From Caulifigura coniformis (lineage in GTDB: Bacteria > Planctomycetota > Planctomycetia > Planctomycetales > Planctomycetaceae), in contig NZ_CP036271.1 in NCBI RefSeq assembly GCF_007745175.1, positions 3,236,314 through 3,300,313 on the forward strand: 64,000 nucleotides of DNA. Reading direction: 5' to 3'. Positions 1 to 64,000 of the stretch are shown piece by piece. The notes below the pieces were generated by a model. That model ran no database searches. It was not told the DNA's origin and saw only the letters and a list, made by a program, of their open reading frames with translations. Both the position numbers and the translations under genes were made by a program. Position 1 is the first letter of the stretch. Each line of letters opens with the position of its first letter.

Positions 1-16
1 ATCGCTTTCTACGCGC

Positions 17-3000
17 TCAAGCGGTGACCGGGCCCGGAACGTCCTCAACCACGTACATGCCTTCGCACCAGGCCAGATCCTTTTCGCCTGCGACGAGAGC
101 GGTGTTGCGGATCGAGAAGGGGAACGTTCCTGAAGCGGTGTGCGCGCTGGCCGGCACAACGAAGCTCGCGATGTTGAACGCTGCGCCTTCTACGTCGAAT
201 TCGTCGACCACGATCGTAACCGTTGCCGAGAGCTTGAGGGCGAACTGCAGAGTCATCGATCGCAGGTCGACCGGCTGCCGGTCCGCTGTAATGGGCACGC
301 GATGGCGGCGTTGCTCTCTTGTCCTGGCCTCGAGCTGCGTCGGTGCCATCAGCCGGCGGGAGTTCGAGGCGACTGTTGCGAACAGTGGCTGAGGCACGGC
401 CGCGGCCAGCTGGGCCAAGGCCTCATCACTGAAACTGCTCACCACGCCGGATCCCTGGGAGGGGGACGTCGTGGCGATCTTGAAGGGGGTGGAATCGTCG
501 GCTGCGATTCCGGGGAGGGCGGCGAGCACTCGCAGCACTGCAGTCGCGGACACCTGGTCCGCCGAGGGCGTCCAAGTATAGGTTCCCGCGTTCTCGAGAT
601 CGTCGGCGAGGACGATGGGAAATGACGCGCCGCCATCGATCGACAGCAGGATGTCGACGGCGTCGACATCTTCCGACGCCCAGTTAATAGCGGTGGGCAC
701 GCTGGCGAGAACGATGGCGTCGACTGCCACGTTCGTGATCTCCGGCGAAGGTGGGGGATCGGCTGCCTGGACCGTGAAGATCGACGATTCGGCGAAGACT
801 CCGGCATCTGCTGCGTTGACAACCTTGATCCGGGCCGTCGCGCCGACCTGACCGTTCGTTGGCGTCCACGCATGAGAACCGTCGCTGGCCGTGCCGCTGA
901 CGATCGTGTTCGGGTAGCTGCTCCCGCCGTCGAGGCTGAGCAGGATGTTGACCGTGGTGACATCCGTAGACGCCCAGGTGATCGACGCCGCCTGCCCCTC
1001 GGTCGGGGAGGTTGGGGAGACCGCGACCGCGGAAATCTCGGCCGGGCTGCCAGCGACCTCAATGGCCCCGGCCGTCATCGCTCCGGAACGGAGGACGTTG
1101 TTGTAGGAGCGTGTCCCGGCCAGTTCGGCGATGGCTCCGCTGTCGATCATGCCGATGGCGACCGAGCCCGAACCGGGCGTGTAGTCATCGGGGTCAATTT
1201 CCGCGTCATCGACTCGAAGCCCATTCGCGTCCTGTTCACCGAACTGAAACTCCCTGTCAGCCGTCGTGCTGCCGTCGTTGTAGGACAGTAGGGGACGAAC
1301 GCTCGTGGCCGGTCCGGCGTAGACGTTCCAATCGAAGTCGAACGTGTCGGACGACTCGGCCGCACGAATCCAACCGTTGGTTCCTGCACCGAACAGAAGA
1401 AGGTTGCCCTTGGCGACCATCTCCACGTCGCCGGCATCCAACCATGTCCCTTGCTCCGGCGATGCGGACGTGAAGTCCAGCGTGCAGCCGTAGATCTCCG
1501 TGACGCCCGCGGCCGAGCGGTAGCCCCCGCTGGACGTGCTGCCCGTGAAATCGAGAACTGAGTTGAAGATCCGAATGGGACTTCCACCCGCGCCAGACAG
1601 GCCGATCCTGCTTCGACGAACTTCGACACCGTCGTCGCTGGCCCACTCAATCAGACCGCACACCGAGCCGTGAACGGTCATCTTGCTGTTGTTGATTCCC
1701 TCGGCGGCGATCGAGCCACTGAGGAATGCGCATCGCGTGAAGTGCGGCCCGGCGATCGCCTGGCCGAGCGAATGGCTGTAATAGGCCAGGCCGGACGTGC
1801 CGCCGCCAGTCGATCCGACGCTGCCCAAGATCCCGGTAATGCTGCAACCGTGATAGTAGGTCGCGATCGTCCCGGTCCCGCCGCCGCGAAAGTCGACGTA
1901 GCTGGTGAACGAGTTCGGGTCGTAGGCCGTGCCAGCTCCAGCCTCGCAGTCCAACCACATGACCGTCGCATCGTTCGCGTTGCTCGTGAGACCGAACGAG
2001 TGCTTTGATGCTCGTGTCGAAACGATGTTGTCACACAGATGGAAGCCGCTGATGTCCCCATGCTGGACGCTGTAGTCCACATAGGGATCGCCGTCCGAAT
2101 AGCGTGCCCGACAACTCCCGTCGATCTCTCCATTCGTCACGCGAGAACAGTTGGTGGTGACGTTGACCGGCGATTCACTGTTCGTGCCTCGCCGGTAGCT
2201 GATCTTGTAGGCCGCCCCGTCTGTGGTCGGATTTGAGCCGGCGTAGTAGACGGTCAGTCCATCCTGGGCGACGTAGAACGACGGACCAGCGGCCGACTCC
2301 ATCGCCGTCAGCAGGTCGTCGAGAACGCCGACGTACGTGCCGAGTTTGTAGAACGTCAGCCAGACGTTGTTCCGCCAAAGGACGGAGCCGACATGCTTAT
2401 CTGCCTCAAGCGACTGCTGCCACACGCCTGGATGCCCGTCGACTGCCGACCAGTCGCCAGCATCAAGCGTATGTCGACAGTCGAGAGTCGTGCCGTTCAG
2501 GTCGAGCGTGATGCCCGGTGCGGTCAGGTTCAGGAAGCCGGCGTCAGTGTCATAGTTCGTGCCGTCGACGGAAATCAGATCGCCGGCGGCACACAGGTCG
2601 ATCATTGCCTCTTCGAACGCCGCCTCAAGAGCGGAGAGGTCGTCCGTCCCATCGTTGCGAGCGGTATCCAGAGCAGATTTCGCAGCAGCAACCGCGGTCG
2701 TGTCCGGTGCGATGCCGAAGATCGTGCCTTCCGACTGGGCCGTATTAACCTTCCCGAACGTGGCCCACCGAGTCGACTCGCTTAGACCATCAGCGTCATC
2801 GGAACCACCTGCCCCAACGTAGTAGGTGTGCCTTTCCTCAACAGGGTCGATGACGTTCGGGTCGATCCCCGCCGCCGTGAAAGCAATGGCATCCGACTGA
2901 TCGCCGGTCCAGACACGCGGACAACTGACGGCCGCGTTGCCGATCGCACCGCCGCCCTGACTCCAGAGGCCCATATAGCAGGTCGCGATCCCGCCACCTG

Positions 3001-3556
3001 CATAGACGGCCGGCGTGATGTTGAGGATCGGAACCCACTCTGATGAGCCAGCCAGCCGGTATTTGAGTTCGTACTGCATATCGAACGTCGCCGAGATGCC
3101 TCGGATGCTGACGGCGACACTCAGTTCGAACCACTGGTGCATCGGGATCGCGACACCGGAGTCCGTGAATTCCTGCGGCCCGCCGTTAGAAACGGTGCTG
3201 GGATGCTCCAATTCAAAGTTGCCGCCAGTCGTCGGATAGAGCGCGTAGAGCCCGCCCGTGTAATTGAATGCGAGATTTCGAGCGACCTGACTGATCGACG
3301 TGAAGCGATACCACGTCTGCATCACGATCAGGTAGCCGTTGAAGTTCCACCGCCAGAAAGACCCACCCGTGACGAGCCCGTTGGTTCCCGGAGCGGCCTG
3401 GCCTCCCGAGGCGAACCTCGCTCCGATCGGGCGCTTTATGATGTCCGCACCGACGATCTCCAGGCCACCCGGAGCAGCGGACGTGACAACCTCCGCGGGC
3501 CGGCTGTAGGGCACGGTAATCGGGAAGTCGAATGATTTGGTGAGCGTGACAGCCAT
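17..3556 (-). CDS. Phage tail fibre / receptor-binding protein with beta-helix and Ig-like repeats
   Basis: Large distal tail protein of about 1,179 residues. After an N-terminal lectin/jelly-roll-looking region, residues from about 240 (YYVGAGGSDDADG) look like the start of a right-handed parallel beta-helix of the pectate-lyase type. Two tandem Ig-like modules follow (each with ITW or INW, LLS-DGG and a TWTP motif). The C-terminal domain contains LRSMTLQFAL, reminiscent of baseplate/fibre attachment domains. I chose the ATG at 3556 (MAVTLTKSFDF), preceded by TGAGGCGGA. The frame stays open upstream, but that stretch is the 15-bp phage element plus a 31-bp repeat and is unlikely to be translated. 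It is the last gene of the visible tail operon and probably binds the host surface. Confidence 0.75.
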   Translation of the reverse strand: MAVTLTKSFDFPITVPYSRPAEVVTSAAPGGLEIVGADIIKRPIGARFASGGQAAPGTNGLVTGGSFWRWNFNGYLIVMQTWYRFTSISQVARNLAFNYTGGLYALYPTTGGNFELEHPSTVSNGGPQEFTDSGVAIPMHQWFELSVAVSIRGISATFDMQYELKYRLAGSSEWVPILNITPAVYAGGGIATCYMGLWSQGGGAIGNAAVSCPRVWTGDQSDAIAFTAAGIDPNVIDPVEERHTYYVGAGGSDDADGLSESTRWATFGKVNTAQSEGTIFGIAPDTTAVAAAKSALDTARNDGTDDLSALEAAFEEAMIDLCAAGDLISVDGTNYDTDAGFLNLTAPGITLDLNGTTLDCRHTLDAGDWSAVDGHPGVWQQSLEADKHVGSVLWRNNVWLTFYKLGTYVGVLDDLLTAMESAAGPSFYVAQDGLTVYYAGSNPTTDGAAYKISYRRGTNSESPVNVTTNCSRVTNGEIDGSCRARYSDGDPYVDYSVQHGDISGFHLCDNIVSTRASKHSFGLTSNANDATVMWLDCEAGAGTAYDPNSFTSYVDFRGGGTGTIATYYHGCSITGILGSVGSTGGGTSGLAYYSHSLGQAIAGPHFTRCAFLSGSIAAEGINNSKMTVHGSVCGLIEWASDDGVEVRRSRIGLSGAGGSPIRIFNSVLDFTGSTSSGGYRSAAGVTEIYGCTLDFTSASPEQGTWLDAGDVEMVAKGNLLLFGAGTNGWIRAAESSDTFDFDWNVYAGPATSVRPLLSYNDGSTTADREFQFGEQDANGLRVDDAEIDPDDYTPGSGSVAIGMIDSGAIAELAGTRSYNNVLRSGAMTAGAIEVAGSPAEISAVAVSPTSPTEGQAASITWASTDVTTVNILLSLDGGSSYPNTIVSGTASDGSHAWTPTNGQVGATARIKVVNAADAGVFAESSIFTVQAADPPPSPEITNVAVDAIVLASVPTAINWASEDVDAVDILLSIDGGASFPIVLADDLENAGTYTWTPSADQVSATAVLRVLAALPGIAADDSTPFKIATTSPSQGSGVVSSFSDEALAQLAAAVPQPLFATVASNSRRLMAPTQLEARTREQRRHRVPITADRQPVDLRSMTLQFALKLSATVTIVVDEFDVEGAAFNIASFVVPASAHTASGTFPFSIRNTALVAGEKDLAWCEGMYVVEDVPGPVTA

Positions 3557-3598
3557 TGAATCCGCCTCACAGGATCGTCGAGAACGAAGGAGGAATCT

Positions 3599-3613
3599 AT
3601 TTCGCGCGCAATA
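3599..3613 (-). promoter_or_regulatory. 15-bp prophage element, copy 1
   Basis: ATTTCGCGCGCAATA on the plus strand, matching the consensus ATTNCGCGCGSAATA. It lies 42 nt upstream of the tail fibre start, in the gap after the Cys-rich gene. Read as minus strand it translates to YCARN, a fake peptide that recurs upstream of several genes of this prophage. Confidence 0.6.
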
Positions 3614-3634
3614 CGCGACTGGTCGGGAGGGAAA

Positions 3635-3665
3635 GACGGAGTCGGCCTGCATGATCCGGGCCCGG
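3635..3665. repeat. 31-bp exact direct repeat, copy A (intergenic)
   Basis: These 31 bases are identical, in the same orientation, to 24943-24973, which lies inside the putative cell-wall protein gene. The match stops abruptly on both sides. Here the repeat sits in the gap between the tail fibre gene and the Cys-rich gene, next to copy 1 of the 15-bp element. It looks like a recombination or gene-acquisition scar. Confidence 0.75.
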
Positions 3666-3709
3666 CCGGCATGGACTTGTGCTCACTCCGGAAGAGGCGG
3701 CCGACAATC

Positions 3710-4120
3710 TCACGTCAGCGCAGTCTGGACCGTAGTCGTCCAATCCGGGCACGTCCTACAGACACACGGCGCGGGACTGATCGACGTTGGCAGCCCGTCC
3801 CGGTCTTTCCTACTCGCGACGCACGCCCCATGCTTGTCGCATGCATAGACATCGATCTGGCGGGTACCCTGACACGGAACGCAGTCGACTGACCTCACCG
3901 GCCCGGCTGATCGGTGCTGACACGGCTCGCCAGCCAGCCTACGCCTCATCTCTTCGCTCATCTGTTCCGTGGCGAACAGGCAGCCTTCGCACTGCGAAAC
4001 CGGGATCCGCTTGGGCTCGCCAGATGTCGCGATCTCGGGATGCTCGCAGTAGCAACGAAAGACCCCGTGGACCTTGAATGGGAGGCGGGCATTTCGATGA
4101 TTGCATGCTCTCATGTTCAT
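3710..4120 (-). CDS. Cys/His-rich small protein of the tail operon
   Basis: 136 residues with many Cys and His (CNHRNARLPFKVHG, CYCEH, CEGC, CQH, CVPC, CDKHGAC, CVCRTC). This pattern suggests one or more zinc-binding knuckles. The start overlaps the stop of the preceding gene in an ATGA arrangement, so it is probably translationally coupled to the tail operon. I do not recognise the family. A virion metal-binding protein or a zinc-finger regulator expressed late are both possible. Confidence 0.6.
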   Translation of the reverse strand: MNMRACNHRNARLPFKVHGVFRCYCEHPEIATSGEPKRIPVSQCEGCLFATEQMSEEMRRRLAGEPCQHRSAGPVRSVDCVPCQGTRQIDVYACDKHGACVASRKDRDGLPTSISPAPCVCRTCPDWTTTVQTALT

Positions 4121-5664
4121 GGGAGTTCCACCGGAACGATGATGACGCCGGCGGTCCCCGTGCAGACAACCTTCATGGACGGGTGAGTTGGGTCGGGATT
4201 GAGGATGTATCTCGGCAGCGTGATTGACTCAAGCGAGCACCAGGAATCCTCGGGACCTGGATTCAGTGTGCGGGACCAATTCGCCCCATAGCAGGGAAGG
4301 CCGGGATACGGCGCCTCCGCCAGCCGGTCTCCACTGGAGCAGAGAGGGAACCACGCAAGCGAAACACTAAGAGTTTCCGGTGGACCTGCGTTGGTCTTAA
4401 AGCTCAGGAGCAACCGGAGCTTGTTGACGAAGTTCCCGCCACAATAAGTTTCAGACGGGGCCACGAAGTCTTTGTAGAAGATGCCACATTCATCGTGCGG
4501 GCTTGGCACTAAGTAATCTTCGACGTCTTCGTTGTACGGCAACAGTAGATGTTCCCCGACCGCCTGGGTACAGAACTGCTCCATGCAATTGCCGACGCTT
4601 TGGTCTGTGGGGTTGCCTACGTCATTAGGGATCGTGACGCGAGGCAGCCACTTCGATCCGTTGCAGTCGCAGCCTTGGGCAGAAAGCGGGGAGAGACAGA
4701 CTTCGCATGGAGGTGCCCAGTCACGGAATTTAATCGACTGCGTCTGCGGGAAAAACTTCGCGCCGCAGTGCGGCTTCCACAAACTGACGACTCGGCGAAA
4801 GTTCACGATCTCGGCATCATCGCTGTTCCTGTGTAGCTTGATCTCAACTTCCGACGACTCGATTCCACTTGCCCGCATCTGGTAGTAGACGTCGATGCTT
4901 GTGGGGCCGGTTGCATCAGTTTCAATGGAGAACGCGGCAGAACTCCATTGATGAGCGCTGCTCACAAAACCGTCGTAGCTAAGAAGTCTTTCATCGAACG
5001 CGTATCGGCCAAAGGCCTTGTAGCCGTCTGTATCCGTATCGACTTCGACGTTCGCCCCATCCCGCGGGACGCAACCTCCACAGCCGCACGCTCCCTCGGC
5101 GCCAGCGGATGCGGCCCCGAGACTCGCTTCCGTCAGGAGCAGCAGCGCCCACTGGTCACCGGCCCCGGCTTTGTGCCACAGCACGTGGACCACGAAGTCG
5201 TCATCGCCGATGTTCTCCTCGGCGATGGCTTCGAACTTCGATGTGCTGAGGGGGCGGGCATACTTGTAGGTGCCGCCATCTGGCACACTCAGCTTTGCCT
5301 GCGACACGATGCCAGGGGCGAGACAATACCCCATGCCGCCGGCGGGAATCGTCTCCTGAGCCACGAATGCGGGAGACGAGCTGTTTGGAGCTGCCGCTTT
5401 CACAATGACGCGAGCCAGGAACTCCCGCAGGTTCTCAGCGGGGTCGATGACCGGTTCGGTCACTTTCAGGACGCCGAGGCGCGGCACGGGCGAGCCCGTC
5501 GTATTCTTGACGAGCACCAGGTGACGCTGCAGGCCCTGTTGAGCCGGGCTCGGCGGTGGGCCTCCACGTGCTGCGGACAACGCGGACTGGTTCCAGGTCG
5601 CGATCTGGCGGGCCGTCGGCTCGAAGGCCTCGCCGGAAACCGGCAGGCGATAAGGATCGCTCAT
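4117..5664 (-). CDS. Phage distal tail / virion protein of unknown function
   Basis: 515 residues between the tape-measure region and the tail fibre, overlapping both neighbours by 4 nt (ATGA junctions). The N-terminal part (about residues 1-190) is followed by a Gly/Cys segment (GACGCGGCVPRDG) and a C-terminal half containing several Cys (CGAKFFP, CEVCLSPLSAQGCDC). No catalytic motif is evident. Its place after the tape measure suggests a baseplate or distal tail protein, but this is inferred from position only. Confidence 0.6.
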   Translation of the reverse strand: MSDPYRLPVSGEAFEPTARQIATWNQSALSAARGGPPPSPAQQGLQRHLVLVKNTTGSPVPRLGVLKVTEPVIDPAENLREFLARVIVKAAAPNSSSPAFVAQETIPAGGMGYCLAPGIVSQAKLSVPDGGTYKYARPLSTSKFEAIAEENIGDDDFVVHVLWHKAGAGDQWALLLLTEASLGAASAGAEGACGCGGCVPRDGANVEVDTDTDGYKAFGRYAFDERLLSYDGFVSSAHQWSSAAFSIETDATGPTSIDVYYQMRASGIESSEVEIKLHRNSDDAEIVNFRRVVSLWKPHCGAKFFPQTQSIKFRDWAPPCEVCLSPLSAQGCDCNGSKWLPRVTIPNDVGNPTDQSVGNCMEQFCTQAVGEHLLLPYNEDVEDYLVPSPHDECGIFYKDFVAPSETYCGGNFVNKLRLLLSFKTNAGPPETLSVSLAWFPLCSSGDRLAEAPYPGLPCYGANWSRTLNPGPEDSWCSLESITLPRYILNPDPTHPSMKVVCTGTAGVIIVPVELP

Positions 5665-6488
5665 GCGTCGATCCCCAGGATCGAGAGGTCGGCCGACTCC
5701 ATCACCTGGGACACGACGATATGCGTGATCTCATTGGCAACCGTCCAGGACCCGTCCTCCGCGTAGTTGATCCGGTAGCGCGGCCAGAGGAAGTCCCAGC
5801 CTCGTTTGGCAGCGACCGTGATCCCCGCGATGACGGACGATTCGAGATTCCGGCGCGTCATCCACCGGAACGTCAGCTCCAGGTCATTCGCGCCGCGCTG
5901 CGCTCCGGTGCATCCCATGAACAGCACCTCGCCGGCCGGGCGGCGGCGCCAGGTGGCGTTGTTCCACTTGCCGACGCAATCCGCGATCGCGTCCTCAAAT
6001 TCGGGAGTCAGATCACTCAAGGCCATCCACTTCGTGAGGCTGGCCGAGTGGACTGGCTCGAAGATGTCAGCTCCGGTTGGCGGTTCGCCCATGCCCTGAT
6101 CGCCGATCAACGCGATTTGCGGGAGCGGCAGGAGGTCAGATGCGGGCTTATAGACCGTCTGGCTGATCGGCACGATCACCTTGGTCTGCTGGCCTCCAAT
6201 CTCAAAGTTGAACTGGCTCTCGCCGACGGCCGGCGGCGTGCGTCTCTGAAAGGGGCCCCAGATCGCCTCGCAAAAGTAGCTGTCGAGAACGTCTCCCTCC
6301 TTCGGGGTGATGTTTCGCAATTCGTTGCCAGTGAGGATCGGCGGGTCGCCGAGCTGGCTGACCAGGAAGTCGTACACGGCGTCGATCGCCGCCACTTCGG
6401 AAGCATAATTCCGCGCGTAATACTGGCGCCGCAGGTACGAGTTCTCGCTGGCCGAGGCTTCACGCCCCCTGAGTTCTGAGACTGGCAT
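5661..6488 (-). CDS. Phage tail-region protein of unknown function
   Basis: 275 residues, directly downstream of the tape measure gene, with a one-base overlap upstream and an ATGA overlap downstream. It begins with a Tyr-rich stretch (YLRRQYYARNY) and contains a mixed alpha/beta body with no recognisable enzymatic motif. In siphophages this slot usually holds a distal tail or tail-associated protein, which is my best guess from position alone. Confidence 0.6.
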   Translation of the reverse strand: MPVSELRGREASASENSYLRRQYYARNYASEVAAIDAVYDFLVSQLGDPPILTGNELRNITPKEGDVLDSYFCEAIWGPFQRRTPPAVGESQFNFEIGGQQTKVIVPISQTVYKPASDLLPLPQIALIGDQGMGEPPTGADIFEPVHSASLTKWMALSDLTPEFEDAIADCVGKWNNATWRRRPAGEVLFMGCTGAQRGANDLELTFRWMTRRNLESSVIAGITVAAKRGWDFLWPRYRINYAEDGSWTVANEITHIVVSQVMESADLSILGIDA

Positions 6489-9013
6489 TACGTCCTCAAC
6501 AGCAGCTGGGGATCCGCGGCGGGCTTGAGCAGCTGGTTCAGCTTCTTGTTGTACGCCCGCTGTTCCTGCAGGATGTCTCGGAGTGTCTGCTCGACGCCGC
6601 CCATGCCAGTGCCGGCGGTGAGCATGCGACCGGCGAGGTTGCTGAACGTGCCTTCCATCTGCTGGCCCGTCGTCTTCTGGACGCCACCCAGGCCGAGCCC
6701 GGTCGCCTTGGGATCCGCCTCCCCAGTGCCCGGGCGGTCTTCAGCGATCTTTGCCCGGCCATCACGAAGGACCTTCCCGAAGTCCTCTTGCGCCTTCTTC
6801 AGCTCCTCCGCGGCGTCGGCAATGTTCTTGTCGGCCTGCTGCTCACGGGCCTGCTTGCGCGCCTGGTCAGCCTGGTTCCATTCCTGCAGGCCCTTCTCCC
6901 GAGCGTCGTTCGCGCCCTGCTGGGCCCGCTTGTTGTTTTCACCGATCGTCTTCTGGCTTCGCGTGAAGTCCTCCTGCAGCGTCTTCCGCACGTCGTCCGG
7001 GTCGATCGACGAGTCGAACATCGCCATCAGGCCGACGATCTTGTCCGCGATCGCGTTCTGGGCGCTCGCCAGCGTCGACTGAAAACCGGCGACGGTGGAT
7101 GCCCAGGTCTTCGTCAGGAATGACGTGAGCTCGATCCAGCCCAGGGAGATCCCGTCGCTGATCGCGTCCCAGATATCGAGGATCCACGTCTTGGCCTGCT
7201 GCCAGGACGCCTGCAGCGCATTGACGCCCCGGGCCCACTCGAGCTTGATCAGTGACCACATCACTTTTGCGGCCGTGCCCCAGTCACCGCTGGCGATCGC
7301 GTCCTGCACGACCTTCCAGGCCTGGACGCTGTCGCCGGCGGCTTCCACGGCGAATCCCTTCACTGCGGAAAAGGCCGTCCCGGCCCAGCCTCCGAAGCCG
7401 TTGAACATCTGCCGCACGGTCGACCCAAAGCCGACGAACTTGCTCGTGATCCAGGAGATCGCGGATCCCCCGGCCGACACCAGCATCGGAAACACCGCTT
7501 TCGCGGCCGCGGCAACGCCGTAGAGCAGGAGGCCCCAGAAGGCGATCTTCAGCCCCAATGCGATCAGCATCGGAATCAGGCCGGCGACTGCGCCTCGGAC
7601 TGCCTGTAGCACGACTGACAGCGACCTGAGCGGATTTTTCGAGAGGACGGTGAAGGCCATCGCGGCTGCAACCTGCAGAGCGGTGAAGCTCATTCTCAGA
7701 CTGACGATTGCCGCACGGCACGACATGATCCAGACGCGTGCTGTGACCATCGCCGTGCGGACAGCAGCGGGGAAGGCGATGACTGCCGCCCTTGTGGCCA
7801 GCACGGCCGCGTGGATCGCGACGAGGCCCGACACGAACGCGGTCCGCATCATTGCGGCCGTCGTCAGGAGGGCGGGCCCGAGGGTCATCGTCGCGACGGT
7901 CATTGCGGCGATGGCGCTCTTGGCGGCGACGAAGACAGAGACGGCCGTCGCCCAGCTGGCCTTCATGACGTTCAGGCTGACCGTCAGCAGCTGCAGCGAA
8001 CGCGCGGCGGCGAACGTAGTGGCGGTCGCGAACTTCAGAGCAGCCGACGTCGCCGTGATGAGTTTGCCGGCGACACCCAGCACCTGGCCGATCGAGAGCC
8101 AGGCAGAGGCGAAGAAACCAGTGACGATGGCAGCGCCCTTCAGGAGCGCAGAGAGCGGTGTGAGGGCCACACTGAAGGCGGCGAGCCCGACCGCGGCCGT
8201 CAGCGCAATTTGAGCGATCCCCTTATGCTCGTTGACCCATTTCGCGGCGACCTTCGCGCCGTCGATCGCCGCGTTCACGAATGACCGCATCACGGGCAGG
8301 AGAGCGCTCCCCAGGATGACCCGGATCCGCCCGATGACCATCACCAGCTGGGCGAGCTCGTCACCGAAGGCTTCTGCGGCCCGGGCGTCCTCGTCGTTGA
8401 GCGTCAGGCCCAGGTCCTGCGCCTGTTTGCGCAGGTCGGAGATCCCTTTCGCGCCCAGGCTGAGGAGCGGGAGCAGCTTTGCGGCGGACTTGCCGAAGAT
8501 GTCCATCGCGATGGACGCTCGCTTCCCGGGGCTCGCGATCTTCGAAAGGGCCTCGGCGATCTTCGCGATCCGTTCATCCGGCTTGAGCTTCGCCAGGTCG
8601 TGTGCGGACAGCCCAAGCGCGGCGAGAGCCTGGCGGGCGGGCTTCGAGCCCGACTCGGCCTCCGCGATGGTGATGTTCATTTTCCGGAGAGCGACTTCCA
8701 GGTCCTCGAAGGAGGCTCCGGACTGCTCTGCGGCGAACCTCAGCTCAGACAGCGAGCTCACTGACGCGCCGGTGCGGTCGGCGGCGTCGACCATTTCGCT
8801 GGCCATGTCCGACCAGGCCTTCGTGGCGGCGACGAGCGGAGTCGCCAGCGCAGCGGCGCCTGCCATCGATGCCGCGGCGATCCGGGCAATCGCGGACGAC
8901 CAGGCTTCGAACTTCCGTTTGGCGGAGCGCAGCCCTTTCATCATCGCGCTGTCTTCCGTGAACAGCTCGACGAATGCACGTCCTGTGCGAATTGCTCCGG
9001 CCGTCGCGGCCAT
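6488..9013 (-). CDS. Tail tape measure protein
   Basis: 841 residues. The N-terminus (FVELFTEDSAMMKGLRSAKRKFEAW) and the following helical segment with ADRTGASVSSLSELRFAAEQSG are typical of TP901-type tape measure proteins. The middle is a very long Ala/Val-rich hydrophobic helical region (about 230-560), and the C-terminus is charged coiled coil rich in Q, K and A. Tape measure proteins set tail length and thread through the tube. It follows the tail assembly chaperone, the canonical position, with a one-base overlap. Confidence 0.9.
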   Translation of the reverse strand: MAATAGAIRTGRAFVELFTEDSAMMKGLRSAKRKFEAWSSAIARIAAASMAGAAALATPLVAATKAWSDMASEMVDAADRTGASVSSLSELRFAAEQSGASFEDLEVALRKMNITIAEAESGSKPARQALAALGLSAHDLAKLKPDERIAKIAEALSKIASPGKRASIAMDIFGKSAAKLLPLLSLGAKGISDLRKQAQDLGLTLNDEDARAAEAFGDELAQLVMVIGRIRVILGSALLPVMRSFVNAAIDGAKVAAKWVNEHKGIAQIALTAAVGLAAFSVALTPLSALLKGAAIVTGFFASAWLSIGQVLGVAGKLITATSAALKFATATTFAAARSLQLLTVSLNVMKASWATAVSVFVAAKSAIAAMTVATMTLGPALLTTAAMMRTAFVSGLVAIHAAVLATRAAVIAFPAAVRTAMVTARVWIMSCRAAIVSLRMSFTALQVAAAMAFTVLSKNPLRSLSVVLQAVRGAVAGLIPMLIALGLKIAFWGLLLYGVAAAAKAVFPMLVSAGGSAISWITSKFVGFGSTVRQMFNGFGGWAGTAFSAVKGFAVEAAGDSVQAWKVVQDAIASGDWGTAAKVMWSLIKLEWARGVNALQASWQQAKTWILDIWDAISDGISLGWIELTSFLTKTWASTVAGFQSTLASAQNAIADKIVGLMAMFDSSIDPDDVRKTLQEDFTRSQKTIGENNKRAQQGANDAREKGLQEWNQADQARKQAREQQADKNIADAAEELKKAQEDFGKVLRDGRAKIAEDRPGTGEADPKATGLGLGGVQKTTGQQMEGTFSNLAGRMLTAGTGMGGVEQTLRDILQEQRAYNKKLNQLLKPAADPQLLLRT

Positions 9014-9288
9014 TATGTCAATCCCATCATGCGATTGAGGTCGTCAACAGTTCCGGTGACTTCCGGCGCCGGGGCCGACTCCTCTTGGTCGAAGGGCAGG
9101 ATCTTCCGGAAGTCGGAGATCTTGGCCCCCATGGCGTTGAGGATCCGGGCGGCGATCCAACCGAAGCGGTTCCATTCCGCATCCCTGCGGCCACGCGCCA
9201 TCGCCATCAGCTGCCGAGCGGTCAGCGGGTGGATCAGGACGCCGACGGCTCCACCGAGCTCGAAGGAGATGTCCCAGAGGTCTCCGGT
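9013..9288 (-). CDS. -1 frame extension of the tail assembly chaperone (GT-type product)
   Basis: The frame that ends at 9013 is -1 relative to the chaperone gene upstream. It is open through and beyond that gene's stop codon at 9234. The conserved-looking stretch (GDLWDISFELGG, then VLIHPLTARQLMAMA, then DAEWNRFGWIAARIL) starts before the first ATG at 9207, so independent initiation there would cut the domain in half. This is the arrangement of lambda G/GT-type chaperones, where ribosomes slip -1 near the end of G. I see no perfect X XXY YYZ heptamer; a GGGG run in the chaperone is one weak candidate. The start given is where the extension becomes recognisable, not an initiation codon. Confidence 0.7.
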   Translation of the reverse strand, partial: TGDLWDISFELGGAVGVLIHPLTARQLMAMARGRRDAEWNRFGWIAARILNAMGAKISDFRKILPFDQEESAPAPEVTGTVDDLNRMMGLT

Positions 9289-9899
9289 CCGAGGACGGCC
9301 TCCAGCTCCTTGTTCATTTCCGCTTCCATCTTCGCCAGGTCGCGGTCCATCCCCTGTTCGACCCGCATCATCAATTCCGGCGAGCCAAGCATCTCCTCGA
9401 GCCGATCCGCCACGATCTTCTCCCGCTTGGAAGCTGCCTCGCGAATCCTCTTCCGGCTCTTGAGGAGCGGTTCGCTGAGGCGCTTCGGGAAAAAATCGAT
9501 CACGGCTTCCATGACCGCGTCGTCCATCGCCCAGGCCACTTCCTGGTTCTCAATGAACTTGGGCAGGTCCTCGATCCGCATGTCGCGGTCGCCGAGCTGC
9601 TTTTCGAGGGCGACGTCGAGGATCATCAGGACCGTCATCGGATCCTTCAGAACCTTCTCGATGTCGAGTTTGTCGCTGAGCAGGTCGACCTCGTGGCGTC
9701 GTTTGAGTTCCAGCGCCACGCCATAGGTGATGGTGACCACCCACAGTCGCGGCTCCGGCTTGAACTCAGGATTCCCCGCATCGTCGAACTTCTGCTTGAA
9801 CAGAGAGTTGCCGGCAGCGTCGTACCGCTGCTCGTTCGTCACGGGATCCCGATCGGGGATCAGGACCGGAACCTTGTAGGAATCGCGAAAGCTGGCCAT
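9234..9899 (-). CDS. Tail assembly chaperone (G-type)
   Basis: 221 residues, charged and helical after an N-terminal beta region (FRDSYKVPVLIPDRDPVT, then RLWVVTITYGVALELKRRHEVD). It lies between the tail tube gene and the tape measure gene, the invariant position of siphophage tail chaperones, and its 3' end overlaps a -1 frame coding extension. Chaperones of this type coat the tape measure protein before tube polymerisation. The gene is preceded by copy 2 of the 15-bp phage element, 22 nt upstream of the ATG. Confidence 0.75.
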   Translation of the reverse strand: MASFRDSYKVPVLIPDRDPVTNEQRYDAAGNSLFKQKFDDAGNPEFKPEPRLWVVTITYGVALELKRRHEVDLLSDKLDIEKVLKDPMTVLMILDVALEKQLGDRDMRIEDLPKFIENQEVAWAMDDAVMEAVIDFFPKRLSEPLLKSRKRIREAASKREKIVADRLEEMLGSPELMMRVEQGMDRDLAKMEAEMNKELEAVLGPETSGTSPSSSVEPSAS

Positions 9900-9921
9900 C
9901 CGTGGCCCTCCTGGTGGTGAA

Positions 9922-9936
9922 ATTGCGCGCGGAATA
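9922..9936 (-). promoter_or_regulatory. 15-bp prophage element, copy 2
   Basis: ATTGCGCGCGGAATA, 22 nt upstream of the tail chaperone start and in the 60-nt gap after the second tail tube gene. It fits the consensus ATTNCGCGCGSAATA. Confidence 0.55.
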
Positions 9937-9959
9937 TCGCCGTCGCCAGCGACAGGGGA

Positions 9960-10418
9960 TTACGGTTCCTCTTCTTCCTCGATCGGAAGCGAGGTGATTG
10001 ACGGGCCTTCGACGGCGGGCTTCAGCGTGATCGAGGCCGCAGCGAAGCCCTGGATCGGCTCCTCGCGGTTGAACTGCGTCACCTTGTAGCCGCCGACGTT
10101 GCCGCGAGCGTCCTCGTTGTCGGGGGCCGGGCCCTGGGAGAGCGCCACCTCGAGCACGTCTCCGGACTCGGCCGCGGCCGCGATCTTCTCGTACAGCGCG
10201 TGGCCGTACCGAGTGGTGATCGTGGTCGAGATTTCGCGCACCTTGTGGCCGACGTCGGTCAGCGTCTCCAAGTTGCCGCGCTCCTTGAGCTCGCCCTCGT
10301 CCCGGCTCAGAGACGCCGAAACGGTGTCGTTGACGATGTCGCACGCGACGTATGCTGCCGAGTGCAGGACGTACATCTTGCACTTCACCCCCATCACCGG
10401 GGCGCCAGTCAGAGCCAT
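9960..10418 (-). CDS. Major tail tube protein, paralogue 2
   Basis: 152 residues. It begins with the same 17 residues (MALTGAPVMGVKCKMYV) as the gene immediately upstream and shares long identical blocks (IVNDTVSASLSRDE, ERGNLETLTDVGHKVREIS, GGYKVTQFNREEPIQGFA). The C-terminus diverges and ends in an acidic EEEEEP tail. Position before the chaperone and tape measure, size and duplication identify it as a tail tube-like subunit. Having two tube paralogues suggests either mixed tubes or a specialised second subunit. Confidence 0.7.
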   Translation of the reverse strand: MALTGAPVMGVKCKMYVLHSAAYVACDIVNDTVSASLSRDEGELKERGNLETLTDVGHKVREISTTITTRYGHALYEKIAAAAESGDVLEVALSQGPAPDNEDARGNVGGYKVTQFNREEPIQGFAAASITLKPAVEGPSITSLPIEEEEEP

Positions 10419-10462
10419 TGGTCAATCTCCCTTCCGTGGGGTTGAGGCGATCAGCGATTCAC

Positions 10463-10903
10463 TTACGCCAGCGGCAGCGCAGCGATCGCCGGGCCGTCGA
10501 TGGACGGCTTCAGCGTGATCGAGGCCGCCGCGAAGCCCTGGATCGGCTCCTCGCGATTGAACTGGGTCACCTTGTAGCCGCCGGCGTTGCCGCGGGCGTC
10601 CGCATTGGACGGTGCGAACCCGTTGGTCAGCGCGATCTCGACGGTCGCTCCAGACTCAGCCGCCGCGGCAAGGAGGTCGTGGAGGGTGTTGCCGTAACGG
10701 GTCGTGATCGTGGTGGAGATTTCACGAACCTTGTGGCCGACGTCGGTCAGCGTCTCCAGGTTGCCGCGCTCCTTGAGCTCGGCCTCGTCCCGGCTCAGCG
10801 AGGCCGAGACGGTGTCGTTGACGATGCCGCATTCCTGATACGTCGTATCCTTGACGTACATCTTGCACTTCACCCCCATCACCGGGGCGCCAGTCAGAGC
10901 CAT
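10463..10903 (-). CDS. Major tail tube protein, paralogue 1
   Basis: 146 residues, first of a tandem pair of closely similar genes 44 nt apart. The conserved blocks match the downstream copy throughout. The main differences are around residues 18-27, 70-100 and at the C-terminus, where the acidic tail is missing. It follows the gp10/terminator-like genes, as tail tube genes do. An AAGGAGG-type ribosome-binding sequence (CACAAGGAGGTGTGAT) sits directly before the ATG, which implies strong translation. Confidence 0.7.
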   Translation of the reverse strand: MALTGAPVMGVKCKMYVKDTTYQECGIVNDTVSASLSRDEAELKERGNLETLTDVGHKVREISTTITTRYGNTLHDLLAAAAESGATVEIALTNGFAPSNADARGNAGGYKVTQFNREEPIQGFAAASITLKPSIDGPAIAALPLA

Positions 10904-10921
10904 ATCACACCTCCTTGTGGA

Positions 10922-11539
10922 TCAGACGCGGCTCAGGGCGAGAGCGTCACGGAACAGGTCGACATAGCGGCCCTGCGCTTTGTCGAGCGCAGGCCGCATG
11001 TAGGGGAAAGCGCGGAATCGATAGGTCACGGTCCGGCCGGCGAAGGGGTTGAACTTGCGAACTTCGCCGCCGTACTCGAGGGCCTCGGCCGCCTTCAGGC
11101 CGGGAAGATTGATCGGACCGATGACCACCGCGTCCCGATCGGGATCCGCACTGAAGTAAATGTGCTGCTGCAGGAGTCCCAGGCCGACACGCGGCGGCTT
11201 ACCTGGTTCCGGTTCCGTGTGGAGCGGCCGCAGGGAGCGGAGCTCGTTGCGGACCCGGGCCTTCTGCTCCGGCGGCATCGGCATCAGGCGACCGCGGGCG
11301 TCTCTCGGTTGCAGTTCGCGGGCCCGGATCCGGTAGAGCTGCCGTTGCTCGTCGGTGAGCTCGGACACCTTCTTCCGGCGGTACGGCTTCATCGAGTTCT
11401 GGGCGATCTTCCGCACCAGGGCGCCGATCCGCATGTAGATGCGGGCCTTGGCGGCCGTCAGCCGTCGGATGATCTTGTCCCGGTCGAAGAAGTTCCGGGT
11501 CACCGCGTAGATATGCGGCCGCTGAGCTTTGAATCTCAT
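10922..11539 (-). CDS. HK97 gp10-like / minor tail (tail completion) protein
   Basis: 205 residues, basic, with a long helical N-terminus (KIIRRLTAAKARIYMRIGALVRKIAQNSM) and a C-terminal segment ending in MRPALDKAQGRYVDLFRDAL. The helix followed by a terminal RPAL motif is seen in HK97 gp10-type neck/tail completion proteins. It overlaps the upstream terminator-like gene by 4 nt and precedes the tail tubes, the expected position for a neck protein that joins tail to head. Confidence 0.6.
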   Translation of the reverse strand: MRFKAQRPHIYAVTRNFFDRDKIIRRLTAAKARIYMRIGALVRKIAQNSMKPYRRKKVSELTDEQRQLYRIRARELQPRDARGRLMPMPPEQKARVRNELRSLRPLHTEPEPGKPPRVGLGLLQQHIYFSADPDRDAVVIGPINLPGLKAAEALEYGGEVRKFNPFAGRTVTYRFRAFPYMRPALDKAQGRYVDLFRDALALSRV

Positions 11540-12024
11540 GGTCGCACCATCTGGAACGAGACGGTGATGACGCTGGCGAAGAGGCCCTTCTGCAGATACT
11601 CAGGAAGGAACGACGGCTCGTTCTCGACAGCGGTGGCCCACGCCTGACCGAAGTCGGGCAGCTCGAGGCCGTACCCTTCTTTGCGGCCAAAGCGACCCTT
11701 CAGTTGGCCGACAAGCGCCATCAGCTCATCGGGCAAGGCCGTGTCTTCGTATTCGTCGATCCCTGTCCCTTCCAGGATGGGGAGACGTCGTAGCACAGTG
11801 ATCGCCCCCGTCGGCTGCGTGTTCCACTCCTCGCCTCGCTCAAAGAGCGTGCGGCGATCGCCGGCGGGGTAAGCGACAACGAACGTGGTGTCGTTGAGTA
11901 CTTCTGCCTCGACGCGTGGCGAAAAGCCTCTTGCGGCAGTGAACGGCGAGACCCAGGTGATTGCCGGATCGTTGAGATCCGTCACCAGCGCGTCGCACAG
12001 TTCGATGCCGAGGTCAGGCGTCAT
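11536..12024 (-). CDS. Putative tail terminator / neck protein
   Basis: 162 residues between a connector-like gene and a gp10-like gene, with ATGA overlaps at both ends. The N-terminus (LCDALVTDLND) and the alternating beta content resemble tail terminator proteins of lambda gpU type in size and position. There is no diagnostic motif, so the assignment rests mainly on gene order. Confidence 0.45.
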   Translation of the reverse strand: MTPDLGIELCDALVTDLNDPAITWVSPFTAARGFSPRVEAEVLNDTTFVVAYPAGDRRTLFERGEEWNTQPTGAITVLRRLPILEGTGIDEYEDTALPDELMALVGQLKGRFGRKEGYGLELPDFGQAWATAVENEPSFLPEYLQKGLFASVITVSFQMVRP

Positions 12025-12392
12025 TTCTTGAAGCGGACGGTGTGCACGCGGAGCCGCGTCTGGGCGGCGTCCGAATACCGGAAGGCGGGGATGTTCTTGT
12101 CAGGCTGCACGAGGTAGACCGGTTGGCCGGGGGCCTCGAGGGCGACCAGCTTGTCGCCGCGAAGTGGCTCGGTCAGCGTGCCGGACAGGACGAGCTCCGC
12201 GGCGTCAAACAGGAGGTCGAGCGTGCGGACGACCACGGTCAGGCCATTGGCGTCGAGCGTCAGGTGGTCCGTCTTTCCGGCGGCCGCCCTGATCTCGACG
12301 GAATGCTGATGGCGGCAGTACAGGTAGCGTTCTCCCACTTCGGAGAGGACGCCTTCCAGGCCTGCCGCCAGGTCGTCCGAAAAGGCGCTCAT
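12021..12392 (-). CDS. Putative head-tail connector / stopper protein
   Basis: 123 residues, mostly beta-rich (YLYCRHQHSVEIRAA, LTLDANGLTVVVRTLDLLFDAAELVLSG). It sits between the capsid-side genes and the tail terminator-like gene with 4-nt overlaps. Head-closure or stopper proteins of siphophages are of this length and lie here. The function is inferred from synteny. Confidence 0.45.
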   Translation of the reverse strand: MSAFSDDLAAGLEGVLSEVGERYLYCRHQHSVEIRAAAGKTDHLTLDANGLTVVVRTLDLLFDAAELVLSGTLTEPLRGDKLVALEAPGQPVYLVQPDKNIPAFRYSDAAQTRLRVHTVRFKK

Positions 12393-12760
12393 TACGTGTC
12401 GACGGCGTCAGCGGCGACCGAAGGCCGGCCATTGAGGAGGACGTCGACGGTCGTTTGGCCGTTTGTCTTGGCGGCAATGGCGGGCCCGAGCACGAAGTCG
12501 CCGCTGGCGACGGCGAGCTTGTTCGTGTTATCCCACTGCACCTCGGCTCCGACCGAGAAGGTCGTGGCGGAGGCGGAGGGGACGCGAACCTTGCCGGTCG
12601 TCTTGATGAGGGCCTTTTCGCCGTCATCGATCGCGTTCAGGCCGGCGACGTAGCCGGCCCGGTTGCTCGGGGCCTTGACGATCTTGCCCGAGGCGTAGCT
12701 GCCCGACGCGGTGACGATTTCCTCGTCCCAAGCGCCGTTAAGAACTTGAGCTTCAGCCAT
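12392..12760 (-). CDS. DUF2190-family capsid decoration-like protein
   Basis: 122 residues. The sequence (GSYASGKIV, then AGYVAGLNAIDDGEKALIKTTGKVRVPSASATTFSVGAEVQWDN in outline) has the repetitive beta pattern of DUF2190 proteins, which are found next to capsid genes and thought to decorate the head. It is preceded by copy 3 of the 15-bp element, 21 nt upstream of the ATG, and starts the connector/tail transcription block. Confidence 0.7.
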   Translation of the reverse strand: MAEAQVLNGAWDEEIVTASGSYASGKIVKAPSNRAGYVAGLNAIDDGEKALIKTTGKVRVPSASATTFSVGAEVQWDNTNKLAVASGDFVLGPAIAAKTNGQTTVDVLLNGRPSVAADAVDT

Positions 12761-12781
12761 GATGGCTCTCCTGGAGTGCGC

Positions 12782-12796
12782 ATTCCGCGCGGAATA
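12782..12796 (-). promoter_or_regulatory. 15-bp prophage element, copy 3 (perfect palindrome core)
   Basis: ATTCCGCGCGGAATA. The inner 14 bp are a perfect palindrome, which reveals the dyad nature of the consensus. It lies 21 nt upstream of the DUF2190 gene, in the gap after the 80-residue protein. Confidence 0.6.
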
Positions 12797-12833
12797 AGTG
12801 ACTTAGACGACTGACGGTCCAGGTCGCGTCTGG

Positions 12834-13076
12834 TCAGGCCGCGGCGCTGTCGCCGGCATCGATGTCATCCACCGCGATGATCTGCCGCATGCGGAGCATG
12901 GACTCGATCTCGCCCCGGGAGACATCGTCATGAAGCGGCTGGCCAGCCTGATGCAGGTGGCCGCCTGCGATGATCTCGACCGTGGTCACGTAGGCGCCGC
13001 GGACCACTTCGGCCTCGCCGTCCTCGGCCTTTTGTTCAGTGCCAACCACCTGGTTGGTCGTGCGTCGTGCTGCCAT
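12834..13076 (-). CDS. Small phage protein between capsid and decoration genes
   Basis: 80 residues with a basic start (MAARRTTNQVVG) and a central VTTVEIIAGGHLHQAGQPL segment. It sits directly after the capsid gene and a strong hairpin. The family is not recognised. Small head-tail joining or head-completion factors occur here in related phages, which is the most likely role. Confidence 0.55.
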   Translation of the reverse strand: MAARRTTNQVVGTEQKAEDGEAEVVRGAYVTTVEIIAGGHLHQAGQPLHDDVSRGEIESMLRMRQIIAVDDIDAGDSAAA

Positions 13077-13090
13077 CGGGAATCTCCAAA

Positions 13091-13117
13091 GCCGCGGCCT
13101 GGTGTTCAGGCCGCGGC
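13091..13117 (-). terminator. Hairpin after the capsid gene
   Basis: GCCGCGGCCT and AGGCCGCGGC form a perfect 10-bp stem around a 7-nt loop, between the capsid stop at 13170 and the next start at 13076. There is only a short TTT after it in the minus direction, so it is likelier an attenuator or mRNA-stabilising hairpin behind an abundant transcript than a full terminator. Confidence 0.5.
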
Positions 13118-13169
13118 GGTCAAAGCGTCGGAAGGAATCGGTGAACGCGCCTCGTCCTTGGGGGGACGG

Positions 13170-15425
13170 TTAGTTCGTGGCCTTGTAGCCAGTGGAGCGG
13201 ATGCCCTTGGCGCCCACGTCCATTGAGCAATCCCAGCCGATGCCGTACTTGCCCTTGTCGAGCGTGTAACGGCGGATCCGAGGCGCGCGGCCGGTTCCGC
13301 GGAGATAGGCCACTTCCACAACCGGCTGCCGGTCGCAAAAGATGAACCAGGCGGTCGCGTTGCCGGCGACGGTGGCGCCGGAGTTCGGATCGGTCACTCC
13401 GTTGTCGATCCGGCCGTCGCTCAGAACTTCGCGCACCTTCTTGGCCAGCGTATTCTTCGTCGGGCCGGCGCCGGACGAGCCGCGGGTCTCGACGCTGTTG
13501 ATCAGTCCGTCGGCGGTGAACTCGAGATCCGCGGCCGTCACCAGGTGCGTCGGCTGCAGGTCGAGCGTGACACCGTTTTCGGTACGCGTCCGGAACGTGC
13601 CGAATGCGGCCTTCAGGTTGGTTTCGTCGAGGGCCTTCGAGGTGCCGACGTTGCCTCGGTTGGTGTGAAAGATGGCCGTTCCATCCGCCATGGCCGGGTT
13701 CGAGAGCAGGATGGCGTAGACCAGGTCCGGACGCAGCCGGGCGGCCTGCTCGGAAATGTCGTCCGGGATGGACTTAAACAGGTCCATCCGGTCATCGATC
13801 ATGTCCTGCTCGTCGATCTCGTACTTCTCGGCGTAGCGATGGACGCGGTATCCCTCGCCCTTGTCCTCGAACGTCGCGTCGCCGGCGGTTCCGCCCCGGG
13901 GCAACTTCTTCATGCCCTGGGCGCCTCGCTTGAGGCCGATCACGTCGTTCACTTTGAAGTCAGCGTGCTCGGCTTCACCGCACCAGCCCATGGTGGAATC
14001 GCCGATCTGCTCAAAGCGGGCGAGGACTCGAGCGTTGATCGAGCTTGTGAAAATCTTCGTCAGGGTGCTGCCGCTGAATGCAGCTTCCAGGATGTCCTTT
14101 CGGCCGAAGGCCTTGAGGGTGCCATCCATGCGGGCGCACTCGCGGGCGACGTCCATCATCGTCATGTCGGAAAAGCGATGAGATGCTTCCATGACACGCT
14201 GGCGGTTTTCGTCGTTCACCGGTCGAGTCATCCAGGTCGGGGCCTGGACGTCACCGCGGCTGCGCAGCACCTGGTCGATCTGGCCGCCGGCGGTGAGGAT
14301 GATTGCGCCTTCCATCGCCTGCAGGCTAATCCCGTCGTCCTTGCTCTTGCCGTGAGCGGCCGGAGCAGCGGGACGCGACTCGCGGCGGCATTCGAGCTCC
14401 GTCTTCGCCAGGTCCCATCCCTGCTCGATGGCGTGAGCTTCGAGGAGGACCGTTGCGTTCTGGACCTTGAAGGTGGGGTTTTCGAATTGAGCGCACAGCT
14501 CGCGAATCCCGGCGACCCGGTTCACGTCTGCGGCCAGGGTTTTTCGCTGAGCGGTGAGCGCATCGTCATCATCGGCTGAAGCCTGGACGCCGCGGCGACG
14601 ATGACGGCTCGTCGGGTGTGCCTGCTCGTCGTCATCTTCATCTTCGTCCTCGTCGTCGTCCTGACGTTTCGCTTTCACCGACGTGGGCGTCTTCTCCCCC
14701 TTCTTCTTCCGTCCCGGGAGCGCCGTCTCGGCGGCCGCCTGCTCCTGGTCGAAGCTGGCCTTCAGTGTCTTCTTTTGGTCGTCGGTGAGCGTGGCGACGT
14801 CGAAACCGAGCGCCTGCAGCCATTTGTCAAAGTTCATCTCGTCTCTTCCTTGAGGCTGGGCAACGGCTTTAACCGTCGCGGACGTCTTCGGGTCACCCCC
14901 GAAGACAACAAAAGAAGTCTCACGCAGCAGTCCGTGCTGCACGAAATGGAACGGACCTTTGAAATTGCGGCCGTTGGCCGACAACTTCTGACCTTCCGCA
15001 ATGAAGGTCGTCTTTGCTTCTGTGAGGTCGACCCCCACCGAAGATTGCCAAGGGAATCCTTGGCGACTCGTCTCTTTGACCTCGTGGGCGTCACCGCCGA
15101 CACCGGAAACCGTCCCAAGCACATCGACCTTGCGACCATCGTTTGTCACAGCGGTGCTGTGCCCGACGATCCGCTGAGTGTCGTGATCGCGAAGGAGGGG
15201 AATTACCTGGCCAGTGAGCCGAAGCGTCGCCAGATCGATGACAACGTTCTGGCCCCAGCCCCGCGGCCGCATCAATCCGCCGGTATAGCCGGCGAGCTTG
15301 CAAGTCGGGGGACCCTTCTCGTCGCCAGCGGCTGCTGTGACGGTGATTGCTTCACCGCTGTCGCAGATAAACAGGGACGGCAAGTCGCTCGTAGCGACCA
15401 GCACTCCAGGGAGCTTACGCGGCAC
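13170..15425 (-). CDS. Fused prohead protease, acidic scaffold-like linker and major capsid protein
   Basis: About 751 residues. The N-terminal 190 residues resemble HK97-type prohead proteases (VVIDLATLRLTGQVIPLLRDHD, then QGFPWQSSVGVD and GPFHFVQHGLLRETSFVVFGGD). A charged linker follows with the run DDDEDEDEDDDE and TSRHRRRG. The C-terminal 400 residues look like a Mu gpT-like major head protein (ARVLARFEQIGDSTMGW, then AIFHTNRGN). I prefer the GTG at 15425, which has AAGGGAG 7 nt upstream and overlaps the portal gene by 11 nt. An ATG at 15470 is the alternative. Self-cleavage would release protease, scaffold and capsid from one chain. Confidence 0.8.
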   Translation of the reverse strand: MPRKLPGVLVATSDLPSLFICDSGEAITVTAAAGDEKGPPTCKLAGYTGGLMRPRGWGQNVVIDLATLRLTGQVIPLLRDHDTQRIVGHSTAVTNDGRKVDVLGTVSGVGGDAHEVKETSRQGFPWQSSVGVDLTEAKTTFIAEGQKLSANGRNFKGPFHFVQHGLLRETSFVVFGGDPKTSATVKAVAQPQGRDEMNFDKWLQALGFDVATLTDDQKKTLKASFDQEQAAAETALPGRKKKGEKTPTSVKAKRQDDDEDEDEDDDEQAHPTSRHRRRGVQASADDDDALTAQRKTLAADVNRVAGIRELCAQFENPTFKVQNATVLLEAHAIEQGWDLAKTELECRRESRPAAPAAHGKSKDDGISLQAMEGAIILTAGGQIDQVLRSRGDVQAPTWMTRPVNDENRQRVMEASHRFSDMTMMDVARECARMDGTLKAFGRKDILEAAFSGSTLTKIFTSSINARVLARFEQIGDSTMGWCGEAEHADFKVNDVIGLKRGAQGMKKLPRGGTAGDATFEDKGEGYRVHRYAEKYEIDEQDMIDDRMDLFKSIPDDISEQAARLRPDLVYAILLSNPAMADGTAIFHTNRGNVGTSKALDETNLKAAFGTFRTRTENGVTLDLQPTHLVTAADLEFTADGLINSVETRGSSGAGPTKNTLAKKVREVLSDGRIDNGVTDPNSGATVAGNATAWFIFCDRQPVVEVAYLRGTGRAPRIRRYTLDKGKYGIGWDCSMDVGAKGIRSTGYKATN

Positions 15426-16962
15426 GGGCGAACTCCCTTTTCTTGCCGGAGCGGCGTTGTGGTGGGGCATCTACATCCTCGTCGTCCTCGGCAAATGGCG
15501 CAGGAGCGCCGCCGCGGCTCGGGAACTTGATGCCGTATTCGGTTTCGAGATCCTTGATCCGCTTGAGCTCTTTGGCTCGCTGGACCAGCTTCTCGTCGTA
15601 GTCGGCGCCGTCCTCCGCGTACTCGTCGGCGAGCGTGGTGGTCAGGTTCTCGAGCTTGTCGCCCTGAGCGCCAGATTCCTTCGAAGGATCCACGTGCTTG
15701 CGAGCGTCCCAGAACCATCCGTGCGGGATCTCGTCTTCCGGCTCGACGCCGAACTGATCGAGCAGGCCGCTGAGCCAGAGCTCATCCATGAAGTGTTCGA
15801 AGATGCGATCCATGCATTCTTCGTCCCACTCCGAACGCTCGACACGAATCCCCAGGTCATAGGCCTGGTAGTCGAGGCGGCCTGACGCGTAGTTGTGGCC
15901 AGCGCTGTCGAGGGCCGCGACGTTGTACGGCATGTTCGCCGGGCGACCCATCTCCGCGAGGATCGCGTTGCGGAACATCTGGTACGTCGTCGTCGGCTGC
16001 TCCGGCTTGAAAGCGTTCATCTTCCAGCCGTGCGGCAACGCCGTCAGCGTGTCGTAGTCGATGTCGACGGTGTCGAACCCTTCGACCGTCTCGTCGAACG
16101 ATTCGCCTTCAACGCTCTCGGCCGCGGTCTCCATCACCGCCGTGTGCTTTGCCGAAGTGCGGGCCGCAGCCAGCGTTGCGAGGGTGTAGTCGCGGAGCAG
16201 GGCGCCCAGAGGGAGCGACGGCGTGAATTCCGGAATGCCGCGGTGCTGGCCTGGGCGGTCCTGGCGGAAGAGGTGGATGATCTCATCCGCAGAGATCTTC
16301 TCGGGCGTCGGATCGTAGCCCCACGCGCTGCCGGGATGCTTCTTCAGCCGGTGGTAGGTCGTGGGGTTGCCCCACTCGTCGAACTCGATGCCGTCGATGG
16401 CATTCTCCTGGTTGGCCAGGAGCGGGTTCGTGATCTGATCCGCCTCGATGTTGGCGATGTCGAGCTGAACAGGCCCGCGGATCTTGCGATTCGTGTGAAA
16501 CTGCAGGAAACACTCGCCGTCGACGGCTTTTGCCGTGCGGGCCGTGCGCAGTTTCCGGCCGAGCTTGATCTGCTTGGCCCACAGACGCCACTTCGTTTCG
16601 ACGAAGGCATTGAACTCCAGGTTCTTATGCTTCATCTGCAGCCGCGGGCCGCGGCCGATGGTGTCGTTGACGAGCGTCTGCACCATGCCGCGCAGGAAGC
16701 CGTTGCTCTCCAGGCACTCGTACCGCGACCGGGAGCGAAGCGTGGCACGAACGCCGGGATCGTTGGCCGAGTCGGCGTCGAGCAGGTCTGCGTTCTTCCA
16801 GTACTTCTGATTGAGCTCAGTCGTCTGGGCGGCGTCGTAGGACGCCTGCAGCTGCCGGCGCTGGACCTTGCGCATGGAACGGGGCGTACCGAGCGCGGCC
16901 CGGCCTTCGCCAGTGACACGCTCGAAGAAAGTCGGAACGTCCCTGTTCCGGCTCGCGATCAC
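15415..16962 (-). CDS. Portal protein, lambda gpB family
   Basis: 515 residues. Recognisable lambda-type portal features are RYECLESNGFLRGMVQTLVNDTIG near residue 80, DGECFLQFHTN, ISADEIIHLFRQDRPGQHRGIPEF and AALDSAGHNYASGRLDYQAY. The C-terminus is charged. Portals form the dodecameric DNA entry ring at one capsid vertex. It overlaps the gpW-like gene by 4 nt and the capsid fusion gene by 11 nt, so the packaging and head genes are tightly coupled. Confidence 0.9.
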   Translation of the reverse strand: MIASRNRDVPTFFERVTGEGRAALGTPRSMRKVQRRQLQASYDAAQTTELNQKYWKNADLLDADSANDPGVRATLRSRSRYECLESNGFLRGMVQTLVNDTIGRGPRLQMKHKNLEFNAFVETKWRLWAKQIKLGRKLRTARTAKAVDGECFLQFHTNRKIRGPVQLDIANIEADQITNPLLANQENAIDGIEFDEWGNPTTYHRLKKHPGSAWGYDPTPEKISADEIIHLFRQDRPGQHRGIPEFTPSLPLGALLRDYTLATLAAARTSAKHTAVMETAAESVEGESFDETVEGFDTVDIDYDTLTALPHGWKMNAFKPEQPTTTYQMFRNAILAEMGRPANMPYNVAALDSAGHNYASGRLDYQAYDLGIRVERSEWDEECMDRIFEHFMDELWLSGLLDQFGVEPEDEIPHGWFWDARKHVDPSKESGAQGDKLENLTTTLADEYAEDGADYDEKLVQRAKELKRIKDLETEYGIKFPSRGGAPAPFAEDDEDVDAPPQRRSGKKREFARAA

Positions 16963-17150
16963 GTCGTTCCTCGGTTCCTGAACTGGGCACGGCGGATCCC
17001 GAAGCCGGGCCGCTTGGCGGCGTTGTTGGCGGCGATTGCCCGGTTCGCTTCGATCAGTTCCGTCAGCGGCCGCTGCGTCACCGTCTGTCCATCGACGGAC
17101 ACGGATTGCGGCTTGGCGGCCTTGTCAGCGATGGGGATCTCGTCAGCCAT
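16959..17150 (-). CDS. gpW-like head-tail joining protein
   Basis: 63 residues. The pattern SVSVDGQTVTQRPLTELIEANR followed by a short basic tail matches lambda gpW in length, in the hairpin-then-helix layout and in position just before the portal gene. gpW-type proteins attach under the portal to close the packaged head. Copy 4 of the 15-bp element lies only 10 nt upstream of the ATG. Confidence 0.6.
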   Translation of the reverse strand: MADEIPIADKAAKPQSVSVDGQTVTQRPLTELIEANRAIAANNAAKRPGFGIRRAQFRNRGTT

Positions 17151-17160
17151 GAGTTCCGTG

Positions 17161-17175
17161 ATTTCGCGCGCAATA
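17161..17175 (-). promoter_or_regulatory. 15-bp prophage element, copy 4
   Basis: ATTTCGCGCGCAATA, identical to copies 1 and 5. It is 10 nt upstream of the gpW-like start and downstream of a strong terminator, so it marks the beginning of the head-gene transcription unit. A short hairpin (CGGCGTT/AACGCCG) adjoins it. Confidence 0.6.
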
Positions 17176-17210
17176 CGCGGCGGCGTTCAACGCCGAAGTT
17201 GCCGACCCTG

Positions 17211-17249
17211 AAAAACGACGAACGCCGGGAGGGAACCCGGCGTTCGTCG
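17211..17249 (-). terminator. Rho-independent terminator
   Basis: A perfect 14-bp stem (17216-17229 with 17236-17249) and a 6-nt loop are followed by five T residues in the minus direction. It would stop transcription coming from the small membrane protein gene before the head operon. Confidence 0.85.
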
Positions 17250-17274
17250 CGGAACCGTCAGTCGAAGAAGCCTG

Positions 17275-17289
17275 ATTTCGCGCGCAATA
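17275..17289 (-). promoter_or_regulatory. 15-bp prophage element, copy 5
   Basis: ATTTCGCGCGCAATA, 31 nt after the stop of the small membrane protein gene and 25 nt before the terminator stem. This copy is at a gene end rather than a gene start. Confidence 0.55.
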
Positions 17290-17320
17290 CACGCGGCCGC
17301 TCAAGACCTGTCCGGCCGAC

Positions 17321-17515
17321 TCAGCGGCTGCCGGCGCGATCCAGGCTCCTGGCCACGCAGGCGACGAGCAGAACAAAGCTGATGATGTAGACGATCGTCG
17401 CGACAAAGCCGGCAACCTTGCATCCGGGGAAGGTCTGCTGCGACAACCAGCCGATCAGGAACGGCATCGCCGAGAACAGGGCGACGGCCTGGAACGAATT
17501 GAATACGACGATCAT
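17321..17515 (-). CDS. Small two-helix membrane protein
   Basis: 64 residues from the ATG at 17515 (MIVVFNSFQAVALF). There are two hydrophobic segments (about 8-25 and 33-55) separated by a short loop with a Cys, then a basic tail. It is flanked by copies 5 and 6 of the 15-bp element and followed by a terminator, so it is a separate transcription unit. Membrane proteins of this size in phages are often holin-like or superinfection-exclusion proteins. Neither role can be shown here. Confidence 0.55.
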   Translation of the reverse strand: MIVVFNSFQAVALFSAMPFLIGWLSQQTFPGCKVAGFVATIVYIISFVLLVACVARSLDRAGSR

Positions 17516-17558
17516 GGGACGGTTCCGTTGGGTGAGGGGGAACGGTGGAGAAGCCGAC

Positions 17559-17573
17559 AGGTCGCGCGCAATA
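17559..17573. promoter_or_regulatory. 15-bp prophage element, copy 6
   Basis: AGGTCGCGCGCAATA, identical to copy 9. It lies in a divergent gap: 43 nt upstream of the minus-strand membrane protein start and 40 nt upstream of the plus-strand gene at 17614. CGCGAC follows and forms an inverted repeat with GTCGCG. Confidence 0.55.
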
Positions 17574-17613
17574 CAGCCCTCGCGACTAGGCAGGCCTGCT
17601 ACCATTCGTCGCC

Positions 17614-18039
17614 ATGTTCATGCCCCCAACGGTCTCGGCCAAGCTGCTCGAGCTGCTCAATCACGATTCCCACGGTCGCTCGCTCTACGAGATCGCGCGG
17701 CGTGAGTCCTGGCCGTGGAGCCGGTTCGTCGAGGAGCTGGCCGTTCTGATGTGGAGGGGGAAGGTCGAGATGCTGCACACCGCCGTCCGCCTTCAGAGCC
17801 AGGCGCCAATTGTGATCGAGCGAGGCGTTGTTTCGAGGGAGGAGTTGGAACGACGCGCCCGCGCCTTTGACTGCGAGTACTCGAATCGGCCAGATCCACT
17901 TCCGCCATATCTACATTTACGGCCGGGGGAGCAGGCTTCGTTTTGGCGACAAACCGAAACTCTTTCCCGCAGTGATTACACTGATAGCGATCGCGGCCCA
18001 GCGGCACTCCCTCCGGACACTCGCACCGCGGACACATGA
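17614..18039 (+). CDS. Plus-strand phage protein, possible helix-turn-helix
   Basis: 141 residues. The first 90 have strong GC-rich third-position codon bias and a helical DNA-binding look (SAKLLELLNHDSHGRSLYEIARRESWPWSRFVEELAVLMWRG). After about residue 92 the codon bias vanishes and the frame runs antisense to the zinc-ribbon gene, so the real end may be earlier or the tail may be a by-product of overlap. It is divergent from the small membrane protein, with copy 6 of the 15-bp element between them, and could be a regulator. Confidence 0.5.
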   Translation: MFMPPTVSAKLLELLNHDSHGRSLYEIARRESWPWSRFVEELAVLMWRGKVEMLHTAVRLQSQAPIVIERGVVSREELERRARAFDCEYSNRPDPLPPYLHLRPGEQASFWRQTETLSRSDYTDSDRGPAALPPDTRTADT

Positions 18040-18058
18040 AGAGATTCTGTTCGCTCAT
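17657..18058 (-). CDS. Zinc-ribbon protein downstream of the large terminase
   Basis: Starts at 18058 with ATGA overlap to the terminase stop. The first 45 residues hold a clear zinc ribbon (CPRCECPEG, then YQCNHCGKEFRF). The remaining C-terminal frame is Arg/Ser-rich and antisense to the plus-strand gene at 17614, so its coding status is doubtful. Small zinc ribbons near terminase genes may be late regulators or packaging accessories. The function is unknown. Confidence 0.55.
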   Translation of the reverse strand: MSEQNLFMCPRCECPEGVPLGRDRYQCNHCGKEFRFVAKTKPAPPAVNVDMAEVDLADSSTRSQRRGRVVPTPPSKQRLARSQLAPGSEGGRRCAASRPSPSTSERPAPRRTGSTARTHAARSRRASDRGNRD

Positions 18059-20382
18059 GCTGCCTTCCTGCCTTTCTTCGAAAGGGCCGCGGCCCGGCGC
18101 TCCGCGAGGCTGAGGATCTGCTTCTGCGCGACGGCCGTCGACGTCTGAACGATCCGGGCGCCGAGCATCGATGCCGCGACGCAGTTGCCGACGGCACAAT
18201 CGAAGAAGTGGTTTTCCGTGCGTGATGGCTTGAGCTTCCAGAGGTCGACCGGACGGCCGCCGCTGTTATCCGGCTCCCGGTATTCCGCATCGAGATGTTG
18301 AGCCAGCACCAGGTGCTCGGTCTTCGCCTTGCCGTTCTTCTGCCGCTCGCCGTAGGCGGTCAGGCAGCCTGGATCGCCGATGTCAGTCGCGTACCGCCGG
18401 TGGAGAAACGTCTTCCAGTGAAAGGTGTCGAACTGGACCTCGCGCCCGATCTTGCCGACGCGTTTCGCGATCCACTCCTCGCCGAGCAGCTCTCCAGCCC
18501 GGCGCTTGAACTGCGAGATCGGGATCTGGGCCGACTTGATGTAACGGCCCCGTGAGGGCATGACGAGCCCAGCCATTCGCTGCAGCGACCATTCGCGGCA
18601 GAACTTCTTCACCGTCTGCTCGGTTTGGCCCCAGCCGCAATCGACCAATGCACGCTGGATCGAAAAGGCGGTGCCGTCCTCGCGCTCCCATTCGAGCGCC
18701 CACAGATGATCGTGCAGCTCCCACAGCCCCTTGTAGACCGCGGCCTCGAGGCCGACGCCGCGATAGGTCTCCTGCAGGGTGGGGCGCGCCGTCCGGACGG
18801 TGAAAGTCGGCCGGTTCTGCTTGGGAAAGACGCCGTAGTCCAGGATGTAGCCGGTGAAGTTCGTTTCCCACCCGCACACCATCCAGTACAGCGCCCGCTT
18901 GTGAACGTCGACAAACGACGTCAAGTACTCGACGCCCAGCGGGATGACGCGGCGAGCGTAGCCACTGACTTTGACCGCGAGCTGGTCCTCATCCAGGAAC
19001 TGATCGTCGTCGAGCAGGTTCTTCGGTTCGTTTTGATACTCGCTCCAGAACGCCTCCTCATCCCGGAAAAAGAGATTCATCGCGTACTGAACGCCGGAGA
19101 TCTCGTCCTTGCCGAATCGCTCCGGCCAAGTGACGACGGCGCCCTTGTCCATCGCGGCCCGGTGCTTCCGGTAGAAGGCGGTCGCCTCCTTCGGACAGCC
19201 CAGGGCCTCGTCGTCTTCGCGGAGGTATTGCTTCCTGATCTCGTTGTAGTCCTCCCACAACTCCATGTCGGTGGGGAACTGTTCGACCAGGCGTGTCCGT
19301 TCGCCGCGCCACTCAGGATGACGTTCGCGATTGAGGATGTTCTCGGCCGCATCACCGCGGGCAATGACGGTGATCGGCATCAGGGCGGCGATCGACTCGC
19401 CGGGCCCGGCCAGGCCCAGGATGTCGGCGGCGACGATACGTTCGCGCGTGGCGCTCTGAGGGGGCGACTCTGCCGACTCGCGTGTCTGGATGTCGTCGAG
19501 CAGCACCAGGTCGGGACGAATGATCGTGCCGTCGGGCAGGATGTGCTGGGCCCCGCGCACGGCCGTCATCAGTCCGCCGGCGTAGAACAGGGATCCGGAC
19601 GCGGCGCTTCCGGCGACGGATGGCAGGACGAGAGTCTTTTTGCCGTACTTGATCGCCGTCGGTGAACCGTCGAGCAGCTGACCGCGGGACCGATTGTGCT
19701 GCCCCTCGAGCTTGCGGAACGGATAACAGACCTCCGGGAAGTCCTCCAGAAGCAGATCGTTCTTCTCGATCTCGAAGTCGATCACCTGCAGAGAGAGCTG
19801 GCCCTTCTCCTCGGTGGCTCCCAGGAGGACGACGAAATGCCGATGGCCATACAGCACGGACCAGATCGCCGTCCGCTGGCAGATGGTCGTCTTGCCGGTG
19901 CCGCGGGGCATGGCCAGCGCAAACAGGGCGCCGACCAAGACGACCAGCTGAGCCTTCTTGACGCACAGCAAGTGATTGTCCGAGAAGGCGAGGGGGAAGG
20001 CCCTGGGGAAGTACGTCGTGAGGGCGAGACGCAGATCCTTTCGGCAGGCCTCTTTTCGGTCGGGATCCCGCACGGGAGGCAGGGGGCCGATCTCCCGGCC
20101 CTCAACCGAGAGCGCCCGCTGCTTCGCCGCCATGCGGGCCTTATGCCTCGAATAGCGATCGCCGCCGGTCGCTTCGAAGGCGGACTTCGCCCGGCCGACG
20201 ATCATCGAAAGGGTGTCGGCCTCGGCATTCGACTTCAGCAGCGGGATCAGGTCCTGGACGGTCGCGACGGGCGAAGTCGCCCGCTTAAGCAGCTCGTGCA
20301 GCAGGTCGACCTCAGACGGACCTTTCGCGGCCGCGACCAGCAGCTCCCAGCCGGCGACGCTGGCGCCCTTGTAGACGCCCAT
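18055..20382 (-). CDS. Terminase large subunit
   Basis: 775 residues, long for a large terminase. A Walker A motif (MPRGTGKTT) is at about 158-166, a Walker B (LVLLDDIQ) at about 295, and a nuclease-type acidic motif (TSFVDVHKR) at about 475. The layout matches GpA-type large terminases, which package DNA through the portal and cut concatemers. About 140 extra N-terminal residues precede the ATPase domain. It is followed in the operon by the zinc-ribbon gene and preceded by the small subunit. Confidence 0.85.
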   Translation of the reverse strand: MGVYKGASVAGWELLVAAAKGPSEVDLLHELLKRATSPVATVQDLIPLLKSNAEADTLSMIVGRAKSAFEATGGDRYSRHKARMAAKQRALSVEGREIGPLPPVRDPDRKEACRKDLRLALTTYFPRAFPLAFSDNHLLCVKKAQLVVLVGALFALAMPRGTGKTTICQRTAIWSVLYGHRHFVVLLGATEEKGQLSLQVIDFEIEKNDLLLEDFPEVCYPFRKLEGQHNRSRGQLLDGSPTAIKYGKKTLVLPSVAGSAASGSLFYAGGLMTAVRGAQHILPDGTIIRPDLVLLDDIQTRESAESPPQSATRERIVAADILGLAGPGESIAALMPITVIARGDAAENILNRERHPEWRGERTRLVEQFPTDMELWEDYNEIRKQYLREDDEALGCPKEATAFYRKHRAAMDKGAVVTWPERFGKDEISGVQYAMNLFFRDEEAFWSEYQNEPKNLLDDDQFLDEDQLAVKVSGYARRVIPLGVEYLTSFVDVHKRALYWMVCGWETNFTGYILDYGVFPKQNRPTFTVRTARPTLQETYRGVGLEAAVYKGLWELHDHLWALEWEREDGTAFSIQRALVDCGWGQTEQTVKKFCREWSLQRMAGLVMPSRGRYIKSAQIPISQFKRRAGELLGEEWIAKRVGKIGREVQFDTFHWKTFLHRRYATDIGDPGCLTAYGERQKNGKAKTEHLVLAQHLDAEYREPDNSGGRPVDLWKLKPSRTENHFFDCAVGNCVAASMLGARIVQTSTAVAQKQILSLAERRAAALSKKGRKAA

Positions 20383-20383
20383 G

Positions 20384-20779
20384 TCAGTTCATCCCGGACC
20401 GGGCCTGCAGCTGGCGGGCAAGATCGCCAATCGCGGAGGAGTCCTCATCGCCGATCGGCTCGCTGTTCAGCTTCAGCTCGCGGATCAGCTTGACCATCTG
20501 CGTGATGTGGTTGTGCTGGATCTCGACGGCCGCGGATGGGATGTCGTGCGGATCCCGGTTGACGCCCCCTCCGCATGCCTGGGTCAGGCCGTCCTTTACG
20601 AGCGAGTGGCACGCGACGTCGTACTGATGGAAGAGCTGTGCCAAGACGGCGACAGTCAGCTTCGAAGAGCGGGCGAGCAGTCCCTTCTCCTTGAGCTCGG
20701 CGACGATCCGCTCCCACCATTCTTTGGCGGCGTCGACCAACCAGGTCGGCGCGCTCCATGGGTCCGATTTCTTGGCCAT
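20384..20779 (-). CDS. Terminase small subunit, P27-like
   Basis: About 131 residues from the ATG at 20779. The sequence has the P27-type signature of a short helical protein with LLARSSKLTVAVLAQLFHQYDVA and a C-terminal helix beginning with AVEIQHNHITQMVKLIRELKL. Small terminases recognise the viral packaging site and load the large subunit. It lies one base from the large subunit gene and just after the methyltransferase stop. Confidence 0.75.
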   Translation of the reverse strand: MAKKSDPWSAPTWLVDAAKEWWERIVAELKEKGLLARSSKLTVAVLAQLFHQYDVACHSLVKDGLTQACGGGVNRDPHDIPSAAVEIQHNHITQMVKLIRELKLNSEPIGDEDSSAIGDLARQLQARSGMN

Positions 20780-20781
20780 GT

Positions 20782-21444
20782 TCAACTCCGAGCAGACCGA
20801 GTTGACTCAATGGCGGATCGGATCCGTTCCCTGGCTGCAACGAAATAGGTTGGATCCTGCTCGATGCCGATGAAACTCCGGCCGAGTTGCACGCAAGCGA
20901 CGCCGGTGGACCCACTGCCCATGTATGGATCGAGCACCATGTCTCCTGCCGTCTTGCGGATGCACCATTCCATCAGCGACACCGGCTTTTGAGTCGGGTG
21001 GACCCGCCTATGCTGCAGGGCGTTGTGCGACAGATCCTTTTTCAAGTAGACCCCTTTGCCTTTGCTAAACCAGGCGACTTCGGCGTCAGAACAGAACGAG
21101 CCGTAGGCGGGTTCATTTCGTTTGATCCAGACGAGGCATGTGCCTCGCGGAAGACGATCCGCGAAGTGATTCCACCCCCAAATGATTTTCTGCCTCCCCA
21201 GCTTTAAGAGAAAGGAGGGATCAAATGGACGGTCGTCGCCCAAGATCGGCTTGTAGTCCCGGCTCTTCGTTCGCTTGGCTGCCCTTCGACCTCCCGTGAA
21301 TCGCGAATAGTCACACTTGTTCCGAATTCCCCATGGTGGATCCGTGACAACGGTATCGACCTTGGGCAGGGACGGGATGACCGCATGGCAATCCGCGAGG
21401 AAAAGCCGCACGCTGCCATCGTCAGATTGCCAGGTGGGGTTCAT
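20782..21444 (-). CDS. Phage DNA methyltransferase 1 (N4/N6 amino type)
   Basis: About 220 residues. It carries the catalytic DPPW motif at about residue 35 and the AdoMet-binding LDPYMGSGSTGVA motif near the C-terminus, with KPVSLMEWCI between. This order (catalytic first) is the beta-type amino-methyltransferase layout. The ATG at 21444 overlaps the Gam-like stop, and copy 7 of the 15-bp element ends only 8 nt upstream, leaving little room for a Shine-Dalgarno. A GTG at 21450 is the alternative start. No restriction endonuclease is adjacent, so self-protection of phage DNA is likely. Confidence 0.8.
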   Translation of the reverse strand: MNPTWQSDDGSVRLFLADCHAVIPSLPKVDTVVTDPPWGIRNKCDYSRFTGGRRAAKRTKSRDYKPILGDDRPFDPSFLLKLGRQKIIWGWNHFADRLPRGTCLVWIKRNEPAYGSFCSDAEVAWFSKGKGVYLKKDLSHNALQHRRVHPTQKPVSLMEWCIRKTAGDMVLDPYMGSGSTGVACVQLGRSFIGIEQDPTYFVAARERIRSAIESTRSARS

Positions 21445-22043
21445 GGGCACTTATTCCGCGCGCAATAGGCCGTCGGCAGGATGCGTACTTCGTCCTGCGG
21501 CGGCACGTACTCGAGCCCATACCGGAGCAGCTTCGCTGGCGTCATCCGTCTCGCGATGACCGCGGCCTTGAGGGCAGCGACATCGAGCTCGGCATTCAGG
21601 CGAATCCAGCCAGCGAGGCCGAGCCGCCGGAGGATCGCTACAGCTCTGTCAGCAGTCCAACCGAGCGCCTTGATCACCGTCGTCGGCGTGTGCTTCTTGT
21701 CGACGACGACACGAGGCTGGGACAGGTGGAAGCCGACCGTCCCGTGAGTGAATTTCAGGGACTTGCTCTCCGGCGTCACGAACTGGCTCTTGTGGCTGAC
21801 CGCGTAGTCGGCGATCGCCGCCTCCAGAAGGAGCTTGCGATCGGTAAAGCCGACGCCGTTGATCCGCAGGCACTTTGCGGCCTCTTCAGTCGCCGCAGAG
21901 ATCGTCTGCTCCAGCACGCCATGCACCTCGCTGCGGCGGGCGTCCAGCCAGGCCAATTCGCGGAGGGCCAGTTCGACGTCAGCGAAGCCGCGGCACTTCG
22001 GCTTTGCCGCGAGGCGTTTCGCGGGTGGGCGGGGAAGACTCAT
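21441..22043 (-). CDS. Mu Gam-like host-nuclease inhibitor
   Basis: 200 residues. The helical first half, followed by KSLKFTHGTVGFHLSQPRVVV, corresponds to the core of Mu Gam proteins, which bind dsDNA ends and shield them from exonuclease. The last ten residues (TAYCARNKCP) are encoded by copy 7 of the 15-bp element, so the element is translated here as the protein's C-terminus. It precedes the methyltransferase with an ATGA-like overlap. Confidence 0.65.
   Translation of the reverse strand: MSLPRPPAKRLAAKPKCRGFADVELALRELAWLDARRSEVHGVLEQTISAATEEAAKCLRINGVGFTDRKLLLEAAIADYAVSHKSQFVTPESKSLKFTHGTVGFHLSQPRVVVDKKHTPTTVIKALGWTADRAVAILRRLGLAGWIRLNAELDVAALKAAVIARRMTPAKLLRYGLEYVPPQDEVRILPTAYCARNKCP
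21453..21467 (-). promoter_or_regulatory. 15-bp prophage element, copy 7
   Basis: ATTCCGCGCGCAATA, inside the last codons of the Gam-like gene and 8 nt upstream of the methyltransferase ATG. Confidence 0.55.
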
Positions 22044-22076
22044 GGGGGCGCATCCTTGCGACCGGGCTCACGTGGA

Positions 22077-22721
22077 TCAGTTCGGCCTCGGGGCGACCCG
22101 CCGTTCGAACGACCGGAACTCGGCCTCGAGATCGCGCACACGATCCTCAGTTCCGAGGATGCCATCAATCTTGGCGTAAACCGGCAGGCCCTTTCCGTCG
22201 ACGACGCTGAGACCCATGTCACGCTCAAAGAGCGCCCGTCCCCACTGCTCCAGCGTTTTCTGAACGTCCGCCGGCGTGGCCTTGGTGACGATGCGCGGCC
22301 GGTTGGCTTCGAACTCACGCATCTCTCGCTGCAGCTGCTCGAACTCGTCTTCGGTCAAAGGCTGGAGCTCGGGATCCGGATCCGGCTCGTCGATCGAAGT
22401 CGGAAGCCAGACGTCGACGCGGGGACCGGTGGCTTCGTAGGCCGAAGTGCCGGACTCGCCGACGCCGCGGCGGCGGCCGCCGCTGCCTCGCACGTGGTCA
22501 TCGAATTCTCCGCGGAGAATTGAATGCGTGGCGTTCAGCGAAGTGAGTCGAGTCTCCAACGACGCAATCCGGGCACCCGACCCCGCATACAGCTTCGACA
22601 ACGTATCGGTGTGCGCCTCGAGGTCACGAATCTTGCGACCTTGAATCAGTCCTCCGACTGCCCCGAACAGAAGGCCAAGGGCAGTAAGGCCGAACAGCAA
22701 GCAGAGCTTCCGGGTACTCAT
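22077..22721 (-). CDS. Membrane-anchored coiled-coil phage protein
   Basis: 214 residues from an ATG with AGGAG 5 nt upstream. One N-terminal membrane segment (LCLLFGLTALGLLFGAVGGLI) is followed by a long helical region with heptad-like spacing (IRDLEAHTDTL, then IASLETRLTSL), an RG-rich linker and an acidic C-terminal half. A type II topology with a periplasmic coiled coil resembles spanin i-subunits (Rz-like) but the protein is longer. Unknown family, probably part of the lysis or membrane module. Confidence 0.6.
   Translation of the reverse strand: MSTRKLCLLFGLTALGLLFGAVGGLIQGRKIRDLEAHTDTLSKLYAGSGARIASLETRLTSLNATHSILRGEFDDHVRGSGGRRRGVGESGTSAYEATGPRVDVWLPTSIDEPDPDPELQPLTEDEFEQLQREMREFEANRPRIVTKATPADVQKTLEQWGRALFERDMGLSVVDGKGLPVYAKIDGILGTEDRVRDLEAEFRSFERRVAPRPN
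22504..22521. repeat. 18-bp perfect palindrome within a coding region
   Basis: AATTCTCCGCGGAGAATT reads identically on both strands. It lies inside the membrane coiled-coil gene, so it may be either a protein-coding coincidence or an embedded operator. No second copy was noticed. Confidence 0.4.
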
Positions 22722-22723
22722 CG

Positions 22724-23167
22724 TCACTCCTGTGGGGAAGAGGGCGCGCCGACGATCGGTCGGAGCACCAGATTGTCGGGCATGAACTGAGGCACGCTCG
22801 CGGCCGTGTGGCCGCGCGTGAGAAGGAGCGTCTGGATCAAGTTGCGATCGGCCACCTGGCTCCGTTCGTGGGCGGCGAGGCTGCGTTCGAAGGCGGCGAT
22901 CAGGTCCTTGATCTGCTGCGTGTGCTGCGCCTCCTGCTTGGGAAAGACCCATCCGAAGAAGAGCAGCAGTCCGCAGAAGCAGAAGATGATCACGACCGTG
23001 ATCGGCTCCCGCTGTTTCAGCCAGCCGAACACCATCGAGAAGATCTCGACGATACCGTCGATCCGGTTGCGACCGCGGCCGTTGTCCGGCATCGGTCCGA
23101 AGCCGGGGCCCGGAGGCGGCATCACAAAGGGAGGCTGCGGAGGGGGCAGGAAGTTGTCTTCAGCCAT
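22724..23167 (-). CDS. Single-pass membrane phage protein with proline-rich N-terminus
   Basis: 147 residues from the ATG at 23167. A Pro-rich cytoplasmic start (FLPPPQPPFVMPPPGPGFGP) leads to one membrane segment (ITVVIIFCFCGLLLFFGWVF) and then a helical periplasmic tail. It overlaps the upstream gene slightly and lies 2 nt before the next start, so it belongs to the same operon. A role in lysis or host-membrane interaction is plausible but unproven. Confidence 0.55.
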   Translation of the reverse strand: MAEDNFLPPPQPPFVMPPPGPGFGPMPDNGRGRNRIDGIVEIFSMVFGWLKQREPITVVIIFCFCGLLLFFGWVFPKQEAQHTQQIKDLIAAFERSLAAHERSQVADRNLIQTLLLTRGHTAASVPQFMPDNLVLRPIVGAPSSPQE

Positions 23168-23489
23168 GACGAGACTCCGCGACAAGTCGGTCGAGGGCAC
23201 GACGCACCAGCCAGCCGAGCACCGCCTGCAGGAGAACGAGGCCAATGCCGATCAGGATGCCCGCCGACTCGCGTTGCTCCAGTTCCGCCATTTCCCGCGC
23301 CAGCTGCTCGACGTCGATCGACTGGGCCGCATGGCCCTGGCCCTGCATGGCCCGTTGACGCTGAAACTGAGCGATCGCCGCGGCGGCTGCCCGGTAGCAG
23401 CGATTCCGCGTGCAGTAATGGCGGTATCTCCGCGGCGCCTCGGTCAGGGCGTCGGTTTCGAGAGCGGAGGCCAGTTGTTCGATGGTCAT
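23160..23489 (-). CDS. Tail-anchored small membrane phage protein
   Basis: 109 residues with one hydrophobic segment near the C-terminus (AGILIGIGLVLLQAVLGWLV) and a basic end. The N-terminal part contains RHYCTRNRCY, encoded by a degenerate copy of the 15-bp phage element, which suggests that the element was absorbed into coding sequence. It overlaps the upstream gene by 4 nt. Function unknown. The topology would fit a holin-antiholin or spanin component. Confidence 0.5.
   Translation of the reverse strand: MTIEQLASALETDALTEAPRRYRHYCTRNRCYRAAAAAIAQFQRQRAMQGQGHAAQSIDVEQLAREMAELEQRESAGILIGIGLVLLQAVLGWLVRRALDRLVAESRHG
23403..23417 (-). promoter_or_regulatory. Degenerate 15-bp element, copy 8, inside a gene
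   Basis: ATTCCGCGTGCAGTA, two mismatches from copy 7. It lies within the 109-residue membrane protein gene in the same orientation as the intergenic copies. It may be a decayed site or a chance match. Confidence 0.3.
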
Positions 23490-24517
23490 TCAGTCACTGC
23501 AAGCGCGACGTCAGGCAGCCAGGGCAGGTCGAGCGTCAGCCGTTCCGGCGTGATCGTGACGCCGGCGACATTGATCCAACCGGCGACACGCGCCTGGACG
23601 GGTGGGTTGATGGCGACGACGAGGTTTTCGCCCTTGAACGACCAGGTGACGGACGTGTTGGCGAAGACTCGGATCGGGATCTCTCCCAGCGGGATCTCCG
23701 TCGGCGTGCTGCCCGACCGCTTGTAGACGAACGTCAGGGATCCACCATTGCCGAGGATCGGGCGCATGGTGTCGATCAGCTGCAGGATCTGCGGCCGGGC
23801 CCGGACGGAGCCGACCCCGATTGCGGAGACCGCTTTCGGATCATTCTTCAGCAGCGCGGCCAGCTTCTCGCGAATCGCGGGCCACTGCGTCTTCCCGGTG
23901 AGTCGATCGACGATCTTCCCGTCGACCATGAACAGAAATGTCGGACAGCGTTCCGTGCCATAGGGCCACGGACCATCCTTCCCAACCATCTCGACGATGA
24001 CCAGGTCCTGCATTCCGTCGAGCTCGGCGGCTGCGCAGATCTCGTCGTGATTGCACCACTTGCACCAATCGCCACTGATCATGCGGACGCATACGCCCCG
24101 CGCGACCTGGTCAGTAATGGGGACAGGGGTGTGGACCTGGAAGTTTGCGGGCGGAAGCGGTTGCGGCGCCGGCCGTTCAACGACCTGCGGGGGCGGCGCG
24201 GGAATGTCGAGCTGCGGCAGGACGGCCAGGTGCGTTCGCGAGCGAAGGGGCTCTTGCATCAGCACAGCAATCGACGCCGCGGCCGCAGAAACAGCCTTAA
24301 CCTTGCCCGGGTCGCGGTCAGCGGTGGGATCCGCGGGGGCCGTCCAATTGCCACTCGACGGCAGATCGGGCTCGGCGTTCCGCCGGGCTTCGACGGCCGC
24401 CCAGCTGACGGCGACGAGCGCCTGGGCCTTCGGACGGAGGGCCTGGCTGGCGAGGGCCGGGGCGCTGCAGAGGACGCAGGCCACAACCGCGACAATGATC
24501 AGCAGACGAATCTTCAT
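23486..24517 (-). CDS. Exported thioredoxin-fold-like phage protein
   Basis: 343 residues from the ATG at 24517, overlapping the previous stop (ATGA). A clear Sec signal peptide (MKIRLLIIVAVVACVLCSAP, cleavage after ALA) is followed by a Pro-rich linker and a domain with WCKWC at about 142, CPTFLFMVDGKIVDRLTG and PAIREKL. This spacing (CxxC, strand, cis-Pro-like CPT) resembles thioredoxin-like folds. The C-terminal 120 residues are beta-rich and unrecognised. Exported redox-type proteins are unusual in a phage late operon. It might modify disulfides during lysis or virion release. Confidence 0.6.
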   Translation of the reverse strand: MKIRLLIIVAVVACVLCSAPALASQALRPKAQALVAVSWAAVEARRNAEPDLPSSGNWTAPADPTADRDPGKVKAVSAAAASIAVLMQEPLRSRTHLAVLPQLDIPAPPPQVVERPAPQPLPPANFQVHTPVPITDQVARGVCVRMISGDWCKWCNHDEICAAAELDGMQDLVIVEMVGKDGPWPYGTERCPTFLFMVDGKIVDRLTGKTQWPAIREKLAALLKNDPKAVSAIGVGSVRARPQILQLIDTMRPILGNGGSLTFVYKRSGSTPTEIPLGEIPIRVFANTSVTWSFKGENLVVAINPPVQARVAGWINVAGVTITPERLTLDLPWLPDVALAVTE

Positions 24518-25560
24518 GCTGCTTGTTCCTGACCGGGGACATAGACGCCGCTGTTGGCGGACGGTCGCCAACCTTGGACGACCTGGGAGTGCCAGCATTC
24601 GCCGCCTTGCCGGAGACCGATCGCGTGATCGGACGCCGGGGCGACGTAGGATCCGGGCGGCAGTTCGTACACGCCGCCGGCGTACCGCAGGTTGCGATCG
24701 CCTTTCGGCCAATCGCCCCAGCTGCCGTCAACGAAGAATCCGGTCGCTGCGAGCAGCTCCGCGTCGTCGTCCGGATCTTTGACGGGTCGGAGCAGCACGA
24801 CGCCCGTCCGGCTCTCGGCATGACCACCGCCGTTGGGAGTCAGGCGCACGATGCCGCCTTGCAGCTGAGCATTCGGGCTGCCGTAGTAGGTCGCTCCGAA
24901 GTTGCCCGGGTGACCGCTCGCCAGCGCATCCGCCATTTCCATGACGGAGTCGGCCTGCATGATCCGGGCCCGGTACGGCGCGGCGGCGTCAAGCACGGCC
25001 TGCGGGATCCGGCTGTTGGGCTGGCCCCAGTCGACGGCCTGAGCCTCGTTGCTTTGTGACAGGTCAATGCCGGCGATGATGCCGCGGGCCAGGATGCCGA
25101 TGTCACGGCTCGCCAGGGCCAGGTCGGCGACGATCGCTCCGTCCCCGCTACAACGGCCGCATTGGCAGCTGCCCGGGTGTGCGGGACCGAGCTGGCCACG
25201 CCGGACCATTGCTCGTGCCACGCCGTAGAGGAATTCGTAGGAGAGCTCGGTGTACTGGCCGATGACGGCCCGCATCACGATCTGCCAGGCCCACGAAGTC
25301 TGCAGGACACGAAACTGAGCCCGCGACGCGCAGGTCCCGCGCCGCTGAAAGTCAGGGCCTCGCCACCGGCCAAGCAGCATCCTTTCGGCCTGGCGATGGT
25401 GGATGAGGTAAACGCCCTTCTTGACGGCCGCTTTCCAGCGACCGAGCATCGACGGGACGCCGGCCGCGGTGTAAACCGAGCCGCCTTCGCGGGCGGCGAC
25501 GAGCAGCTGCCGAACAAACAGTACGCGGTTCGGATCCGAAAACCAGCCTGTGGGAAACAT
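24514..25560 (-). CDS. Putative cell-wall-active or secreted phage protein
   Basis: 348 residues. The N-terminal half is helical with a Cys cluster (SCQCGRCSGDG) near 130. The C-terminal half contains GHPGNFGATYYGS, GGGHAESRTGVVLL and FVDGSWGDWPKGDRN, a pattern in which a central GxxH and a later W/N could belong to a CHAP- or NlpC-like peptidase. No catalytic Cys is convincing, so endolysin is a suggestion only. Position among membrane and lipoprotein genes supports a lysis role. It contains copy B of the 31-bp repeat. Confidence 0.5.
   Translation of the reverse strand: MFPTGWFSDPNRVLFVRQLLVAAREGGSVYTAAGVPSMLGRWKAAVKKGVYLIHHRQAERMLLGRWRGPDFQRRGTCASRAQFRVLQTSWAWQIVMRAVIGQYTELSYEFLYGVARAMVRRGQLGPAHPGSCQCGRCSGDGAIVADLALASRDIGILARGIIAGIDLSQSNEAQAVDWGQPNSRIPQAVLDAAAPYRARIMQADSVMEMADALASGHPGNFGATYYGSPNAQLQGGIVRLTPNGGGHAESRTGVVLLRPVKDPDDDAELLAATGFFVDGSWGDWPKGDRNLRYAGGVYELPPGSYVAPASDHAIGLRQGGECWHSQVVQGWRPSANSGVYVPGQEQAA
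24943..24973. repeat. 31-bp exact direct repeat, copy B (coding)
   Basis: Identical to 3635-3665 on the same strand. Here it encodes residues RARIMQADSV of the putative cell-wall protein, so this is likely the original copy and the intergenic one is a transplanted fragment. Confidence 0.75.
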
Positions 25561-25569
25561 CGGCGAGCC

Positions 25570-25905
25570 TTAGAGGGCGCGCAGCTTCGCGGCATCGGCC
25601 GCGGTCAGCTTGCGAGCTTTCTTTGCGAGATCCGGGAACGACGTGTTGAACCGCTTCACGCTCTCGGCATCGAGCCCACCGCGGATCTGCAGTTGGCCGA
25701 CCTGGCCGAGCAGCATGTCCGAGTCGACCAGTCGGCCGGCATCAATGTCGTCGGCCAGCACTTTCAGGACTTCGACCGACAGCGCGGTCGGATCGACCGG
25801 CTTCACGACGTCGGGCTGGTCGTCGGATTCAGGCTCGGGACCGCCGGCCTTGTGGGCGCAGCCGGTGACGAGGAGCGAGACGATCAGCAGGAGGCGCAGG
25901 AGCAT
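25570..25905 (-). CDS. Phage lipoprotein
   Basis: 111 residues. An N-terminal signal with lipobox (LLIVSLLVTGC, Cys at about 16) is followed by an acidic linker and a helical domain (VEVLKVLADDIDAG, then KRFNTSFPDLAKKARKL). Lipoproteins next to membrane proteins in phage late regions are commonly outer-membrane spanins (o-spanin). The helical domain is longer than most, so this remains a hypothesis. It sits upstream of the putative cell-wall gene in one operon. Confidence 0.6.
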   Translation of the reverse strand: MLLRLLLIVSLLVTGCAHKAGGPEPESDDQPDVVKPVDPTALSVEVLKVLADDIDAGRLVDSDMLLGQVGQLQIRGGLDAESVKRFNTSFPDLAKKARKLTAADAAKLRAL

Positions 25906-25956
25906 GGTGAGACCTTCTGGAGCGGAGCGGCCGCGGCGGGCAAAGCCTGGACGCGG

Positions 25957-26430
25957 TTACTTGCCGGTCTTCGCCTGGGCAGGCCCGGGTTCCTCCGCGT
26001 CGGGGAACTCCGGTGATTCGGCCGGCTCGCCGAGTCGCGTCATCACGTTGCGGGTGGCCATCGCGGAGACGTGCGCAAGCTGCACCTTGTCGCCGGCGTG
26101 CAGCTTCTGGAGCAGCTGATAGATGCCCTGGAGGATCATTTCCTTCCAGCCATCGTCCGGCTTGCCGACTTTCAGGAACGCATCGACAAACGAATTGAGC
26201 GTGTCGAAGGCCTTCAGCACTCCGGATCGGGTGATCGGCGCCAGCTTCCAGCCGGTGAAGAACGTGCCGAGCGTCCCGAGAAGGGAGGTCAGCGTGAGGC
26301 CAAGGTTCCAGCCGTCGACGACATTGTCGCCGCTCGCCATTCCCACGACGTTTGTTGCCGCCGTCCCCCCGAGGAGAGGCGCGATCAGAAACATGAGGAG
26401 ACGAGGTAGCAACGCCAGGAAGACGGACAT
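25957..26430 (-). CDS. Two-helix membrane protein, holin-like
   Basis: 157 residues from the ATG at 26430. Two hydrophobic segments (FLALLPRLLMFLIAPLLGG and LGLTLTSLLGTLGTFFTGW) are followed by a soluble, acidic-ended tail. It is the first gene of the minus-strand membrane/lysis cluster. Holins are usually shorter, so a holin assignment rests mostly on context. Confidence 0.5.
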   Translation of the reverse strand: MSVFLALLPRLLMFLIAPLLGGTAATNVVGMASGDNVVDGWNLGLTLTSLLGTLGTFFTGWKLAPITRSGVLKAFDTLNSFVDAFLKVGKPDDGWKEMILQGIYQLLQKLHAGDKVQLAHVSAMATRNVMTRLGEPAESPEFPDAEEPGPAQAKTGK

Positions 26431-26681
26431 ATTGTGAGTCCCTGAACTGATGTGCGGGCCAGAGCAATCGCGCATCGGGAAGCGGGCGAATGCGCAGAAG
26501 AGAGTCGGCCCAGCGCAGGAGTCGCAGCGACCTGGCGAGCGTTCCGTCCCGGAATCGCTTCGTCCAATCAGCCGTGAACTGGCGTTGTGACGAGCTTCCC
26601 TGCTCGCGTAAACAAACCCGCGTGGGACATCCATGCCCCCAGTCGGTCCATCTTGAACCACCGCCGGTCGCAACAGGACAG
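26431..26681. other. Divergent intergenic region of the prophage
   Basis: About 300 nt separate the minus-strand membrane protein from the plus-strand ribbon-helix-helix gene. It holds a small hairpin (CGAGC/GCTCG near 26600) and ends at copy 9 of the 15-bp element. An open plus-strand frame upstream of 26733 exists but lacks gene-like composition. This is the best candidate for a lysogeny or early control region. Confidence 0.45.
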
Positions 26682-26696
26682 AGGTCGCGCGCAATA
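26682..26696. promoter_or_regulatory. 15-bp prophage element, copy 9
   Basis: AGGTCGCGCGCAATA, identical to copy 6 and like it in a divergent gap. It lies 36 nt upstream of the plus-strand ribbon-helix-helix gene. CGCGAC follows it, as in copy 6, giving an inverted repeat with GTCGCG. Confidence 0.6.
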
Positions 26697-26732
26697 CGCC
26701 GCGACTGTCAACGGTGTTCAGGAACGAACATT

Positions 26733-26963
26733 ATGGTCGACGTCATCACGACGCCAAAAACGGGCCGCAGGCGGCCTCGGAAGCCTCCTGCTGAGCAGGA
26801 GACTCAGTTCCCCGGTTCGATCGCGTTTCGGCTCCCGAGAGCCATGCGAAACCAGTTCCGGCTGGCCCTTCAGCGCAGGCGGCTCAAGCAATCGGACTTT
26901 CTGCGGTCCGCGATCGCCGCTCTGATCGCCCAGGAGACTCCACCCGCGTCCGCGGGGGAATGA
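26733..26963 (+). CDS. Ribbon-helix-helix-like DNA-binding protein
   Basis: 76 residues from an ATG with AGGAA nine nt upstream. A basic N-terminus (TGRRRPRKPP) is followed by a strand (SIAFRLP) and two helices (RAMRNQFRLALQRRRL, QSDFLRSAIAALI), the Arc/CopG ribbon-helix-helix plan. Such proteins bind short palindromes as dimers. It lies between copies 9 and 10 of the 15-bp element and is the only clear small DNA-binding protein in the visible prophage, so it is a reasonable candidate to bind the element. Confidence 0.6.
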   Translation: MVDVITTPKTGRRRPRKPPAEQETQFPGSIAFRLPRAMRNQFRLALQRRRLKQSDFLRSAIAALIAQETPPASAGE

Positions 26964-26969
26964 CCGCGC

Positions 26970-26984
26970 ATTTCGCGCGGAATT
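26970..26984 (+). promoter_or_regulatory. 15-bp prophage element, copy 10
   Basis: ATTTCGCGCGGAATT, lying 6 nt after the ribbon-helix-helix stop and 109 nt upstream of the second methyltransferase start. Confidence 0.5.
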
Positions 26985-27093
26985 AAAGGCGGGCGGCGCA
27001 GAACGGTTGGTACGTCCCACGCCGCCCTATCACCACGCTTGCGACCACTCCGCGGTCACAAACGCAGCGCATGCTGCGCAGAGAGGAAGTCCC

Positions 27094-27930
27094 ATGCAGG
27101 GATGCGAGAAGCGAAATCGGTCAGCCGGCGAGGAAAGTTGGCTGATCTCCGGAGAGACCCCGTTCTATGCCCGGAACGGAGTCGCGTTGTATCGGGGGAA
27201 CGCGTTGCGCCTGTTGCCCAAGCTGCAGCCTGGGTCGGTTGACCTGTTTGCAGTCGACCCTCCCTATTGCAGCGGTGGGAGGACTGCGGGAGAACGATCT
27301 GCGGATCCGGCCAAGAAATACGCGCAGGATGGTGATGCCCGCGGCCGGCCGTCGTTCACCGGCGACCACCTTGACCAGCGGTCGTTCGTCACCTGGTCGA
27401 CCTGGTGGCTGGAGGAATGCCTCGCGGCCGCGAAGGACGGCGCCTATCTGGCGGTGTTCATCGACTGGCGGAATTTGCCGGCGATGACCGACGCCGTCCA
27501 GATCGCAGGCTGGCAATGGCGCGGCATCATGGGCTGGGACAAGGGCCTCGGCTCGCGGGCACCGCACAAGGGGTACGTGCGGCACCAGCTCGAGTACATC
27601 GTCTGGGGCACGAAAGGCGCCGTGCAAAAGCGCACGGACGCCGGACCGTTTGCCGGCTGCCTGCGCTATTCAGTCCGGAAAAGCGACAAGCATCACCTGA
27701 CCGGAAAGCCCACCGACCTGATGCGGTCGCTTGTCCATCTGGCTCCCGTCGGAGGACTTGTGTGCGATCCATTTGCCGGCTCCTTCACGACCGCAGCAGC
27801 AGCCCGGATCGAGGGCAGGCGATGCGTCGCGTCGGACGTCTCGGCTGAGTACTGCGAGATCGGCAAGACCCGTCTCGAAACGATTGAAAGGCTGCGGGTT
27901 GGTGAGACCTCGCAGGGAATTCAGGCGTAA
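27094..27930 (+). CDS. Phage DNA methyltransferase 2 (N4/N6 amino type)
   Basis: 278 residues from the ATG at 27094, preceded by GAGAGGAAG. It has a DPPYCSGG catalytic motif near residue 57, GKPTDLMRSLVHLA, and a CDPFAGSFTTAAAA AdoMet loop near the C-terminus. It is the last gene before the tRNA-derived attachment site; its stop overlaps the end of the integrase reading frame on the other strand. Together with methyltransferase 1 it probably modifies phage DNA against host restriction. Confidence 0.8.
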   Translation: MQGCEKRNRSAGEESWLISGETPFYARNGVALYRGNALRLLPKLQPGSVDLFAVDPPYCSGGRTAGERSADPAKKYAQDGDARGRPSFTGDHLDQRSFVTWSTWWLEECLAAAKDGAYLAVFIDWRNLPAMTDAVQIAGWQWRGIMGWDKGLGSRAPHKGYVRHQLEYIVWGTKGAVQKRTDAGPFAGCLRYSVRKSDKHHLTGKPTDLMRSLVHLAPVGGLVCDPFAGSFTTAAAARIEGRRCVASDVSAEYCEIGKTRLETIERLRVGETSQGIQA

Positions 27931-29288
27931 CCGAGGACTGAAAATCCTGGTGTCGCCGGTTCGATTCCGGCTCTGTCCACTGGAACGCCTGTACAGTAGC
28001 GGCCAGCCGATGCCAATGGCGGCCAATCTTCGCTGTTTTCCAAGGCAAAACGGGCTCTTGGCGGTTGTTGGCCAAGCGTGGCCGCCGCTGGCCGCACCGC
28101 TGATTGCACGATCTCTGCATCGCTGCCTGCACCGCTTGTTGAATCGACTGCAGACCGTCCCGCCGCGGCTGCTGCGAAGTCTGCGCCAGTAATCTGCAGG
28201 TAGTGCGAGATCGCAATTCGTGGCGTGTGGCCCATCCACGCGGCCACGATGTGAACGGGGAACTGACGCACAAGTTCCGTCTCGCAGGACGACCGCAGTT
28301 GGTGGAACAGCCTGGGCCAAACTTGAACTCCTGCGCGGCGAATGATCCTCTCGAATTGCGTGCGGAGATTCGCGTTGACCCACTCGCCCCGTGCCATCGC
28401 TCGCGATCGAAGTGACTCCAAGACGTAGACGGACCCCTCGGGCGCGCGGTGGAATGCCGCCTGCAGTTCTTCCCTGATGGCCGAGAAGATCGGAACAGCC
28501 CGCGATCCCCGCCCCTCGTGATGGGCCGTCTTGGGGCTCTGGACAATCATCATGTTCGCCTGCCAGTTGATGTCGGCCCAGCGAAGGCTGCAGGTCTCGG
28601 AAGGACTGCGGAGGCCCGCATAGCGGCTCAGCGTGACAAGCAGTCTCCACGTGGGATCGCAGCAATCGAGCACGCGAGCGATCGTCTCACGTTCAACGAA
28701 GACCTGCCTGGACGGATCGCTGATCGCCTTCGCCCGGACATCGGTGAACGGGTTGATACGACACAGTTCCGCGCGCTGGGCGGCGGTGAAGAACTGCCTT
28801 GCGAACTGCAGTCGGCGGGCGACGGTTGTTGAGCTGAGATTCTGGCCCACAAGGAACAATCGAAAGGCGTCGGCCTCACCTGCATTGATCGTCGCAAGGT
28901 CTCGATCGGTGCCGAAATGCTGCTTGAGGTTCCGAACGACCTGCCCCCAGACGGTCATCGTTGCGTGGCCAACGTCGATGCGGGATTTGAGGTAGCCGTC
29001 CAGAAATGGGCCGATCGCCTGCTTGATCTTCTTCGCCCGGTGTGCCACCAACCCAACGGCCGCCAGCCGCCCGTGGAATCGGTCGTCCAGCTTGGCGAGC
29101 CACTCAAGCAGTTCCGGTGCCGGAACCTGCCCCGTGCGATTGCAGGCGTCCAATAGCTCGATCCGCGTGCGGATGCTGTCGGCCATCTTTGAGCTGACTC
29201 GGCCGAGCCGAACGCTTCGACGTTTCCGGTCGCTGCCAACGAACTGAACGACGCGGCCCCCGTTGGGCTGCTTGCTGACTGACGCCAT
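27921..29288 (-). CDS. Tyrosine-type site-specific integrase
   Basis: 455 residues. The N-terminal SAM-like and core-binding regions (PFLDGYLKSRIDVGHATMTVW, then ATINAGEADAFRLFL) precede a catalytic domain with the Arg of YAGLRSPSE, HQLRSS (HxxR) and MGHTPRIAISHY (H and nucleophilic Tyr). The last 20 residues (RAGIEPATPGFSVLGYA) are an antisense translation of the tRNA-Phe fragment, so the end of the protein is set by the integration site. It is adjacent to an excisionase-like gene and drives integration and excision at tRNA-Phe. Confidence 0.9.
   Translation of the reverse strand: MASVSKQPNGGRVVQFVGSDRKRRSVRLGRVSSKMADSIRTRIELLDACNRTGQVPAPELLEWLAKLDDRFHGRLAAVGLVAHRAKKIKQAIGPFLDGYLKSRIDVGHATMTVWGQVVRNLKQHFGTDRDLATINAGEADAFRLFLVGQNLSSTTVARRLQFARQFFTAAQRAELCRINPFTDVRAKAISDPSRQVFVERETIARVLDCCDPTWRLLVTLSRYAGLRSPSETCSLRWADINWQANMMIVQSPKTAHHEGRGSRAVPIFSAIREELQAAFHRAPEGSVYVLESLRSRAMARGEWVNANLRTQFERIIRRAGVQVWPRLFHQLRSSCETELVRQFPVHIVAAWMGHTPRIAISHYLQITGADFAAAAAGRSAVDSTSGAGSDAEIVQSAVRPAAATLGQQPPRARFALENSEDWPPLASAGRYCTGVPVDRAGIEPATPGFSVLGYA
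27934..27979 (+). pseudogene. 3' half of a tRNA-Phe(GAA) gene, part of attachment site
   Basis: The anticodon arm has the loop CTGAAAA (anticodon GAA) with an AGGA/TCCT stem. A 5-nt variable loop, a perfect T-arm (GCCGG TTCGATT CCGGC), the 3' acceptor strand TCTGTCC and discriminator A follow. The D-arm and 5' acceptor strand are missing because the methyltransferase gene lies immediately to the left. It is therefore an integration relic, not a working tRNA. Confidence 0.85.
27961..27984 (+). repeat. Attachment-site core, left copy
   Basis: 24 bp identical to 42108-42131, running from the T-loop of the tRNA-Phe fragment to 5 nt past its 3' end. Together they bracket a 14.1-kb element whose integrase gene ends in the left copy. 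Confidence 0.85.
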
Positions 29289-29319
29289 CGATATCCCCTG
29301 GGAAAGAGAACTGCCAGAT

Positions 29320-29514
29320 TCAAGCGACGTGGGCGGCGATGAATTGGCGCAAGTCCTCTCGCCGAAACCGGAGGATCTGGCCGAACCTGACGGCCGGCAG
29401 TTGCCCGCGCGGGCTCACGAGTCGCTGCAACGTCCTGGGGCTCACCCCCAGATACTTCGCGGCTTCCCGAGAGTCGAACAGGCGTTCTGCCTCCAGTTGT
29501 TCATCGCGTTCCAT
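29320..29514 (-). CDS. Excisionase-like helix-turn-helix protein 1
   Basis: 64 residues from the ATG at 29514. The sequence DSREAAKYLGVSPRTLQRLV followed by RFGQILRFRREDL is the MerR-like HTH_17 fold used by excisionases and small regulators. Located 31 nt upstream of the integrase, it is probably the directionality factor (Xis). Confidence 0.75.
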   Translation of the reverse strand: MERDEQLEAERLFDSREAAKYLGVSPRTLQRLVSPRGQLPAVRFGQILRFRREDLRQFIAAHVA

Positions 29515-29580
29515 GTCGCCGTCCCCTGGCTTTGTGATGGCTTCTGTTCTTCGGCTACTAACAGCGGTCTGCAAGCGGAA

Positions 29581-29618
29581 CGCACCGCTTTCCGCCCCTG
29601 ATACGGGGCGGCGGTGCG
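29581..29618. repeat. Hairpin with alternative pairings
   Basis: CGCACCGC and GCGGTGCG enclose an inner CCGCCC/GGGCGG stem, and the left arm can also pair with the preceding GCGGAA. It lies in the 119-nt gap between the excisionase-like gene and the next gene. No T-run follows on either strand, so a regulatory RNA structure or protein site is likelier than a terminator. Confidence 0.45.
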
Positions 29619-29633
29619 AAAGCGGTCAGACGC

Positions 29634-29969
29634 CTACGCCTGTTCGGTTCCCTTGTCGTCTGCTGGTGCGGTTGCCTCGCGTTCCCGCTGCTTCTGGAAT
29701 GCGTCGTTCCCGTACCATTCCTCGTCTTCGACAACGACCACGGTCGGCCCGTCCCCATGACGGTAGATGTCGACATCCGCCGGGTAGGTGACCACCGGCC
29801 GATCGGACTTGCCGGTGCGCAGGAACTCCTCCCACCGTCGCCGGATCTCCTCCGGCGGCTCATCACTGCTGCCGTTATCCGGAAGTAGCATCACCGGAGG
29901 TGCTGGCGCGTGAGCGGGCAACTCCACTTCCAGTTTCTTCAGGCGGGCATCCATGCTTGTTCGATTCAT
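29634..29969 (-). CDS. Small acidic element protein of unknown function
   Basis: 111 residues with a helical start (MDARLKKLEVELP), a Pro-rich linker, an RRRWEEFLRTGK helix and an acidic end. It overlaps the upstream gene by 4 nt. No known family. Its place after the helix-turn-helix protein suggests a functional pair. Confidence 0.5.
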   Translation of the reverse strand: MNRTSMDARLKKLEVELPAHAPAPPVMLLPDNGSSDEPPEEIRRRWEEFLRTGKSDRPVVTYPADVDIYRHGDGPTVVVVEDEEWYGNDAFQKQREREATAPADDKGTEQA

Positions 29970-30334
29970 CGTGTGGCCTCCAGGTTGGCGATACGGTCTT
30001 CCAGATTCTGCTGCAGGTTCAGAGGCAGGAGCGCGGCGAGCATTGCTTTCGCGGCTCCCAGCTTCGTGGCCTCGCTCTCGGATTCGAGGAGGTTGGCCAG
30101 AGTGTCAATCGCGCTCAGGATGCGGTCTCCGAGTTTTCCGGTGGCCTGAGACAGGATGTCTCGCCGAGCTGCGGCAACTCGCTCACGGAATCCGCCTTCT
30201 CGCATCCAGCGGTTGACCGTGGTGCGATGGACGCCGGCCTGTCCTGCCGCCTCGTTTTGGGAAAGACCGCGGGCGATGGCGAGAACCGCCACGTCTTCGG
30301 CCGTCTGTTCTGGTGCTTCCGTTTCTTGCTGCAT
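29966..30334 (-). CDS. Helix-turn-helix protein, small-terminase-like
   Basis: 122 residues. An N-terminal helix-turn-helix (VAVLAIARGLSQNEAAGQAGVHRTTVNRWM) is followed by a helical oligomerisation-like region (ILSQATGKLGDRILSAIDTL, then ATKLGAAKAMLAALL). Proteins with this plan are often annotated as phage small terminases or generic regulators. If it is a small terminase in a satellite, it could redirect a helper's packaging. That is inference from architecture only. Confidence 0.55.
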   Translation of the reverse strand: MQQETEAPEQTAEDVAVLAIARGLSQNEAAGQAGVHRTTVNRWMREGGFRERVAAARRDILSQATGKLGDRILSAIDTLANLLESESEATKLGAAKAMLAALLPLNLQQNLEDRIANLEATR

Positions 30335-30349
30335 TTTGCATCACTCAGT

Positions 30350-30805
30350 TCAGGCCGCCATTGCGCAGGTGGATGCGTCAAGCGGTGCGGGGTGTAGTGC
30401 GCGTGTGCGCAGTTCGTTGGCACGGTCCAGGAGTAGTCGCCGCGTGGCGGCCATCTTGATTCGGTCAACGTAGAAGTCCGAGAGCCACGGCAGGGTGGCG
30501 GCGTCCATACACTGGGTCAGCTCCCATCGTGGTCCGTCGATTCCGGGCCAGATGGCGGCCCGGTCAATCTCAAACGCGATCAATTCGGCGTTCGCTTTCG
30601 CAGTGCGCCAGCAGCCGCCCGCACAGCCGTAGTCGTCAGGGGAGTGCAGCCGGCGCTCTCGCATCAGGCGATCGGCGGTCAAGTACAGGATGCGAGCGCC
30701 GTCGCTGACAATCCATGTCGGGTCGACTTCTCGCGGCTGGACGTTTTCCAGCATGGTTCCGATCAGTCCTCGCTCGGCATGGGTGTCGATCAGGATGGCG
30801 TCCAT
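30350..30805 (-). CDS. DnaB N-terminal-domain-like replication protein
   Basis: 151 residues. The start (AERGLIGTMLENVQPREVDPTWI, then ILYLTADRLMRE) resembles the N-terminal helical domain of DnaB helicases that contacts primase. No RecA-type helicase core follows. It overlaps the DUF3987 ATPase stop by one base, so the two are co-translated and may together form the element's primase/helicase loading system. Confidence 0.6.
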   Translation of the reverse strand: MDAILIDTHAERGLIGTMLENVQPREVDPTWIVSDGARILYLTADRLMRERRLHSPDDYGCAGGCWRTAKANAELIAFEIDRAAIWPGIDGPRWELTQCMDAATLPWLSDFYVDRIKMAATRRLLLDRANELRTRALHPAPLDASTCAMAA

Positions 30806-32418
30806 CAGAAGACCTCCGTATCGAGATATTCCGAGTCGTCCAGTTCGTCTGGCAGGACATCCAGCCCGTCAGCATCTAGGAGTTCATCGGATTCATTGGG
30901 AATATCGCCCTCTCCTAGATCGTCGGAGTGAGAAAGCACAAACTCCCTCGCGCTCGGCCCACGAGTCGCCTCGATCCATTCCCAGCGGCCGATCCCTCTC
31001 TTCACGAGCGATTGCAGTAGGATCTTGGCGTCTTCCGTACTGCAGCCCGCCTTGAGTTGTGCCAGCCGCCAAGGTGCGATACTTCCACCCTGCTTCTCGA
31101 TGAGTTCAATCAGGCGGTCGCGTGCGGCGGCCTCCTCTCCCTGGGTCAGTTTGCCGTAAACCCGCCGGGCTTCATTCTTGAACCACGACACGAGTCGAAT
31201 GGCACTCTGTACCGATTTCGGATCAACCCTGTCGGGGTGCTCGATAGTCGGGTCTTTGCTGGCCACCCTGACCATGTGAAAGATGAGGGCGAGTCTCGCG
31301 GCTGTTTCCTCCAGCTTTGACCACGCGGCTGCGAGTGCGCCGGAGAGCTGTACCTGCTCGGCCCCGTGGGAGTTGTAGTAGTCCATCCATTCCGTCTTGG
31401 CTTCTGGTGTCAGGTACACCAAGCGGGGTTCGATTGATCCATCTTCCTTCTGCTGGCCTTCGAGGGCGAACAGTTTGTCGATCAGACGTTCGTATGATTG
31501 CTCGACAACGGATGGAATGTCGTCCTCCGTCCAGACTTTCGGACGCCTCGGCGGCATGGCGAGGAGGAACCTCGCGGCCAAACCGTTCTCGATGTGTTCG
31601 GAGCCGAGAGACTTCTTCAGGATGCCGGGCTGAATTCCGCCGCAAATCGAGAGACTAGCGTGGGGGACGAATAGCGTGGGCGGAGTCGATGTCCTCCGAT
31701 CAACGGTGATGCTCTGGCCCGAGTACATGCTGAGGTAGTGCGAAGCGTCATTCCCACCGCCGCCAGACTTGTACCGGCCAAACGATCCGAACATCGCAGA
31801 GAGTTCGTCGCACCCGAGCAGAACGCCACGCGGGCTGTTCTTCATTACGACTGCCAGGGCCTCGATGGTGATATCGCTTACGATCTCCCGCCTCAGGGTT
31901 GGCTCAGTCGGCTTCTCAGGCGGCTGCTCAAGGGACTTCTTTTCTCGCTTCCACTCGGCCGATCGCTTCTCCCACCATGCGACTTGTTCTTCGTATTTGG
32001 CCCGCTCATCCTCAAAGGTGCGGATGGCTCGTGCATGGCGAGTGAACAGCGGACGCATCGCGGCGTTGTACGCGGGTGTCTTCGACGAGCCACTCTCGCC
32101 AACGACTGTTGCCCAGATGATGGAAGGCACTTTCCAGCCGCTCTTGATGGTGAGTCGACGGCTCGCACCGATCGCCGTGGCGACGGCCGCCAGTACAGGC
32201 AGTGCCACCAGCGAGGGATCGCACCCAATTGCCTTGGCTGCACAGGTGACGAACCTCGCGAGCACCCCGGGAAGTGCGCCACAGGGGAACCGCTGGTAGC
32301 GCAACCGCTCCGTCGCAGTATCTAGGAGTTCGCCTGAATCGTTGGAGAACCCTGTATCTCCTAGATTGGGTTCGGGTGGTGAAATGCTTCTGCGGTTCGA
32401 TAACGGAGTAGCTGGCAC
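30805..32418 (-). CDS. DUF3987-family helicase-like ATPase
   Basis: 537 residues from a GTG start with AAGGA upstream. It has Walker A (GESGSSKT, about 115), Walker B (VLLGCDEL, about 195) and the DUF3987 arrangement of a long central coiled segment and a conserved C-terminal helical region. Proteins of this family occur with integrases in phage and satellite replication modules. The extreme N- and C-termini contain two similar peptides (LGDTGFSNDSGELLD and LGEGDIPNESDELLD) encoded by a 47-bp repeated DNA element. Confidence 0.75.
   Translation of the reverse strand: MPATPLSNRRSISPPEPNLGDTGFSNDSGELLDTATERLRYQRFPCGALPGVLARFVTCAAKAIGCDPSLVALPVLAAVATAIGASRRLTIKSGWKVPSIIWATVVGESGSSKTPAYNAAMRPLFTRHARAIRTFEDERAKYEEQVAWWEKRSAEWKREKKSLEQPPEKPTEPTLRREIVSDITIEALAVVMKNSPRGVLLGCDELSAMFGSFGRYKSGGGGNDASHYLSMYSGQSITVDRRTSTPPTLFVPHASLSICGGIQPGILKKSLGSEHIENGLAARFLLAMPPRRPKVWTEDDIPSVVEQSYERLIDKLFALEGQQKEDGSIEPRLVYLTPEAKTEWMDYYNSHGAEQVQLSGALAAAWSKLEETAARLALIFHMVRVASKDPTIEHPDRVDPKSVQSAIRLVSWFKNEARRVYGKLTQGEEAAARDRLIELIEKQGGSIAPWRLAQLKAGCSTEDAKILLQSLVKRGIGRWEWIEATRGPSAREFVLSHSDDLGEGDIPNESDELLDADGLDVLPDELDDSEYLDTEVF
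30874..30920. repeat. 47-bp inverted-repeat element, copy A (3' end of DUF3987 gene)
   Basis: Begins ATCTAGGAG and ends CTCCTAGAT (9-bp inverted ends). It matches copy B at 33 of 47 positions, with the outermost 10-12 bp identical on each side. It encodes the C-terminal LGEGDIPNESDELLD peptide. Confidence 0.7.
32320..32366. repeat. 47-bp inverted-repeat element, copy B (5' end of DUF3987 gene)
   Basis: Same length, same inverted ends and same reading frame as copy A. It encodes the N-terminal LGDTGFSNDSGELLD peptide. The two copies sit at the two ends of one gene. Confidence 0.7.
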
Positions 32419-32523
32419 GTACGATCCTTGTTCGTGTCGGTCATTTGCAGCCCGGCGGTTCCCCTTTCCGCCGGGCTGCTGTCGTTGTCTGGCGCGGCAA
32501 CCATGCCACGCGGGATGAGTGAA

Positions 32524-32706
32524 TCAGCAGCCCTCGCGGAGAAGTCTCTCCAACTCAGTGCGTGGTACCCGGATCGACTTACCGAACCGTACCGCCTTGA
32601 CGCACCCACGACGCACGAGCTTGTAGACCATCGTGCGGGAGAGGCCGGTGGCGAGTATCACTTCCTGGATGTCTGCGAACTGGGGGCTTGTTGCCTGCTC
32701 TGTCAT
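32524..32706 (-). CDS. Excisionase-like helix-turn-helix protein 2
   Basis: 60 residues from the ATG at 32706. DIQEVILATGLSRTMVYKLVRRG followed by VRFGKSIRVPRTELERLL is the HTH_17 fold. It is the second of three such proteins in this element. It lies upstream of the replication genes and could regulate them. Confidence 0.7.
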   Translation of the reverse strand: MTEQATSPQFADIQEVILATGLSRTMVYKLVRRGCVKAVRFGKSIRVPRTELERLLREGC

Positions 32707-32844
32707 CACTGGGTTCCCGATGTGCACGGTGTTGATTTCGTGCCCCGTTATCGGGACGGAGCCGGTAAAAAGTGCCTTTGCCGGTTCATGGCAGCGAATG
32801 CCGGGGAGTGACAACCAGAAAGGCTGCCACGACTTTCGGATAAT

Positions 32845-33216
32845 TCACTTCTGATACTTACGCGCAGATTTGCGGAGTTCCCGGTTCACGTACTGACGGA
32901 CGGTGTCCGGCTTCAACCCGAACCGGGCGGCAACTTGCTCCTTCGTCATTCCGTCCCGAATGACCATTTCCACGATGTCCCTGTTCCGCTCTGCGGCAGG
33001 AGCCCCGCGCAGTCGCGTGCGTCGGCCGGGAGTGGGTTTGCGAGGCCTGCCGGGGTCACGCGGGATCGCCCGTTGCAGCACAGCGAGCAACCCGAAGTGC
33101 GGGCAGGACACGTCGTTGAACGCGGCTTCGTACCGCTTGATGATCCCGCACACCTTTACCCAGGCGTGCGCCCAGCGTCTCTCACGGAGCACGTCGCGGC
33201 GTGAGCTTCGTTGCAT
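32845..33216 (-). CDS. Helix-turn-helix regulator
   Basis: 123 residues from the ATG at 33216. The C-terminus has a resolvase/homeodomain-like helix-turn-helix (EMVIRDGMTKEQVAARFGLKPDTVRQYVN) after a basic Pro/Arg linker (RDPGRPRKPTPGRRTRLRG). Likely a transcriptional regulator or DNA-binding replication accessory of the element. Confidence 0.6.
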   Translation of the reverse strand: MQRSSRRDVLRERRWAHAWVKVCGIIKRYEAAFNDVSCPHFGLLAVLQRAIPRDPGRPRKPTPGRRTRLRGAPAAERNRDIVEMVIRDGMTKEQVAARFGLKPDTVRQYVNRELRKSARKYQK

Positions 33217-33302
33217 TCCATTCCTCTCGTGAATCGAACAACCGCCGGACCACCAGCGCAACATCGCCGGCGGCCGGCGGCCGGTTCAATTGGCGGTGCT
33301 CC

Positions 33303-33506
33303 TCACTCGGGTTCCGGTCGTTCCGGGAGCGAGTCCAGCCCCGGTCGCAGCAGATCCCGAACAAGGGCAGTGATCGGCCGATGCTGGGCGGCGGCGCATT
33401 GTCGAAGTCGCAGCCAGTCCGCCGGTTCGACGTAAATCTGGATCTGCTTCTTACGACTGCGAGATCCCTTTCTCTTCCGCTGGTGGGGCCAAGGGGCGAG
33501 GTTCAC
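33303..33506 (-). CDS. Ribbon-helix-helix-like small protein
   Basis: 67 residues. A very basic start (RKRKGSRSRKK) is followed by QIQIYVEPADWLRLRQCA and ITALVRDLL, which fit the strand-helix-helix plan of ribbon-helix-helix proteins. The stop overlaps nothing on the left; the start overlaps the next gene by 4 nt. Confidence 0.5.
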   Translation of the reverse strand: MNLAPWPHQRKRKGSRSRKKQIQIYVEPADWLRLRQCAAAQHRPITALVRDLLRPGLDSLPERPEPE

Positions 33507-33781
33507 AGGAGTGCGCCCTCCCGGCTGACGAATCGCGGGCTGCGATGGGCAAAGTGCTGCGCCGCGTGCATCCGCTCCAGCGCGTCGGCGAACGTCTTCC
33601 AGCGGTAGAGCGTGGAGCGGTTGACCCCGACCGCGCGGGCAATCGCCGTCACGTTGTCCGGCCCCAGTTCCACGAGCAGGCGAACCGCCTTTTCCTGCTT
33701 CGATTCCCGCTGCTCGCGGGCCGCGATGATGCGGAGCGAGTCGGCAATATCGCGGAGCAGGCTCTTTGCGTCGTCATCCAC
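33503..33781 (-). CDS. Helix-turn-helix element protein
   Basis: 92 residues. A helical N-terminus (LLRDIADSLRIIAAREQRE) leads to DNVTAIARAVGVNRSTLYRW, a Fis/homeodomain-like helix-turn-helix. It overlaps both neighbours, so it belongs to the regulatory operon of small DNA-binding proteins. Confidence 0.6.
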   Translation of the reverse strand: MDDDAKSLLRDIADSLRIIAAREQRESKQEKAVRLLVELGPDNVTAIARAVGVNRSTLYRWKTFADALERMHAAQHFAHRSPRFVSREGALL

Positions 33782-33959
33782 GGGCCACCCCCTTTCGATG
33801 GAACGGGCCCCAGGTGGTCAACGGAGTCAGGTGCGCGCGCGCGCACTTCTTCGCGGCCTGGAGGGCTTCATAGCGGCGGGCCCGGGCCTTGGCGGCGGAG
33901 GGCTTTTGCCCCGCTCCGCCACCGGAGCCGGGGGAGCAGCCGGCGTTGCGGGCACTCAT
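33774..33959 (-). CDS. Small basic element protein
   Basis: 61 residues, Gly/Ala/Lys-rich with one helix (ARRYEALQAAKKCARAHL). It is kept because both ends overlap neighbouring genes in coupled fashion (ATGA on the right). The GC palindrome at 33831 lies within it. Function unknown. Confidence 0.4.
   Translation of the reverse strand: MSARNAGCSPGSGGGAGQKPSAAKARARRYEALQAAKKCARAHLTPLTTWGPFHRKGVARG
33831..33846. repeat. GC palindrome GTGCGCGCGCGCGCAC
   Basis: A 16-bp alternating palindrome inside a small gene of the regulatory operon. A related 18-bp palindrome occurs at 39501, so the element contains at least two such sites. Confidence 0.5.
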
Positions 33960-34198
33960 CGGCGGCCCCCTTTCGCCTCAGCGACCGCGGAGACCACAGC
34001 CATGCTGATGAATGCCTCGGCGTCCTTGGCATCGGGGAAGTGAGTCCGGAGCCAATGAGCGTCCCGGAGCGGAATCGTCGCGTCGAACCTCGTGGGAACC
34101 CACAACTCCGCGTCCAGGGGATCGGAGACGGTCTGCGGAACTTGGGAACGCATCCGCGTCGTGGATGCAAAAGCGGGGGCCTTACGTGCCGTCTTCAT
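33956..34198 (-). CDS. Small element protein, first gene of the regulatory operon
   Basis: 80 residues from the ATG at 34198 (MKTARKAPAFAS). The C-terminal helix (AEAFISMAVVSAVAEAKGG) is the main feature. No recognised domain. Upstream lies a 295-nt region with hairpins, so this is probably the first gene transcribed in the HTH/replication/integrase operon. Confidence 0.45.
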   Translation of the reverse strand: MKTARKAPAFASTTRMRSQVPQTVSDPLDAELWVPTRFDATIPLRDAHWLRTHFPDAKDAEAFISMAVVSAVAEAKGGRR

Positions 34199-34493
34199 GG
34201 CGGAACCTCTCTGTCCGCTGCGAACCCCGGCTATCGGCGGCCCCGCCTGCCTGCGCAAAGCGGAACCCCGATACGGACGCATGAAGCGTTGTCACGGCGG
34301 GGTTGAGCCGCCGCCTGCGCGGTTTCCCTGCGCAGGACGCAATGCCCCCGTACCGGGGTTCTGAGTTTCAACCTTCGTTTTGACACAACCTGCCCGACCG
34401 GAGCCGGGGCTTTTGACTCCGGCATCTTGCGAACGTCGACGGTCGCCGTCAATCCTGAGTCGCGGCCTTTCCAGCAAACGGCAGCGTCCGGAG
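34199..34493. other. Intergenic region upstream of the regulatory operon
   Basis: Contains several GC-rich hairpins (for example CCTGCGC/GCGCAGG near 34313 and a CCCCGTACCGGGG palindrome near 34350) and a more AT-rich segment (TTCAACCTTCGTTTTGACAC near 34370). No convincing gene is seen. It likely holds the promoter of the minus-strand operon. Confidence 0.4.
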
Positions 34494-34721
34494 TTAACTC
34501 AACCCGGGACTTTGCCGGCGAGTTCTTCTCAGCAGGTCCAAGATCGCCCGCCCAGCCGCGGTGGGCACTACAGCGTCGCCCGAGCAAGTCGGGCAGAATG
34601 AGTCCCCATAGACGATTTGCGACTGGCCAAGGGATGGGAAACTGGACGGCGGCGCGAACTGCGTCTTCGGGCGGGTGCACTCACATGGTTGGATGAGGTC
34701 CTCCAGCTTCAAATCGATCAT
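34494..34721 (-). CDS. Small Cys-containing protein
   Basis: 75 residues from the ATG at 34721 with GGGAAAG upstream. It has two Cys pairs (CEC near 14, CPTC near 44) and a C-terminal helix (AAGRAILDLLRRTRRQ). The four Cys could bind one zinc ion. Family not recognised. It precedes the regulatory operon and could be a regulator. Confidence 0.5.
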   Translation of the reverse strand: MIDLKLEDLIQPCECTRPKTQFAPPSSFPSLGQSQIVYGDSFCPTCSGDAVVPTAAGRAILDLLRRTRRQSPGLS

Positions 34722-34938
34722 CACTTTCCCTCAATAACTTGCCCTGATGGAAATGCCCACAAGACATTTTACGGAAGGGTGTCGGGCAACCAACCGCGTG
34801 ATGGCGGGAATCAGAGGATAAGCCCGAGGGGAGCAGCCGTTTTGCCCGTTCGCGTCGGTGGTGGAATCGAACTTTGCCAAAGAACACTTGTATACCATCG
34901 CCAAAAATGGAAACTGGTGCGATGAAAGGTGCAGGCCA

Positions 34939-35511
34939 ATGCCGGACGCGATGCAGGAGTATCGTCAGCATCTTGTCCTCGCACGGGAGAAGTCCCACGA
35001 GTCATACGACAAGCTGGTGACGACGCTTTCCGCAGGAGGGCTAGGTGTAACCTTCACATTCCTCGGCCAATTACCAGTTAATCAGGTTAAGTCCATCGGG
35101 TGGCTTTTTGGCGCTTGGGTCAGTTGGTCATTGAGTATCGCCTGCGTTTTGGCTTCATTTTTCTGCAGTGCCAAAGCGCTGAATCGAGCGATCGAGCAAG
35201 TCGACGCAGGCAAAACTGGCACTCAGCCGATCGGTGGCAAGCTCGCCAAATTCACTGAGTGGTTAAATGTCGCGGGTGGAGCAACGTTCGTCTTGGGAGC
35301 GTTCCTGACAGCCCTGTTCATCTACTTCAACCTTGGAGGGATTCACGTGGGAGAGAATCGGCAACTACCGAAGGGAGACGTTAGTGAGCGAGGATATACG
35401 CCACCTCCTGCACCAAAGACTCCCGCTCATATGCAGGCTGGTTATGTGCCACCACCAGCGCCCCCAGTCGCGGTCTCACGACCACAGGGCCCCACGGGTG
35501 AAAAGAAATGA
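34939..35511 (+). CDS. Membrane protein of a low-GC accessory cassette
   Basis: 190 residues from the ATG at 34939. A helical N-terminus (YRQHLVLAREKSHESYDKL) is followed by two membrane segments before residue 80, another near 125-145, and a Pro-rich C-terminal tail (PPPAPKTP, PPPAPPVAV). It is on the opposite strand to the rest of the element, and two 60-nt stretches counted by hand (35041-35160) are about 48% GC, far below the neighbours. This is the profile of a moron or defence-type cargo gene. The activity is unknown. Confidence 0.65.
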   Translation: MPDAMQEYRQHLVLAREKSHESYDKLVTTLSAGGLGVTFTFLGQLPVNQVKSIGWLFGAWVSWSLSIACVLASFFCSAKALNRAIEQVDAGKTGTQPIGGKLAKFTEWLNVAGGATFVLGAFLTALFIYFNLGGIHVGENRQLPKGDVSERGYTPPPAPKTPAHMQAGYVPPPAPPVAVSRPQGPTGEKK

Positions 35512-35636
35512 CAGTGGCAGCACAGCAAGCAGAACCCAGGGATTCGCCGCAGCCAATGCCGGGCACTGGTTATCCCCCGCCTCCGCCTCCACGGCAAGAT
35601 CCTCCGCAATCGCCCAAGAAGCGGAGCATCCAATGA
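35508..35636 (+). CDS. Proline-rich 42-residue peptide, coupled to the membrane protein
   Basis: ATGA overlap with the preceding stop. The product contains TGYPPPPPPRQDPP and a basic end (PKKRSIQ). The Pro-rich run resembles the C-terminal tail of the preceding membrane protein, so this may be a duplicated tail or a genuine small partner. A further 31-residue frame starts in its stop (ATGA at 35633) but is too short to support. Confidence 0.35.
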   Translation: MTVAAQQAEPRDSPQPMPGTGYPPPPPPRQDPPQSPKKRSIQ

Positions 35637-35675
35637 TTGCGGTTCTAAGAATCACCCTTTCAACTGGGATGAGCA

Positions 35676-35900
35676 ATGGACAGGTACGGGAATCGCGGGG
35701 GCGACTCTGGCGTTGTCGCATATGAGTTGGGCGATGGTGCGATCGCCGTAAGATTCGCGGACGGTGGCGTGTACCTTTACACTGTCGCGTCGGCCGGTGC
35801 GTCCAATATCAGGAAGATGCATCAACTCGCAGTGGCCGGGTACGGGCTGAACACATTCATTTCGCAAAACGTCAAGGATCGGTACGCGAAGAAGCTGTAA
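35676..35900 (+). CDS. KTSC-like small protein
   Basis: 74 residues. The sequence VVAYELGDGAIAVRFADGGVYLYT, then MHQLAVAGYGLNTFI and VKDRYAKKL matches the beta-strand/helix plan of KTSC-type domains (a small domain often found in phage and mobile elements). It is the last gene of the plus-strand cassette. Role unknown. Confidence 0.6.
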   Translation: MDRYGNRGGDSGVVAYELGDGAIAVRFADGGVYLYTVASAGASNIRKMHQLAVAGYGLNTFISQNVKDRYAKKL

Positions 35901-36072
35901 GGAGACGTTGGAGACATCCCTCAACGCAGCCTTCTGGTAGGCGGCGATTGCGTGCCAGCCACTCACAGGCGTCGACAACGGCGCTGTAGCGAACTGGGTC
36001 GAGACTTGGCTGACAGATTGCCAGGAAGCGAAGAATTGTCAGCTCATCATCCGCGAGATCTGCGGTCTTCAT
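35872..36072 (-). CDS. Small helical element protein
   Basis: 66 residues (DDELTILRFLAICQPSLDP, then AVVDACEWLARNRRLP). It is 27 nt downstream of the clamp-loader-like gene and overlaps the end of the convergent KTSC-like gene by 29 nt. Not recognised; kept for its helix-rich composition and operon position. Confidence 0.45.
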   Translation of the reverse strand: MKTADLADDELTILRFLAICQPSLDPVRYSAVVDACEWLARNRRLPEGCVEGCLQRLLTASSRTDP

Positions 36073-36098
36073 TCAATTTCCTTGATTGGGAACTGGGG

Positions 36099-36746
36099 TC
36101 AGGCCGCCATCCCCTGAATGGCTTCCTCTACGCGCCGCACCGCCCTCCGGAACGACGGCGCCGAGCCGTGCGGGCACAGTTCATCGGCGGACAGCGGGCA
36201 CTTCGACGTTCCCACCTCGGCGCGCCAGATATCGTTGGCGAGCGTCCGGATCGGCGTGAGCAGCGACGGCCGGGTGTCCTGAAACCGGTAGTGGGCGCAC
36301 CGATCCTGAAATCGGGCCTCAAAGCTGTCCGGGTTGTTCGTGGTGAAGACGACCACGGAATGCGACGGCAGCCGCTCCAGGGCGTCCAACCACACTTCGC
36401 GGGCCTTGGGGTGCATCGACTCCGCCTCGTTCAGAATGAGGACGCTGGCCCGGCCGACAATGGGCCGATACGCGAACCGGCTGACCAGCTCGCGGACGCT
36501 CTCGGCATCCTGGCAACCGGAACTCAGTTCGGTCGTGCCGATGCGGACGTTCCGTTCATCCAGCCCGGGATTGAGTTCCCGCGCGAGCGCCCAAGCCGCG
36601 GCCGTCTTGCCCACCCCGCTCCCACCGGAGAACAGGAACGCGCGCCCGTGCGGTCTGGAGACGAATCCCTTGAGTTTGGAAACAACGTCCGGCTGGCCCC
36701 TGAGATCCGAGAGCAATCGAGGCGCGTACTTCCGGCACAGATCCAT
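36099..36746 (-). CDS. Clamp-loader-like AAA ATPase
   Basis: 215 residues from the ATG at 36746. RKYAPRLLSDLRGQPDVVSKL is the RFC/DnaX N-terminal signature. A Walker A (GGSGVGKTAAAW) and a Walker B-like LILNEAESM follow, with NE where DE is usual. ARFQDRCAHYRF corresponds to the SRC arginine-finger region. There is no collar domain, so it is shorter than a full DnaX. It probably serves element replication or loads another ring. Confidence 0.75.
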   Translation of the reverse strand: MDLCRKYAPRLLSDLRGQPDVVSKLKGFVSRPHGRAFLFSGGSGVGKTAAAWALARELNPGLDERNVRIGTTELSSGCQDAESVRELVSRFAYRPIVGRASVLILNEAESMHPKAREVWLDALERLPSHSVVVFTTNNPDSFEARFQDRCAHYRFQDTRPSLLTPIRTLANDIWRAEVGTSKCPLSADELCPHGSAPSFRRAVRRVEEAIQGMAA

Positions 36747-36848
36747 AGTGCTCCCTGAGGTGTGGACAGCGTGTCGAGTCCCATCGACTCCCGAACGAAC
36801 AACGCCACGCTGAACTTCAGGCGTGGCGTTATCGGCCAACGGTGCAGA

Positions 36849-37115
36849 TCACAGTGCGAGCGCGAACAGATCCAGCCACGGCCGGGCGTCCGGCTCGTTC
36901 AGGCGGTCCCGGAGCGTATCGTTGCGCAGGGCGAGGACGGCGAGGCTCCCGACAAGATCACGTAGTTCCGGGATCAGCTCCGGGTTCACGTCGTGCCCAA
37001 ACAAGAGGTCTGCCATCAACACGGCGTTCGCGTCGTTGAGTGCCCGGATCTCGTTCGACCGTTGCTCAATCTGCGCCAACGATTCCTTAAGCTGTTCGAT
37101 CAGTTCTTCGTTCAC
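36849..37115 (-). CDS. Small helical element protein
   Basis: 88 residues, helical throughout (EELIEQLKESLAQIEQRSNEIRAL at the start, then LRDLVGSLAVLALR). It lies between the tape-measure-like gene and the clamp-loader-like gene. Function unknown. Confidence 0.5.
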   Translation of the reverse strand: MNEELIEQLKESLAQIEQRSNEIRALNDANAVLMADLLFGHDVNPELIPELRDLVGSLAVLALRNDTLRDRLNEPDARPWLDLFALAL

Positions 37116-37136
37116 TTGGGTTCCTTCCTTGGTGAA

Positions 37137-38765
37137 TCACATGTTCTTGCGGCCCATCGACTGGGCCCGGCGTGTCGTGTTCTGGGACATCGACTGGACG
37201 AACTTCATCAGGTGGTCGATCTCCTGGGAGTGCCGCGCCTGCTCCTGCTCGAAAGTGGCCATCACATTCGCGTTCTGACCCAGCGCCGCAACCATCTGGT
37301 CACTGAGGCCCGCCTGCGTCTGCATGGCGTTGATCTGGGCGTTTTGATTCAGGGCGATGGCTTCGTTGACCTGTTCGGGCTTGAACGACTGCGGGCCGCC
37401 GTTCATCTGCGCCGTCGCCTTGCGGTAGGCGGCGCGGCGGGCTTCCTCGATCTCTCGCCGTTCCCTGGAGTCGATTTCTCCGTCATTCTGATACGCGGCG
37501 TCGGTGGCCGCGTCCTTGGCGTTCTGCGCCAGACGGTCCCGGATGGCCCTGGGGTCTTGCGCCGCCTGCCGGATCTGGCTCGACAGGTCTTTCACTCCCT
37601 GGTCACCCGCCAGCGCGTCAATCGCCTTCTGCTTCGCCGCGGCCTCTGCGTCCGCGATCGCTTGCCGCTCGGCCGCCTCCGCCTTTTCTGTCGCGGTCTT
37701 TGCGGCCTCCAGCTTCGTTTTGTCGGCCTCCTCTCGGTCGTACTGCTGTTTCTTCGCGTCGGCCTCATCCTTGGCCCGCTGGGTGGCCTCGTCCTTCGCC
37801 TTCTCCTCGGCGGCGGCGTTGTTTTTCAGGATCTGCAGGCGTCGGCGTTCAAGGGCCTCCAGATTGCGGGCCGCGTCCACCTGATCTTTCCGCGTCAGGT
37901 TCGTCGACTTGGCGAGGGCTTCGAGCGAACGCCGTTGCTCGTCCATCTTCTCCTGAACGGCATCAAGGCTGTCGATCTGTTCGATCTCATCGGCCTTCCG
38001 CTGGGCCGCGCGCTTCGCCTCCAGATCCTCAAAGACCTGATTCACCTGTTCCAATTGCCGGGACTGCCGCTCGGCGAACTCATTGTCCTCGGACTTCTGG
38101 GCCGCGGCGTTCATCCGCTCCTGGGCCGCAGTGAGGGCGTCCGCGGCCGAAGTCCACCCGACCATTGACGCGGCATTGGAGGCCCAGCCGGCCGCCGTCC
38201 CGGCCATCGTCTCATCCAGGGTGTCAATGTGCCTCGCGGCGTCCCCCGCGAACGTCGCAAGATCTCCAAGGAACCCCAGGACGCCGCTCCCCTCTTTGGA
38301 GGAACTGAGGTTGTCGGCCATGTCGAACAGGCTGTCGGACATCCGGTCCAGTTGGGAGTTGAGTTCCCCCATCTGGGCGTTGCCGTTGTCGGCCATCTGC
38401 TTGATCTGTTCGCGGACCGCGCGGAACCCGTCCGCCAGCCCCTTCACGATCGTCACCCCGGCCGTGACGCCGGTAAAGAGTGCCGTCCACTTCTCCAGCC
38501 CATCGCCGCCCGCCTTCCCGGCCCCGGGATTGCCGATCTCCGCGTTGGTCTGCTCCGCCTGGGTCTCGGCCTGCTTCAGCGCCGTCGTCAGGTCGCCCAC
38601 CTCGTCTGTGAACTTCTGGACATCGGACGCGCTATCAAAGGCCGCGTCCATCTCAGCGCCGGCCTGATCGGCGGCCGTGCCGACCTTCTTTACCTCCGTG
38701 GCCACTTCGCCAAGCGCCTGCTTGGCCTGCGCTACGTCGCCCTGAACTTCGAACCGCGTACTCAT
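37137..38765 (-). CDS. Tape-measure-like tail protein
   Basis: 542 residues. Long alpha-helical sequence with heptads (AQAKQALGEVATEVKKVGTAAD), a hydrophobic middle (GVTAGVTIVKGLADGF, GSGVLGFLGDLATFAG) and an extended charged coiled coil (KAKDEATQRAKDEADAKKQ). This is the tape measure plan in shortened form. It follows a tail completion-like gene with a 4-nt overlap. In a satellite it could replace the helper's tape measure; in a reduced prophage it is a remnant. Confidence 0.65.
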   Translation of the reverse strand: MSTRFEVQGDVAQAKQALGEVATEVKKVGTAADQAGAEMDAAFDSASDVQKFTDEVGDLTTALKQAETQAEQTNAEIGNPGAGKAGGDGLEKWTALFTGVTAGVTIVKGLADGFRAVREQIKQMADNGNAQMGELNSQLDRMSDSLFDMADNLSSSKEGSGVLGFLGDLATFAGDAARHIDTLDETMAGTAAGWASNAASMVGWTSAADALTAAQERMNAAAQKSEDNEFAERQSRQLEQVNQVFEDLEAKRAAQRKADEIEQIDSLDAVQEKMDEQRRSLEALAKSTNLTRKDQVDAARNLEALERRRLQILKNNAAAEEKAKDEATQRAKDEADAKKQQYDREEADKTKLEAAKTATEKAEAAERQAIADAEAAAKQKAIDALAGDQGVKDLSSQIRQAAQDPRAIRDRLAQNAKDAATDAAYQNDGEIDSRERREIEEARRAAYRKATAQMNGGPQSFKPEQVNEAIALNQNAQINAMQTQAGLSDQMVAALGQNANVMATFEQEQARHSQEIDHLMKFVQSMSQNTTRRAQSMGRKNM

Positions 38766-39298
38766 TCGATTCCCTTCAGTTGCTCGTCAATCCAGTCGCG
38801 AACGATCTGATCGATTCCATCAATCCAGGACTTCGGCGGGTTGTCGTCGCTGGGGAACAGAGGCCGGATCGCGTCGAAGTGCTCCGCGTAACTCCGCTTG
38901 TATTCCAGTGCGACCGTTGTGCCGTTGATCGTCATTGCGCCGTCCGGTCCCTTGAAACCGGCATTCGCAGTGTTCCTCAAGAGCCCGGTATCGACGCCGA
39001 TCTGAGACGTGGGGACGGCCCCCTTGATAGCCCTCCGCTTCCGGGTTCCATCCTTGCGCGCCTTCGGCTTTCGGATTCCCTTCAGGGCCTTCCGCCGTTC
39101 GGTGGATTCCTTGAGTGGCTTCCATTTCTCACCGTCCGCACCACCGCCCCCACGGCTCTTGTCTTCAAACGAGGACCGCTGCTCCATTGCGATGAAGACG
39201 CCAACGTCCTGCAGCAAACTCGCCATGCCGGCATCCAGATTTCTCTGCGCCTGGGCGAGTTGCTGCGGGAGATCAGTCTTCAGGATCAGTTTGAACAT
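38762..39298 (-). CDS. Tail completion / virion morphogenesis protein (Mu gpG or P2 gpS type)
   Basis: 178 residues. It has the family pattern of an N-terminal helix, a basic loop (KPLKESTERRKALKGIRKPK), the GVDTGLLRNTANAG motif and a C-terminal helix. Such proteins complete the tail before head attachment. The presence of this gene with a tape measure but no capsid genes is notable. Confidence 0.65.
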   Translation of the reverse strand: MFKLILKTDLPQQLAQAQRNLDAGMASLLQDVGVFIAMEQRSSFEDKSRGGGGADGEKWKPLKESTERRKALKGIRKPKARKDGTRKRRAIKGAVPTSQIGVDTGLLRNTANAGFKGPDGAMTINGTTVALEYKRSYAEHFDAIRPLFPSDDNPPKSWIDGIDQIVRDWIDEQLKGIE

Positions 39299-39900
39299 CA
39301 GGGCTTCGCGAGATCGTGGGGACCAACAACAGTCGCCGCCCCGGTCTTTGCACCGGCCGGCGCTGGCGTGGTGGGCACAGTCGGGGTTTTCGCAGGCTGT
39401 TCGGTTCCAACGGAGTCCACCGACGGGGAGGCCGGCGGAGGTGACTGTGGAGATGCTTCAGCAGGGGGGGCCACCTCAGCGGATTCGGCGACGGTGAGCA
39501 CTGCGCGCGCGCGCAGTGGAGCCGGCTCGGGCTCGGCGGCCGGGGGAGTGAACTCAAGATTCTGCCCCTGCAGGATGCGCCTCACCTTCCCGATCGGGGA
39601 ATTGTCGTAAACCTCGCCCGTGTATCCGTTGCGCGGAGCGAGAACATAGCCCCGCCCCTTCTTGACCATCTTGCCGCGGTTCTTGTCGTTCACGGCTTCC
39701 GCGGCAGCCTCGCCGATGCCCTCGGCCAGTGCATCCAGGATGCGGGCGTCCTGGATGCCGCCTGCGCTCCGTTTCGCGGTCGCAACGGGCGGGGACTTGG
39801 ACACGTCCACCATGACATGCGTGAACACCGCCAGTTCTCCTTTGATGGCGATGATGTCCGGGGACTCGGTGGGCTCGATGTGACTGATCTTGAACTTCAT
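39298..39900 (-). CDS. Element protein with Pro/Ala-rich C-terminus
   Basis: 200 residues. The N-terminal 115 form an alpha/beta domain (IIAIKGELAVFTHVMVDVS, then ILDALAEGIGEAAAEAVND), followed by an 85-residue Pro/Ala/Thr linker-like tail. It starts a chain of overlapping genes that includes the tail completion and tape measure genes. Family not recognised; possibly virion-associated. Confidence 0.5.
   Translation of the reverse strand: MKFKISHIEPTESPDIIAIKGELAVFTHVMVDVSKSPPVATAKRSAGGIQDARILDALAEGIGEAAAEAVNDKNRGKMVKKGRGYVLAPRNGYTGEVYDNSPIGKVRRILQGQNLEFTPPAAEPEPAPLRARAVLTVAESAEVAPPAEASPQSPPPASPSVDSVGTEQPAKTPTVPTTPAPAGAKTGAATVVGPHDLAKP
39501..39516. repeat. GC palindrome within CACTGCGCGCGCGCAGTG
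   Basis: The 18-bp palindrome (39499-39518 region) is a relative of the one at 33831. It lies within the Pro/Ala-rich part of the preceding protein gene. Confidence 0.45.
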
Positions 39901-39943
39901 GAGACTCTTCCGTGAGAGGGTGGGGATGCGGCGTCGTGCCGCG

Positions 39944-40840
39944 TTACTTCCGGCCCAGGAGACGCCGGGCCGCTGCCCGGTCTGCCTCGGTGAACGACTT
40001 CCCGGGGATCTTCCGGTTGGACGGAGCGGTCTTGCAGCTCATCTCCACCGGCTTGTCCTTCTCCGCCGACTGCTCAAGCCGCTCGGCGATTTCATTGAGC
40101 GTGCCGGGAAGTTCGTTCGGCTTGCAGAGCGGAACCTCCGCGCCGTCCTCCGCGATCAACTGAATCAGGTCATTCAGGGCCGGGAACAGGGCGTCCAGGT
40201 CGATGTCTCCCCAGTTGCCGGCGACGGCCGAATTAATCGCACCGGCCGGGGCGGCCAGATCCATGCGTATGACTGGCAGACCGCGCAGGCGCCGCGACTC
40301 GCGGATGTCCCGGGGCTTCAGCCGCATCATGACGGGTTCAGGAACGTCCCAGAAAACGGGGGCGTTCTCGAATGCGTTGTCCGAGCCGTCGCCCTCCTGC
40401 TTGCCCTGGGCGCGTGCGATGTTGCCCACCGTCGCGTTCAGAACTGCGCCAAGCTGGGACGGAGAGCAACGCGGCAGTTCTGCTCGGCGTTCGCCCCCGC
40501 TGGCGAGTGCCAGAAGCCGGTTGATGGCTTTGAACGTCGCAGCCTTATCCACGGCCCCCCAATCCCCTGCAGAGGGATCAATGGGAGAGGAATTCCGGCC
40601 CTTCGCCTTCAGGGTCATCTGGATCGACTGTCGCAGTTCCTTGGCAGTCTTCGTGATCTCCTGCAACTGCTGCCGCATCCGGGGCGACATGGCGCGACGA
40701 ACGGGGCGGGACTTCAAGGGCGGCTTCTTCAGGTCCATTGTGATGATGGGGCAGACCAAGCCGTTCCAATTAGGACTCATCTCCAGTTCGGGATCAGGCC
40801 ACATCAGGCGGGGGGCTTTGGCAGGAATGGATGAACTCAT
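39944..40840 (-). CDS. Element protein of unknown function
   Basis: 298 residues from the ATG at 40840 (MSSSIPAKAP). It contains a basic helix (MRQQLQEITKTAKELRQSIQ), a segment with ATFKAINRLLALASGG and a second one with NWGDIDLDALFPALNDLIQLI. No known domain. It overlaps the excisionase-like gene by 47 nt and leads the tail-like gene chain, so it may be a structural or regulatory partner. Confidence 0.5.
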   Translation of the reverse strand: MSSSIPAKAPRLMWPDPELEMSPNWNGLVCPIITMDLKKPPLKSRPVRRAMSPRMRQQLQEITKTAKELRQSIQMTLKAKGRNSSPIDPSAGDWGAVDKAATFKAINRLLALASGGERRAELPRCSPSQLGAVLNATVGNIARAQGKQEGDGSDNAFENAPVFWDVPEPVMMRLKPRDIRESRRLRGLPVIRMDLAAPAGAINSAVAGNWGDIDLDALFPALNDLIQLIAEDGAEVPLCKPNELPGTLNEIAERLEQSAEKDKPVEMSCKTAPSNRKIPGKSFTEADRAAARRLLGRK

Positions 40841-40976
40841 TGATGGTGTCCTCAGAAAAGCGAACAAGACGACCGATGCGACAAGGGCGCAGGCGTCCGC
40901 TGCTGGCGAGCCGTTCAAGCGTGTCGAGACTGACGCGAAGTCGATCGGCTGTTTCCTTGCGGGTGAACAATTGCAT
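40794..40976 (-). CDS. Excisionase-like helix-turn-helix protein 3
   Basis: 60 residues from the ATG at 40976. FTRKETADRLRVSLDTLERLASSG followed by RIGRLVRFSEDTINEFI is the HTH_17 fold. Third copy of the family in this element. Being far from the integrase, it is more likely a transcriptional regulator of the right-hand gene block. Confidence 0.7.
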   Translation of the reverse strand: MQLFTRKETADRLRVSLDTLERLASSGRLRPCRIGRLVRFSEDTINEFIHSCQSPPPDVA

Positions 40977-41051
40977 GGCGATATCACAAACGGCCTGACG
41001 ACACGCTGGAGGAGGAAGGGGCACCAGCGCGCCGTCAGGCTTCCCAGAGGA

Positions 41052-41876
41052 TCAGGAATCGTCGTTGGCGGTCTCGTCTGCCTCAGCGACTTCCGGGGCG
41101 TCGGACGGCGAAGAGGCTTTCGGCTGTTCCGGTTCGGGATAGATGACCCGGCCGCGGAGGTCGACGCGTGGCCGCCCCTGCTCATCCAGCAGGGGCTCCG
41201 GGAAGGGCTTCGACGCGTAGACGTACTGGCCCCTTTCGTCCCGCAGGTAATGGCCGTCCGGGCCGATGATGGGCTCGACGTACCGCCCGTTGATGCAGGT
41301 CCGAACTTCCGGACACACTCGCTGCGGGGCGGGGGCCGCCGCCGGCTTGTCCGTCAGCCGCTTCCAGATCACCTCCGGCAGCTTCAACAGGCCCTCCGCG
41401 AACAGTTCCGGGGCCTCGCGGTAGAGCTTTGCAATGTCCGCCTCAAACCAGCCGACACGCCGCGACTCATAGCTGGCGCGGGCGTGGGCCTCCTTGGCCT
41501 CTTTCATCTCCGCCTTATGCCGCTCCTCCATGGCCTTGATGGAGTCGTACGAGCCCGTGTAGGCGGCGTCCGCCTCGTCCCTATTGAGGATGAACGGGAT
41601 CTTCTTATCGGCGTCCGCGATCCGGGAACTGTCCCGCCGCACTTCGTCCGTGGTGAGGCCCAGGGAGAGGATCAGTTCCGCCAGCCGCTTGTCGTCGCCC
41701 GGCTTCGGCGACTTCGATCGAATGAGGATGGAGAGATACTGGTGGTGGCGATTGGCCCGGTCCTTCTCGGCCGCCGTCCTCTCCTCCTGGCGGGCCTGTT
41801 CGGCGGCGCGGACAGCGGCGTCCACGGTGGACAGGGCGGAATCGAGAACGGTGGGCGCAGCGACTTCAGCAGACAT
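41052..41876 (-). CDS. Coiled-coil element protein
   Basis: 274 residues from the ATG at 41876. The first 170 are charged helix (VDAAVRAAEQARQEERTAAEKD, then MEERHKAEMKEAKEAHARA). The C-terminal third has CPEVRTCINGRYVEPIIGPDG and a beta-rich segment. It is the first gene on the right side of the element. No family assignment. Confidence 0.5.
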   Translation of the reverse strand: MSAEVAAPTVLDSALSTVDAAVRAAEQARQEERTAAEKDRANRHHQYLSILIRSKSPKPGDDKRLAELILSLGLTTDEVRRDSSRIADADKKIPFILNRDEADAAYTGSYDSIKAMEERHKAEMKEAKEAHARASYESRRVGWFEADIAKLYREAPELFAEGLLKLPEVIWKRLTDKPAAAPAPQRVCPEVRTCINGRYVEPIIGPDGHYLRDERGQYVYASKPFPEPLLDEQGRPRVDLRGRVIYPEPEQPKASSPSDAPEVAEADETANDDS

Positions 41877-42107
41877 GGAGCAACTCCGACAGGGAGGGTG
41901 ACTCAGGCCGCGACAGGCCGCCTGAGGCCGCACGAAGGCGGCCCCCCGTTATCGGGTGCCTCTCAGAAACGACGCGAAAGCGTTCCCCAAGACGGGAGGC
42001 CCCGGCTGCGAACCGGGGCCCCTTTCGGTGCAGCCGTATGCACTGCCCCCAATACTGCACCGCACGAGTCGGCCCGGAGCGGTATCTATTGGTTTTCGGG
42101 CCGGTGG

Positions 42108-42131
42108 TCGATTCCGGCTCTGTCCACTGGA
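42108..42131 (+). repeat. Attachment-site core, right copy
   Basis: 24 bp identical to 27961-27984, equivalent to the tRNA-Phe T-loop to just beyond the 3' end. The T-stem 5' strand is degenerate just upstream, as expected where the core meets element DNA. It marks the boundary with chromosome. Confidence 0.85.
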
Positions 42132-42150
42132 TTCATCACCAAGATTCGCC

Positions 42151-42188
42151 CGGCTCCGCGGTTCATTCGCGGAGCCGTCTCTGTTTTT
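42151..42188 (+). terminator. Rho-independent terminator right of the attachment site
   Basis: CGGCTCCGCG and CGCGGAGCCG form a perfect 10-bp stem with a 7-nt loop, followed by TCTCTGTTTTT. It lies 20 nt right of the core, on the strand of the tRNA fragment, and is most simply the original terminator of the tRNA-Phe gene. Confidence 0.85.
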
Positions 42189-42338
42189 GGCGCGGCGGGC
42201 CGCCAGTTTTGGCCTGGCCGCGGTGCAGCGGGCTTCTCTGATCGGGTAGGGCGATCGTCTACCAACTCCCCCTTGCATCCATTCGTCGCCGAGAATACTT
42301 TGCAATAGAGAGTGAAAGCTTCCTTCGGAGTTTCTGTC

Positions 42339-42950
42339 ATGCAGCTTGAGCATGCCTTGCTGGAGATTGCCGAGATCCGGGAACGGATGGCGTCGACCCA
42401 GGTCTTTCGGGGGTATCGGGCCGAGATCGCGGCTGCGTCGGGAGGGCTGGCCCTCCTCGCAGCGGGGCTGCAGGGCCGGATCGTGACGGATCCGGTTGGC
42501 GATATTCCTGGATTCGTCCGGTTCTGGTCGGCGGTCGCGGCATTGGCGATCGTGGCAACGGCGATCGACCTTGGCGTTCGGTGGTACAGGGACGGATCGG
42601 GTCGCGAGCGTGTGCGGATTCTCAACGCTGTACGGGCGCTGGTTCCCTGCCTTGTCACCGGAGCGCTCGTGACAGCCGTCGTTGTGAAGTTCGCGCCCGA
42701 ACTGGGTTGGACGTTGCCCGGGCTGTGGTCGCTCCTGTTCGCTCAGGGATTGTTTGCGTCGACGCCGCTGCTGCCGCGGTCCGCGTGGTGGGTTGGCGGC
42801 TATTACGTTGCAGCCGGCCTCGTCGTGCTCGGCGTCGCCCATGACACACGGGCTCTCGCGGGATGGACGATGGGGGTGACGTTCGGCGTCGGGCAGCTGC
42901 TCGCGGCCGCTGTCCTGTTCTTTTCGCTGGAGCGTCGCCATGGCTCGTAA
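42339..42950 (+). CDS. Polytopic membrane protein
   Basis: 203 residues from the ATG at 42339 with GGAG upstream. About six hydrophobic segments (ASGGLALLAAGLQG, FWSAVAALAIVATAIDL, ALVPCLVTGALVTAVVV and others) suggest a small integral membrane protein. It overlaps the winged-helix gene by 11 nt, so the two form an operon in which the regulator probably controls the pair. Function unknown. Confidence 0.7.
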   Translation: MQLEHALLEIAEIRERMASTQVFRGYRAEIAAASGGLALLAAGLQGRIVTDPVGDIPGFVRFWSAVAALAIVATAIDLGVRWYRDGSGRERVRILNAVRALVPCLVTGALVTAVVVKFAPELGWTLPGLWSLLFAQGLFASTPLLPRSAWWVGGYYVAAGLVVLGVAHDTRALAGWTMGVTFGVGQLLAAAVLFFSLERRHGS

Positions 42951-43323
42951 GGATTCCGGCGGAGCCGGCGACTCCGATGGGGGACGCTTCGCCTACGACG
43001 GACTCGATCGTGTGATTCACGAAAAGGCCAGGCTCGGTTTGATGACGTCGCTGGCGGCAAGCTCGGATGGCGTGACGTTTGTGGAACTCAAAGAGTTGTG
43101 CCGGCTGACTGACGGGAACCTGAGCCGTCATTTGAAGGTGCTCGAGGATGCGGGGCTTGTGGGGCTTTGGAAGCGCGGAGCTGGCCGAAACCAGCAGACG
43201 CTGGTGCAGCTGACGGCGACAGGACGTGCCGAGTTTCTGAAGTATCTGGGAGTGCTGGAGCAGGTGGTGCGGGACGCGGGAGTCTCTGCCCAGGGTTTCC
43301 GGGAGCGGGTCTCGCCCGCCTGA
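42940..43323 (+). CDS. Winged-helix transcriptional regulator
   Basis: 127 residues. KARLGLMTSLAASSDGVTFVELKELCRLTDGNLSRHLKVLEDAGLV in outline is an ArsR/MarR-like winged helix (PF13601-like), and the wing (QTLVQLTATGRAEFLKYLGVL) follows. No metal-binding Cys motif is present. It is translationally coupled to the membrane protein upstream, an arrangement common in Bacteria for paired regulator/membrane proteins. Confidence 0.8.
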   Translation: MARKDSGGAGDSDGGRFAYDGLDRVIHEKARLGLMTSLAASSDGVTFVELKELCRLTDGNLSRHLKVLEDAGLVGLWKRGAGRNQQTLVQLTATGRAEFLKYLGVLEQVVRDAGVSAQGFRERVSPA

Positions 43324-43427
43324 AAGGAGCGGGGAGAAAGGGGCCGCCCCCTTTTGGTCGAATTCCCGTTCGCGAGTCGTCGTCGAAAAATACTTGGCGG
43401 TGCAAAGTTTTTTCCAAGGAGAGGGAC

Positions 43428-44588
43428 ATGGCGGATTTTGAATGTGCGGTCATCGGTGCGGGACTGGCCGGGCTGAGTGTTGCACTCAAGCTGGGCCGGC
43501 AGGGCCGCCGCGTGCTGCTGGTCGACCGTAAGGCGTCGCTCTCGGATGGAATTCACACGACCGGCATCTTCGTTCGCCGGACGCTCGAGGATTTCGATCT
43601 GCCGGGAGACTGCCTGGGGCCGGTGATTCGCCACGTGTCGGTGTATTCGCCGAGTCTCGCCCGGTTTGATCTCGAGAGTCCGTTCGCGGAGTTTCGCGTG
43701 GGCCGGATGGGACGGCTGTATACGGAGCTTCTGGGGCAGTGCCGTACGGCCGGAGTGACGACGGCGCTCGACTCGTCGCTGGAATCGATCGTGAGCCACG
43801 ATGGGACGAGCAGCCTCGTGCTGCAGACCGGGCTGCGTCGGTGGAAGTCTGATGCGCGGTTGATCGTGGGGGCGGACGGGGCGGGTTCCCGAGTGGCCGA
43901 ACACCTTGATCTCAGCCGGAACTCGGAATGGATTCTCGGGCTGGAGGATGTGTACCGAGACACGATTGCGACCGGACCGCCGCGGATCCATTGCTTGCTC
44001 GATCCGGAGTTGGCGCCGGGCTATATCGCCTGGGCAGTGCATGACGGCGAGGAGCTGCATCTGGGAGTCGGCGGATACGCGGCGCAGTTCAAGCCGGCCG
44101 AAGCGCTGAAGAGATGGACGCAAGTTGCGCGAACACGACTGAGGCTGCCGCAGGGCGAGCGGGTCGAGCGTCGCGGGGGACGGATTCCCGTCGGGGGCGT
44201 GTTGCCCCGCATCGCGAGCCAGTTCGGGCTGCTGGTGGGCGACGCGGCCGGCGCCGTTTCGCCGCTGACGGCAGGGGGCCTCGATCCCTGCCTGCGGCTG
44301 TCCGAGTTCGCTGCCGAGGTTCTCGGTGCAACCCTTCAGACGGGGGATACTTCTCTGCTGGAGGCCTATTCGGGGGAGGCGTTCCGCCGAAAATTCCGAG
44401 CGAGGTTGTGGCTGCGGGCGGCCCTGCGGACGGTGCGATCGCGCCGCGCGATCAATGCGGCCTTCTGGTGCCTGCGCACACCGATCGGCCGCCGTCTCGC
44501 CGGGCGGATTTTCTTCCATCCCGCCTCATTCCCGGATGCGCCGAATCTGCAGCCCCCTCTCGGACGATGGAGCCCGCATCAGGCGTAG
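43428..44588 (+). CDS. FAD-dependent oxidoreductase, geranylgeranyl-reductase-like
   Basis: 386 residues from an ATG preceded by AAGGAGAGGG. A dinucleotide-binding motif (VIGAGLAGLSVALKLGRQG) at the N-terminus is followed by the GD motif (LLVGDAAGAVSPLTAGGL) near residue 270 and a C-terminal helical part. These are hallmarks of the geranylgeranyl reductase / squalene-epoxidase-like flavoprotein group, acting on isoprenoids or related hydrophobic substrates. The specific substrate cannot be told. Confidence 0.75.
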   Translation: MADFECAVIGAGLAGLSVALKLGRQGRRVLLVDRKASLSDGIHTTGIFVRRTLEDFDLPGDCLGPVIRHVSVYSPSLARFDLESPFAEFRVGRMGRLYTELLGQCRTAGVTTALDSSLESIVSHDGTSSLVLQTGLRRWKSDARLIVGADGAGSRVAEHLDLSRNSEWILGLEDVYRDTIATGPPRIHCLLDPELAPGYIAWAVHDGEELHLGVGGYAAQFKPAEALKRWTQVARTRLRLPQGERVERRGGRIPVGGVLPRIASQFGLLVGDAAGAVSPLTAGGLDPCLRLSEFAAEVLGATLQTGDTSLLEAYSGEAFRRKFRARLWLRAALRTVRSRRAINAAFWCLRTPIGRRLAGRIFFHPASFPDAPNLQPPLGRWSPHQA

Positions 44589-44633
44589 CACTCGGCCGCG
44601 AAGCGCTGCAAGTCTCCTCGGGTTCCGGGAGAG

Positions 44634-44792
44634 TTATCCCTGCGTTCGATTCTTTCCGGATCCCTTGCAGGTCTGGCAATTGCGCGAATCGAAGCAGGTT
44701 TTGCAGTGTTGGGGTGAACTACCAGCGGCCTGTTCGAGCTCAGCGCAGTCCGGGCATTTGCCCGTTCCCTGACACTCCTTGCAAAGTGGCAT
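44634..44792 (-). CDS. Tiny DnaJ-type Cys-rich zinc-finger protein
   Basis: 52 residues. MPLCKECQGTGKCPDC then CKTCFDSRNCQTCKGSG has two CxxCxGxG-like knuckles, as in DnaJ zinc fingers, in a stand-alone protein. The gene ends 46 nt right of the oxidoreductase stop on the opposite strand. Likely a real small protein with one or two zinc sites; partner unknown. Confidence 0.55.
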   Translation of the reverse strand: MPLCKECQGTGKCPDCAELEQAAGSSPQHCKTCFDSRNCQTCKGSGKNRTQG

Positions 44793-44974
44793 TTCAAACT
44801 TTCATGGCTGTCACCGACCGCAAATTCCCTGCAACGTTGAAGGGAATCAGAAATTTGAGCAGATGGGTGAGCAGGGGGCCATTCACCATTTCGCGTAGGC
44901 CGAGAACTCGGGCTGCGAAGCGATGATGCCATGGCCCCGCGCCGAGCGATTCTCAACGCGAGGGAGCGGAATCG

Positions 44975-45427
44975 TCAGCGGACATCTTCCCAGCCGATGG
45001 CATGAGGATCGTTCCATTTCATGCGGGGATTGTGGCTGATGCCTGCGTTGGGAAACCGGGCCTTCACCGTTCTGAGAAACCCGGGCTCCGCAGGATGCGC
45101 GATCATGAACATGAGCCATCGCGGCGGGTCAGGAATTTCAAGGATGCGCGCAGTCTGATCGGGATGATCGGTCCAGACGATGATCACGTCGCCATGAGTG
45201 ATCTGGCCGATGATTTCTCCGATGTCGTCAAAGTCCGGTCTCTCGATTCCGGCCTTCGCGCCTGTCGCGCGCACGGCGTTGATCCAGGCGTCCGTCCGGG
45301 CGCGCGCTGACGACCTGATCCACCAGATCCCAAGGAACAACAGAATCGCTCCGACGACAACGAGCCATGGCCAGCGGCGCGTTCCGCGCGGCCAATCGGA
45401 AGTCATCGTGGAGTCACTCGAAGTCAT
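44975..45427 (-). CDS. Single-pass membrane protein
   Basis: 150 residues. One membrane segment near the start (WPWLVVVGAILLFLGIWWI) is followed by a soluble alpha/beta region containing GDVIIVWTDHPDQTARILEIP. It overlaps the DinB-like gene by 4 nt, so it is co-transcribed with it. Function unknown. Confidence 0.65.
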   Translation of the reverse strand: MTSSDSTMTSDWPRGTRRWPWLVVVGAILLFLGIWWIRSSARARTDAWINAVRATGAKAGIERPDFDDIGEIIGQITHGDVIIVWTDHPDQTARILEIPDPPRWLMFMIAHPAEPGFLRTVKARFPNAGISHNPRMKWNDPHAIGWEDVR

Positions 45428-45954
45428 CGGACGTGTTCTCGTTCCCAGCTGAAGACGTCCCCCTCAGGAAGGTGCTCGACGCCGGTCAGGCGCAGCATGT
45501 AAAGAACCTGTGCCCGATGATGCATGCTGTGCGTGAGGACGTGCGCGATGGCGGTTCCGTAGCTCTTTCGTCGCGGTGGATCTTCCAGGTCGTCGAGCCA
45601 GGTTTCGTCCCAGGCGTCGCGATCCGCGACGGTGCGGGCCACATCGGCGAGGCGTTTCGATGCGGCGTCCAGTCGGACGAGCATCCCCGCGATCGAGGCG
45701 CTGCTTTCCCGGCGGGCCGTCACGCCCGCCATCAGGGTGGACCACACTTCCATATTTCTCACGACATGATTGAGCGTCGATCGAAGGGTGCGGTGTCCGA
45801 TGTCGAATTCGCGGTCGAGCTGCTCATCCGACAGCTCGCCGCAAATCATGAGGAGCTGCTGAGTCGTCCAGGCATCATGTCCGAGCAGCCGATCCAGCAG
45901 GTCCATCGTCGGTTTCGAAATTGGCTTCAGTGGAAAAGTGGAACCCTGTGTCAT
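45424..45954 (-). CDS. DinB-family metal-dependent protein
   Basis: 176 residues from the ATG at 45954, overlapping the upstream stop (ATGA). The four-helix DinB plan is visible: LLDRLLGHDAWTTQQLL, LRSTLNHVVRNMEVWSTL with a His, and LTHSMHHRAQVLYMLRLTG carrying the paired His of the metal site. DinB-fold proteins include thiol-transferases and stress enzymes. No specific substrate can be assigned. Confidence 0.8.
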   Translation of the reverse strand: MTQGSTFPLKPISKPTMDLLDRLLGHDAWTTQQLLMICGELSDEQLDREFDIGHRTLRSTLNHVVRNMEVWSTLMAGVTARRESSASIAGMLVRLDAASKRLADVARTVADRDAWDETWLDDLEDPPRRKSYGTAIAHVLTHSMHHRAQVLYMLRLTGVEHLPEGDVFSWEREHVR

Positions 45955-47747
45955 TCGCGCCACGAGGTCCAGCGCAGGAACTCGCCAGACGTCTTGCTGT
46001 CGGGAAGTTTCGCCAGCGAGGCGGCGAGCGCCTTTCGGCGATCGGGCTGCTCGAGGTCGTAGATCAGGATCGATTCCCCCGCTTTCGCATCCGCCTCCAG
46101 TTGTCTGAGGGGGTGAAAGGGATCGACTTCCAGAGTGTAGTCGCCCTGCAAATACGTCGCAGAGATCGCGAAGTAACGGACCGAATCGACGTCGAGGGGG
46201 GCTTCATCGACATTGAACGCGCGGACTCCGTAGTCCTGTGGAAGGGCCGTTCCGAAATACTTCAGCGCCAGCCGTTCCGGATGATCGTCCTGAAAACGTT
46301 TCAGTTCTTTCAGTCCCTGACCCCAGTCGAGGCTCGAATCGACAAGCAGCCAGCGTCCGTGTGACGTACCGCCGCAAAACGAGTTGAAATAGACCAGAAA
46401 ATCGGAAGAGACGCTTCGGCTGCTGACAACCTGTCCTGCGAGCAGACCGGCAGCGATCGTCGCGAGGACGACAGGCCGATTGGAGATCTTCCGCACGAGC
46501 TGATCGATGCCGAGGAGAATGAGCAGCGGATAGACGGGAAGGATGTAGCGCTGTCCCAGGTTCAGGGGGGATGCGATCATCAACCCGCAGAAGATCACGG
46601 TTGAGACGACAACGGTGAGGGACAGTGGATCGATGCGCCCGGGATGGAGGCGGGTGATGATCGCTGCGCGAATGCCGACGCCGATCAGGAACAGGGTGAT
46701 CGCCAGTTCCACCGGAGTGCTCTTGAAGGCAAACGCACAGGGGAAGAAGTACCACCACCCGAACTTCGAGAAGTTTCCCATCAGGTAGGCCGAATGACCC
46801 CAGCCGCTGTGCTGAAACTGGAAGAAGATCCCCTCGACGGGAGACGGGCGCGGAATCCATTCGTGGGCGAAGGTCATCACCGCCTCGGCGATGGGGCCTT
46901 TACCAAGAAGCTTGATCCAGGGTGAGTACTCGGCCGTCTGGTCGAAGGGAACGGCCTTGAGCGCTCCGGAGGTCTGCAGCAGGTGACAGAACCAGCACGA
47001 TCCTGCGGCCAGCGCCAGTAACGCCAGATACTTCCCGAGGACCTTCACTGACAGCCGTCGCCAGTCGTGGGACGAGATCGGTCCGTATCGGCGGCCGACC
47101 AGCAGGGCCCACTCCTTCCAGGCAAGGAACAGGCCGGAGACGGGAAGCAGGAAGACGCCTGAGTACTTCGCCGCGATGGCGATGCCGATGGCGGCGGCCC
47201 AGAGCACGAACCGGGTCTGGTCAGGTCGATCGAGCCAGGAAGCGGTCGCGAGAACGGCGAGGAATGATGCGGTCCCGAATGCCAGGTCGGTGGTTGCCAG
47301 CGAGCCGCTGGCCAGAATCGTCGGGGAGCCGCTGAGCAGCCCGGCCGCCAGTGTCGCCGCCAGGAATCCGCAGCGTCGATCGACCACCAGGAACATGGTG
47401 ATGATCAGCGGCAGTCCGAATACGATTGCCGTCATCATGCGGGGACGCAGGATCTTTTGAGCGTCTCCCATTTCGCCGAGCCACAGGTTGGATCGCTCGG
47501 CCCCTTGTTCACCGGCCAGCGCAGGCAGATATGCCAGAATGACGGGGACCGGCGCGACGCCCGCGGCGACGAGGCGAGGATCGAGCTTGTGGTCACGGAC
47601 CGTATGCAGGGCCGTCCCGAGAAAGAACGTCTCGTCGAACGTGATGCTTGTCGCCCGGCTGGCGTGCCAGGTCTGCCCGAGAAACAAGGCGCACAGCAGT
47701 CCGAGAACGACCGTTTGACAGACAAGTTGTCGAGATCGACTCCCCAT
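45951..47747 (-). CDS. GT39/PMT-like membrane glycosyltransferase
   Basis: 598 residues from the ATG at 47747. The N-terminus has one signal-anchor helix then the FDETFF motif (DE pair) typical of ArnT/PMT-type polyprenyl-phosphate-sugar transferases. About ten membrane helices follow, then a soluble C-terminal domain (SSLDWGQGLKELKRFQ). It would transfer a sugar from a lipid carrier to protein or lipid on the outer face of the membrane. It is the first gene of the three-gene minus-strand operon. Confidence 0.75.
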   Translation of the reverse strand: MGSRSRQLVCQTVVLGLLCALFLGQTWHASRATSITFDETFFLGTALHTVRDHKLDPRLVAAGVAPVPVILAYLPALAGEQGAERSNLWLGEMGDAQKILRPRMMTAIVFGLPLIITMFLVVDRRCGFLAATLAAGLLSGSPTILASGSLATTDLAFGTASFLAVLATASWLDRPDQTRFVLWAAAIGIAIAAKYSGVFLLPVSGLFLAWKEWALLVGRRYGPISSHDWRRLSVKVLGKYLALLALAAGSCWFCHLLQTSGALKAVPFDQTAEYSPWIKLLGKGPIAEAVMTFAHEWIPRPSPVEGIFFQFQHSGWGHSAYLMGNFSKFGWWYFFPCAFAFKSTPVELAITLFLIGVGIRAAIITRLHPGRIDPLSLTVVVSTVIFCGLMIASPLNLGQRYILPVYPLLILLGIDQLVRKISNRPVVLATIAAGLLAGQVVSSRSVSSDFLVYFNSFCGGTSHGRWLLVDSSLDWGQGLKELKRFQDDHPERLALKYFGTALPQDYGVRAFNVDEAPLDVDSVRYFAISATYLQGDYTLEVDPFHPLRQLEADAKAGESILIYDLEQPDRRKALAASLAKLPDSKTSGEFLRWTSWRE

Positions 47748-48270
47748 ACCGTTCGCCCGGCCCCCTGATTGGATCCCGTCCGGCGTGTCGCGGAGTGGCC
47801 CTGCCTCGGAAGTGGGGAGCCCTGCAAGCGACGCCGTTTGACGTGAAATTGCTATCGTCCGGAAAGGGCCGTCGCGTCGCAACGAACTTCAGGCGGGGAG
47901 GGCGGAGATCGTCCAGACGGCGGCATCTCGAGAATGAAGACCGCCGGAAAGCCCGGACATCGAGGATGGCAAATCGAGGTGGGACCGGGAGTTGGGAGTT
48001 CGGGGCCGGCTGGCGGGAGGAGGGGGCCGTTTTGAGGACGGTTTTTTCAGATCCGCCGAGGCATTTGGTCCCCGGAGTCGTTAGATTGCCTGACAAGCCG
48101 GGCCAGGGCTGCACATCTGTTGCCCCGACGTGTTCGCGGGCAACTGGCCACAGATCGATTGAGGACGTTCCGCTGCAGGAACGCCGGTCGATGGACAACT
48201 CAAATGAGGTCTTTTCCGTCGGGGCATGGCTGCACCCGGAAGGGACGCATCCAGGCTCAACGACGTTGTG
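47748..48270. other. Divergent intergenic region upstream of the exosortase
   Basis: About 520 nt between the glycosyltransferase and the exosortase. Both flanking frames remain open for part of it but with poor gene character. It includes G-rich low-complexity sequence near 47990-48020 and a GGACGGTTTTTTC stretch near 48037. Promoters for both genes are probably here. Nothing else is seen. Confidence 0.4.
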
Positions 48271-50004
48271 ATGCCCGTGTGGAACCGCTATCGCCTCGCG
48301 ATCGTCTTCGGTCTTGTCGCCCTCGGCATGGCGCCGTTGACCGCGCTGTACTTCAGAAATCTCTGGTCGCAGACGCACTACCAGTTTTTCCCGGTGCTTC
48401 TTGTGGCAGTCGCCGTGCTGTTCGTCTCGCGCTGGAAGGGAGATGAAGACGCCACGGCCGCCGAGCCGTTCGCCGTGCCGGCGAGCCCAGACGACGAAGA
48501 GCCTCCGGCATTGCTCTGGTCCCGTCTTCGCCCGCTCGTCGCGCTCTCGATCGTGGGGCTCGGGGTGGTCATCGAATTCGCGGCCATCTGGGCGTTTCCG
48601 GCGGTCACGCCGTGGGGTGGCTATGTCGGGCTGCTGGTGGCCGGGTTCGGAATGGTGCTGTATGTCGGCGCCGGTCGACCGGTTTCGCTGATTCCCGTGT
48701 GGGCGCTGATGGCGCTGATCCTGCTTCCCCCGGAGAACGCGGATGACCAGTTGATCACCTACCTGCAACAACGGACGGCGTCGTATACGAGCCAGTTGCT
48801 CGATTTCCTGGGAGTCGACCACGTTCGCGAGGGAGTGGTCATCGAGATTGCCTCCAAGAAGCTGTTCGTGGAAGAGGCGTGCAGCGGGGTGCAGTCGCTG
48901 TTTTCACTGCTCGCCATCGCCGCGGTGCTGGCGGTGTGGTACTCGCGGTCACTGGCGCACACGGCCCTGTTGTTCGTGGCCGCCATCGCGGGGGCCGGTG
49001 CGATCAACGTGCTGCGGACGGTCACGATTGTCTACGGGCTCGACAAGATCGGCATTGATCTGCTGAGCGAACCTCAGCACTCGATCCTGGGCATGGTTGT
49101 GTTCGTGGTTGCGCTCGTCTGGCTGGTCTGCTGCGACGCATTCCTGACATTCCTGATGGGCCCGCTTGATTCACCCGATGCGATCGAGTCGGACAACTTC
49201 TGGATTGTTCTCTGGAACCGCCTGATTGCGGGATTCCGCTGGGAGACGGAGCCCGCTCCGCTCCCCCGCAGCGGACCAACGATGAAGCTCATCAGCACCA
49301 CCGCTCTGGTTGCACTGGCGGTCAGTGGGGGGACGCTGGCCATTGCCTCGACGAAGGCGGTCATCGCCAGCCAGCGCCCGGGTGCGAACCCGATCCTCGC
49401 CCCTGTCGATGAAGGGAAGGTCATCGGCACGCTCGGCAGTCTGAAGGAAGACTTCCTTCCTGCAAACCTGGATGGCTGGGAACAGGTCGGGTTCGAAGTC
49501 GTCAAACGCTCCGAGAGCAATGCGCTCGGCGAGCACTCCCGGATGTGGGTTTATAAGGCTCCGTTCGGCCTCGCGACCCTGTCCGTCGATTATCCGTTTC
49601 GCGGCTGGCACGACCTGAAGACCTGCTACGAGGGGACCGGATGGTCCACTTCCGACGTTCTGACTTCCCAAACCGCCGGCGGACATGGCATCTACGACGT
49701 GACCCAGTTCACTCTCCGCAAACATACCAGAGAGTCGGCACTCGTGGTGTTTGCGGCAATGAACGAGAAACTGAAGCCTGTGCCGACGCGTGAAGGAGGA
49801 GGCACGGCGCAAACATTCATCGACAAGATCCAGAAAGCACTCCGGGCGACCGACAGCATGGAAGTGATCGCCCAGTTCCAGATTCTCGTGCAGCCGTCCC
49901 GCCAGCTCGGTGAAAAGGATGTCGACGACATTCATCGCCACCTCAACGATCTTCGTGCCCGTCTGGTGGAGCATGTCCGGGCGAATGCGGAGGTGTCGCC
50001 GTGA
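48271..50004 (+). CDS. Exosortase with fused EpsI-like domain (XrtU type)
   Basis: 577 residues if started at the ATG at 48271 (48226 is the alternative). Eight or so membrane helices hold the exosortase triad: Cys in EEACSGVQS (about 205), Arg in NVLRT and His in PQHSILG. The C-terminal 250 residues, after SGPTMKL and a further membrane helix, form a soluble domain with LDGWEQVGFEVVKR and YPFRGWHDLKTCYEG, matching EpsI-like exosortase partners. Exosortases cut PEP-CTERM-type sorting signals during export. The fused form is typical of Planctomycetota. Confidence 0.85.
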   Translation: MPVWNRYRLAIVFGLVALGMAPLTALYFRNLWSQTHYQFFPVLLVAVAVLFVSRWKGDEDATAAEPFAVPASPDDEEPPALLWSRLRPLVALSIVGLGVVIEFAAIWAFPAVTPWGGYVGLLVAGFGMVLYVGAGRPVSLIPVWALMALILLPPENADDQLITYLQQRTASYTSQLLDFLGVDHVREGVVIEIASKKLFVEEACSGVQSLFSLLAIAAVLAVWYSRSLAHTALLFVAAIAGAGAINVLRTVTIVYGLDKIGIDLLSEPQHSILGMVVFVVALVWLVCCDAFLTFLMGPLDSPDAIESDNFWIVLWNRLIAGFRWETEPAPLPRSGPTMKLISTTALVALAVSGGTLAIASTKAVIASQRPGANPILAPVDEGKVIGTLGSLKEDFLPANLDGWEQVGFEVVKRSESNALGEHSRMWVYKAPFGLATLSVDYPFRGWHDLKTCYEGTGWSTSDVLTSQTAGGHGIYDVTQFTLRKHTRESALVVFAAMNEKLKPVPTREGGGTAQTFIDKIQKALRATDSMEVIAQFQILVQPSRQLGEKDVDDIHRHLNDLRARLVEHVRANAEVSP

Positions 50005-51500
50005 ATCTCGCCGACTTTTTCCTGATGGTTCTGGCGCGGCTCAATCCGGCGCCGTTTGTTTTCGGCTGGCTGGAGAGTCGTCCGTGGCGGCTGTTGCTCG
50101 CCGGTCTGCCGGTGCTCTCGGCCATTGTGGTGGCCGTCGCCCTTCGGGCTTCGATGAACCATGCCAACGGCGAGGTCGAGCTGCGGCGTTATCTGGCGGC
50201 GGCTGGCGAAGCCCTCCGCAATGGAGACGACACGAAGGCCGACCTGTGTTTCCGTCGCGCTCAGCTCATGGCGCCCATCGATCCCCGGCCGAAGTTCGGT
50301 CTGGCGACCCTGGCGGAGAAAGAGGGGGATCACAAGAAGGCGAGCGCGATCATGGAGTCGCTCGCCGCCGGGAATGACAGCGTGGCGACCGAGGCCAACC
50401 GCTGGCTGATTACGAAGACGGACGTCGAAAAACTCGACAATGCGGGACGCCAGCAGCTGATTCGGCGGCTCGAACGGGGCGTTGCCATCGATCCAGAGAA
50501 CATCGATTTCCGGCTGCTGCTCGCGAAGCTGTATACCGATGCGGGTTTCGCGGAGAACGCACTGACGCATCTCGAGGTGGTTGCTCAGAAACGTCCGATG
50601 TATCGCCTGTCGGTGCTACAGCTGATCGCGGCGACGAAGGGAGAAAACGCCGTCCGCGAAGAAGCCGCGGCCTCGGAGAAGTTCTTCCGCGAGAAACTCG
50701 CGAAGGAGCCCGCGGATCTCGATTCGCGGCTGTTGTGCGCCTGGTCGCTCGCATTCCAGAAGAAGTATCGTGAGGCGGTTGAGATGCTCGAACAGGGAGG
50801 AACGCTCAGCGATCCTGTCGTTCTCCGGAAGGCGATCTCCTCCATCACCATTGGCTGGGCGAATGAACTCCGCGACAAGAAGGAGGATCCGCGGAAGGTG
50901 CTGGAGCTCACGTCGGCGGCGCTCAAGGCGGACCCTTCGAATTCCGCGGCCCTGCTGATGCTGACCGAGATGACGCGCGATGACTCCGCAGGCGAAGATG
51001 CGCTGACGATGCTCAAGGAGAGGCTTGCCAATGGGGATAGCCCCTGGCTGATTCACATGGCACTCGGCACGCGGCTGCTCGAACTCGGCAAGCTCGAGGA
51101 AGGGGCGGAGCATCTCGAACAGGCGGTGAAGCTGAATCCGTCGGCGGCCATTGCGATGAACAACCTTGCCTGGACGCTGGCCACGCAGGCACCGGTTGAT
51201 CTCAAGCGGGCCGAGAACCTTGCAGGTCGGGCCGTGGAGCTGGCGCCGGGGAATCCGCAGATCCGCGAGACGCGCGGCCAGATCTATCTCAAGCAGGGGC
51301 GTTGGAAAGACGCGCTCGCAGACCTGGAATTGATTCTGCCTGTGTACTCACGAGAGAAGCAGCTGGCGGGGCAGCTGCCGAAACTGCATGGCTCACTCGC
51401 CAAGGCATACGAGGAGCTGGGGAATGACGACATGGCCAGGCGTCATCGCGAGCTTTCGCAGGCGAAGTCCGCGCGGCCGAACGAGAAGAAAGCGGAATAG
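50001..51500 (+). CDS. TPR protein downstream of the exosortase
   Basis: 499 residues from a GTG overlapping the exosortase stop. One membrane helix near the N-terminus (LLLAGLPVLSAIVVAVALRA) is followed by many tetratricopeptide-like repeats, clearest at 340-480 (ALGTRLLELGKLEEGAEHLEQAVKLNP, then AIAMNNLAWTLA). TPR proteins of this kind often accompany exosortase and exopolysaccharide systems as assembly scaffolds. Translational coupling supports a shared pathway. Confidence 0.8.
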   Translation: MNLADFFLMVLARLNPAPFVFGWLESRPWRLLLAGLPVLSAIVVAVALRASMNHANGEVELRRYLAAAGEALRNGDDTKADLCFRRAQLMAPIDPRPKFGLATLAEKEGDHKKASAIMESLAAGNDSVATEANRWLITKTDVEKLDNAGRQQLIRRLERGVAIDPENIDFRLLLAKLYTDAGFAENALTHLEVVAQKRPMYRLSVLQLIAATKGENAVREEAAASEKFFREKLAKEPADLDSRLLCAWSLAFQKKYREAVEMLEQGGTLSDPVVLRKAISSITIGWANELRDKKEDPRKVLELTSAALKADPSNSAALLMLTEMTRDDSAGEDALTMLKERLANGDSPWLIHMALGTRLLELGKLEEGAEHLEQAVKLNPSAAIAMNNLAWTLATQAPVDLKRAENLAGRAVELAPGNPQIRETRGQIYLKQGRWKDALADLELILPVYSREKQLAGQLPKLHGSLAKAYEELGNDDMARRHRELSQAKSARPNEKKAE

Positions 51501-51594
51501 CCTTCCTGTTCAGCGGACGGCTTTCAGCGCGAGCCATGCCACGAGGCCGCATTGGGAGCACCTTCGGGCATGGCGGGGGGGCGCCACCGAGGAT

Positions 51595-52524
51595 CTAACC
51601 CTTCAACACTTTGTCGATCGTCTCCCTGAGGACGACGCCGCTGTGCTGCAGCGCCACGCGCTCTTTCGGCCACAGGTCGACTTCGACATGCCCGAGGATC
51701 CCCTTGCGGCCGACGATCGTCGGGACTGAGATCGCGACGTCCTGGAGGTCATAGCATCCGTTCTGGAGGGTCGAGACCGGCAGGACCCGCCGCTGGTCGA
51801 GCGCGATGCTGTGAACGACGTCGGCGATCGACACGCCCACCGCGAATCCCGCTCCTCCCTTTTTCTTGATCACCTCCGCGCCGCTGCCGCGAGTCCGCTT
51901 TTCGACTTCGGCGATCATCGCGCTCGAAGCGCCCGGCCACTTCTCGAGCGGCAGGCCCGCCACCTGCGCGGCCGACCAGACCGGGACCATGCTGTCGCCA
52001 TGCTCGCCGAGGATGACGGCCGACACCTGCATTGGTGGAACATTGAGCCGCGCTGCGAGGAGGCTGCGCAGGCGCACGGTATCGAGGACCGTTCCCAGCC
52101 CGAGCACTTGTGTTGCCGGGAGGCCGAGTTCCTTGATCGCGAGATAGGTCAGGACGTCAACGGGGTTGGAAACGACGAACACCAGGGCATCTTTCTTGAG
52201 CCCGGCCTTCTTCATGTCGGCAAGAATCGTGCGGAACAGAGCGACGTTCCGGTTGATGAGGTCCAGGCGGCTTTCGTCGGGTTTGCGCCGCAGGCCCGCG
52301 GTGATCACGATGCAGTCGGCCGTCTTGTAGTCGTCGTTGGTGCCGGCTCGTACGGTCTGGTCGGCCATCAGGGCGGCGCCGTGCAGGATGTCGAGCGCCT
52401 GACCTTCGGCCAGGTCCTGGTTGACGTCCAGCAGGACGATTTCGCGGACGATTTTTCCGGCCTGGAGGGCAAAGCCCGCGCACGATCCGACGAGACCCCC
52501 ACCTCCGACAATCGCAACCTTCAT
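51595..52524 (-). CDS. NAD-dependent malate/lactate dehydrogenase
   Basis: 309 residues. The Rossmann motif (VAIVGGGGLVGSCAGFAL), the catalytic loop GLRRKPDESRLDL (about 77-89), SNPVDVLTYLA and GEHGDSMVPVWS with the catalytic His (about 174) are all present. The residue before KP is Arg80, where malate dehydrogenases have Arg and lactate dehydrogenases Gln, so malate/oxaloacetate is the likelier pair. It is convergent with the TPR gene. Confidence 0.85.
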   Translation of the reverse strand: MKVAIVGGGGLVGSCAGFALQAGKIVREIVLLDVNQDLAEGQALDILHGAALMADQTVRAGTNDDYKTADCIVITAGLRRKPDESRLDLINRNVALFRTILADMKKAGLKKDALVFVVSNPVDVLTYLAIKELGLPATQVLGLGTVLDTVRLRSLLAARLNVPPMQVSAVILGEHGDSMVPVWSAAQVAGLPLEKWPGASSAMIAEVEKRTRGSGAEVIKKKGGAGFAVGVSIADVVHSIALDQRRVLPVSTLQNGCYDLQDVAISVPTIVGRKGILGHVEVDLWPKERVALQHSGVVLRETIDKVLKG

Positions 52525-52628
52525 GGTGAGCTCGCAACCTCGTGAATCTGAATGGACGTTAAACCGGCCGGTCGACGGCGGTTTCCGGAAGGGCGGCCAT
52601 TCCGGTCGCCACGGCCCGGGGAGTCTAC

Positions 52629-53105
52629 ATGAAATCGCTGGCGGGAAAACAAGTCGGGGAGAGTGGGCGGCTCGGCCGACGGGTTCTGGTGGCCGCGGGA
52701 GTCTACAATCTCGTCTGGGGATTGTTCGTCATCCTTCGGCCGCTGGCATTCTTCGAATGGACCCGGTTCGAGCCGCTGCCGAATTATCCGGAACTCTGGC
52801 AGTGCATGGGGATGGTGATCGGCGTTTACGGAATCGGTTACCTGATCGCCGCGAGTGACCCTGTGCGGCATTGGCCGATTGTGCTGGTTGGACTGCTGGG
52901 GAAAATCTTCGGACCGATCGGTTTTGTCTGGACGGCGGCCGGTGGAAAGCTGCCCTGGAGCTTTGGAGTGATGCTCCTCACGAACGACCTGATCTGGTGG
53001 GCGCCGTTCGGAATCATTCTGCACCAGGCCTGGATTCATCATCGGGAGTCAGCCGAATGCCAGCGACTTCAACCACCTCGCCGTGGACAGGTTTCCGCAG
53101 TGTGA
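52629..53105 (+). CDS. Small membrane protein next to a peroxiredoxin-like protein
   Basis: 158 residues with four hydrophobic segments (VLVAAGVYNLVWGLFVIL, MGMVIGVYGIGYLIAA, PIVLVGLLGKIFGPIGFVW, WAPFGIILHQAWI). The next gene starts inside it with a 49-nt overlap. Homologues in Planctomycetota are sometimes annotated by association with redox proteins. A role in electron transfer or membrane redox with its neighbour is inferred only from overlap. Confidence 0.65.
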   Translation: MKSLAGKQVGESGRLGRRVLVAAGVYNLVWGLFVILRPLAFFEWTRFEPLPNYPELWQCMGMVIGVYGIGYLIAASDPVRHWPIVLVGLLGKIFGPIGFVWTAAGGKLPWSFGVMLLTNDLIWWAPFGIILHQAWIHHRESAECQRLQPPRRGQVSAV

Positions 53106-53581
53106 GCGGCCGGACGCTACAGGACATCTCAGACGAGAAGCCGACCCTGCTGGTCTTCCTGCGGCATGCCGGCTGCACTTTCTGTCGGGAAGCCCTGGCG
53201 GATCTTCATGCGCGACTGGGTGAGATCGAAGCCCTTGGCTCGCAGGTTGCGATCGTCTACCAGGAATCTCCGGAGGGGATGCGGCCGCTGATCGAGAAGA
53301 ACGATCTGGCCCGGGTCGAGCAATTCTCGGATCCGGACCGCAGTCTGTACGAGGCGTTCCAGCTTCAGCTTGGGAGAGTCCGGCAGTTGTTCAATTTCAA
53401 GACGCTCGTTCGCGGATTCCAGGCCGCCATCACGAGCGGGCACGGATTCGGCGCCGTGACGAGCAATGTCTATCAGCTTCCGGGCGCATTTCTCGTCCAT
53501 CGCGGGCGGGTGCTCCGCGAGTTCCGGCATCAGTCGGCCTCCGATCGTCCGAACTATTCGGAAATGGCCTGTCCGATCTGA
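53057..53581 (+). CDS. Peroxiredoxin-like (AhpC/TSA_2) protein
   Basis: 174 residues. LLVFLRHAGCTFCREALADL carries a CxxC at about 40-43, and GSQVAIVYQESPEGM and QLPGAFLVHRGRVL complete the thioredoxin-like peroxiredoxin fold of the AhpC-TSA_2 type. Likely a thiol oxidoreductase that reduces peroxides or protein thiols. It is coupled to the upstream membrane protein by overlap. Confidence 0.75.
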   Translation: MPATSTTSPWTGFRSVSGRTLQDISDEKPTLLVFLRHAGCTFCREALADLHARLGEIEALGSQVAIVYQESPEGMRPLIEKNDLARVEQFSDPDRSLYEAFQLQLGRVRQLFNFKTLVRGFQAAITSGHGFGAVTSNVYQLPGAFLVHRGRVLREFRHQSASDRPNYSEMACPI

Positions 53582-53713
53582 CGATTTCGATGCGGCAGGC
53601 AGCGGGGGCGGGGCCGCATCAGGCGCTTTGCCAACCCATGCCGTTTCCGGTACATCAACGTTGGTTGATGGCAGTGCGCCATTCAATCCAGACGCACGAT
53701 TGCAGGGGAGGTC

Positions 53714-55135
53714 ATGATGAACCGGTGGGTCATTCTCGCGGCAGCCGGGTTATTGCTGTCGATCGTTGGACAGGCCTCGGCCCAGTCTGAAGGCGCGCCT
53801 CTTCCGAACATCGTGTTCATCATGGCTGATGATCTCGGCTATGGAGACCTCAGCTGCTACGGACAGAAGAAGTTCAAGACGCCGAATATCGACCGTCTCG
53901 CGGCCGAGGGCCTTCGCTTCACCGACTATTACGCCGGGGCCACAGTGTGCGCTCCGTCCCGCTGCGTGCTGATGACCGGCCTGCACACCGGACATTGCTA
54001 CATCCGCGGGAACAGCAAGCTTTCGCTCCGAGCCGGTGACGTCACCGTCGCGGAAATGCTTCAGAAGGCTGGGTACACCTGCGGGCAGTTCGGGAAATGG
54101 GGGCTCGGCGGCGAGAAAACCGGCGGGATGCCGACGAAGCAGGGGTTCAACACCTTCTATGGCTATCTTGACCAGCACCACGCCCACAACTATTTCCCGA
54201 CCTTCCTCATCCGGAACACCGAGCGCGTGCCGCTGACGAACGTGGTGCCGGAAGAGGATCCTCTTGGCGGCGGCGTAGCGACCGAGCGGAACCAGTATTC
54301 GCCCGACCTCATCTTCGGCGAGGCCTTGAAGTTCCTCGACGACAACAAATCAAAGCCCTTCTTCCTCTATCTCTCGATCACCCTCCCGCACGCCAATAAC
54401 GAGGCGAAGCAGAAAGGGATGGAGATTCCGGATTACGGCAGCTTCAAGAACGAAGACTGGCCCGATGCCCAGAAGGGGCTCGCCGCCATGATTCGTCGGC
54501 TCGACGACCAGGTCGGCGAAGTGCTCGACAAGCTCAACGAACTGGGCCTCGATGGCAAGACGCTCGTGATGTTCACGTCTGACAATGGTCCACACCGAGA
54601 GGGGGGCAACAATCCCGACTTCTTCGATTCCAACGGTCCTTACCGGGGCATCAAGCGCGATCTTTATGAAGGGGGGATTCGCGTTCCTCTTCTCGCCCGA
54701 TGGCCGGGCCGCATTGCGAAGGGGACGACGACCGCTTACCAGGGCTATCACGGCGACATGTTTGCGACGTTCTGCGACCTCGCCGGAATTCGGACGCTCC
54801 CCGATCTCGACAGCCTCAGTCTGGCTCCGCTCCTGCTGGGGCGACCCGAGGATCAGCAGACTCACAAGTACCTGTATTGGGAGTTCCACGAGCGGGGCTT
54901 CACCCAGGCCGTCCGTCACGGCGAGTGGAAAGCTGTGCGCGACGGCGGAGAGAAGGGGAAGCTCCAACTCTACAACCTCATCGATGACCCGGGTGAAACG
55001 ACGGACCTCGCTGCAACGGACAAGGAAGTTGCCCGCCAGATGGCCCTGTTCATGAAGGATGCCCACGTCGACAGCCGCGACTGGCCGATCCGAACAGAAA
55101 AGAAGAAGCCGCAGGCCAAGGCCGACGCGAAGTAA
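53714..55135 (+). CDS. Secreted sulfatase (arylsulfatase type)
   Basis: 473 residues. A signal peptide (WVILAAAGLLLSIVGQASA) is followed by the metal-binding NIVFIMADDLGYGD, the active-site CAPSR (Cys at about 79, to become formylglycine) and FTSDNGPHREGGNN. These are complete type I sulfatase signatures. The enzyme would remove sulfate from sulfated polysaccharides outside the cytoplasm; planctomycetes carry many such genes. It starts a catabolic block with the following three genes. Confidence 0.9.
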   Translation: MMNRWVILAAAGLLLSIVGQASAQSEGAPLPNIVFIMADDLGYGDLSCYGQKKFKTPNIDRLAAEGLRFTDYYAGATVCAPSRCVLMTGLHTGHCYIRGNSKLSLRAGDVTVAEMLQKAGYTCGQFGKWGLGGEKTGGMPTKQGFNTFYGYLDQHHAHNYFPTFLIRNTERVPLTNVVPEEDPLGGGVATERNQYSPDLIFGEALKFLDDNKSKPFFLYLSITLPHANNEAKQKGMEIPDYGSFKNEDWPDAQKGLAAMIRRLDDQVGEVLDKLNELGLDGKTLVMFTSDNGPHREGGNNPDFFDSNGPYRGIKRDLYEGGIRVPLLARWPGRIAKGTTTAYQGYHGDMFATFCDLAGIRTLPDLDSLSLAPLLLGRPEDQQTHKYLYWEFHERGFTQAVRHGEWKAVRDGGEKGKLQLYNLIDDPGETTDLAATDKEVARQMALFMKDAHVDSRDWPIRTEKKKPQAKADAK

Positions 55136-55208
55136 GCCCGATTCGTACATTTGGCCCGGGCGCCCGCCCGCCCGCTGGCCGACCTCCAGGAATTCCTCCG
55201 AGACCCGT

Positions 55209-56183
55209 ATGTCTGCACCGCTGGATTCGCGTTCCGACCTGTCCCGTCGCGACTGGATCAAGATCGCGGGACTGGCCGCATCGTCTCTCTCTCTGGGAAC
55301 CGCCATGCCTGCCGCCGCCGCTCCGTCGTCGACTCCCTACGGCCCATTCCGGTTCTGTCTCAACATGAGCACGATCCGCGGGCAAAAGTTGACGCTCGAG
55401 CAGGAAATCGATCTCGCGGCGAAGGCGGGCTATTCGGGCATCGAGCCGTGGATCAACGAAATCGAAAACGCTGTGTCACGGGGCGTCTCACTCGGCGAAC
55501 TGCGGAAGCGGATCGATGACGCCGGCCTGAGGGTGGAGAGCGCCATCGGGTTCGCGAAATGGCTGGTCAACGATGACGCCGAACGCGCGAAAGGTCTCGA
55601 ACAACTCAAACGCGACATGGAGATGGTGAAGGCGCTGGGAGGTGCATACATCGCCGCGCCTCCGTCTGGGATGCAAAACGCTGATGCGGCGCTCGTCGAC
55701 GTCGTCACCGCCGGCGAACGCTATCGCGCGGCCCTTGAAGTGGGGGACGCCGCGGGAGTGACGCCGATGGTCGAGGTGTGGGGCTTCTCCAGGAACCTGT
55801 CGAGGCTGGGCGACTCGGTGGGATGCGCGCTGGAGAGCGCGCATCCGAAGGCCTGCGTGCTGACGGACGTCTATCACATCCACAAAGGCGGCTCAGATTC
55901 GCGAAGTCTGCGGATGCTCTCCGGAAAGGCACTTCCGGTGATGCACATGAACGATTACCCCGACCGGCCGCGCAAGGATCTGTCGGACGCGGATCGCGTT
56001 TACCCGGGCGATGGTGTCGCTCCGTTGACGGAGATTCTGCGCATCCTGCGCGATGTCGGATTCAACGGGTCGCTCTCACTTGAACTGTTCAATCGCGACT
56101 ACTGGAAGCAGGACGCCATGGTCGTTGCAAAAACAGGACTGGAGAAGATGCAGGCGGCCGTGGCGAAGGCGCTGGCGGGTTGA
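55209..56183 (+). CDS. Tat-exported sugar phosphate isomerase/epimerase-like protein
   Basis: 324 residues from the ATG at 55209. SRRDWIKIAGLAASSLSLG is a twin-arginine signal. The mature part is a xylose-isomerase-like TIM barrel (EQEIDLAAKAGYSGIEPWINEI at the start, VEVWGFSR and MHMNDYPDRPR later, ending LELFN). It lies between sulfatase and cytochrome-like genes and probably acts on sugars released in the periplasm. Confidence 0.8.
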   Translation: MSAPLDSRSDLSRRDWIKIAGLAASSLSLGTAMPAAAAPSSTPYGPFRFCLNMSTIRGQKLTLEQEIDLAAKAGYSGIEPWINEIENAVSRGVSLGELRKRIDDAGLRVESAIGFAKWLVNDDAERAKGLEQLKRDMEMVKALGGAYIAAPPSGMQNADAALVDVVTAGERYRAALEVGDAAGVTPMVEVWGFSRNLSRLGDSVGCALESAHPKACVLTDVYHIHKGGSDSRSLRMLSGKALPVMHMNDYPDRPRKDLSDADRVYPGDGVAPLTEILRILRDVGFNGSLSLELFNRDYWKQDAMVVAKTGLEKMQAAVAKALAG

Positions 56184-56256
56184 ACTTTGCTGTGGCCGGG
56201 ACGCGCTCTCGCTCCGGCTTCTCACGACTCCCTCGCGCCTCCATACTGGAGTCTTG

Positions 56257-59079
56257 ATGTCCAGTTGCCTCCGCACCCTGATCCTATTGGGATGCCTCAG
56301 CACGAGCGCTGCGGCGGACGGCGATTCGCTTTACGTCGATAAGGTGAAGCCGCTGCTGCAGGAACGCTGTTTTTCCTGCCACGGCGCACTCGCTCAGAAC
56401 GCCGGGCTCAGACTCGATACCGCTCGGGCGATCCTTCAGGGAGGCGACTCCGGCCCCGCCGCGATCGCGGGAGATTCGGCAGGCAGCCTGCTGATCAGTC
56501 GGATCACCTCGACGGAAGAGTCTGAACGGATGCCGCCCGAAGGCAAACCGCTGACGGCCGAGGAAATCGACCATCTCCGCAACTGGATCACCAGTGGCGG
56601 TCGCGGCCCGGATGGCGAGAAGCCTCAGCCCGATCCCCGCACTCACTGGGCATTCCAGAAGCCGGTCCGCCCGGCTGTTCCCCAGGTTCGCCTGTCGGAG
56701 AAATCAGGGATACGGAATCCGATCGACGCCTTCATCGTGGATGAACTCTCCAGGCAGCAACTGGAGTTCGTCCCGGAAGCGGACCGCGAGACTCTCCTCC
56801 GCCGCGTCACTCTCGACCTGATCGGTGTTCCCCCCACGCCCGGGGATCTGGAGCGGTTCCTCGCCGATGACGCGCCGGGGGCCTACGAGCGGCTCGTCGA
56901 TCGCCTTCTGGCTGATCCGCGGTACGGTGAGCGGTGGGGACGTCACTGGATGGACGTCTGGCGCTACAGCGACTGGTACGGCCGTCGTCACGTGCCAGAC
57001 GTCATGAACAGCTATCCCCACATCTGGCGCTGGCGGGACTGGATCGTTCGGTCATTGAACGCGGACCGCGGCTACGACGAGATGGTCCTGGCGATGCTCG
57101 CCGCCGATGAAGTCTTTCCCGGCAATGATGAGGAAGTCGTCGCCACGGGCTTCCTAGTTCGAAACTGGTTCAAGTGGAACTACGAATCGTGGATGAAGGA
57201 CAACGTCGAGCACACGGGGAAGGCGTTTCTCGGGCTGACGCTCAATTGCTGCCAGTGCCACGACCACAAGTACGATCCGATCACACAGCGTGAGTATTTT
57301 CAGTTCCGGGCGTTCTTCGAACCGCTGGAACTCCGTCAGGACCGCGTTCCGGGGCTGCCTGATCCCGGGCCGTTCCGGAAATATGTCTACACGGAGTCGT
57401 ATGGTCCGATCGCGGCCGGGTTGATTCGCGTCTTCGATGAAAAGCTGGATGCCCAGACGTTTCTCTATGCGAAAGGGGATGCGCGAAACCGCATCGAAGG
57501 GGAACCTCCCGCGGTTCCGCAGGCTCCGGCCGTCCTTATGACGCCCGATTTCAAAGTCGAACCGGTCGCATTGCAGCCAGAGGCGTTCTATCCGGGCATG
57601 AAGGCTGAACTCCGGACGGAAGACCTCGCAAAAGCCGATCACGCGATCGCCGCCGCGACGACCGAACTCAACAACGCCCGTAGTGCGGCCGGCATTACGA
57701 GGCAGTTGCTTGCCGACGCACGCGTCCAGGCTGACCAACCCCCAACGGCCGCGACTCCCCCCAGCCCGGGGGCCCTGCTGGCGGCCGAGCAGGCAGCGAT
57801 CGATGCCGAAGCGAACCTCGAACTCCTGCAGGTCCGCGTGGCAGTCGCGGAGGCCCAGAAAAGTTCACTGAAAGCCCGCATCGCGGCCGACGATGCGAAG
57901 TACCGCGGCGGCTCCACGGGCGCTGACCTGGCACAGGCGGCGTCGTGGGCCGAGCGTCGCGCCGCATGGCAGGTCGCAAAGGCCAACCTGCTGTCCGCAG
58001 AGCAGGGGATGCTGGTTGCCGAACGAAATGCGGTGAAGGACGAAGCCGCCAAGGCGAAACTCCCCGAGGCCCAGAAGAAGCTGGAAACGGCCCGGCAAGC
58101 CGTCGACGCCAGTCGCACCGCGCTCTCCACGACCAGCGAGACGTACAAGCCGCTGTCTCCGGTGTATCCCGAACGTTCGACGGGCCGCCGAGCGGCGCTG
58201 GCCCGATGGATCGCAAATCGGGCCAACCCGCTCACGGCACGTGTCGCGGTCAATCACCTGTGGATGCGACATTTCGGCCGCGGGCTCGTCGAAACCCCCT
58301 CGAACTTCGGGCTGAACGGAAAGGCCCCGAGTCATCCTCAGCTTCTGGACTGGCTGGCCGTCGAACTGATGGACAACGGATGGCAAATGAAACATCTCCA
58401 TCGACTGATGGTGACGAGCCGGACGTATCGCTCGCGTTCCACGGCGGGAGGGACTGACCATCCCGGTTTCATGAGCGATCCTGAGAACCGGCTCTACTGG
58501 AGGAGCACTCCGCGGCGCATGGAGGCGGAGGTCGTTCGTGACAGCGTCCTGGCCGCGGCAGGCACGCTGGACGATACGGCTGGAGGCCAGGAACTCGATC
58601 ACTCATTGGGCCTCAAGAGTGTTCGTCGCAGCCTCTATTTCGCCTCCCATGGCGAATCGCAAATGCAGTTCCTGGACCTGTTTGACGGCCCCACTCCGGC
58701 GGAATGCTACCAGCGGTCGAGTTCCGTCGTTCCGCAGCAGGCGCTGTCACTGGCGAACAGCGATCTGGTGACGCAGCAGGCTCGTCACACCGCGGTCGTG
58801 CTCTGGCAGGAATGTGCGACGGCCGAGACCGATCGCGAACTGTCGTTTATCCGAAGCGCCTTCCGCCGGATCCTGTCGCGGGATCCGCGCATGGGCGAGG
58901 TCGATGCGTCGCGCCAGTTTCTCGCCGAGCAGACGCGGCTCCTCGAGGTTGAGACCCTTCCGGAAACGACCGACGATCCAAAAGCTCCTTCCCCACGTCC
59001 CGCCGACGCAGCCGGACGCGCCCGGGAAGATTTCATTCACGCCCTGTTCAATCACAACGATTTCGTGACCATTCGATGA
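56257..59079 (+). CDS. PSCyt1-DUF1549-DUF1553 protein
   Basis: 940 residues from the ATG at 56257. A short signal region is followed by a single c-type heme motif CFSCH (38-42) in a PSCyt1 domain, then the DUF1549 region (NPIDAFIVDELSRQ to KAFLGLTLNCCQCHDHKYD) and DUF1553 (LARWIANRANPLTARVAVNHLWMRHFG to the end). About residues 520-650 form an Ala/Glu-rich coiled coil inserted between the domains. Overlap with the DUF1501 gene by 4 nt is the standard planctomycete pairing; the two are thought to function together in the periplasm. Confidence 0.9.
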   Translation: MSSCLRTLILLGCLSTSAAADGDSLYVDKVKPLLQERCFSCHGALAQNAGLRLDTARAILQGGDSGPAAIAGDSAGSLLISRITSTEESERMPPEGKPLTAEEIDHLRNWITSGGRGPDGEKPQPDPRTHWAFQKPVRPAVPQVRLSEKSGIRNPIDAFIVDELSRQQLEFVPEADRETLLRRVTLDLIGVPPTPGDLERFLADDAPGAYERLVDRLLADPRYGERWGRHWMDVWRYSDWYGRRHVPDVMNSYPHIWRWRDWIVRSLNADRGYDEMVLAMLAADEVFPGNDEEVVATGFLVRNWFKWNYESWMKDNVEHTGKAFLGLTLNCCQCHDHKYDPITQREYFQFRAFFEPLELRQDRVPGLPDPGPFRKYVYTESYGPIAAGLIRVFDEKLDAQTFLYAKGDARNRIEGEPPAVPQAPAVLMTPDFKVEPVALQPEAFYPGMKAELRTEDLAKADHAIAAATTELNNARSAAGITRQLLADARVQADQPPTAATPPSPGALLAAEQAAIDAEANLELLQVRVAVAEAQKSSLKARIAADDAKYRGGSTGADLAQAASWAERRAAWQVAKANLLSAEQGMLVAERNAVKDEAAKAKLPEAQKKLETARQAVDASRTALSTTSETYKPLSPVYPERSTGRRAALARWIANRANPLTARVAVNHLWMRHFGRGLVETPSNFGLNGKAPSHPQLLDWLAVELMDNGWQMKHLHRLMVTSRTYRSRSTAGGTDHPGFMSDPENRLYWRSTPRRMEAEVVRDSVLAAAGTLDDTAGGQELDHSLGLKSVRRSLYFASHGESQMQFLDLFDGPTPAECYQRSSSVVPQQALSLANSDLVTQQARHTAVVLWQECATAETDRELSFIRSAFRRILSRDPRMGEVDASRQFLAEQTRLLEVETLPETTDDPKAPSPRPADAAGRAREDFIHALFNHNDFVTIR

Positions 59080-60551
59080 ACCATCGATCGAACACCGGCT
59101 ATCCCTGCGGCCGCATCGGACGGAGGAGCTTTCTGGCGGATGTCGGCATGGGCTTCACGGGCCTGGCCCTCGGCAGCATGCTGCAGCGTGAGGCACGGGG
59201 AGATTCTCCCATCGGTGTGTCGGGCGGCCACTTTCCCGCACGCGCGAAAAACGTCATCTGGGTTTTCCTGTCGGGCGGCGTGAGCCATCTGGAAACCTTC
59301 GATCCCAAGCCCAGGTTGAACGACCTCGCCGGAAAGACCTACGACGAAACGACCCTGCCCAATCCGCAGAAATCCCCGCTGTTCCTCGAGCGGTCCCGGT
59401 CCGTCGTCGGCATGGACCGCGAAGTCGTTTCGAAGATTTTCCCGCTACAGGTGGGCTACGGCAAACGGGGGGAGTCGGGGATTGAAGTGAGTGACTGGCA
59501 TCCGCATCTCGCGGGCGTCGTCGACGACCTGTGCATCGTTCGGTCGATGTGGACGACCGATAACGACCACGCCGCCGAGTTCCAGATGCACACCGGCCGG
59601 CACGCGCTCGATGAACAGCAGCCGACGATCGGCTCGTGGGTCAGCTATGGGCTTGGTTCGCTCAACGACAATCTGCCACAGTTTGTCTTTCTCGGACAGT
59701 ACAAGGATACCCGCGTCAAAAAGGACTTTGCGGCGGACTATCTGGGCCCGCAGCATGCTGGCATCGAGCTGTCACTCGATCCGGCTCAGCCACTTCCCTT
59801 CGGTTCCCGTCCGCCCGGAGTGTCGCTCGAAGAGCAGCGCCGGGAGTTCGACTTCATCAACCGGCTGAACGGCCTCTCTGCGGTGGAGTATCCCGACGAC
59901 GAACAGCTTCGCGCCCGGATCCGCTCTTACGAACTGGCGTACCGGATGCAGATGTCCGCTCCGGAAGTGCTGAACCTTGCTGCGGAGACGGCCGAAACTC
60001 AGCAGATGTACGGCATCGGTCAGCCGACGACCGAGCTTTATGGCCGCCGCCTGCTTGCGGCGCGCCGTCTGGCCGAGCGTGGCGTTCGCTTTACGCTCGT
60101 CTACCTGAGCGACTTTGGCGAATGGGATTCCCACAGCGACATCAAGAACCTGCACGCCCGCTCATGCGGTCGCGTCGACCAGCCGCTCGCCGCCCTGATC
60201 AGGGACCTCAAGCAGCGCGGGATGATGGATGAGACCCTTGTCGTCTGTGCGACTGAATTTGGCCGCACGCCCGCCCTGGAGGCGACGAGCCTTAACAAGG
60301 CCGGCACCGGCCGGGATCACCATCCCCACGGATTCACGATCTGGATGGCCGGCGCGGGCGTCAAAGCGGGCCACGTTCACGGCGCGACGGACGAACTCGG
60401 ATTTCACGCCGTCGAGCATCCGCACTACGTGACCGACATCCATGCGACCGTACTCCATCTCCTCGGTCTCGATAACCGCCGTCTGGAGATTCCCGGCCGA
60501 AAGCGGCTCGAGGCGGATCACGGCCAGGTCATCCGCGAAATCCTCACATAA
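59076..60551 (+). CDS. DUF1501 family protein, Tat-exported
   Basis: 491 residues. GRRSFLADVGMGFTGLALGS is a twin-arginine signal. The body has the DUF1501 pattern (KNVIWVFLSGGVSHLETFDPKP, DNDHAAEFQMHTGRHALDEQQPTIG, TEFGRTPALE and an HHPHGFT). The fold is alkaline-phosphatase-like. It is coupled to the DUF1553 gene, the hallmark gene pair of Planctomycetota. Confidence 0.9.
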   Translation: MNHRSNTGYPCGRIGRRSFLADVGMGFTGLALGSMLQREARGDSPIGVSGGHFPARAKNVIWVFLSGGVSHLETFDPKPRLNDLAGKTYDETTLPNPQKSPLFLERSRSVVGMDREVVSKIFPLQVGYGKRGESGIEVSDWHPHLAGVVDDLCIVRSMWTTDNDHAAEFQMHTGRHALDEQQPTIGSWVSYGLGSLNDNLPQFVFLGQYKDTRVKKDFAADYLGPQHAGIELSLDPAQPLPFGSRPPGVSLEEQRREFDFINRLNGLSAVEYPDDEQLRARIRSYELAYRMQMSAPEVLNLAAETAETQQMYGIGQPTTELYGRRLLAARRLAERGVRFTLVYLSDFGEWDSHSDIKNLHARSCGRVDQPLAALIRDLKQRGMMDETLVVCATEFGRTPALEATSLNKAGTGRDHHPHGFTIWMAGAGVKAGHVHGATDELGFHAVEHPHYVTDIHATVLHLLGLDNRRLEIPGRKRLEADHGQVIREILT

Positions 60552-60565
60552 CAAGAGGATCCTTC

Positions 60566-60599
60566 AAAAAAAGAACCCGACGTTCCTGCCGTCGGGTTC
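60566..60599 (-). terminator. Rho-independent terminator for the DUF6807 gene
   Basis: GAACCCGACG and CGTCGGGTTC form a perfect 10-bp stem with a 7-nt loop. Seven T residues follow in the minus direction. It lies between the convergent DUF1501 and DUF6807 genes. Confidence 0.85.
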
Positions 60600-60619
60600 C
60601 GGGCTGCGGGTCGAAACGG

Positions 60620-61801
60620 TCACTTCGTTTCGGCGAACTTCTTGAACGTTCCGGCGACATCGGCGGCCTTGGCGTCGCCGGGATGCACATACACGCCGTA
60701 CCGAAGTTGGACGCTCTCCCCCTGCTTCAGTTCATGTGGAGGCGTCTCCACCTTTTTGTTGGTGTAGTCCGGGTCGCCGAACGGGCTGATGGCAAACAGG
60801 CCGTAGTCGCGTACGTGATAGCGGGAGGGGCGGAAGTTGCCCGGATGATCCATCACGGTCACTCCATACAGCGCATCGCCAATCTTTCCCTCGTAGTCGA
60901 TCCAGGGAGTCGGCTGGCCCCACAGCGCTTTTGTACCTTCCACTCCCGCATCGCTCACGACATGAGCCCCAGCCATGATCTCGCGCATCGAGTTCGGCAC
61001 GCGAACGGCGAACATCCCCTCCTTTGTATGGCCGAACGTCACGGGGCCCGCCACCGCCTTCAGTGTCGCGTCGTAGTCGATCAGCCGATTCGCATGGATG
61101 CGGATCGTCGACGTCTCCTCGAGCACCGGCTCATTCTTCTCGTTGACCCAGTGATTGACGACCTTCATGACCGCCGTCTCCCCTTTCGGCGTCACCAGTT
61201 CGACCGACTTGTTGACAATGTTGTGTCCCTCGGCCCAGTGCTTCAGGCCGTTGATTTCATCGATGGAAAACCAGATTCCCTTGTGGTGCGGGTGGTCGTA
61301 GTAGCGGGGGTCTTTCTTGTCGATCTTGACCAGCGGGATTTCGTCGTTGATCAGTCGCACCACTGTCGACGCGATGGGGACGACATTCATGGCGGACAGC
61401 CATCCATCCTTCGCGGGGATGTAAATCGCGTTGCCTTCGATTTTCGAGGCGACCAGAAGCTCCCCGAACTTCAGCGTTTCCTTCGCATCGCGTGAACGGG
61501 GAGTCGACCGCAGGATCGCCCCCTCGGAAATGACGAACACTGAGTTGAGGAGCTGGTCCTGGTTCGAGCCCGGCGTCTCCAGCCGCTTCTTCAACTCGGT
61601 GAAACCGCCAGCCGCGGCGACCGGCAGGAAAAACGGCTTCTTGCGGCCAACATTGAACTGGTACGCCAGGAATCCCTCATCGCCGATCGTCGCAGTGACG
61701 ACCTGTTCTCCCTTTGTCAGGAGAACTTCATCGGCTGCGGCAAACGAACCGGCGGCAATGACGCACAGCGAAAAGAGAGCGGACAACGCAAGGCGGGGCA
61801 C
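60620..61801 (-). CDS. DUF6807 (PmoA-like) secreted protein
   Basis: 393 residues with a Sec signal (LALSALFSLCVIAAGSFAAA). The family signature DPRYYDHPHHKGIWFSIDEING is complete, with the His cluster and a later DHPGNFRPSRYHVRDYGLF. Such proteins are common next to DUF1501 and sulfatase genes in Planctomycetota. The function is unknown, but polysaccharide-related binding is often inferred. Confidence 0.8.
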   Translation of the reverse strand: MPRLALSALFSLCVIAAGSFAAADEVLLTKGEQVVTATIGDEGFLAYQFNVGRKKPFFLPVAAAGGFTELKKRLETPGSNQDQLLNSVFVISEGAILRSTPRSRDAKETLKFGELLVASKIEGNAIYIPAKDGWLSAMNVVPIASTVVRLINDEIPLVKIDKKDPRYYDHPHHKGIWFSIDEINGLKHWAEGHNIVNKSVELVTPKGETAVMKVVNHWVNEKNEPVLEETSTIRIHANRLIDYDATLKAVAGPVTFGHTKEGMFAVRVPNSMREIMAGAHVVSDAGVEGTKALWGQPTPWIDYEGKIGDALYGVTVMDHPGNFRPSRYHVRDYGLFAISPFGDPDYTNKKVETPPHELKQGESVQLRYGVYVHPGDAKAADVAGTFKKFAETK

Positions 61802-61886
61802 GCGAGGTCTCCGTAGGGGAATGGGCGATGAGTCAGGCAGGTCCCGACCGGTCTCCCGGTCAGGTCGCGGGGCGTCTCAGGCACCA

Positions 61887-62867
61887 TCATGGCGCATGAG
61901 TTCTCGGACGCAAGGACTGTAATCCTTCAATCGTCATCGTCGCGGTGGCTGACAGCGTCGTCTTGTAAACGCCGTCTTCGAGAACGATGCGGCCGTCGCC
62001 ATTCGCGATGCCGGCCGCCAGCCAGCGTCCCGGCCCGGGGAGCAGCGCGAACTTGTGCCGCACGGTCACCTCCACGGGATCCTGCCAGCCCACTTCCGCC
62101 GGAGCATTGGGGATCGTGGGATGTCCCACGGGGTTATAGGTGTGAATCTCGCCCGCGAAGGGGATCGAACTGCGATCGTCAAACCGCAGGGCGACGGTGG
62201 TGTTCGCGAAGCTGTAGTTCGTCTTGTTCGACAGCCGCTGGGGGAGCCGGCCATTTGCCGATGCGTTGGAATCGATCGCCCGCACCACTGCCGTCAGGGC
62301 GCCCGCCGTCGAAGGTGCCAGCGAGGACGTTGTCGCCGAGGCCGTTGTTCGGGAAGGGGAAATCGACACACAGGCCAGTGCCGCGGCCGACCAGATTTCC
62401 CGCGTTTTGCGGCTTCCCAGCGAGTCGGCCGCCTGGGAGTTCCAGACGAGTTCGCTCCCCACAGCGGCGGCCGCCGGAAGCACGTTCGCGTTCGTCGAAC
62501 GCCCGGACGGAATGATCGATGAGTCGATCGTGACAGCGGGGATCCACACGCTGGCGGCCCGCGCCGCCGCGAAGGCCGCGTACTGCACCGTGACGACGCC
62601 GATCAGCAACTGGCTGAGCTGAACGATGAACAGCAGGATCAGGATCAACAGCGGGAGCGTCAGCACAAACGCCAGCGACTGCACCGCTCCCCGCGTGTCC
62701 CGATGGAACCGGAAGGATGTCCGAATGGCGCCGGGCGAATGGATTGCCGCGGGCCATCGAGTCTCACGTGAAAATGTCGCCCGGATGAGCACCGCCGCGA
62801 GTAGCCCGCAGGCGGCGATCGCGATGAACAGCGGCAGGCAGGCCTGGGCGAATGAGACGGAGTTCAC
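61887..62867 (-). CDS. TadE-like pilus assembly protein
   Basis: 326 residues. A hydrophobic N-terminal segment precedes the TadE-type helix (RGAVQSLAFVLTLPLLILILLFI, then VQYAAFAAARAAS), followed by a long exported C-terminal domain. TadE/F-like pseudopilins belong to Tad (Flp) pilus systems. The next two genes upstream are a prepilin peptidase and a Flp-like protein, in one direction. Confidence 0.75.
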   Translation of the reverse strand: MNSVSFAQACLPLFIAIAACGLLAAVLIRATFSRETRWPAAIHSPGAIRTSFRFHRDTRGAVQSLAFVLTLPLLILILLFIVQLSQLLIGVVTVQYAAFAAARAASVWIPAVTIDSSIIPSGRSTNANVLPAAAAVGSELVWNSQAADSLGSRKTREIWSAAALACVSISPSRTTASATTSSLAPSTAGALTAVVRAIDSNASANGRLPQRLSNKTNYSFANTTVALRFDDRSSIPFAGEIHTYNPVGHPTIPNAPAEVGWQDPVEVTVRHKFALLPGPGRWLAAGIANGDGRIVLEDGVYKTTLSATATMTIEGLQSLRPRTHAP

Positions 62868-62910
62868 GGCGGAGGTCAGCAGGAAGTTAGGTTGGCGCGC
62901 GCCACGGGCC

Positions 62911-63444
62911 CTACTTCGGCCAGGTCACGAGCAGCACCGCGGCCAGCGCGGCAGGCGCAAGATACATCGGGCGGGCGTCGGGAGTCATCGTTCCAGCGAT
63001 ATCGCCAGGCAGCGGCCGGGGACGCAACGAGCGCCAGATCCCACCCAGCCCCTCCTTCCAGATGACCGTGCTCAGCATGCAGACCGCTGCGAGCGTGAAG
63101 GTCCACATCAGCGCATGCAGTCCTTCGGTCCATCCAAGCGACGCGCCCATCAGCACTGCGAGTTTCACATCGCCGCCCCCGAGCGCCCCCGCCAGCCACG
63201 CCAGCGCCAGCAGTCCGCCGCAGACCGCTGCCCCCAGCAGTGATGCCGCAAACCCCTCCCACTGGGAGGAGCCGGCGGAAATCGCGAAAACCATTGCGAT
63301 CGCCGGATAGGTGATGACGTTCGGAATCATTCGCCGCCGAAGGTCGGTCCAGGCGGCGAGCGTCAGCGCGGCAAACAGGACGACGTGGGCCGCGGACATG
63401 ACCTGAAATGAAGAGTCGTCGGAGACGGAACGCCGGAGCGGCAA
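62911..63444 (-). CDS. Prepilin peptidase, A24 family (TadV/CpaA type)
   Basis: 177 residues. The aspartyl protease motifs are present: AAWTDLRRRMIPN near the start and GGGDVKLAVLMG around residue 90. Six or so hydrophobic segments. It would process the Flp-like pilin encoded 22 nt upstream. An internal ATG at 63399 is an equally plausible start. Confidence 0.85.
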   Translation of the reverse strand: MPLRRSVSDDSSFQVMSAAHVVLFAALTLAAWTDLRRRMIPNVITYPAIAMVFAISAGSSQWEGFAASLLGAAVCGGLLALAWLAGALGGGDVKLAVLMGASLGWTEGLHALMWTFTLAAVCMLSTVIWKEGLGGIWRSLRPRPLPGDIAGTMTPDARPMYLAPAALAAVLLVTWPK

Positions 63445-63465
63445 CCCGGGGACTTCGGAGGCCTC

Positions 63466-63684
63466 CTAACGGGTGCCGCCCTGCGTGTTGTAGCTTTCCT
63501 CGATCAGCGTATCGGTCGACTCGTTGAAGTATTTCTGGATCTTCGGCCAGCCCACCTTGAGGATGAAGATGAGGATCGGAACGGCAATGGCCGCAAGGAT
63601 CAGGATGGTTTCGATGCTGAGGGCCGCGCGGCGGAGCACGCCCGCTGGCTTCTCTGTCCGTCGGCGGTTGAGGAACGAGTGCAT
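63466..63684 (-). CDS. Flp-type pilin-like protein
   Basis: 72 residues. A basic leader (FLNRRRTEKPAGVLRRAALS) precedes IETILILAAIAVPILIFILKVG, the short leader-plus-hydrophobic-helix plan of Flp pilins. Glu after the cleavage region is present in IE. It is adjacent to the prepilin peptidase. Confidence 0.65.
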   Translation of the reverse strand: MHSFLNRRRTEKPAGVLRRAALSIETILILAAIAVPILIFILKVGWPKIQKYFNESTDTLIEESYNTQGGTR

Positions 63685-63765
63685 ATCGAAACCCTGGGGG
63701 GCGGTCGTCCGGTTTCAACGAAACCATTCTGACAATCGGTCAGGCAGGCGCCTGGACTCCAACGA

Positions 63766-63948
63766 TCACAGGAACGGCATGGCAATCAGGTCGCAGGTCA
63801 GCTCGAACACCAGGCCCAGAATCCTTCGAGTCTGCGGAAGGGCCATGGCGACGAGCGGCAGCAGGGCTGTGGCCATGAGCACGTAATCGAGTGTCTGTCC
63901 GGCCCGTGCCGGCAGAGAACGACGACGTTTCACGAGCCTTCGCTGCAT
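63766..63948 (-). CDS. Short Flp/Tad-like membrane protein
   Basis: 60 residues. A basic leader (LVKRRRSLPARAGQ) precedes TLDYVLMATALLPLVAMALPQ and a second hydrophobic patch. Similar in plan to the neighbouring Flp-like protein. Probably another pseudopilin of the Tad cluster, which continues right of the window. Confidence 0.45.
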   Translation of the reverse strand: MQRRLVKRRRSLPARAGQTLDYVLMATALLPLVAMALPQTRRILGLVFELTCDLIAMPFL

Positions 63949-64000
63949 CCGTGAAGAATAGCGAACGCTGCAGGGGCGATGCCAGAAGGGTTTCGGGAGG

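Follow-up and report, generated by a model that had tools for sequence, protein, structure and literature searches.

The window, by which is meant the whole 64-kb stretch of DNA analyzed, contains a prophage, and the cassette described here is surrounded by phage genes: terminase, portal, capsid/protease, tape measure, integrase, a DUF3987 helicase, and a phage-type clamp loader. A sequence-only reading had pointed to three plus-strand ORFs flanked by minus-strand ORFs at this place, and its coordinates are right. The features referred to below are:

34494-34724, minus strand: flanking ORF
34858-35511, plus strand: membrane-protein ORF as listed, 217 aa, opening at GTG 34858
34939-35511, plus strand: three-helix membrane protein from its likely start, ATG 34939, 190 aa (from the ORF list, the AF2 model, and the family alignment)
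35335-35339, plus strand: GGAGG, a possible ribosome-binding site for an internal peptide start, 7 nt before GTG 35347
35347-35511, plus strand: peptide 1, 54 aa, in frame with the membrane-protein ORF, whose tail it forms; contains GYTPPPAP and GYVPPPAP
35508-35636, plus strand: peptide 2, 42 aa (31% Pro), containing GYPPPPPP and overlapping the membrane gene by ATGA
35676-35900, plus strand: KTSC-like small protein, 74 aa (Pfam KTSC, 12.5 bits; PHROG matches)
35872-36072, then 36099-36839, minus strand: flanking ORFs

The flanking gene at 34494-34724 is divergent from the cassette and encodes a small Cys-containing protein resembling anti-TRAP (Pfam 31.1 bits, cut-off 32); that at 36099-36839 encodes a phage clamp-loader-like ATPase (phrog_5846, 7.4e-23). 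Elsewhere in the prophage are two DNA methyltransferase-like genes, one at 20782-21450 (PHROGs) and one, recognized by eye, at 27007-27930 beside the integrase.

In place and in composition the cassette resembles a moron: it lies inside the prophage as a separate unit that runs counter to the flanking genes, and positions 34858-35900 have 55.6% GC against a mean of 63.3% for the whole window, within the lowest 0.11% of windows of the same size. The lowest-GC 654-nt stretch of the entire window (53.1%) also falls in this region. The contrast drawn earlier between about 48% GC at 35041-35160 and about 75% at 36121 is correct in both values, but only the first is unusual: just 0.02% of 120-nt windows are as low as the 47.5% found there, while the 75.0% at 36121-36180 is at the 98.6th percentile of 60-nt windows. 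No promoter was found for the cassette, with 0.5 expected.

The membrane gene probably starts at ATG 34939, with AAAGG upstream, rather than at GTG 34858, because its nearest relative (L005, 36% identical across the whole product) aligns from its methionine at that position. The predicted protein carries the family motif YDK..TLSAGGLGV..F. Its Pro-rich tail, already noticed in the sequence-only reading, is present as an ORF but also has an internal start of its own, GTG 35347 behind GGAGG, and is probably made as a free 54-aa peptide too. With this in-frame start and the 42-aa ORF, the window therefore probably encodes two peptides, which have three copies of a GYxPPPxP-like motif in total. 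The ribosome site of the 42-aa ORF itself is weak (GAAAAG), and translation of this ORF would depend on coupling to the membrane gene. The three ORFs that had been taken as one gene set all exist, but are better described as a membrane protein and two peptides, with the KTSC-like gene apart, because the latter is without a relative in the stretches around the other 18 members of the membrane-protein family.

Searches of Pfam, PHROGs, and PADLOC returned nothing for the membrane protein, NCBIfam gave a single match, weak and partial (E 0.059), and no solved structure resembled it in sequence; judged by its sequence, it is a member of a rare, unnamed family. The family was found in 1 of 59 near genomes, 6 of 397 class genomes (single-sequence search), 6 of 392 phylum genomes (profile search; three of them weak), and 8 of 345 genomes from the phylum of G756, a Thermodesulfovibrionia member (two already known, three weak); each of these counts includes the query's own genome. 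A genome collection yielded nine loci, including three that are duplicates or another assembly of a known system, and plasmids two. Counting each system once, there are 19 members. Going by record titles, they come from Planctomycetota, Nitrospirota, plasmids of a Bacteroidota and of an Alphaproteobacterial host, a 3-kb contig labelled Methanosarcinales (which may be mis-binned), and others. Under single counting, L027 is a duplicate of L009 and L029 of L006, and L033 represents the L006 system in another assembly; L045, the second and broken copy in G759, was not counted, and L021 is a real member, among the 19 but outside the 18-locus peptide test described below. Six weak profile matches (L022, L023, L024, L049, L050, and L051; E 8.7e-4 to 1.6e-8) were left out of the counts, and none of them has a Pro-rich downstream ORF by the strict form of that test. 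L022 comes after an apparent type I specificity subunit (by eye).

The view of the membrane gene as cargo rather than core is favored by its occurrence in only its own genome among the 59 near ones and by relatives in unrelated contexts; comparison of the slot itself turned up no close relative of the element. For the 542-aa neighbor, a search of 297 class genomes gave, besides its own, two weak matches (E 5.5e-4 and 9.8e-4). For the clamp-loader neighbor there was one match at E <= 1e-25 besides its own (in G132, ~40% identity); the 19.9 kb examined in G132 has no other protein in common with the window (blastp, E 1e-3), and no cassette beside the clamp loader. The G132 clamp loader likewise lies among phage-like genes (by eye).

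An alignment of 15 cores has one invariant F and one invariant W; nearly invariant are an R, a DK pair 15 residues further on, and a single L, S, N, G, and N. The first membrane segment most often reads TLSxGALGLS. The AF2 model of the window protein (mean pLDDT 72) has helices at 30-71, 80-116, and 126-159, in the numbering from 34858. By charge counts, the N-terminus and loop 2 would be inside, and the C-terminus with its fused tail hence outside. Foldseek returned no match to this helical bundle at E <= 0.001. VIA-align gave Z scores up to 10.2, to varied helical bundles such as apolipoprotein E, a range that the tool itself rates as common for helical models and that excludes no family.

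Most family loci have one to three tiny Pro-rich ORFs downstream of the membrane gene, overlapping its end, or fused to it. A strict test was applied for an ORF of 30-95 aa, with a ribosome-type site and at least 15% Pro, ending at or after the end of the gene. Of 18 family loci 13 passed, whereas among 180 control genes, which were other genes of the same loci, 2 did; the remaining 5 loci failed, as did the nineteenth member, L021, where a Pro-rich ORF overlaps the gene end. On a looser count made by eye, all members but L030 (18 of 19) have a Pro-rich or motif-bearing ORF or tail. The ribosome-type sites of the peptides look strong at L028, L031, L032, L052, L053, L017, and L026; both L018 peptides are without one. 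In five members (the window, L005, L009, L025, and L054) a Pro-containing tail is fused in frame. In each of them the last 75 codons include an in-frame start preceded by a 4-base ribosome-type site, compared with 25 of 161 control genes; with a 5-base site the figures are 3 of 5 and 8 of 161. In L006 and L026, which have longer C-termini, there is no internal in-frame start behind a ribosome-type site.

The peptides are mostly basic, many with motifs of the type G-[YF]-V-P-P. When the strict motif G[YF]VPP was derived from five peptides and sought in the 18 others, 3 had it (shuffled sequences averaged 0.00). A relaxed form chosen after the peptides had been viewed, G[YFHLIV][VIT][PS], occurs 13 times in 9 of the 18 (0.55 in shuffles). 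None of 5000 shuffles reached the count for either. Ribosome stalling on polyproline was considered as a function and set aside, several peptides (for example at L031 and L008) being without PPP runs.

The family genes are also set off from their surroundings in composition. GC was below that of the locus in 18 of the 18 first measured, by a mean of 8.9 points, and L021 (48% vs. 61%) makes this 19 of 19. Control genes predicted to encode membrane proteins, selected by a crude rule from seven loci only, were lower than their locus in 4 of 15 cases and on average 1.8 points higher; because these controls are not lower than their loci, the low GC of the family is probably not simply a cost of encoding a membrane protein. 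Relatives sit in other, unrelated contexts across several phyla.

At 10 of the 18 non-window loci, a gene matched by PADLOC is adjacent to or near the family gene, in neighbors that were picked after the contexts had been viewed, unblinded. These are:

L018, L020/L034, L028, L031, L032, and L053 (6 loci): type IIG restriction enzymes
L033: Gabija (GajA 9.9e-250, GajB 1.2e-214)
L026, downstream: PDC-M68A/B (ABC-3C CTD10 and DUF2326, an ABC-3C-type pair)
L009/L016, 445 nt downstream: PD-Lambda-2_C
L054, one gene upstream: PDC-M48B

The gap from the type IIG enzyme to the membrane gene is 5, 5, 6, 12, or 49 nt at five of the six loci (L018, L028, L031, L032, and L053) and 330 nt at the sixth; at L033, where GajB is identical to that of L006/L013, the membrane gene is 212 nt behind it. 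No defence gene was recognized at L005, L007, L008, L017, L021, L025, L030, or L052, among neighbors most of which were read by eye only; L030 is a 3-kb contig, and L052 begins 45 nt before the membrane gene. For comparison, an unrelated small membrane family had 1 of 10 neighbors matched by PADLOC (PDC-M40A), these neighbors being chosen by rule and 10 of the 11 so listed being scanned. The contrast between family and control is large, but was not blinded. In the window itself, no type IIG or Gabija enzyme was recognized beside the cassette, with neither GajA nor GajB among the scanned neighbors, and it is from distant relatives that the earlier suggestion of anti-phage cargo draws its support.

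Several details of these loci may be recorded. The type IIG methylase frame at L028 (6-2258) runs on into a Fic/DOC domain (PF02661, 1.4e-12; PADLOC PDC-S04 and SoFic). L033 repeats, from ~6198, the Gabija-plus-cassette system of L006, but there what reads by eye as an IS66-like insertion truncates the membrane gene; GajA is complete in L033, and the cassette in L013. L017, on an Acuticoccus plasmid with VirB/VirD4 genes, has just upstream of the membrane gene (4708-4899) a 63-aa peptide, which we take to resemble YjzC.

Prophage morons and superinfection-exclusion membrane proteins are the class with which the window copy is most readily compared. Like these, it is a small membrane protein of foreign composition encoded opposite to the flanking phage genes; unlike them, it has no Pfam, PHROG, or PADLOC match, it is accompanied by Pro-rich peptides, and its relatives are found outside phage records, often linked to defence systems. 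The prophage copy looks exceptional, and a phage role unusual for the family, because searches of IMG/VR contigs and of phage records, which reach fairly close relatives only, did not find the family. Accessory genes of type IIG and Gabija operons offer a second comparison, in view of the short distances behind the enzyme at the five type IIG loci and behind GajB at L033; the window copy differs in having no such enzyme recognized beside it. No PADLOC-DB model corresponds to any of the three cassette proteins, and in version 2.0.0 none matches any of eight family members at E up to 1. As for SLATT/CBASS-type effectors, no SLATT family is among the Pfam matches of eight members, and there was no fold match above background. 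The octameric membrane protein family 8xMP (Pfam PF24838) is similar in size and was rejected: L009 scored 20.1 bits against a cut-off of 30, the other seven members were unmatched, and profile-profile comparison by hhalign gave a probability of 1.9%, with an 8xMP set that is imperfect (L063 is from a misread frame). In the titles and abstract openings covered, no description of the membrane-protein-plus-peptide pairing was found.

The reading we favor, with a probability of roughly one half, is that the prophage carries, as a moron, a portable membrane module associated with defence. By sequence, it consists of a membrane protein of the unnamed family, with three predicted helices, followed by small Pro-rich peptides that often have ribosome-type sites of their own; in the window, one peptide can be read in the frame of the membrane protein, as a fusion and probably also free, and the second is coupled through ATGA. 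Relatives of the pair are often beside DNA-targeting defence systems. The module might act at the inner membrane against incoming phage, with the peptides as multivalent ligands docking on the membrane protein, or else bridging it to a cytosolic partner such as the neighboring nuclease; either would gate or place the membrane protein. The prophage copy would act alone, as an exclusion or abortive factor protecting the lysogen. A single docking site is not a simple fit, as the charge rule puts the fused tail outside and free peptides would be cytosolic; this mismatch could hint at gating from one side of the membrane to the other, or could mean that the topology call is mistaken. A more ambitious version, offered tentatively and as well short of probable, is that this is an undescribed accessory module common to unrelated DNA-cutting immune systems, in which the nuclease is tethered or licensed, at the membrane where phage DNA comes in, by an inner-membrane protein together with multivalent G[YF]VPP peptides; the prophage would have taken it as a stand-alone exclusion cassette, with one peptide both fused and free from a single frame.

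The combination of a small membrane protein with tightly coupled small peptides, several at some loci, also suggests something like a toxin-antitoxin system: the membrane protein would be a growth-arresting pore or depolarizer neutralized by the Pro-rich peptides, and phage takeover would halt the supply of peptide and arrest the cell. The low GC of the genes, the copies without a recognized defence neighbor, and the toxin-antitoxin genes nearby (VapC, annotated at L017; HicB-like genes at L030 and L053, by eye) would all agree with this. However, the peptide genes follow that of the supposed toxin, and five members fuse the two in frame; no toxin-antitoxin family stands out among the weak Pfam matches of eight members, and the type IIG and Gabija neighbors already possess effectors of their own; on balance we think this unlikely, though it is the strongest of the rivals. 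Less likely again is that the cassette merely hitch-hikes in defence islands and mobile elements while serving some other purpose, for example in envelope stress or peptide export. Defence islands gather many unrelated genes, and 8 of the 18 non-window loci are without a recognized defence neighbor; but the 5-49 nt between enzyme and membrane gene at 5 of 6 type IIG loci is what would be expected of one operon, and the pairing recurs with different enzymes and in different hosts. Least probable of all is a housekeeping or lysogeny gene of this phage lineage, low in GC merely from encoding a membrane protein: the cassette does lie inside the element, and its presence in only its own genome among 59 near ones could point to phage-specific use, but relatives are in other contexts in several phyla, the 15 control membrane genes, drawn from few loci, show no such lowering of GC, and searches of phage records, within their reach, did not find the family.

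If the insert is instead a defence-associated module, as we favor, different nuclease-based defences would have a common add-on part working at the membrane, and one that the current defence library misses, there being no PADLOC model for the membrane protein. The peptides are small enough to escape annotation: a 45-aa peptide at L018 is absent from the PLSDB gene table, which is itself incomplete. The window cassette is more interesting than a lone cargo gene, as one copy of a defence-linked membrane-plus-peptide cassette of putative function, and provides a compact, testable unit and a motif with which to search for partners.

The KTSC-like gene is best taken as a second passenger of this insert, because tblastn finds no KTSC relative in the stretches of the other 18 family members; its product probably binds nucleic acid. 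Its earlier assignment is weak in Pfam terms (PF13619, 12.5 bits against a gathering cut-off of 25), but the protein has clear relatives elsewhere. It also matches two PHROGs (phrog_17428, 3.4e-20; phrog_24656, 1.1e-11). Pfam describes KTSC as having a central YxY motif, and Y33 and Y35 are invariant in all seven aligned sequences; in size and in these conserved tyrosines the window protein is like KTSC domain proteins, while its score is below the cut-off. Modeled alone, the window protein gave a poor prediction (pLDDT 55). A KTSC protein is described (PMC9503650) as DNA-binding and coupled to HerA and an endoDNase.

The relatives of the KTSC-like protein include free plasmid proteins and part of a jumbo-phage virion protein (201phi2-1 gp455, 40% identity). 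Surroundings were read on four of nine plasmid records, three of which have defence-like genes nearby, namely AbiEii with SbcD, an OLD-type nuclease accompanied by an N6-methylase, and an ATPase like SbcC/MukB. Small plasmid genes of the KTSC-like kind are found at ~4001-4230 in L076, L078, and L079, beside nuclease, Abi, or SbcC/SbcD-type genes; KTSC could be a marker of defence loci not yet catalogued.
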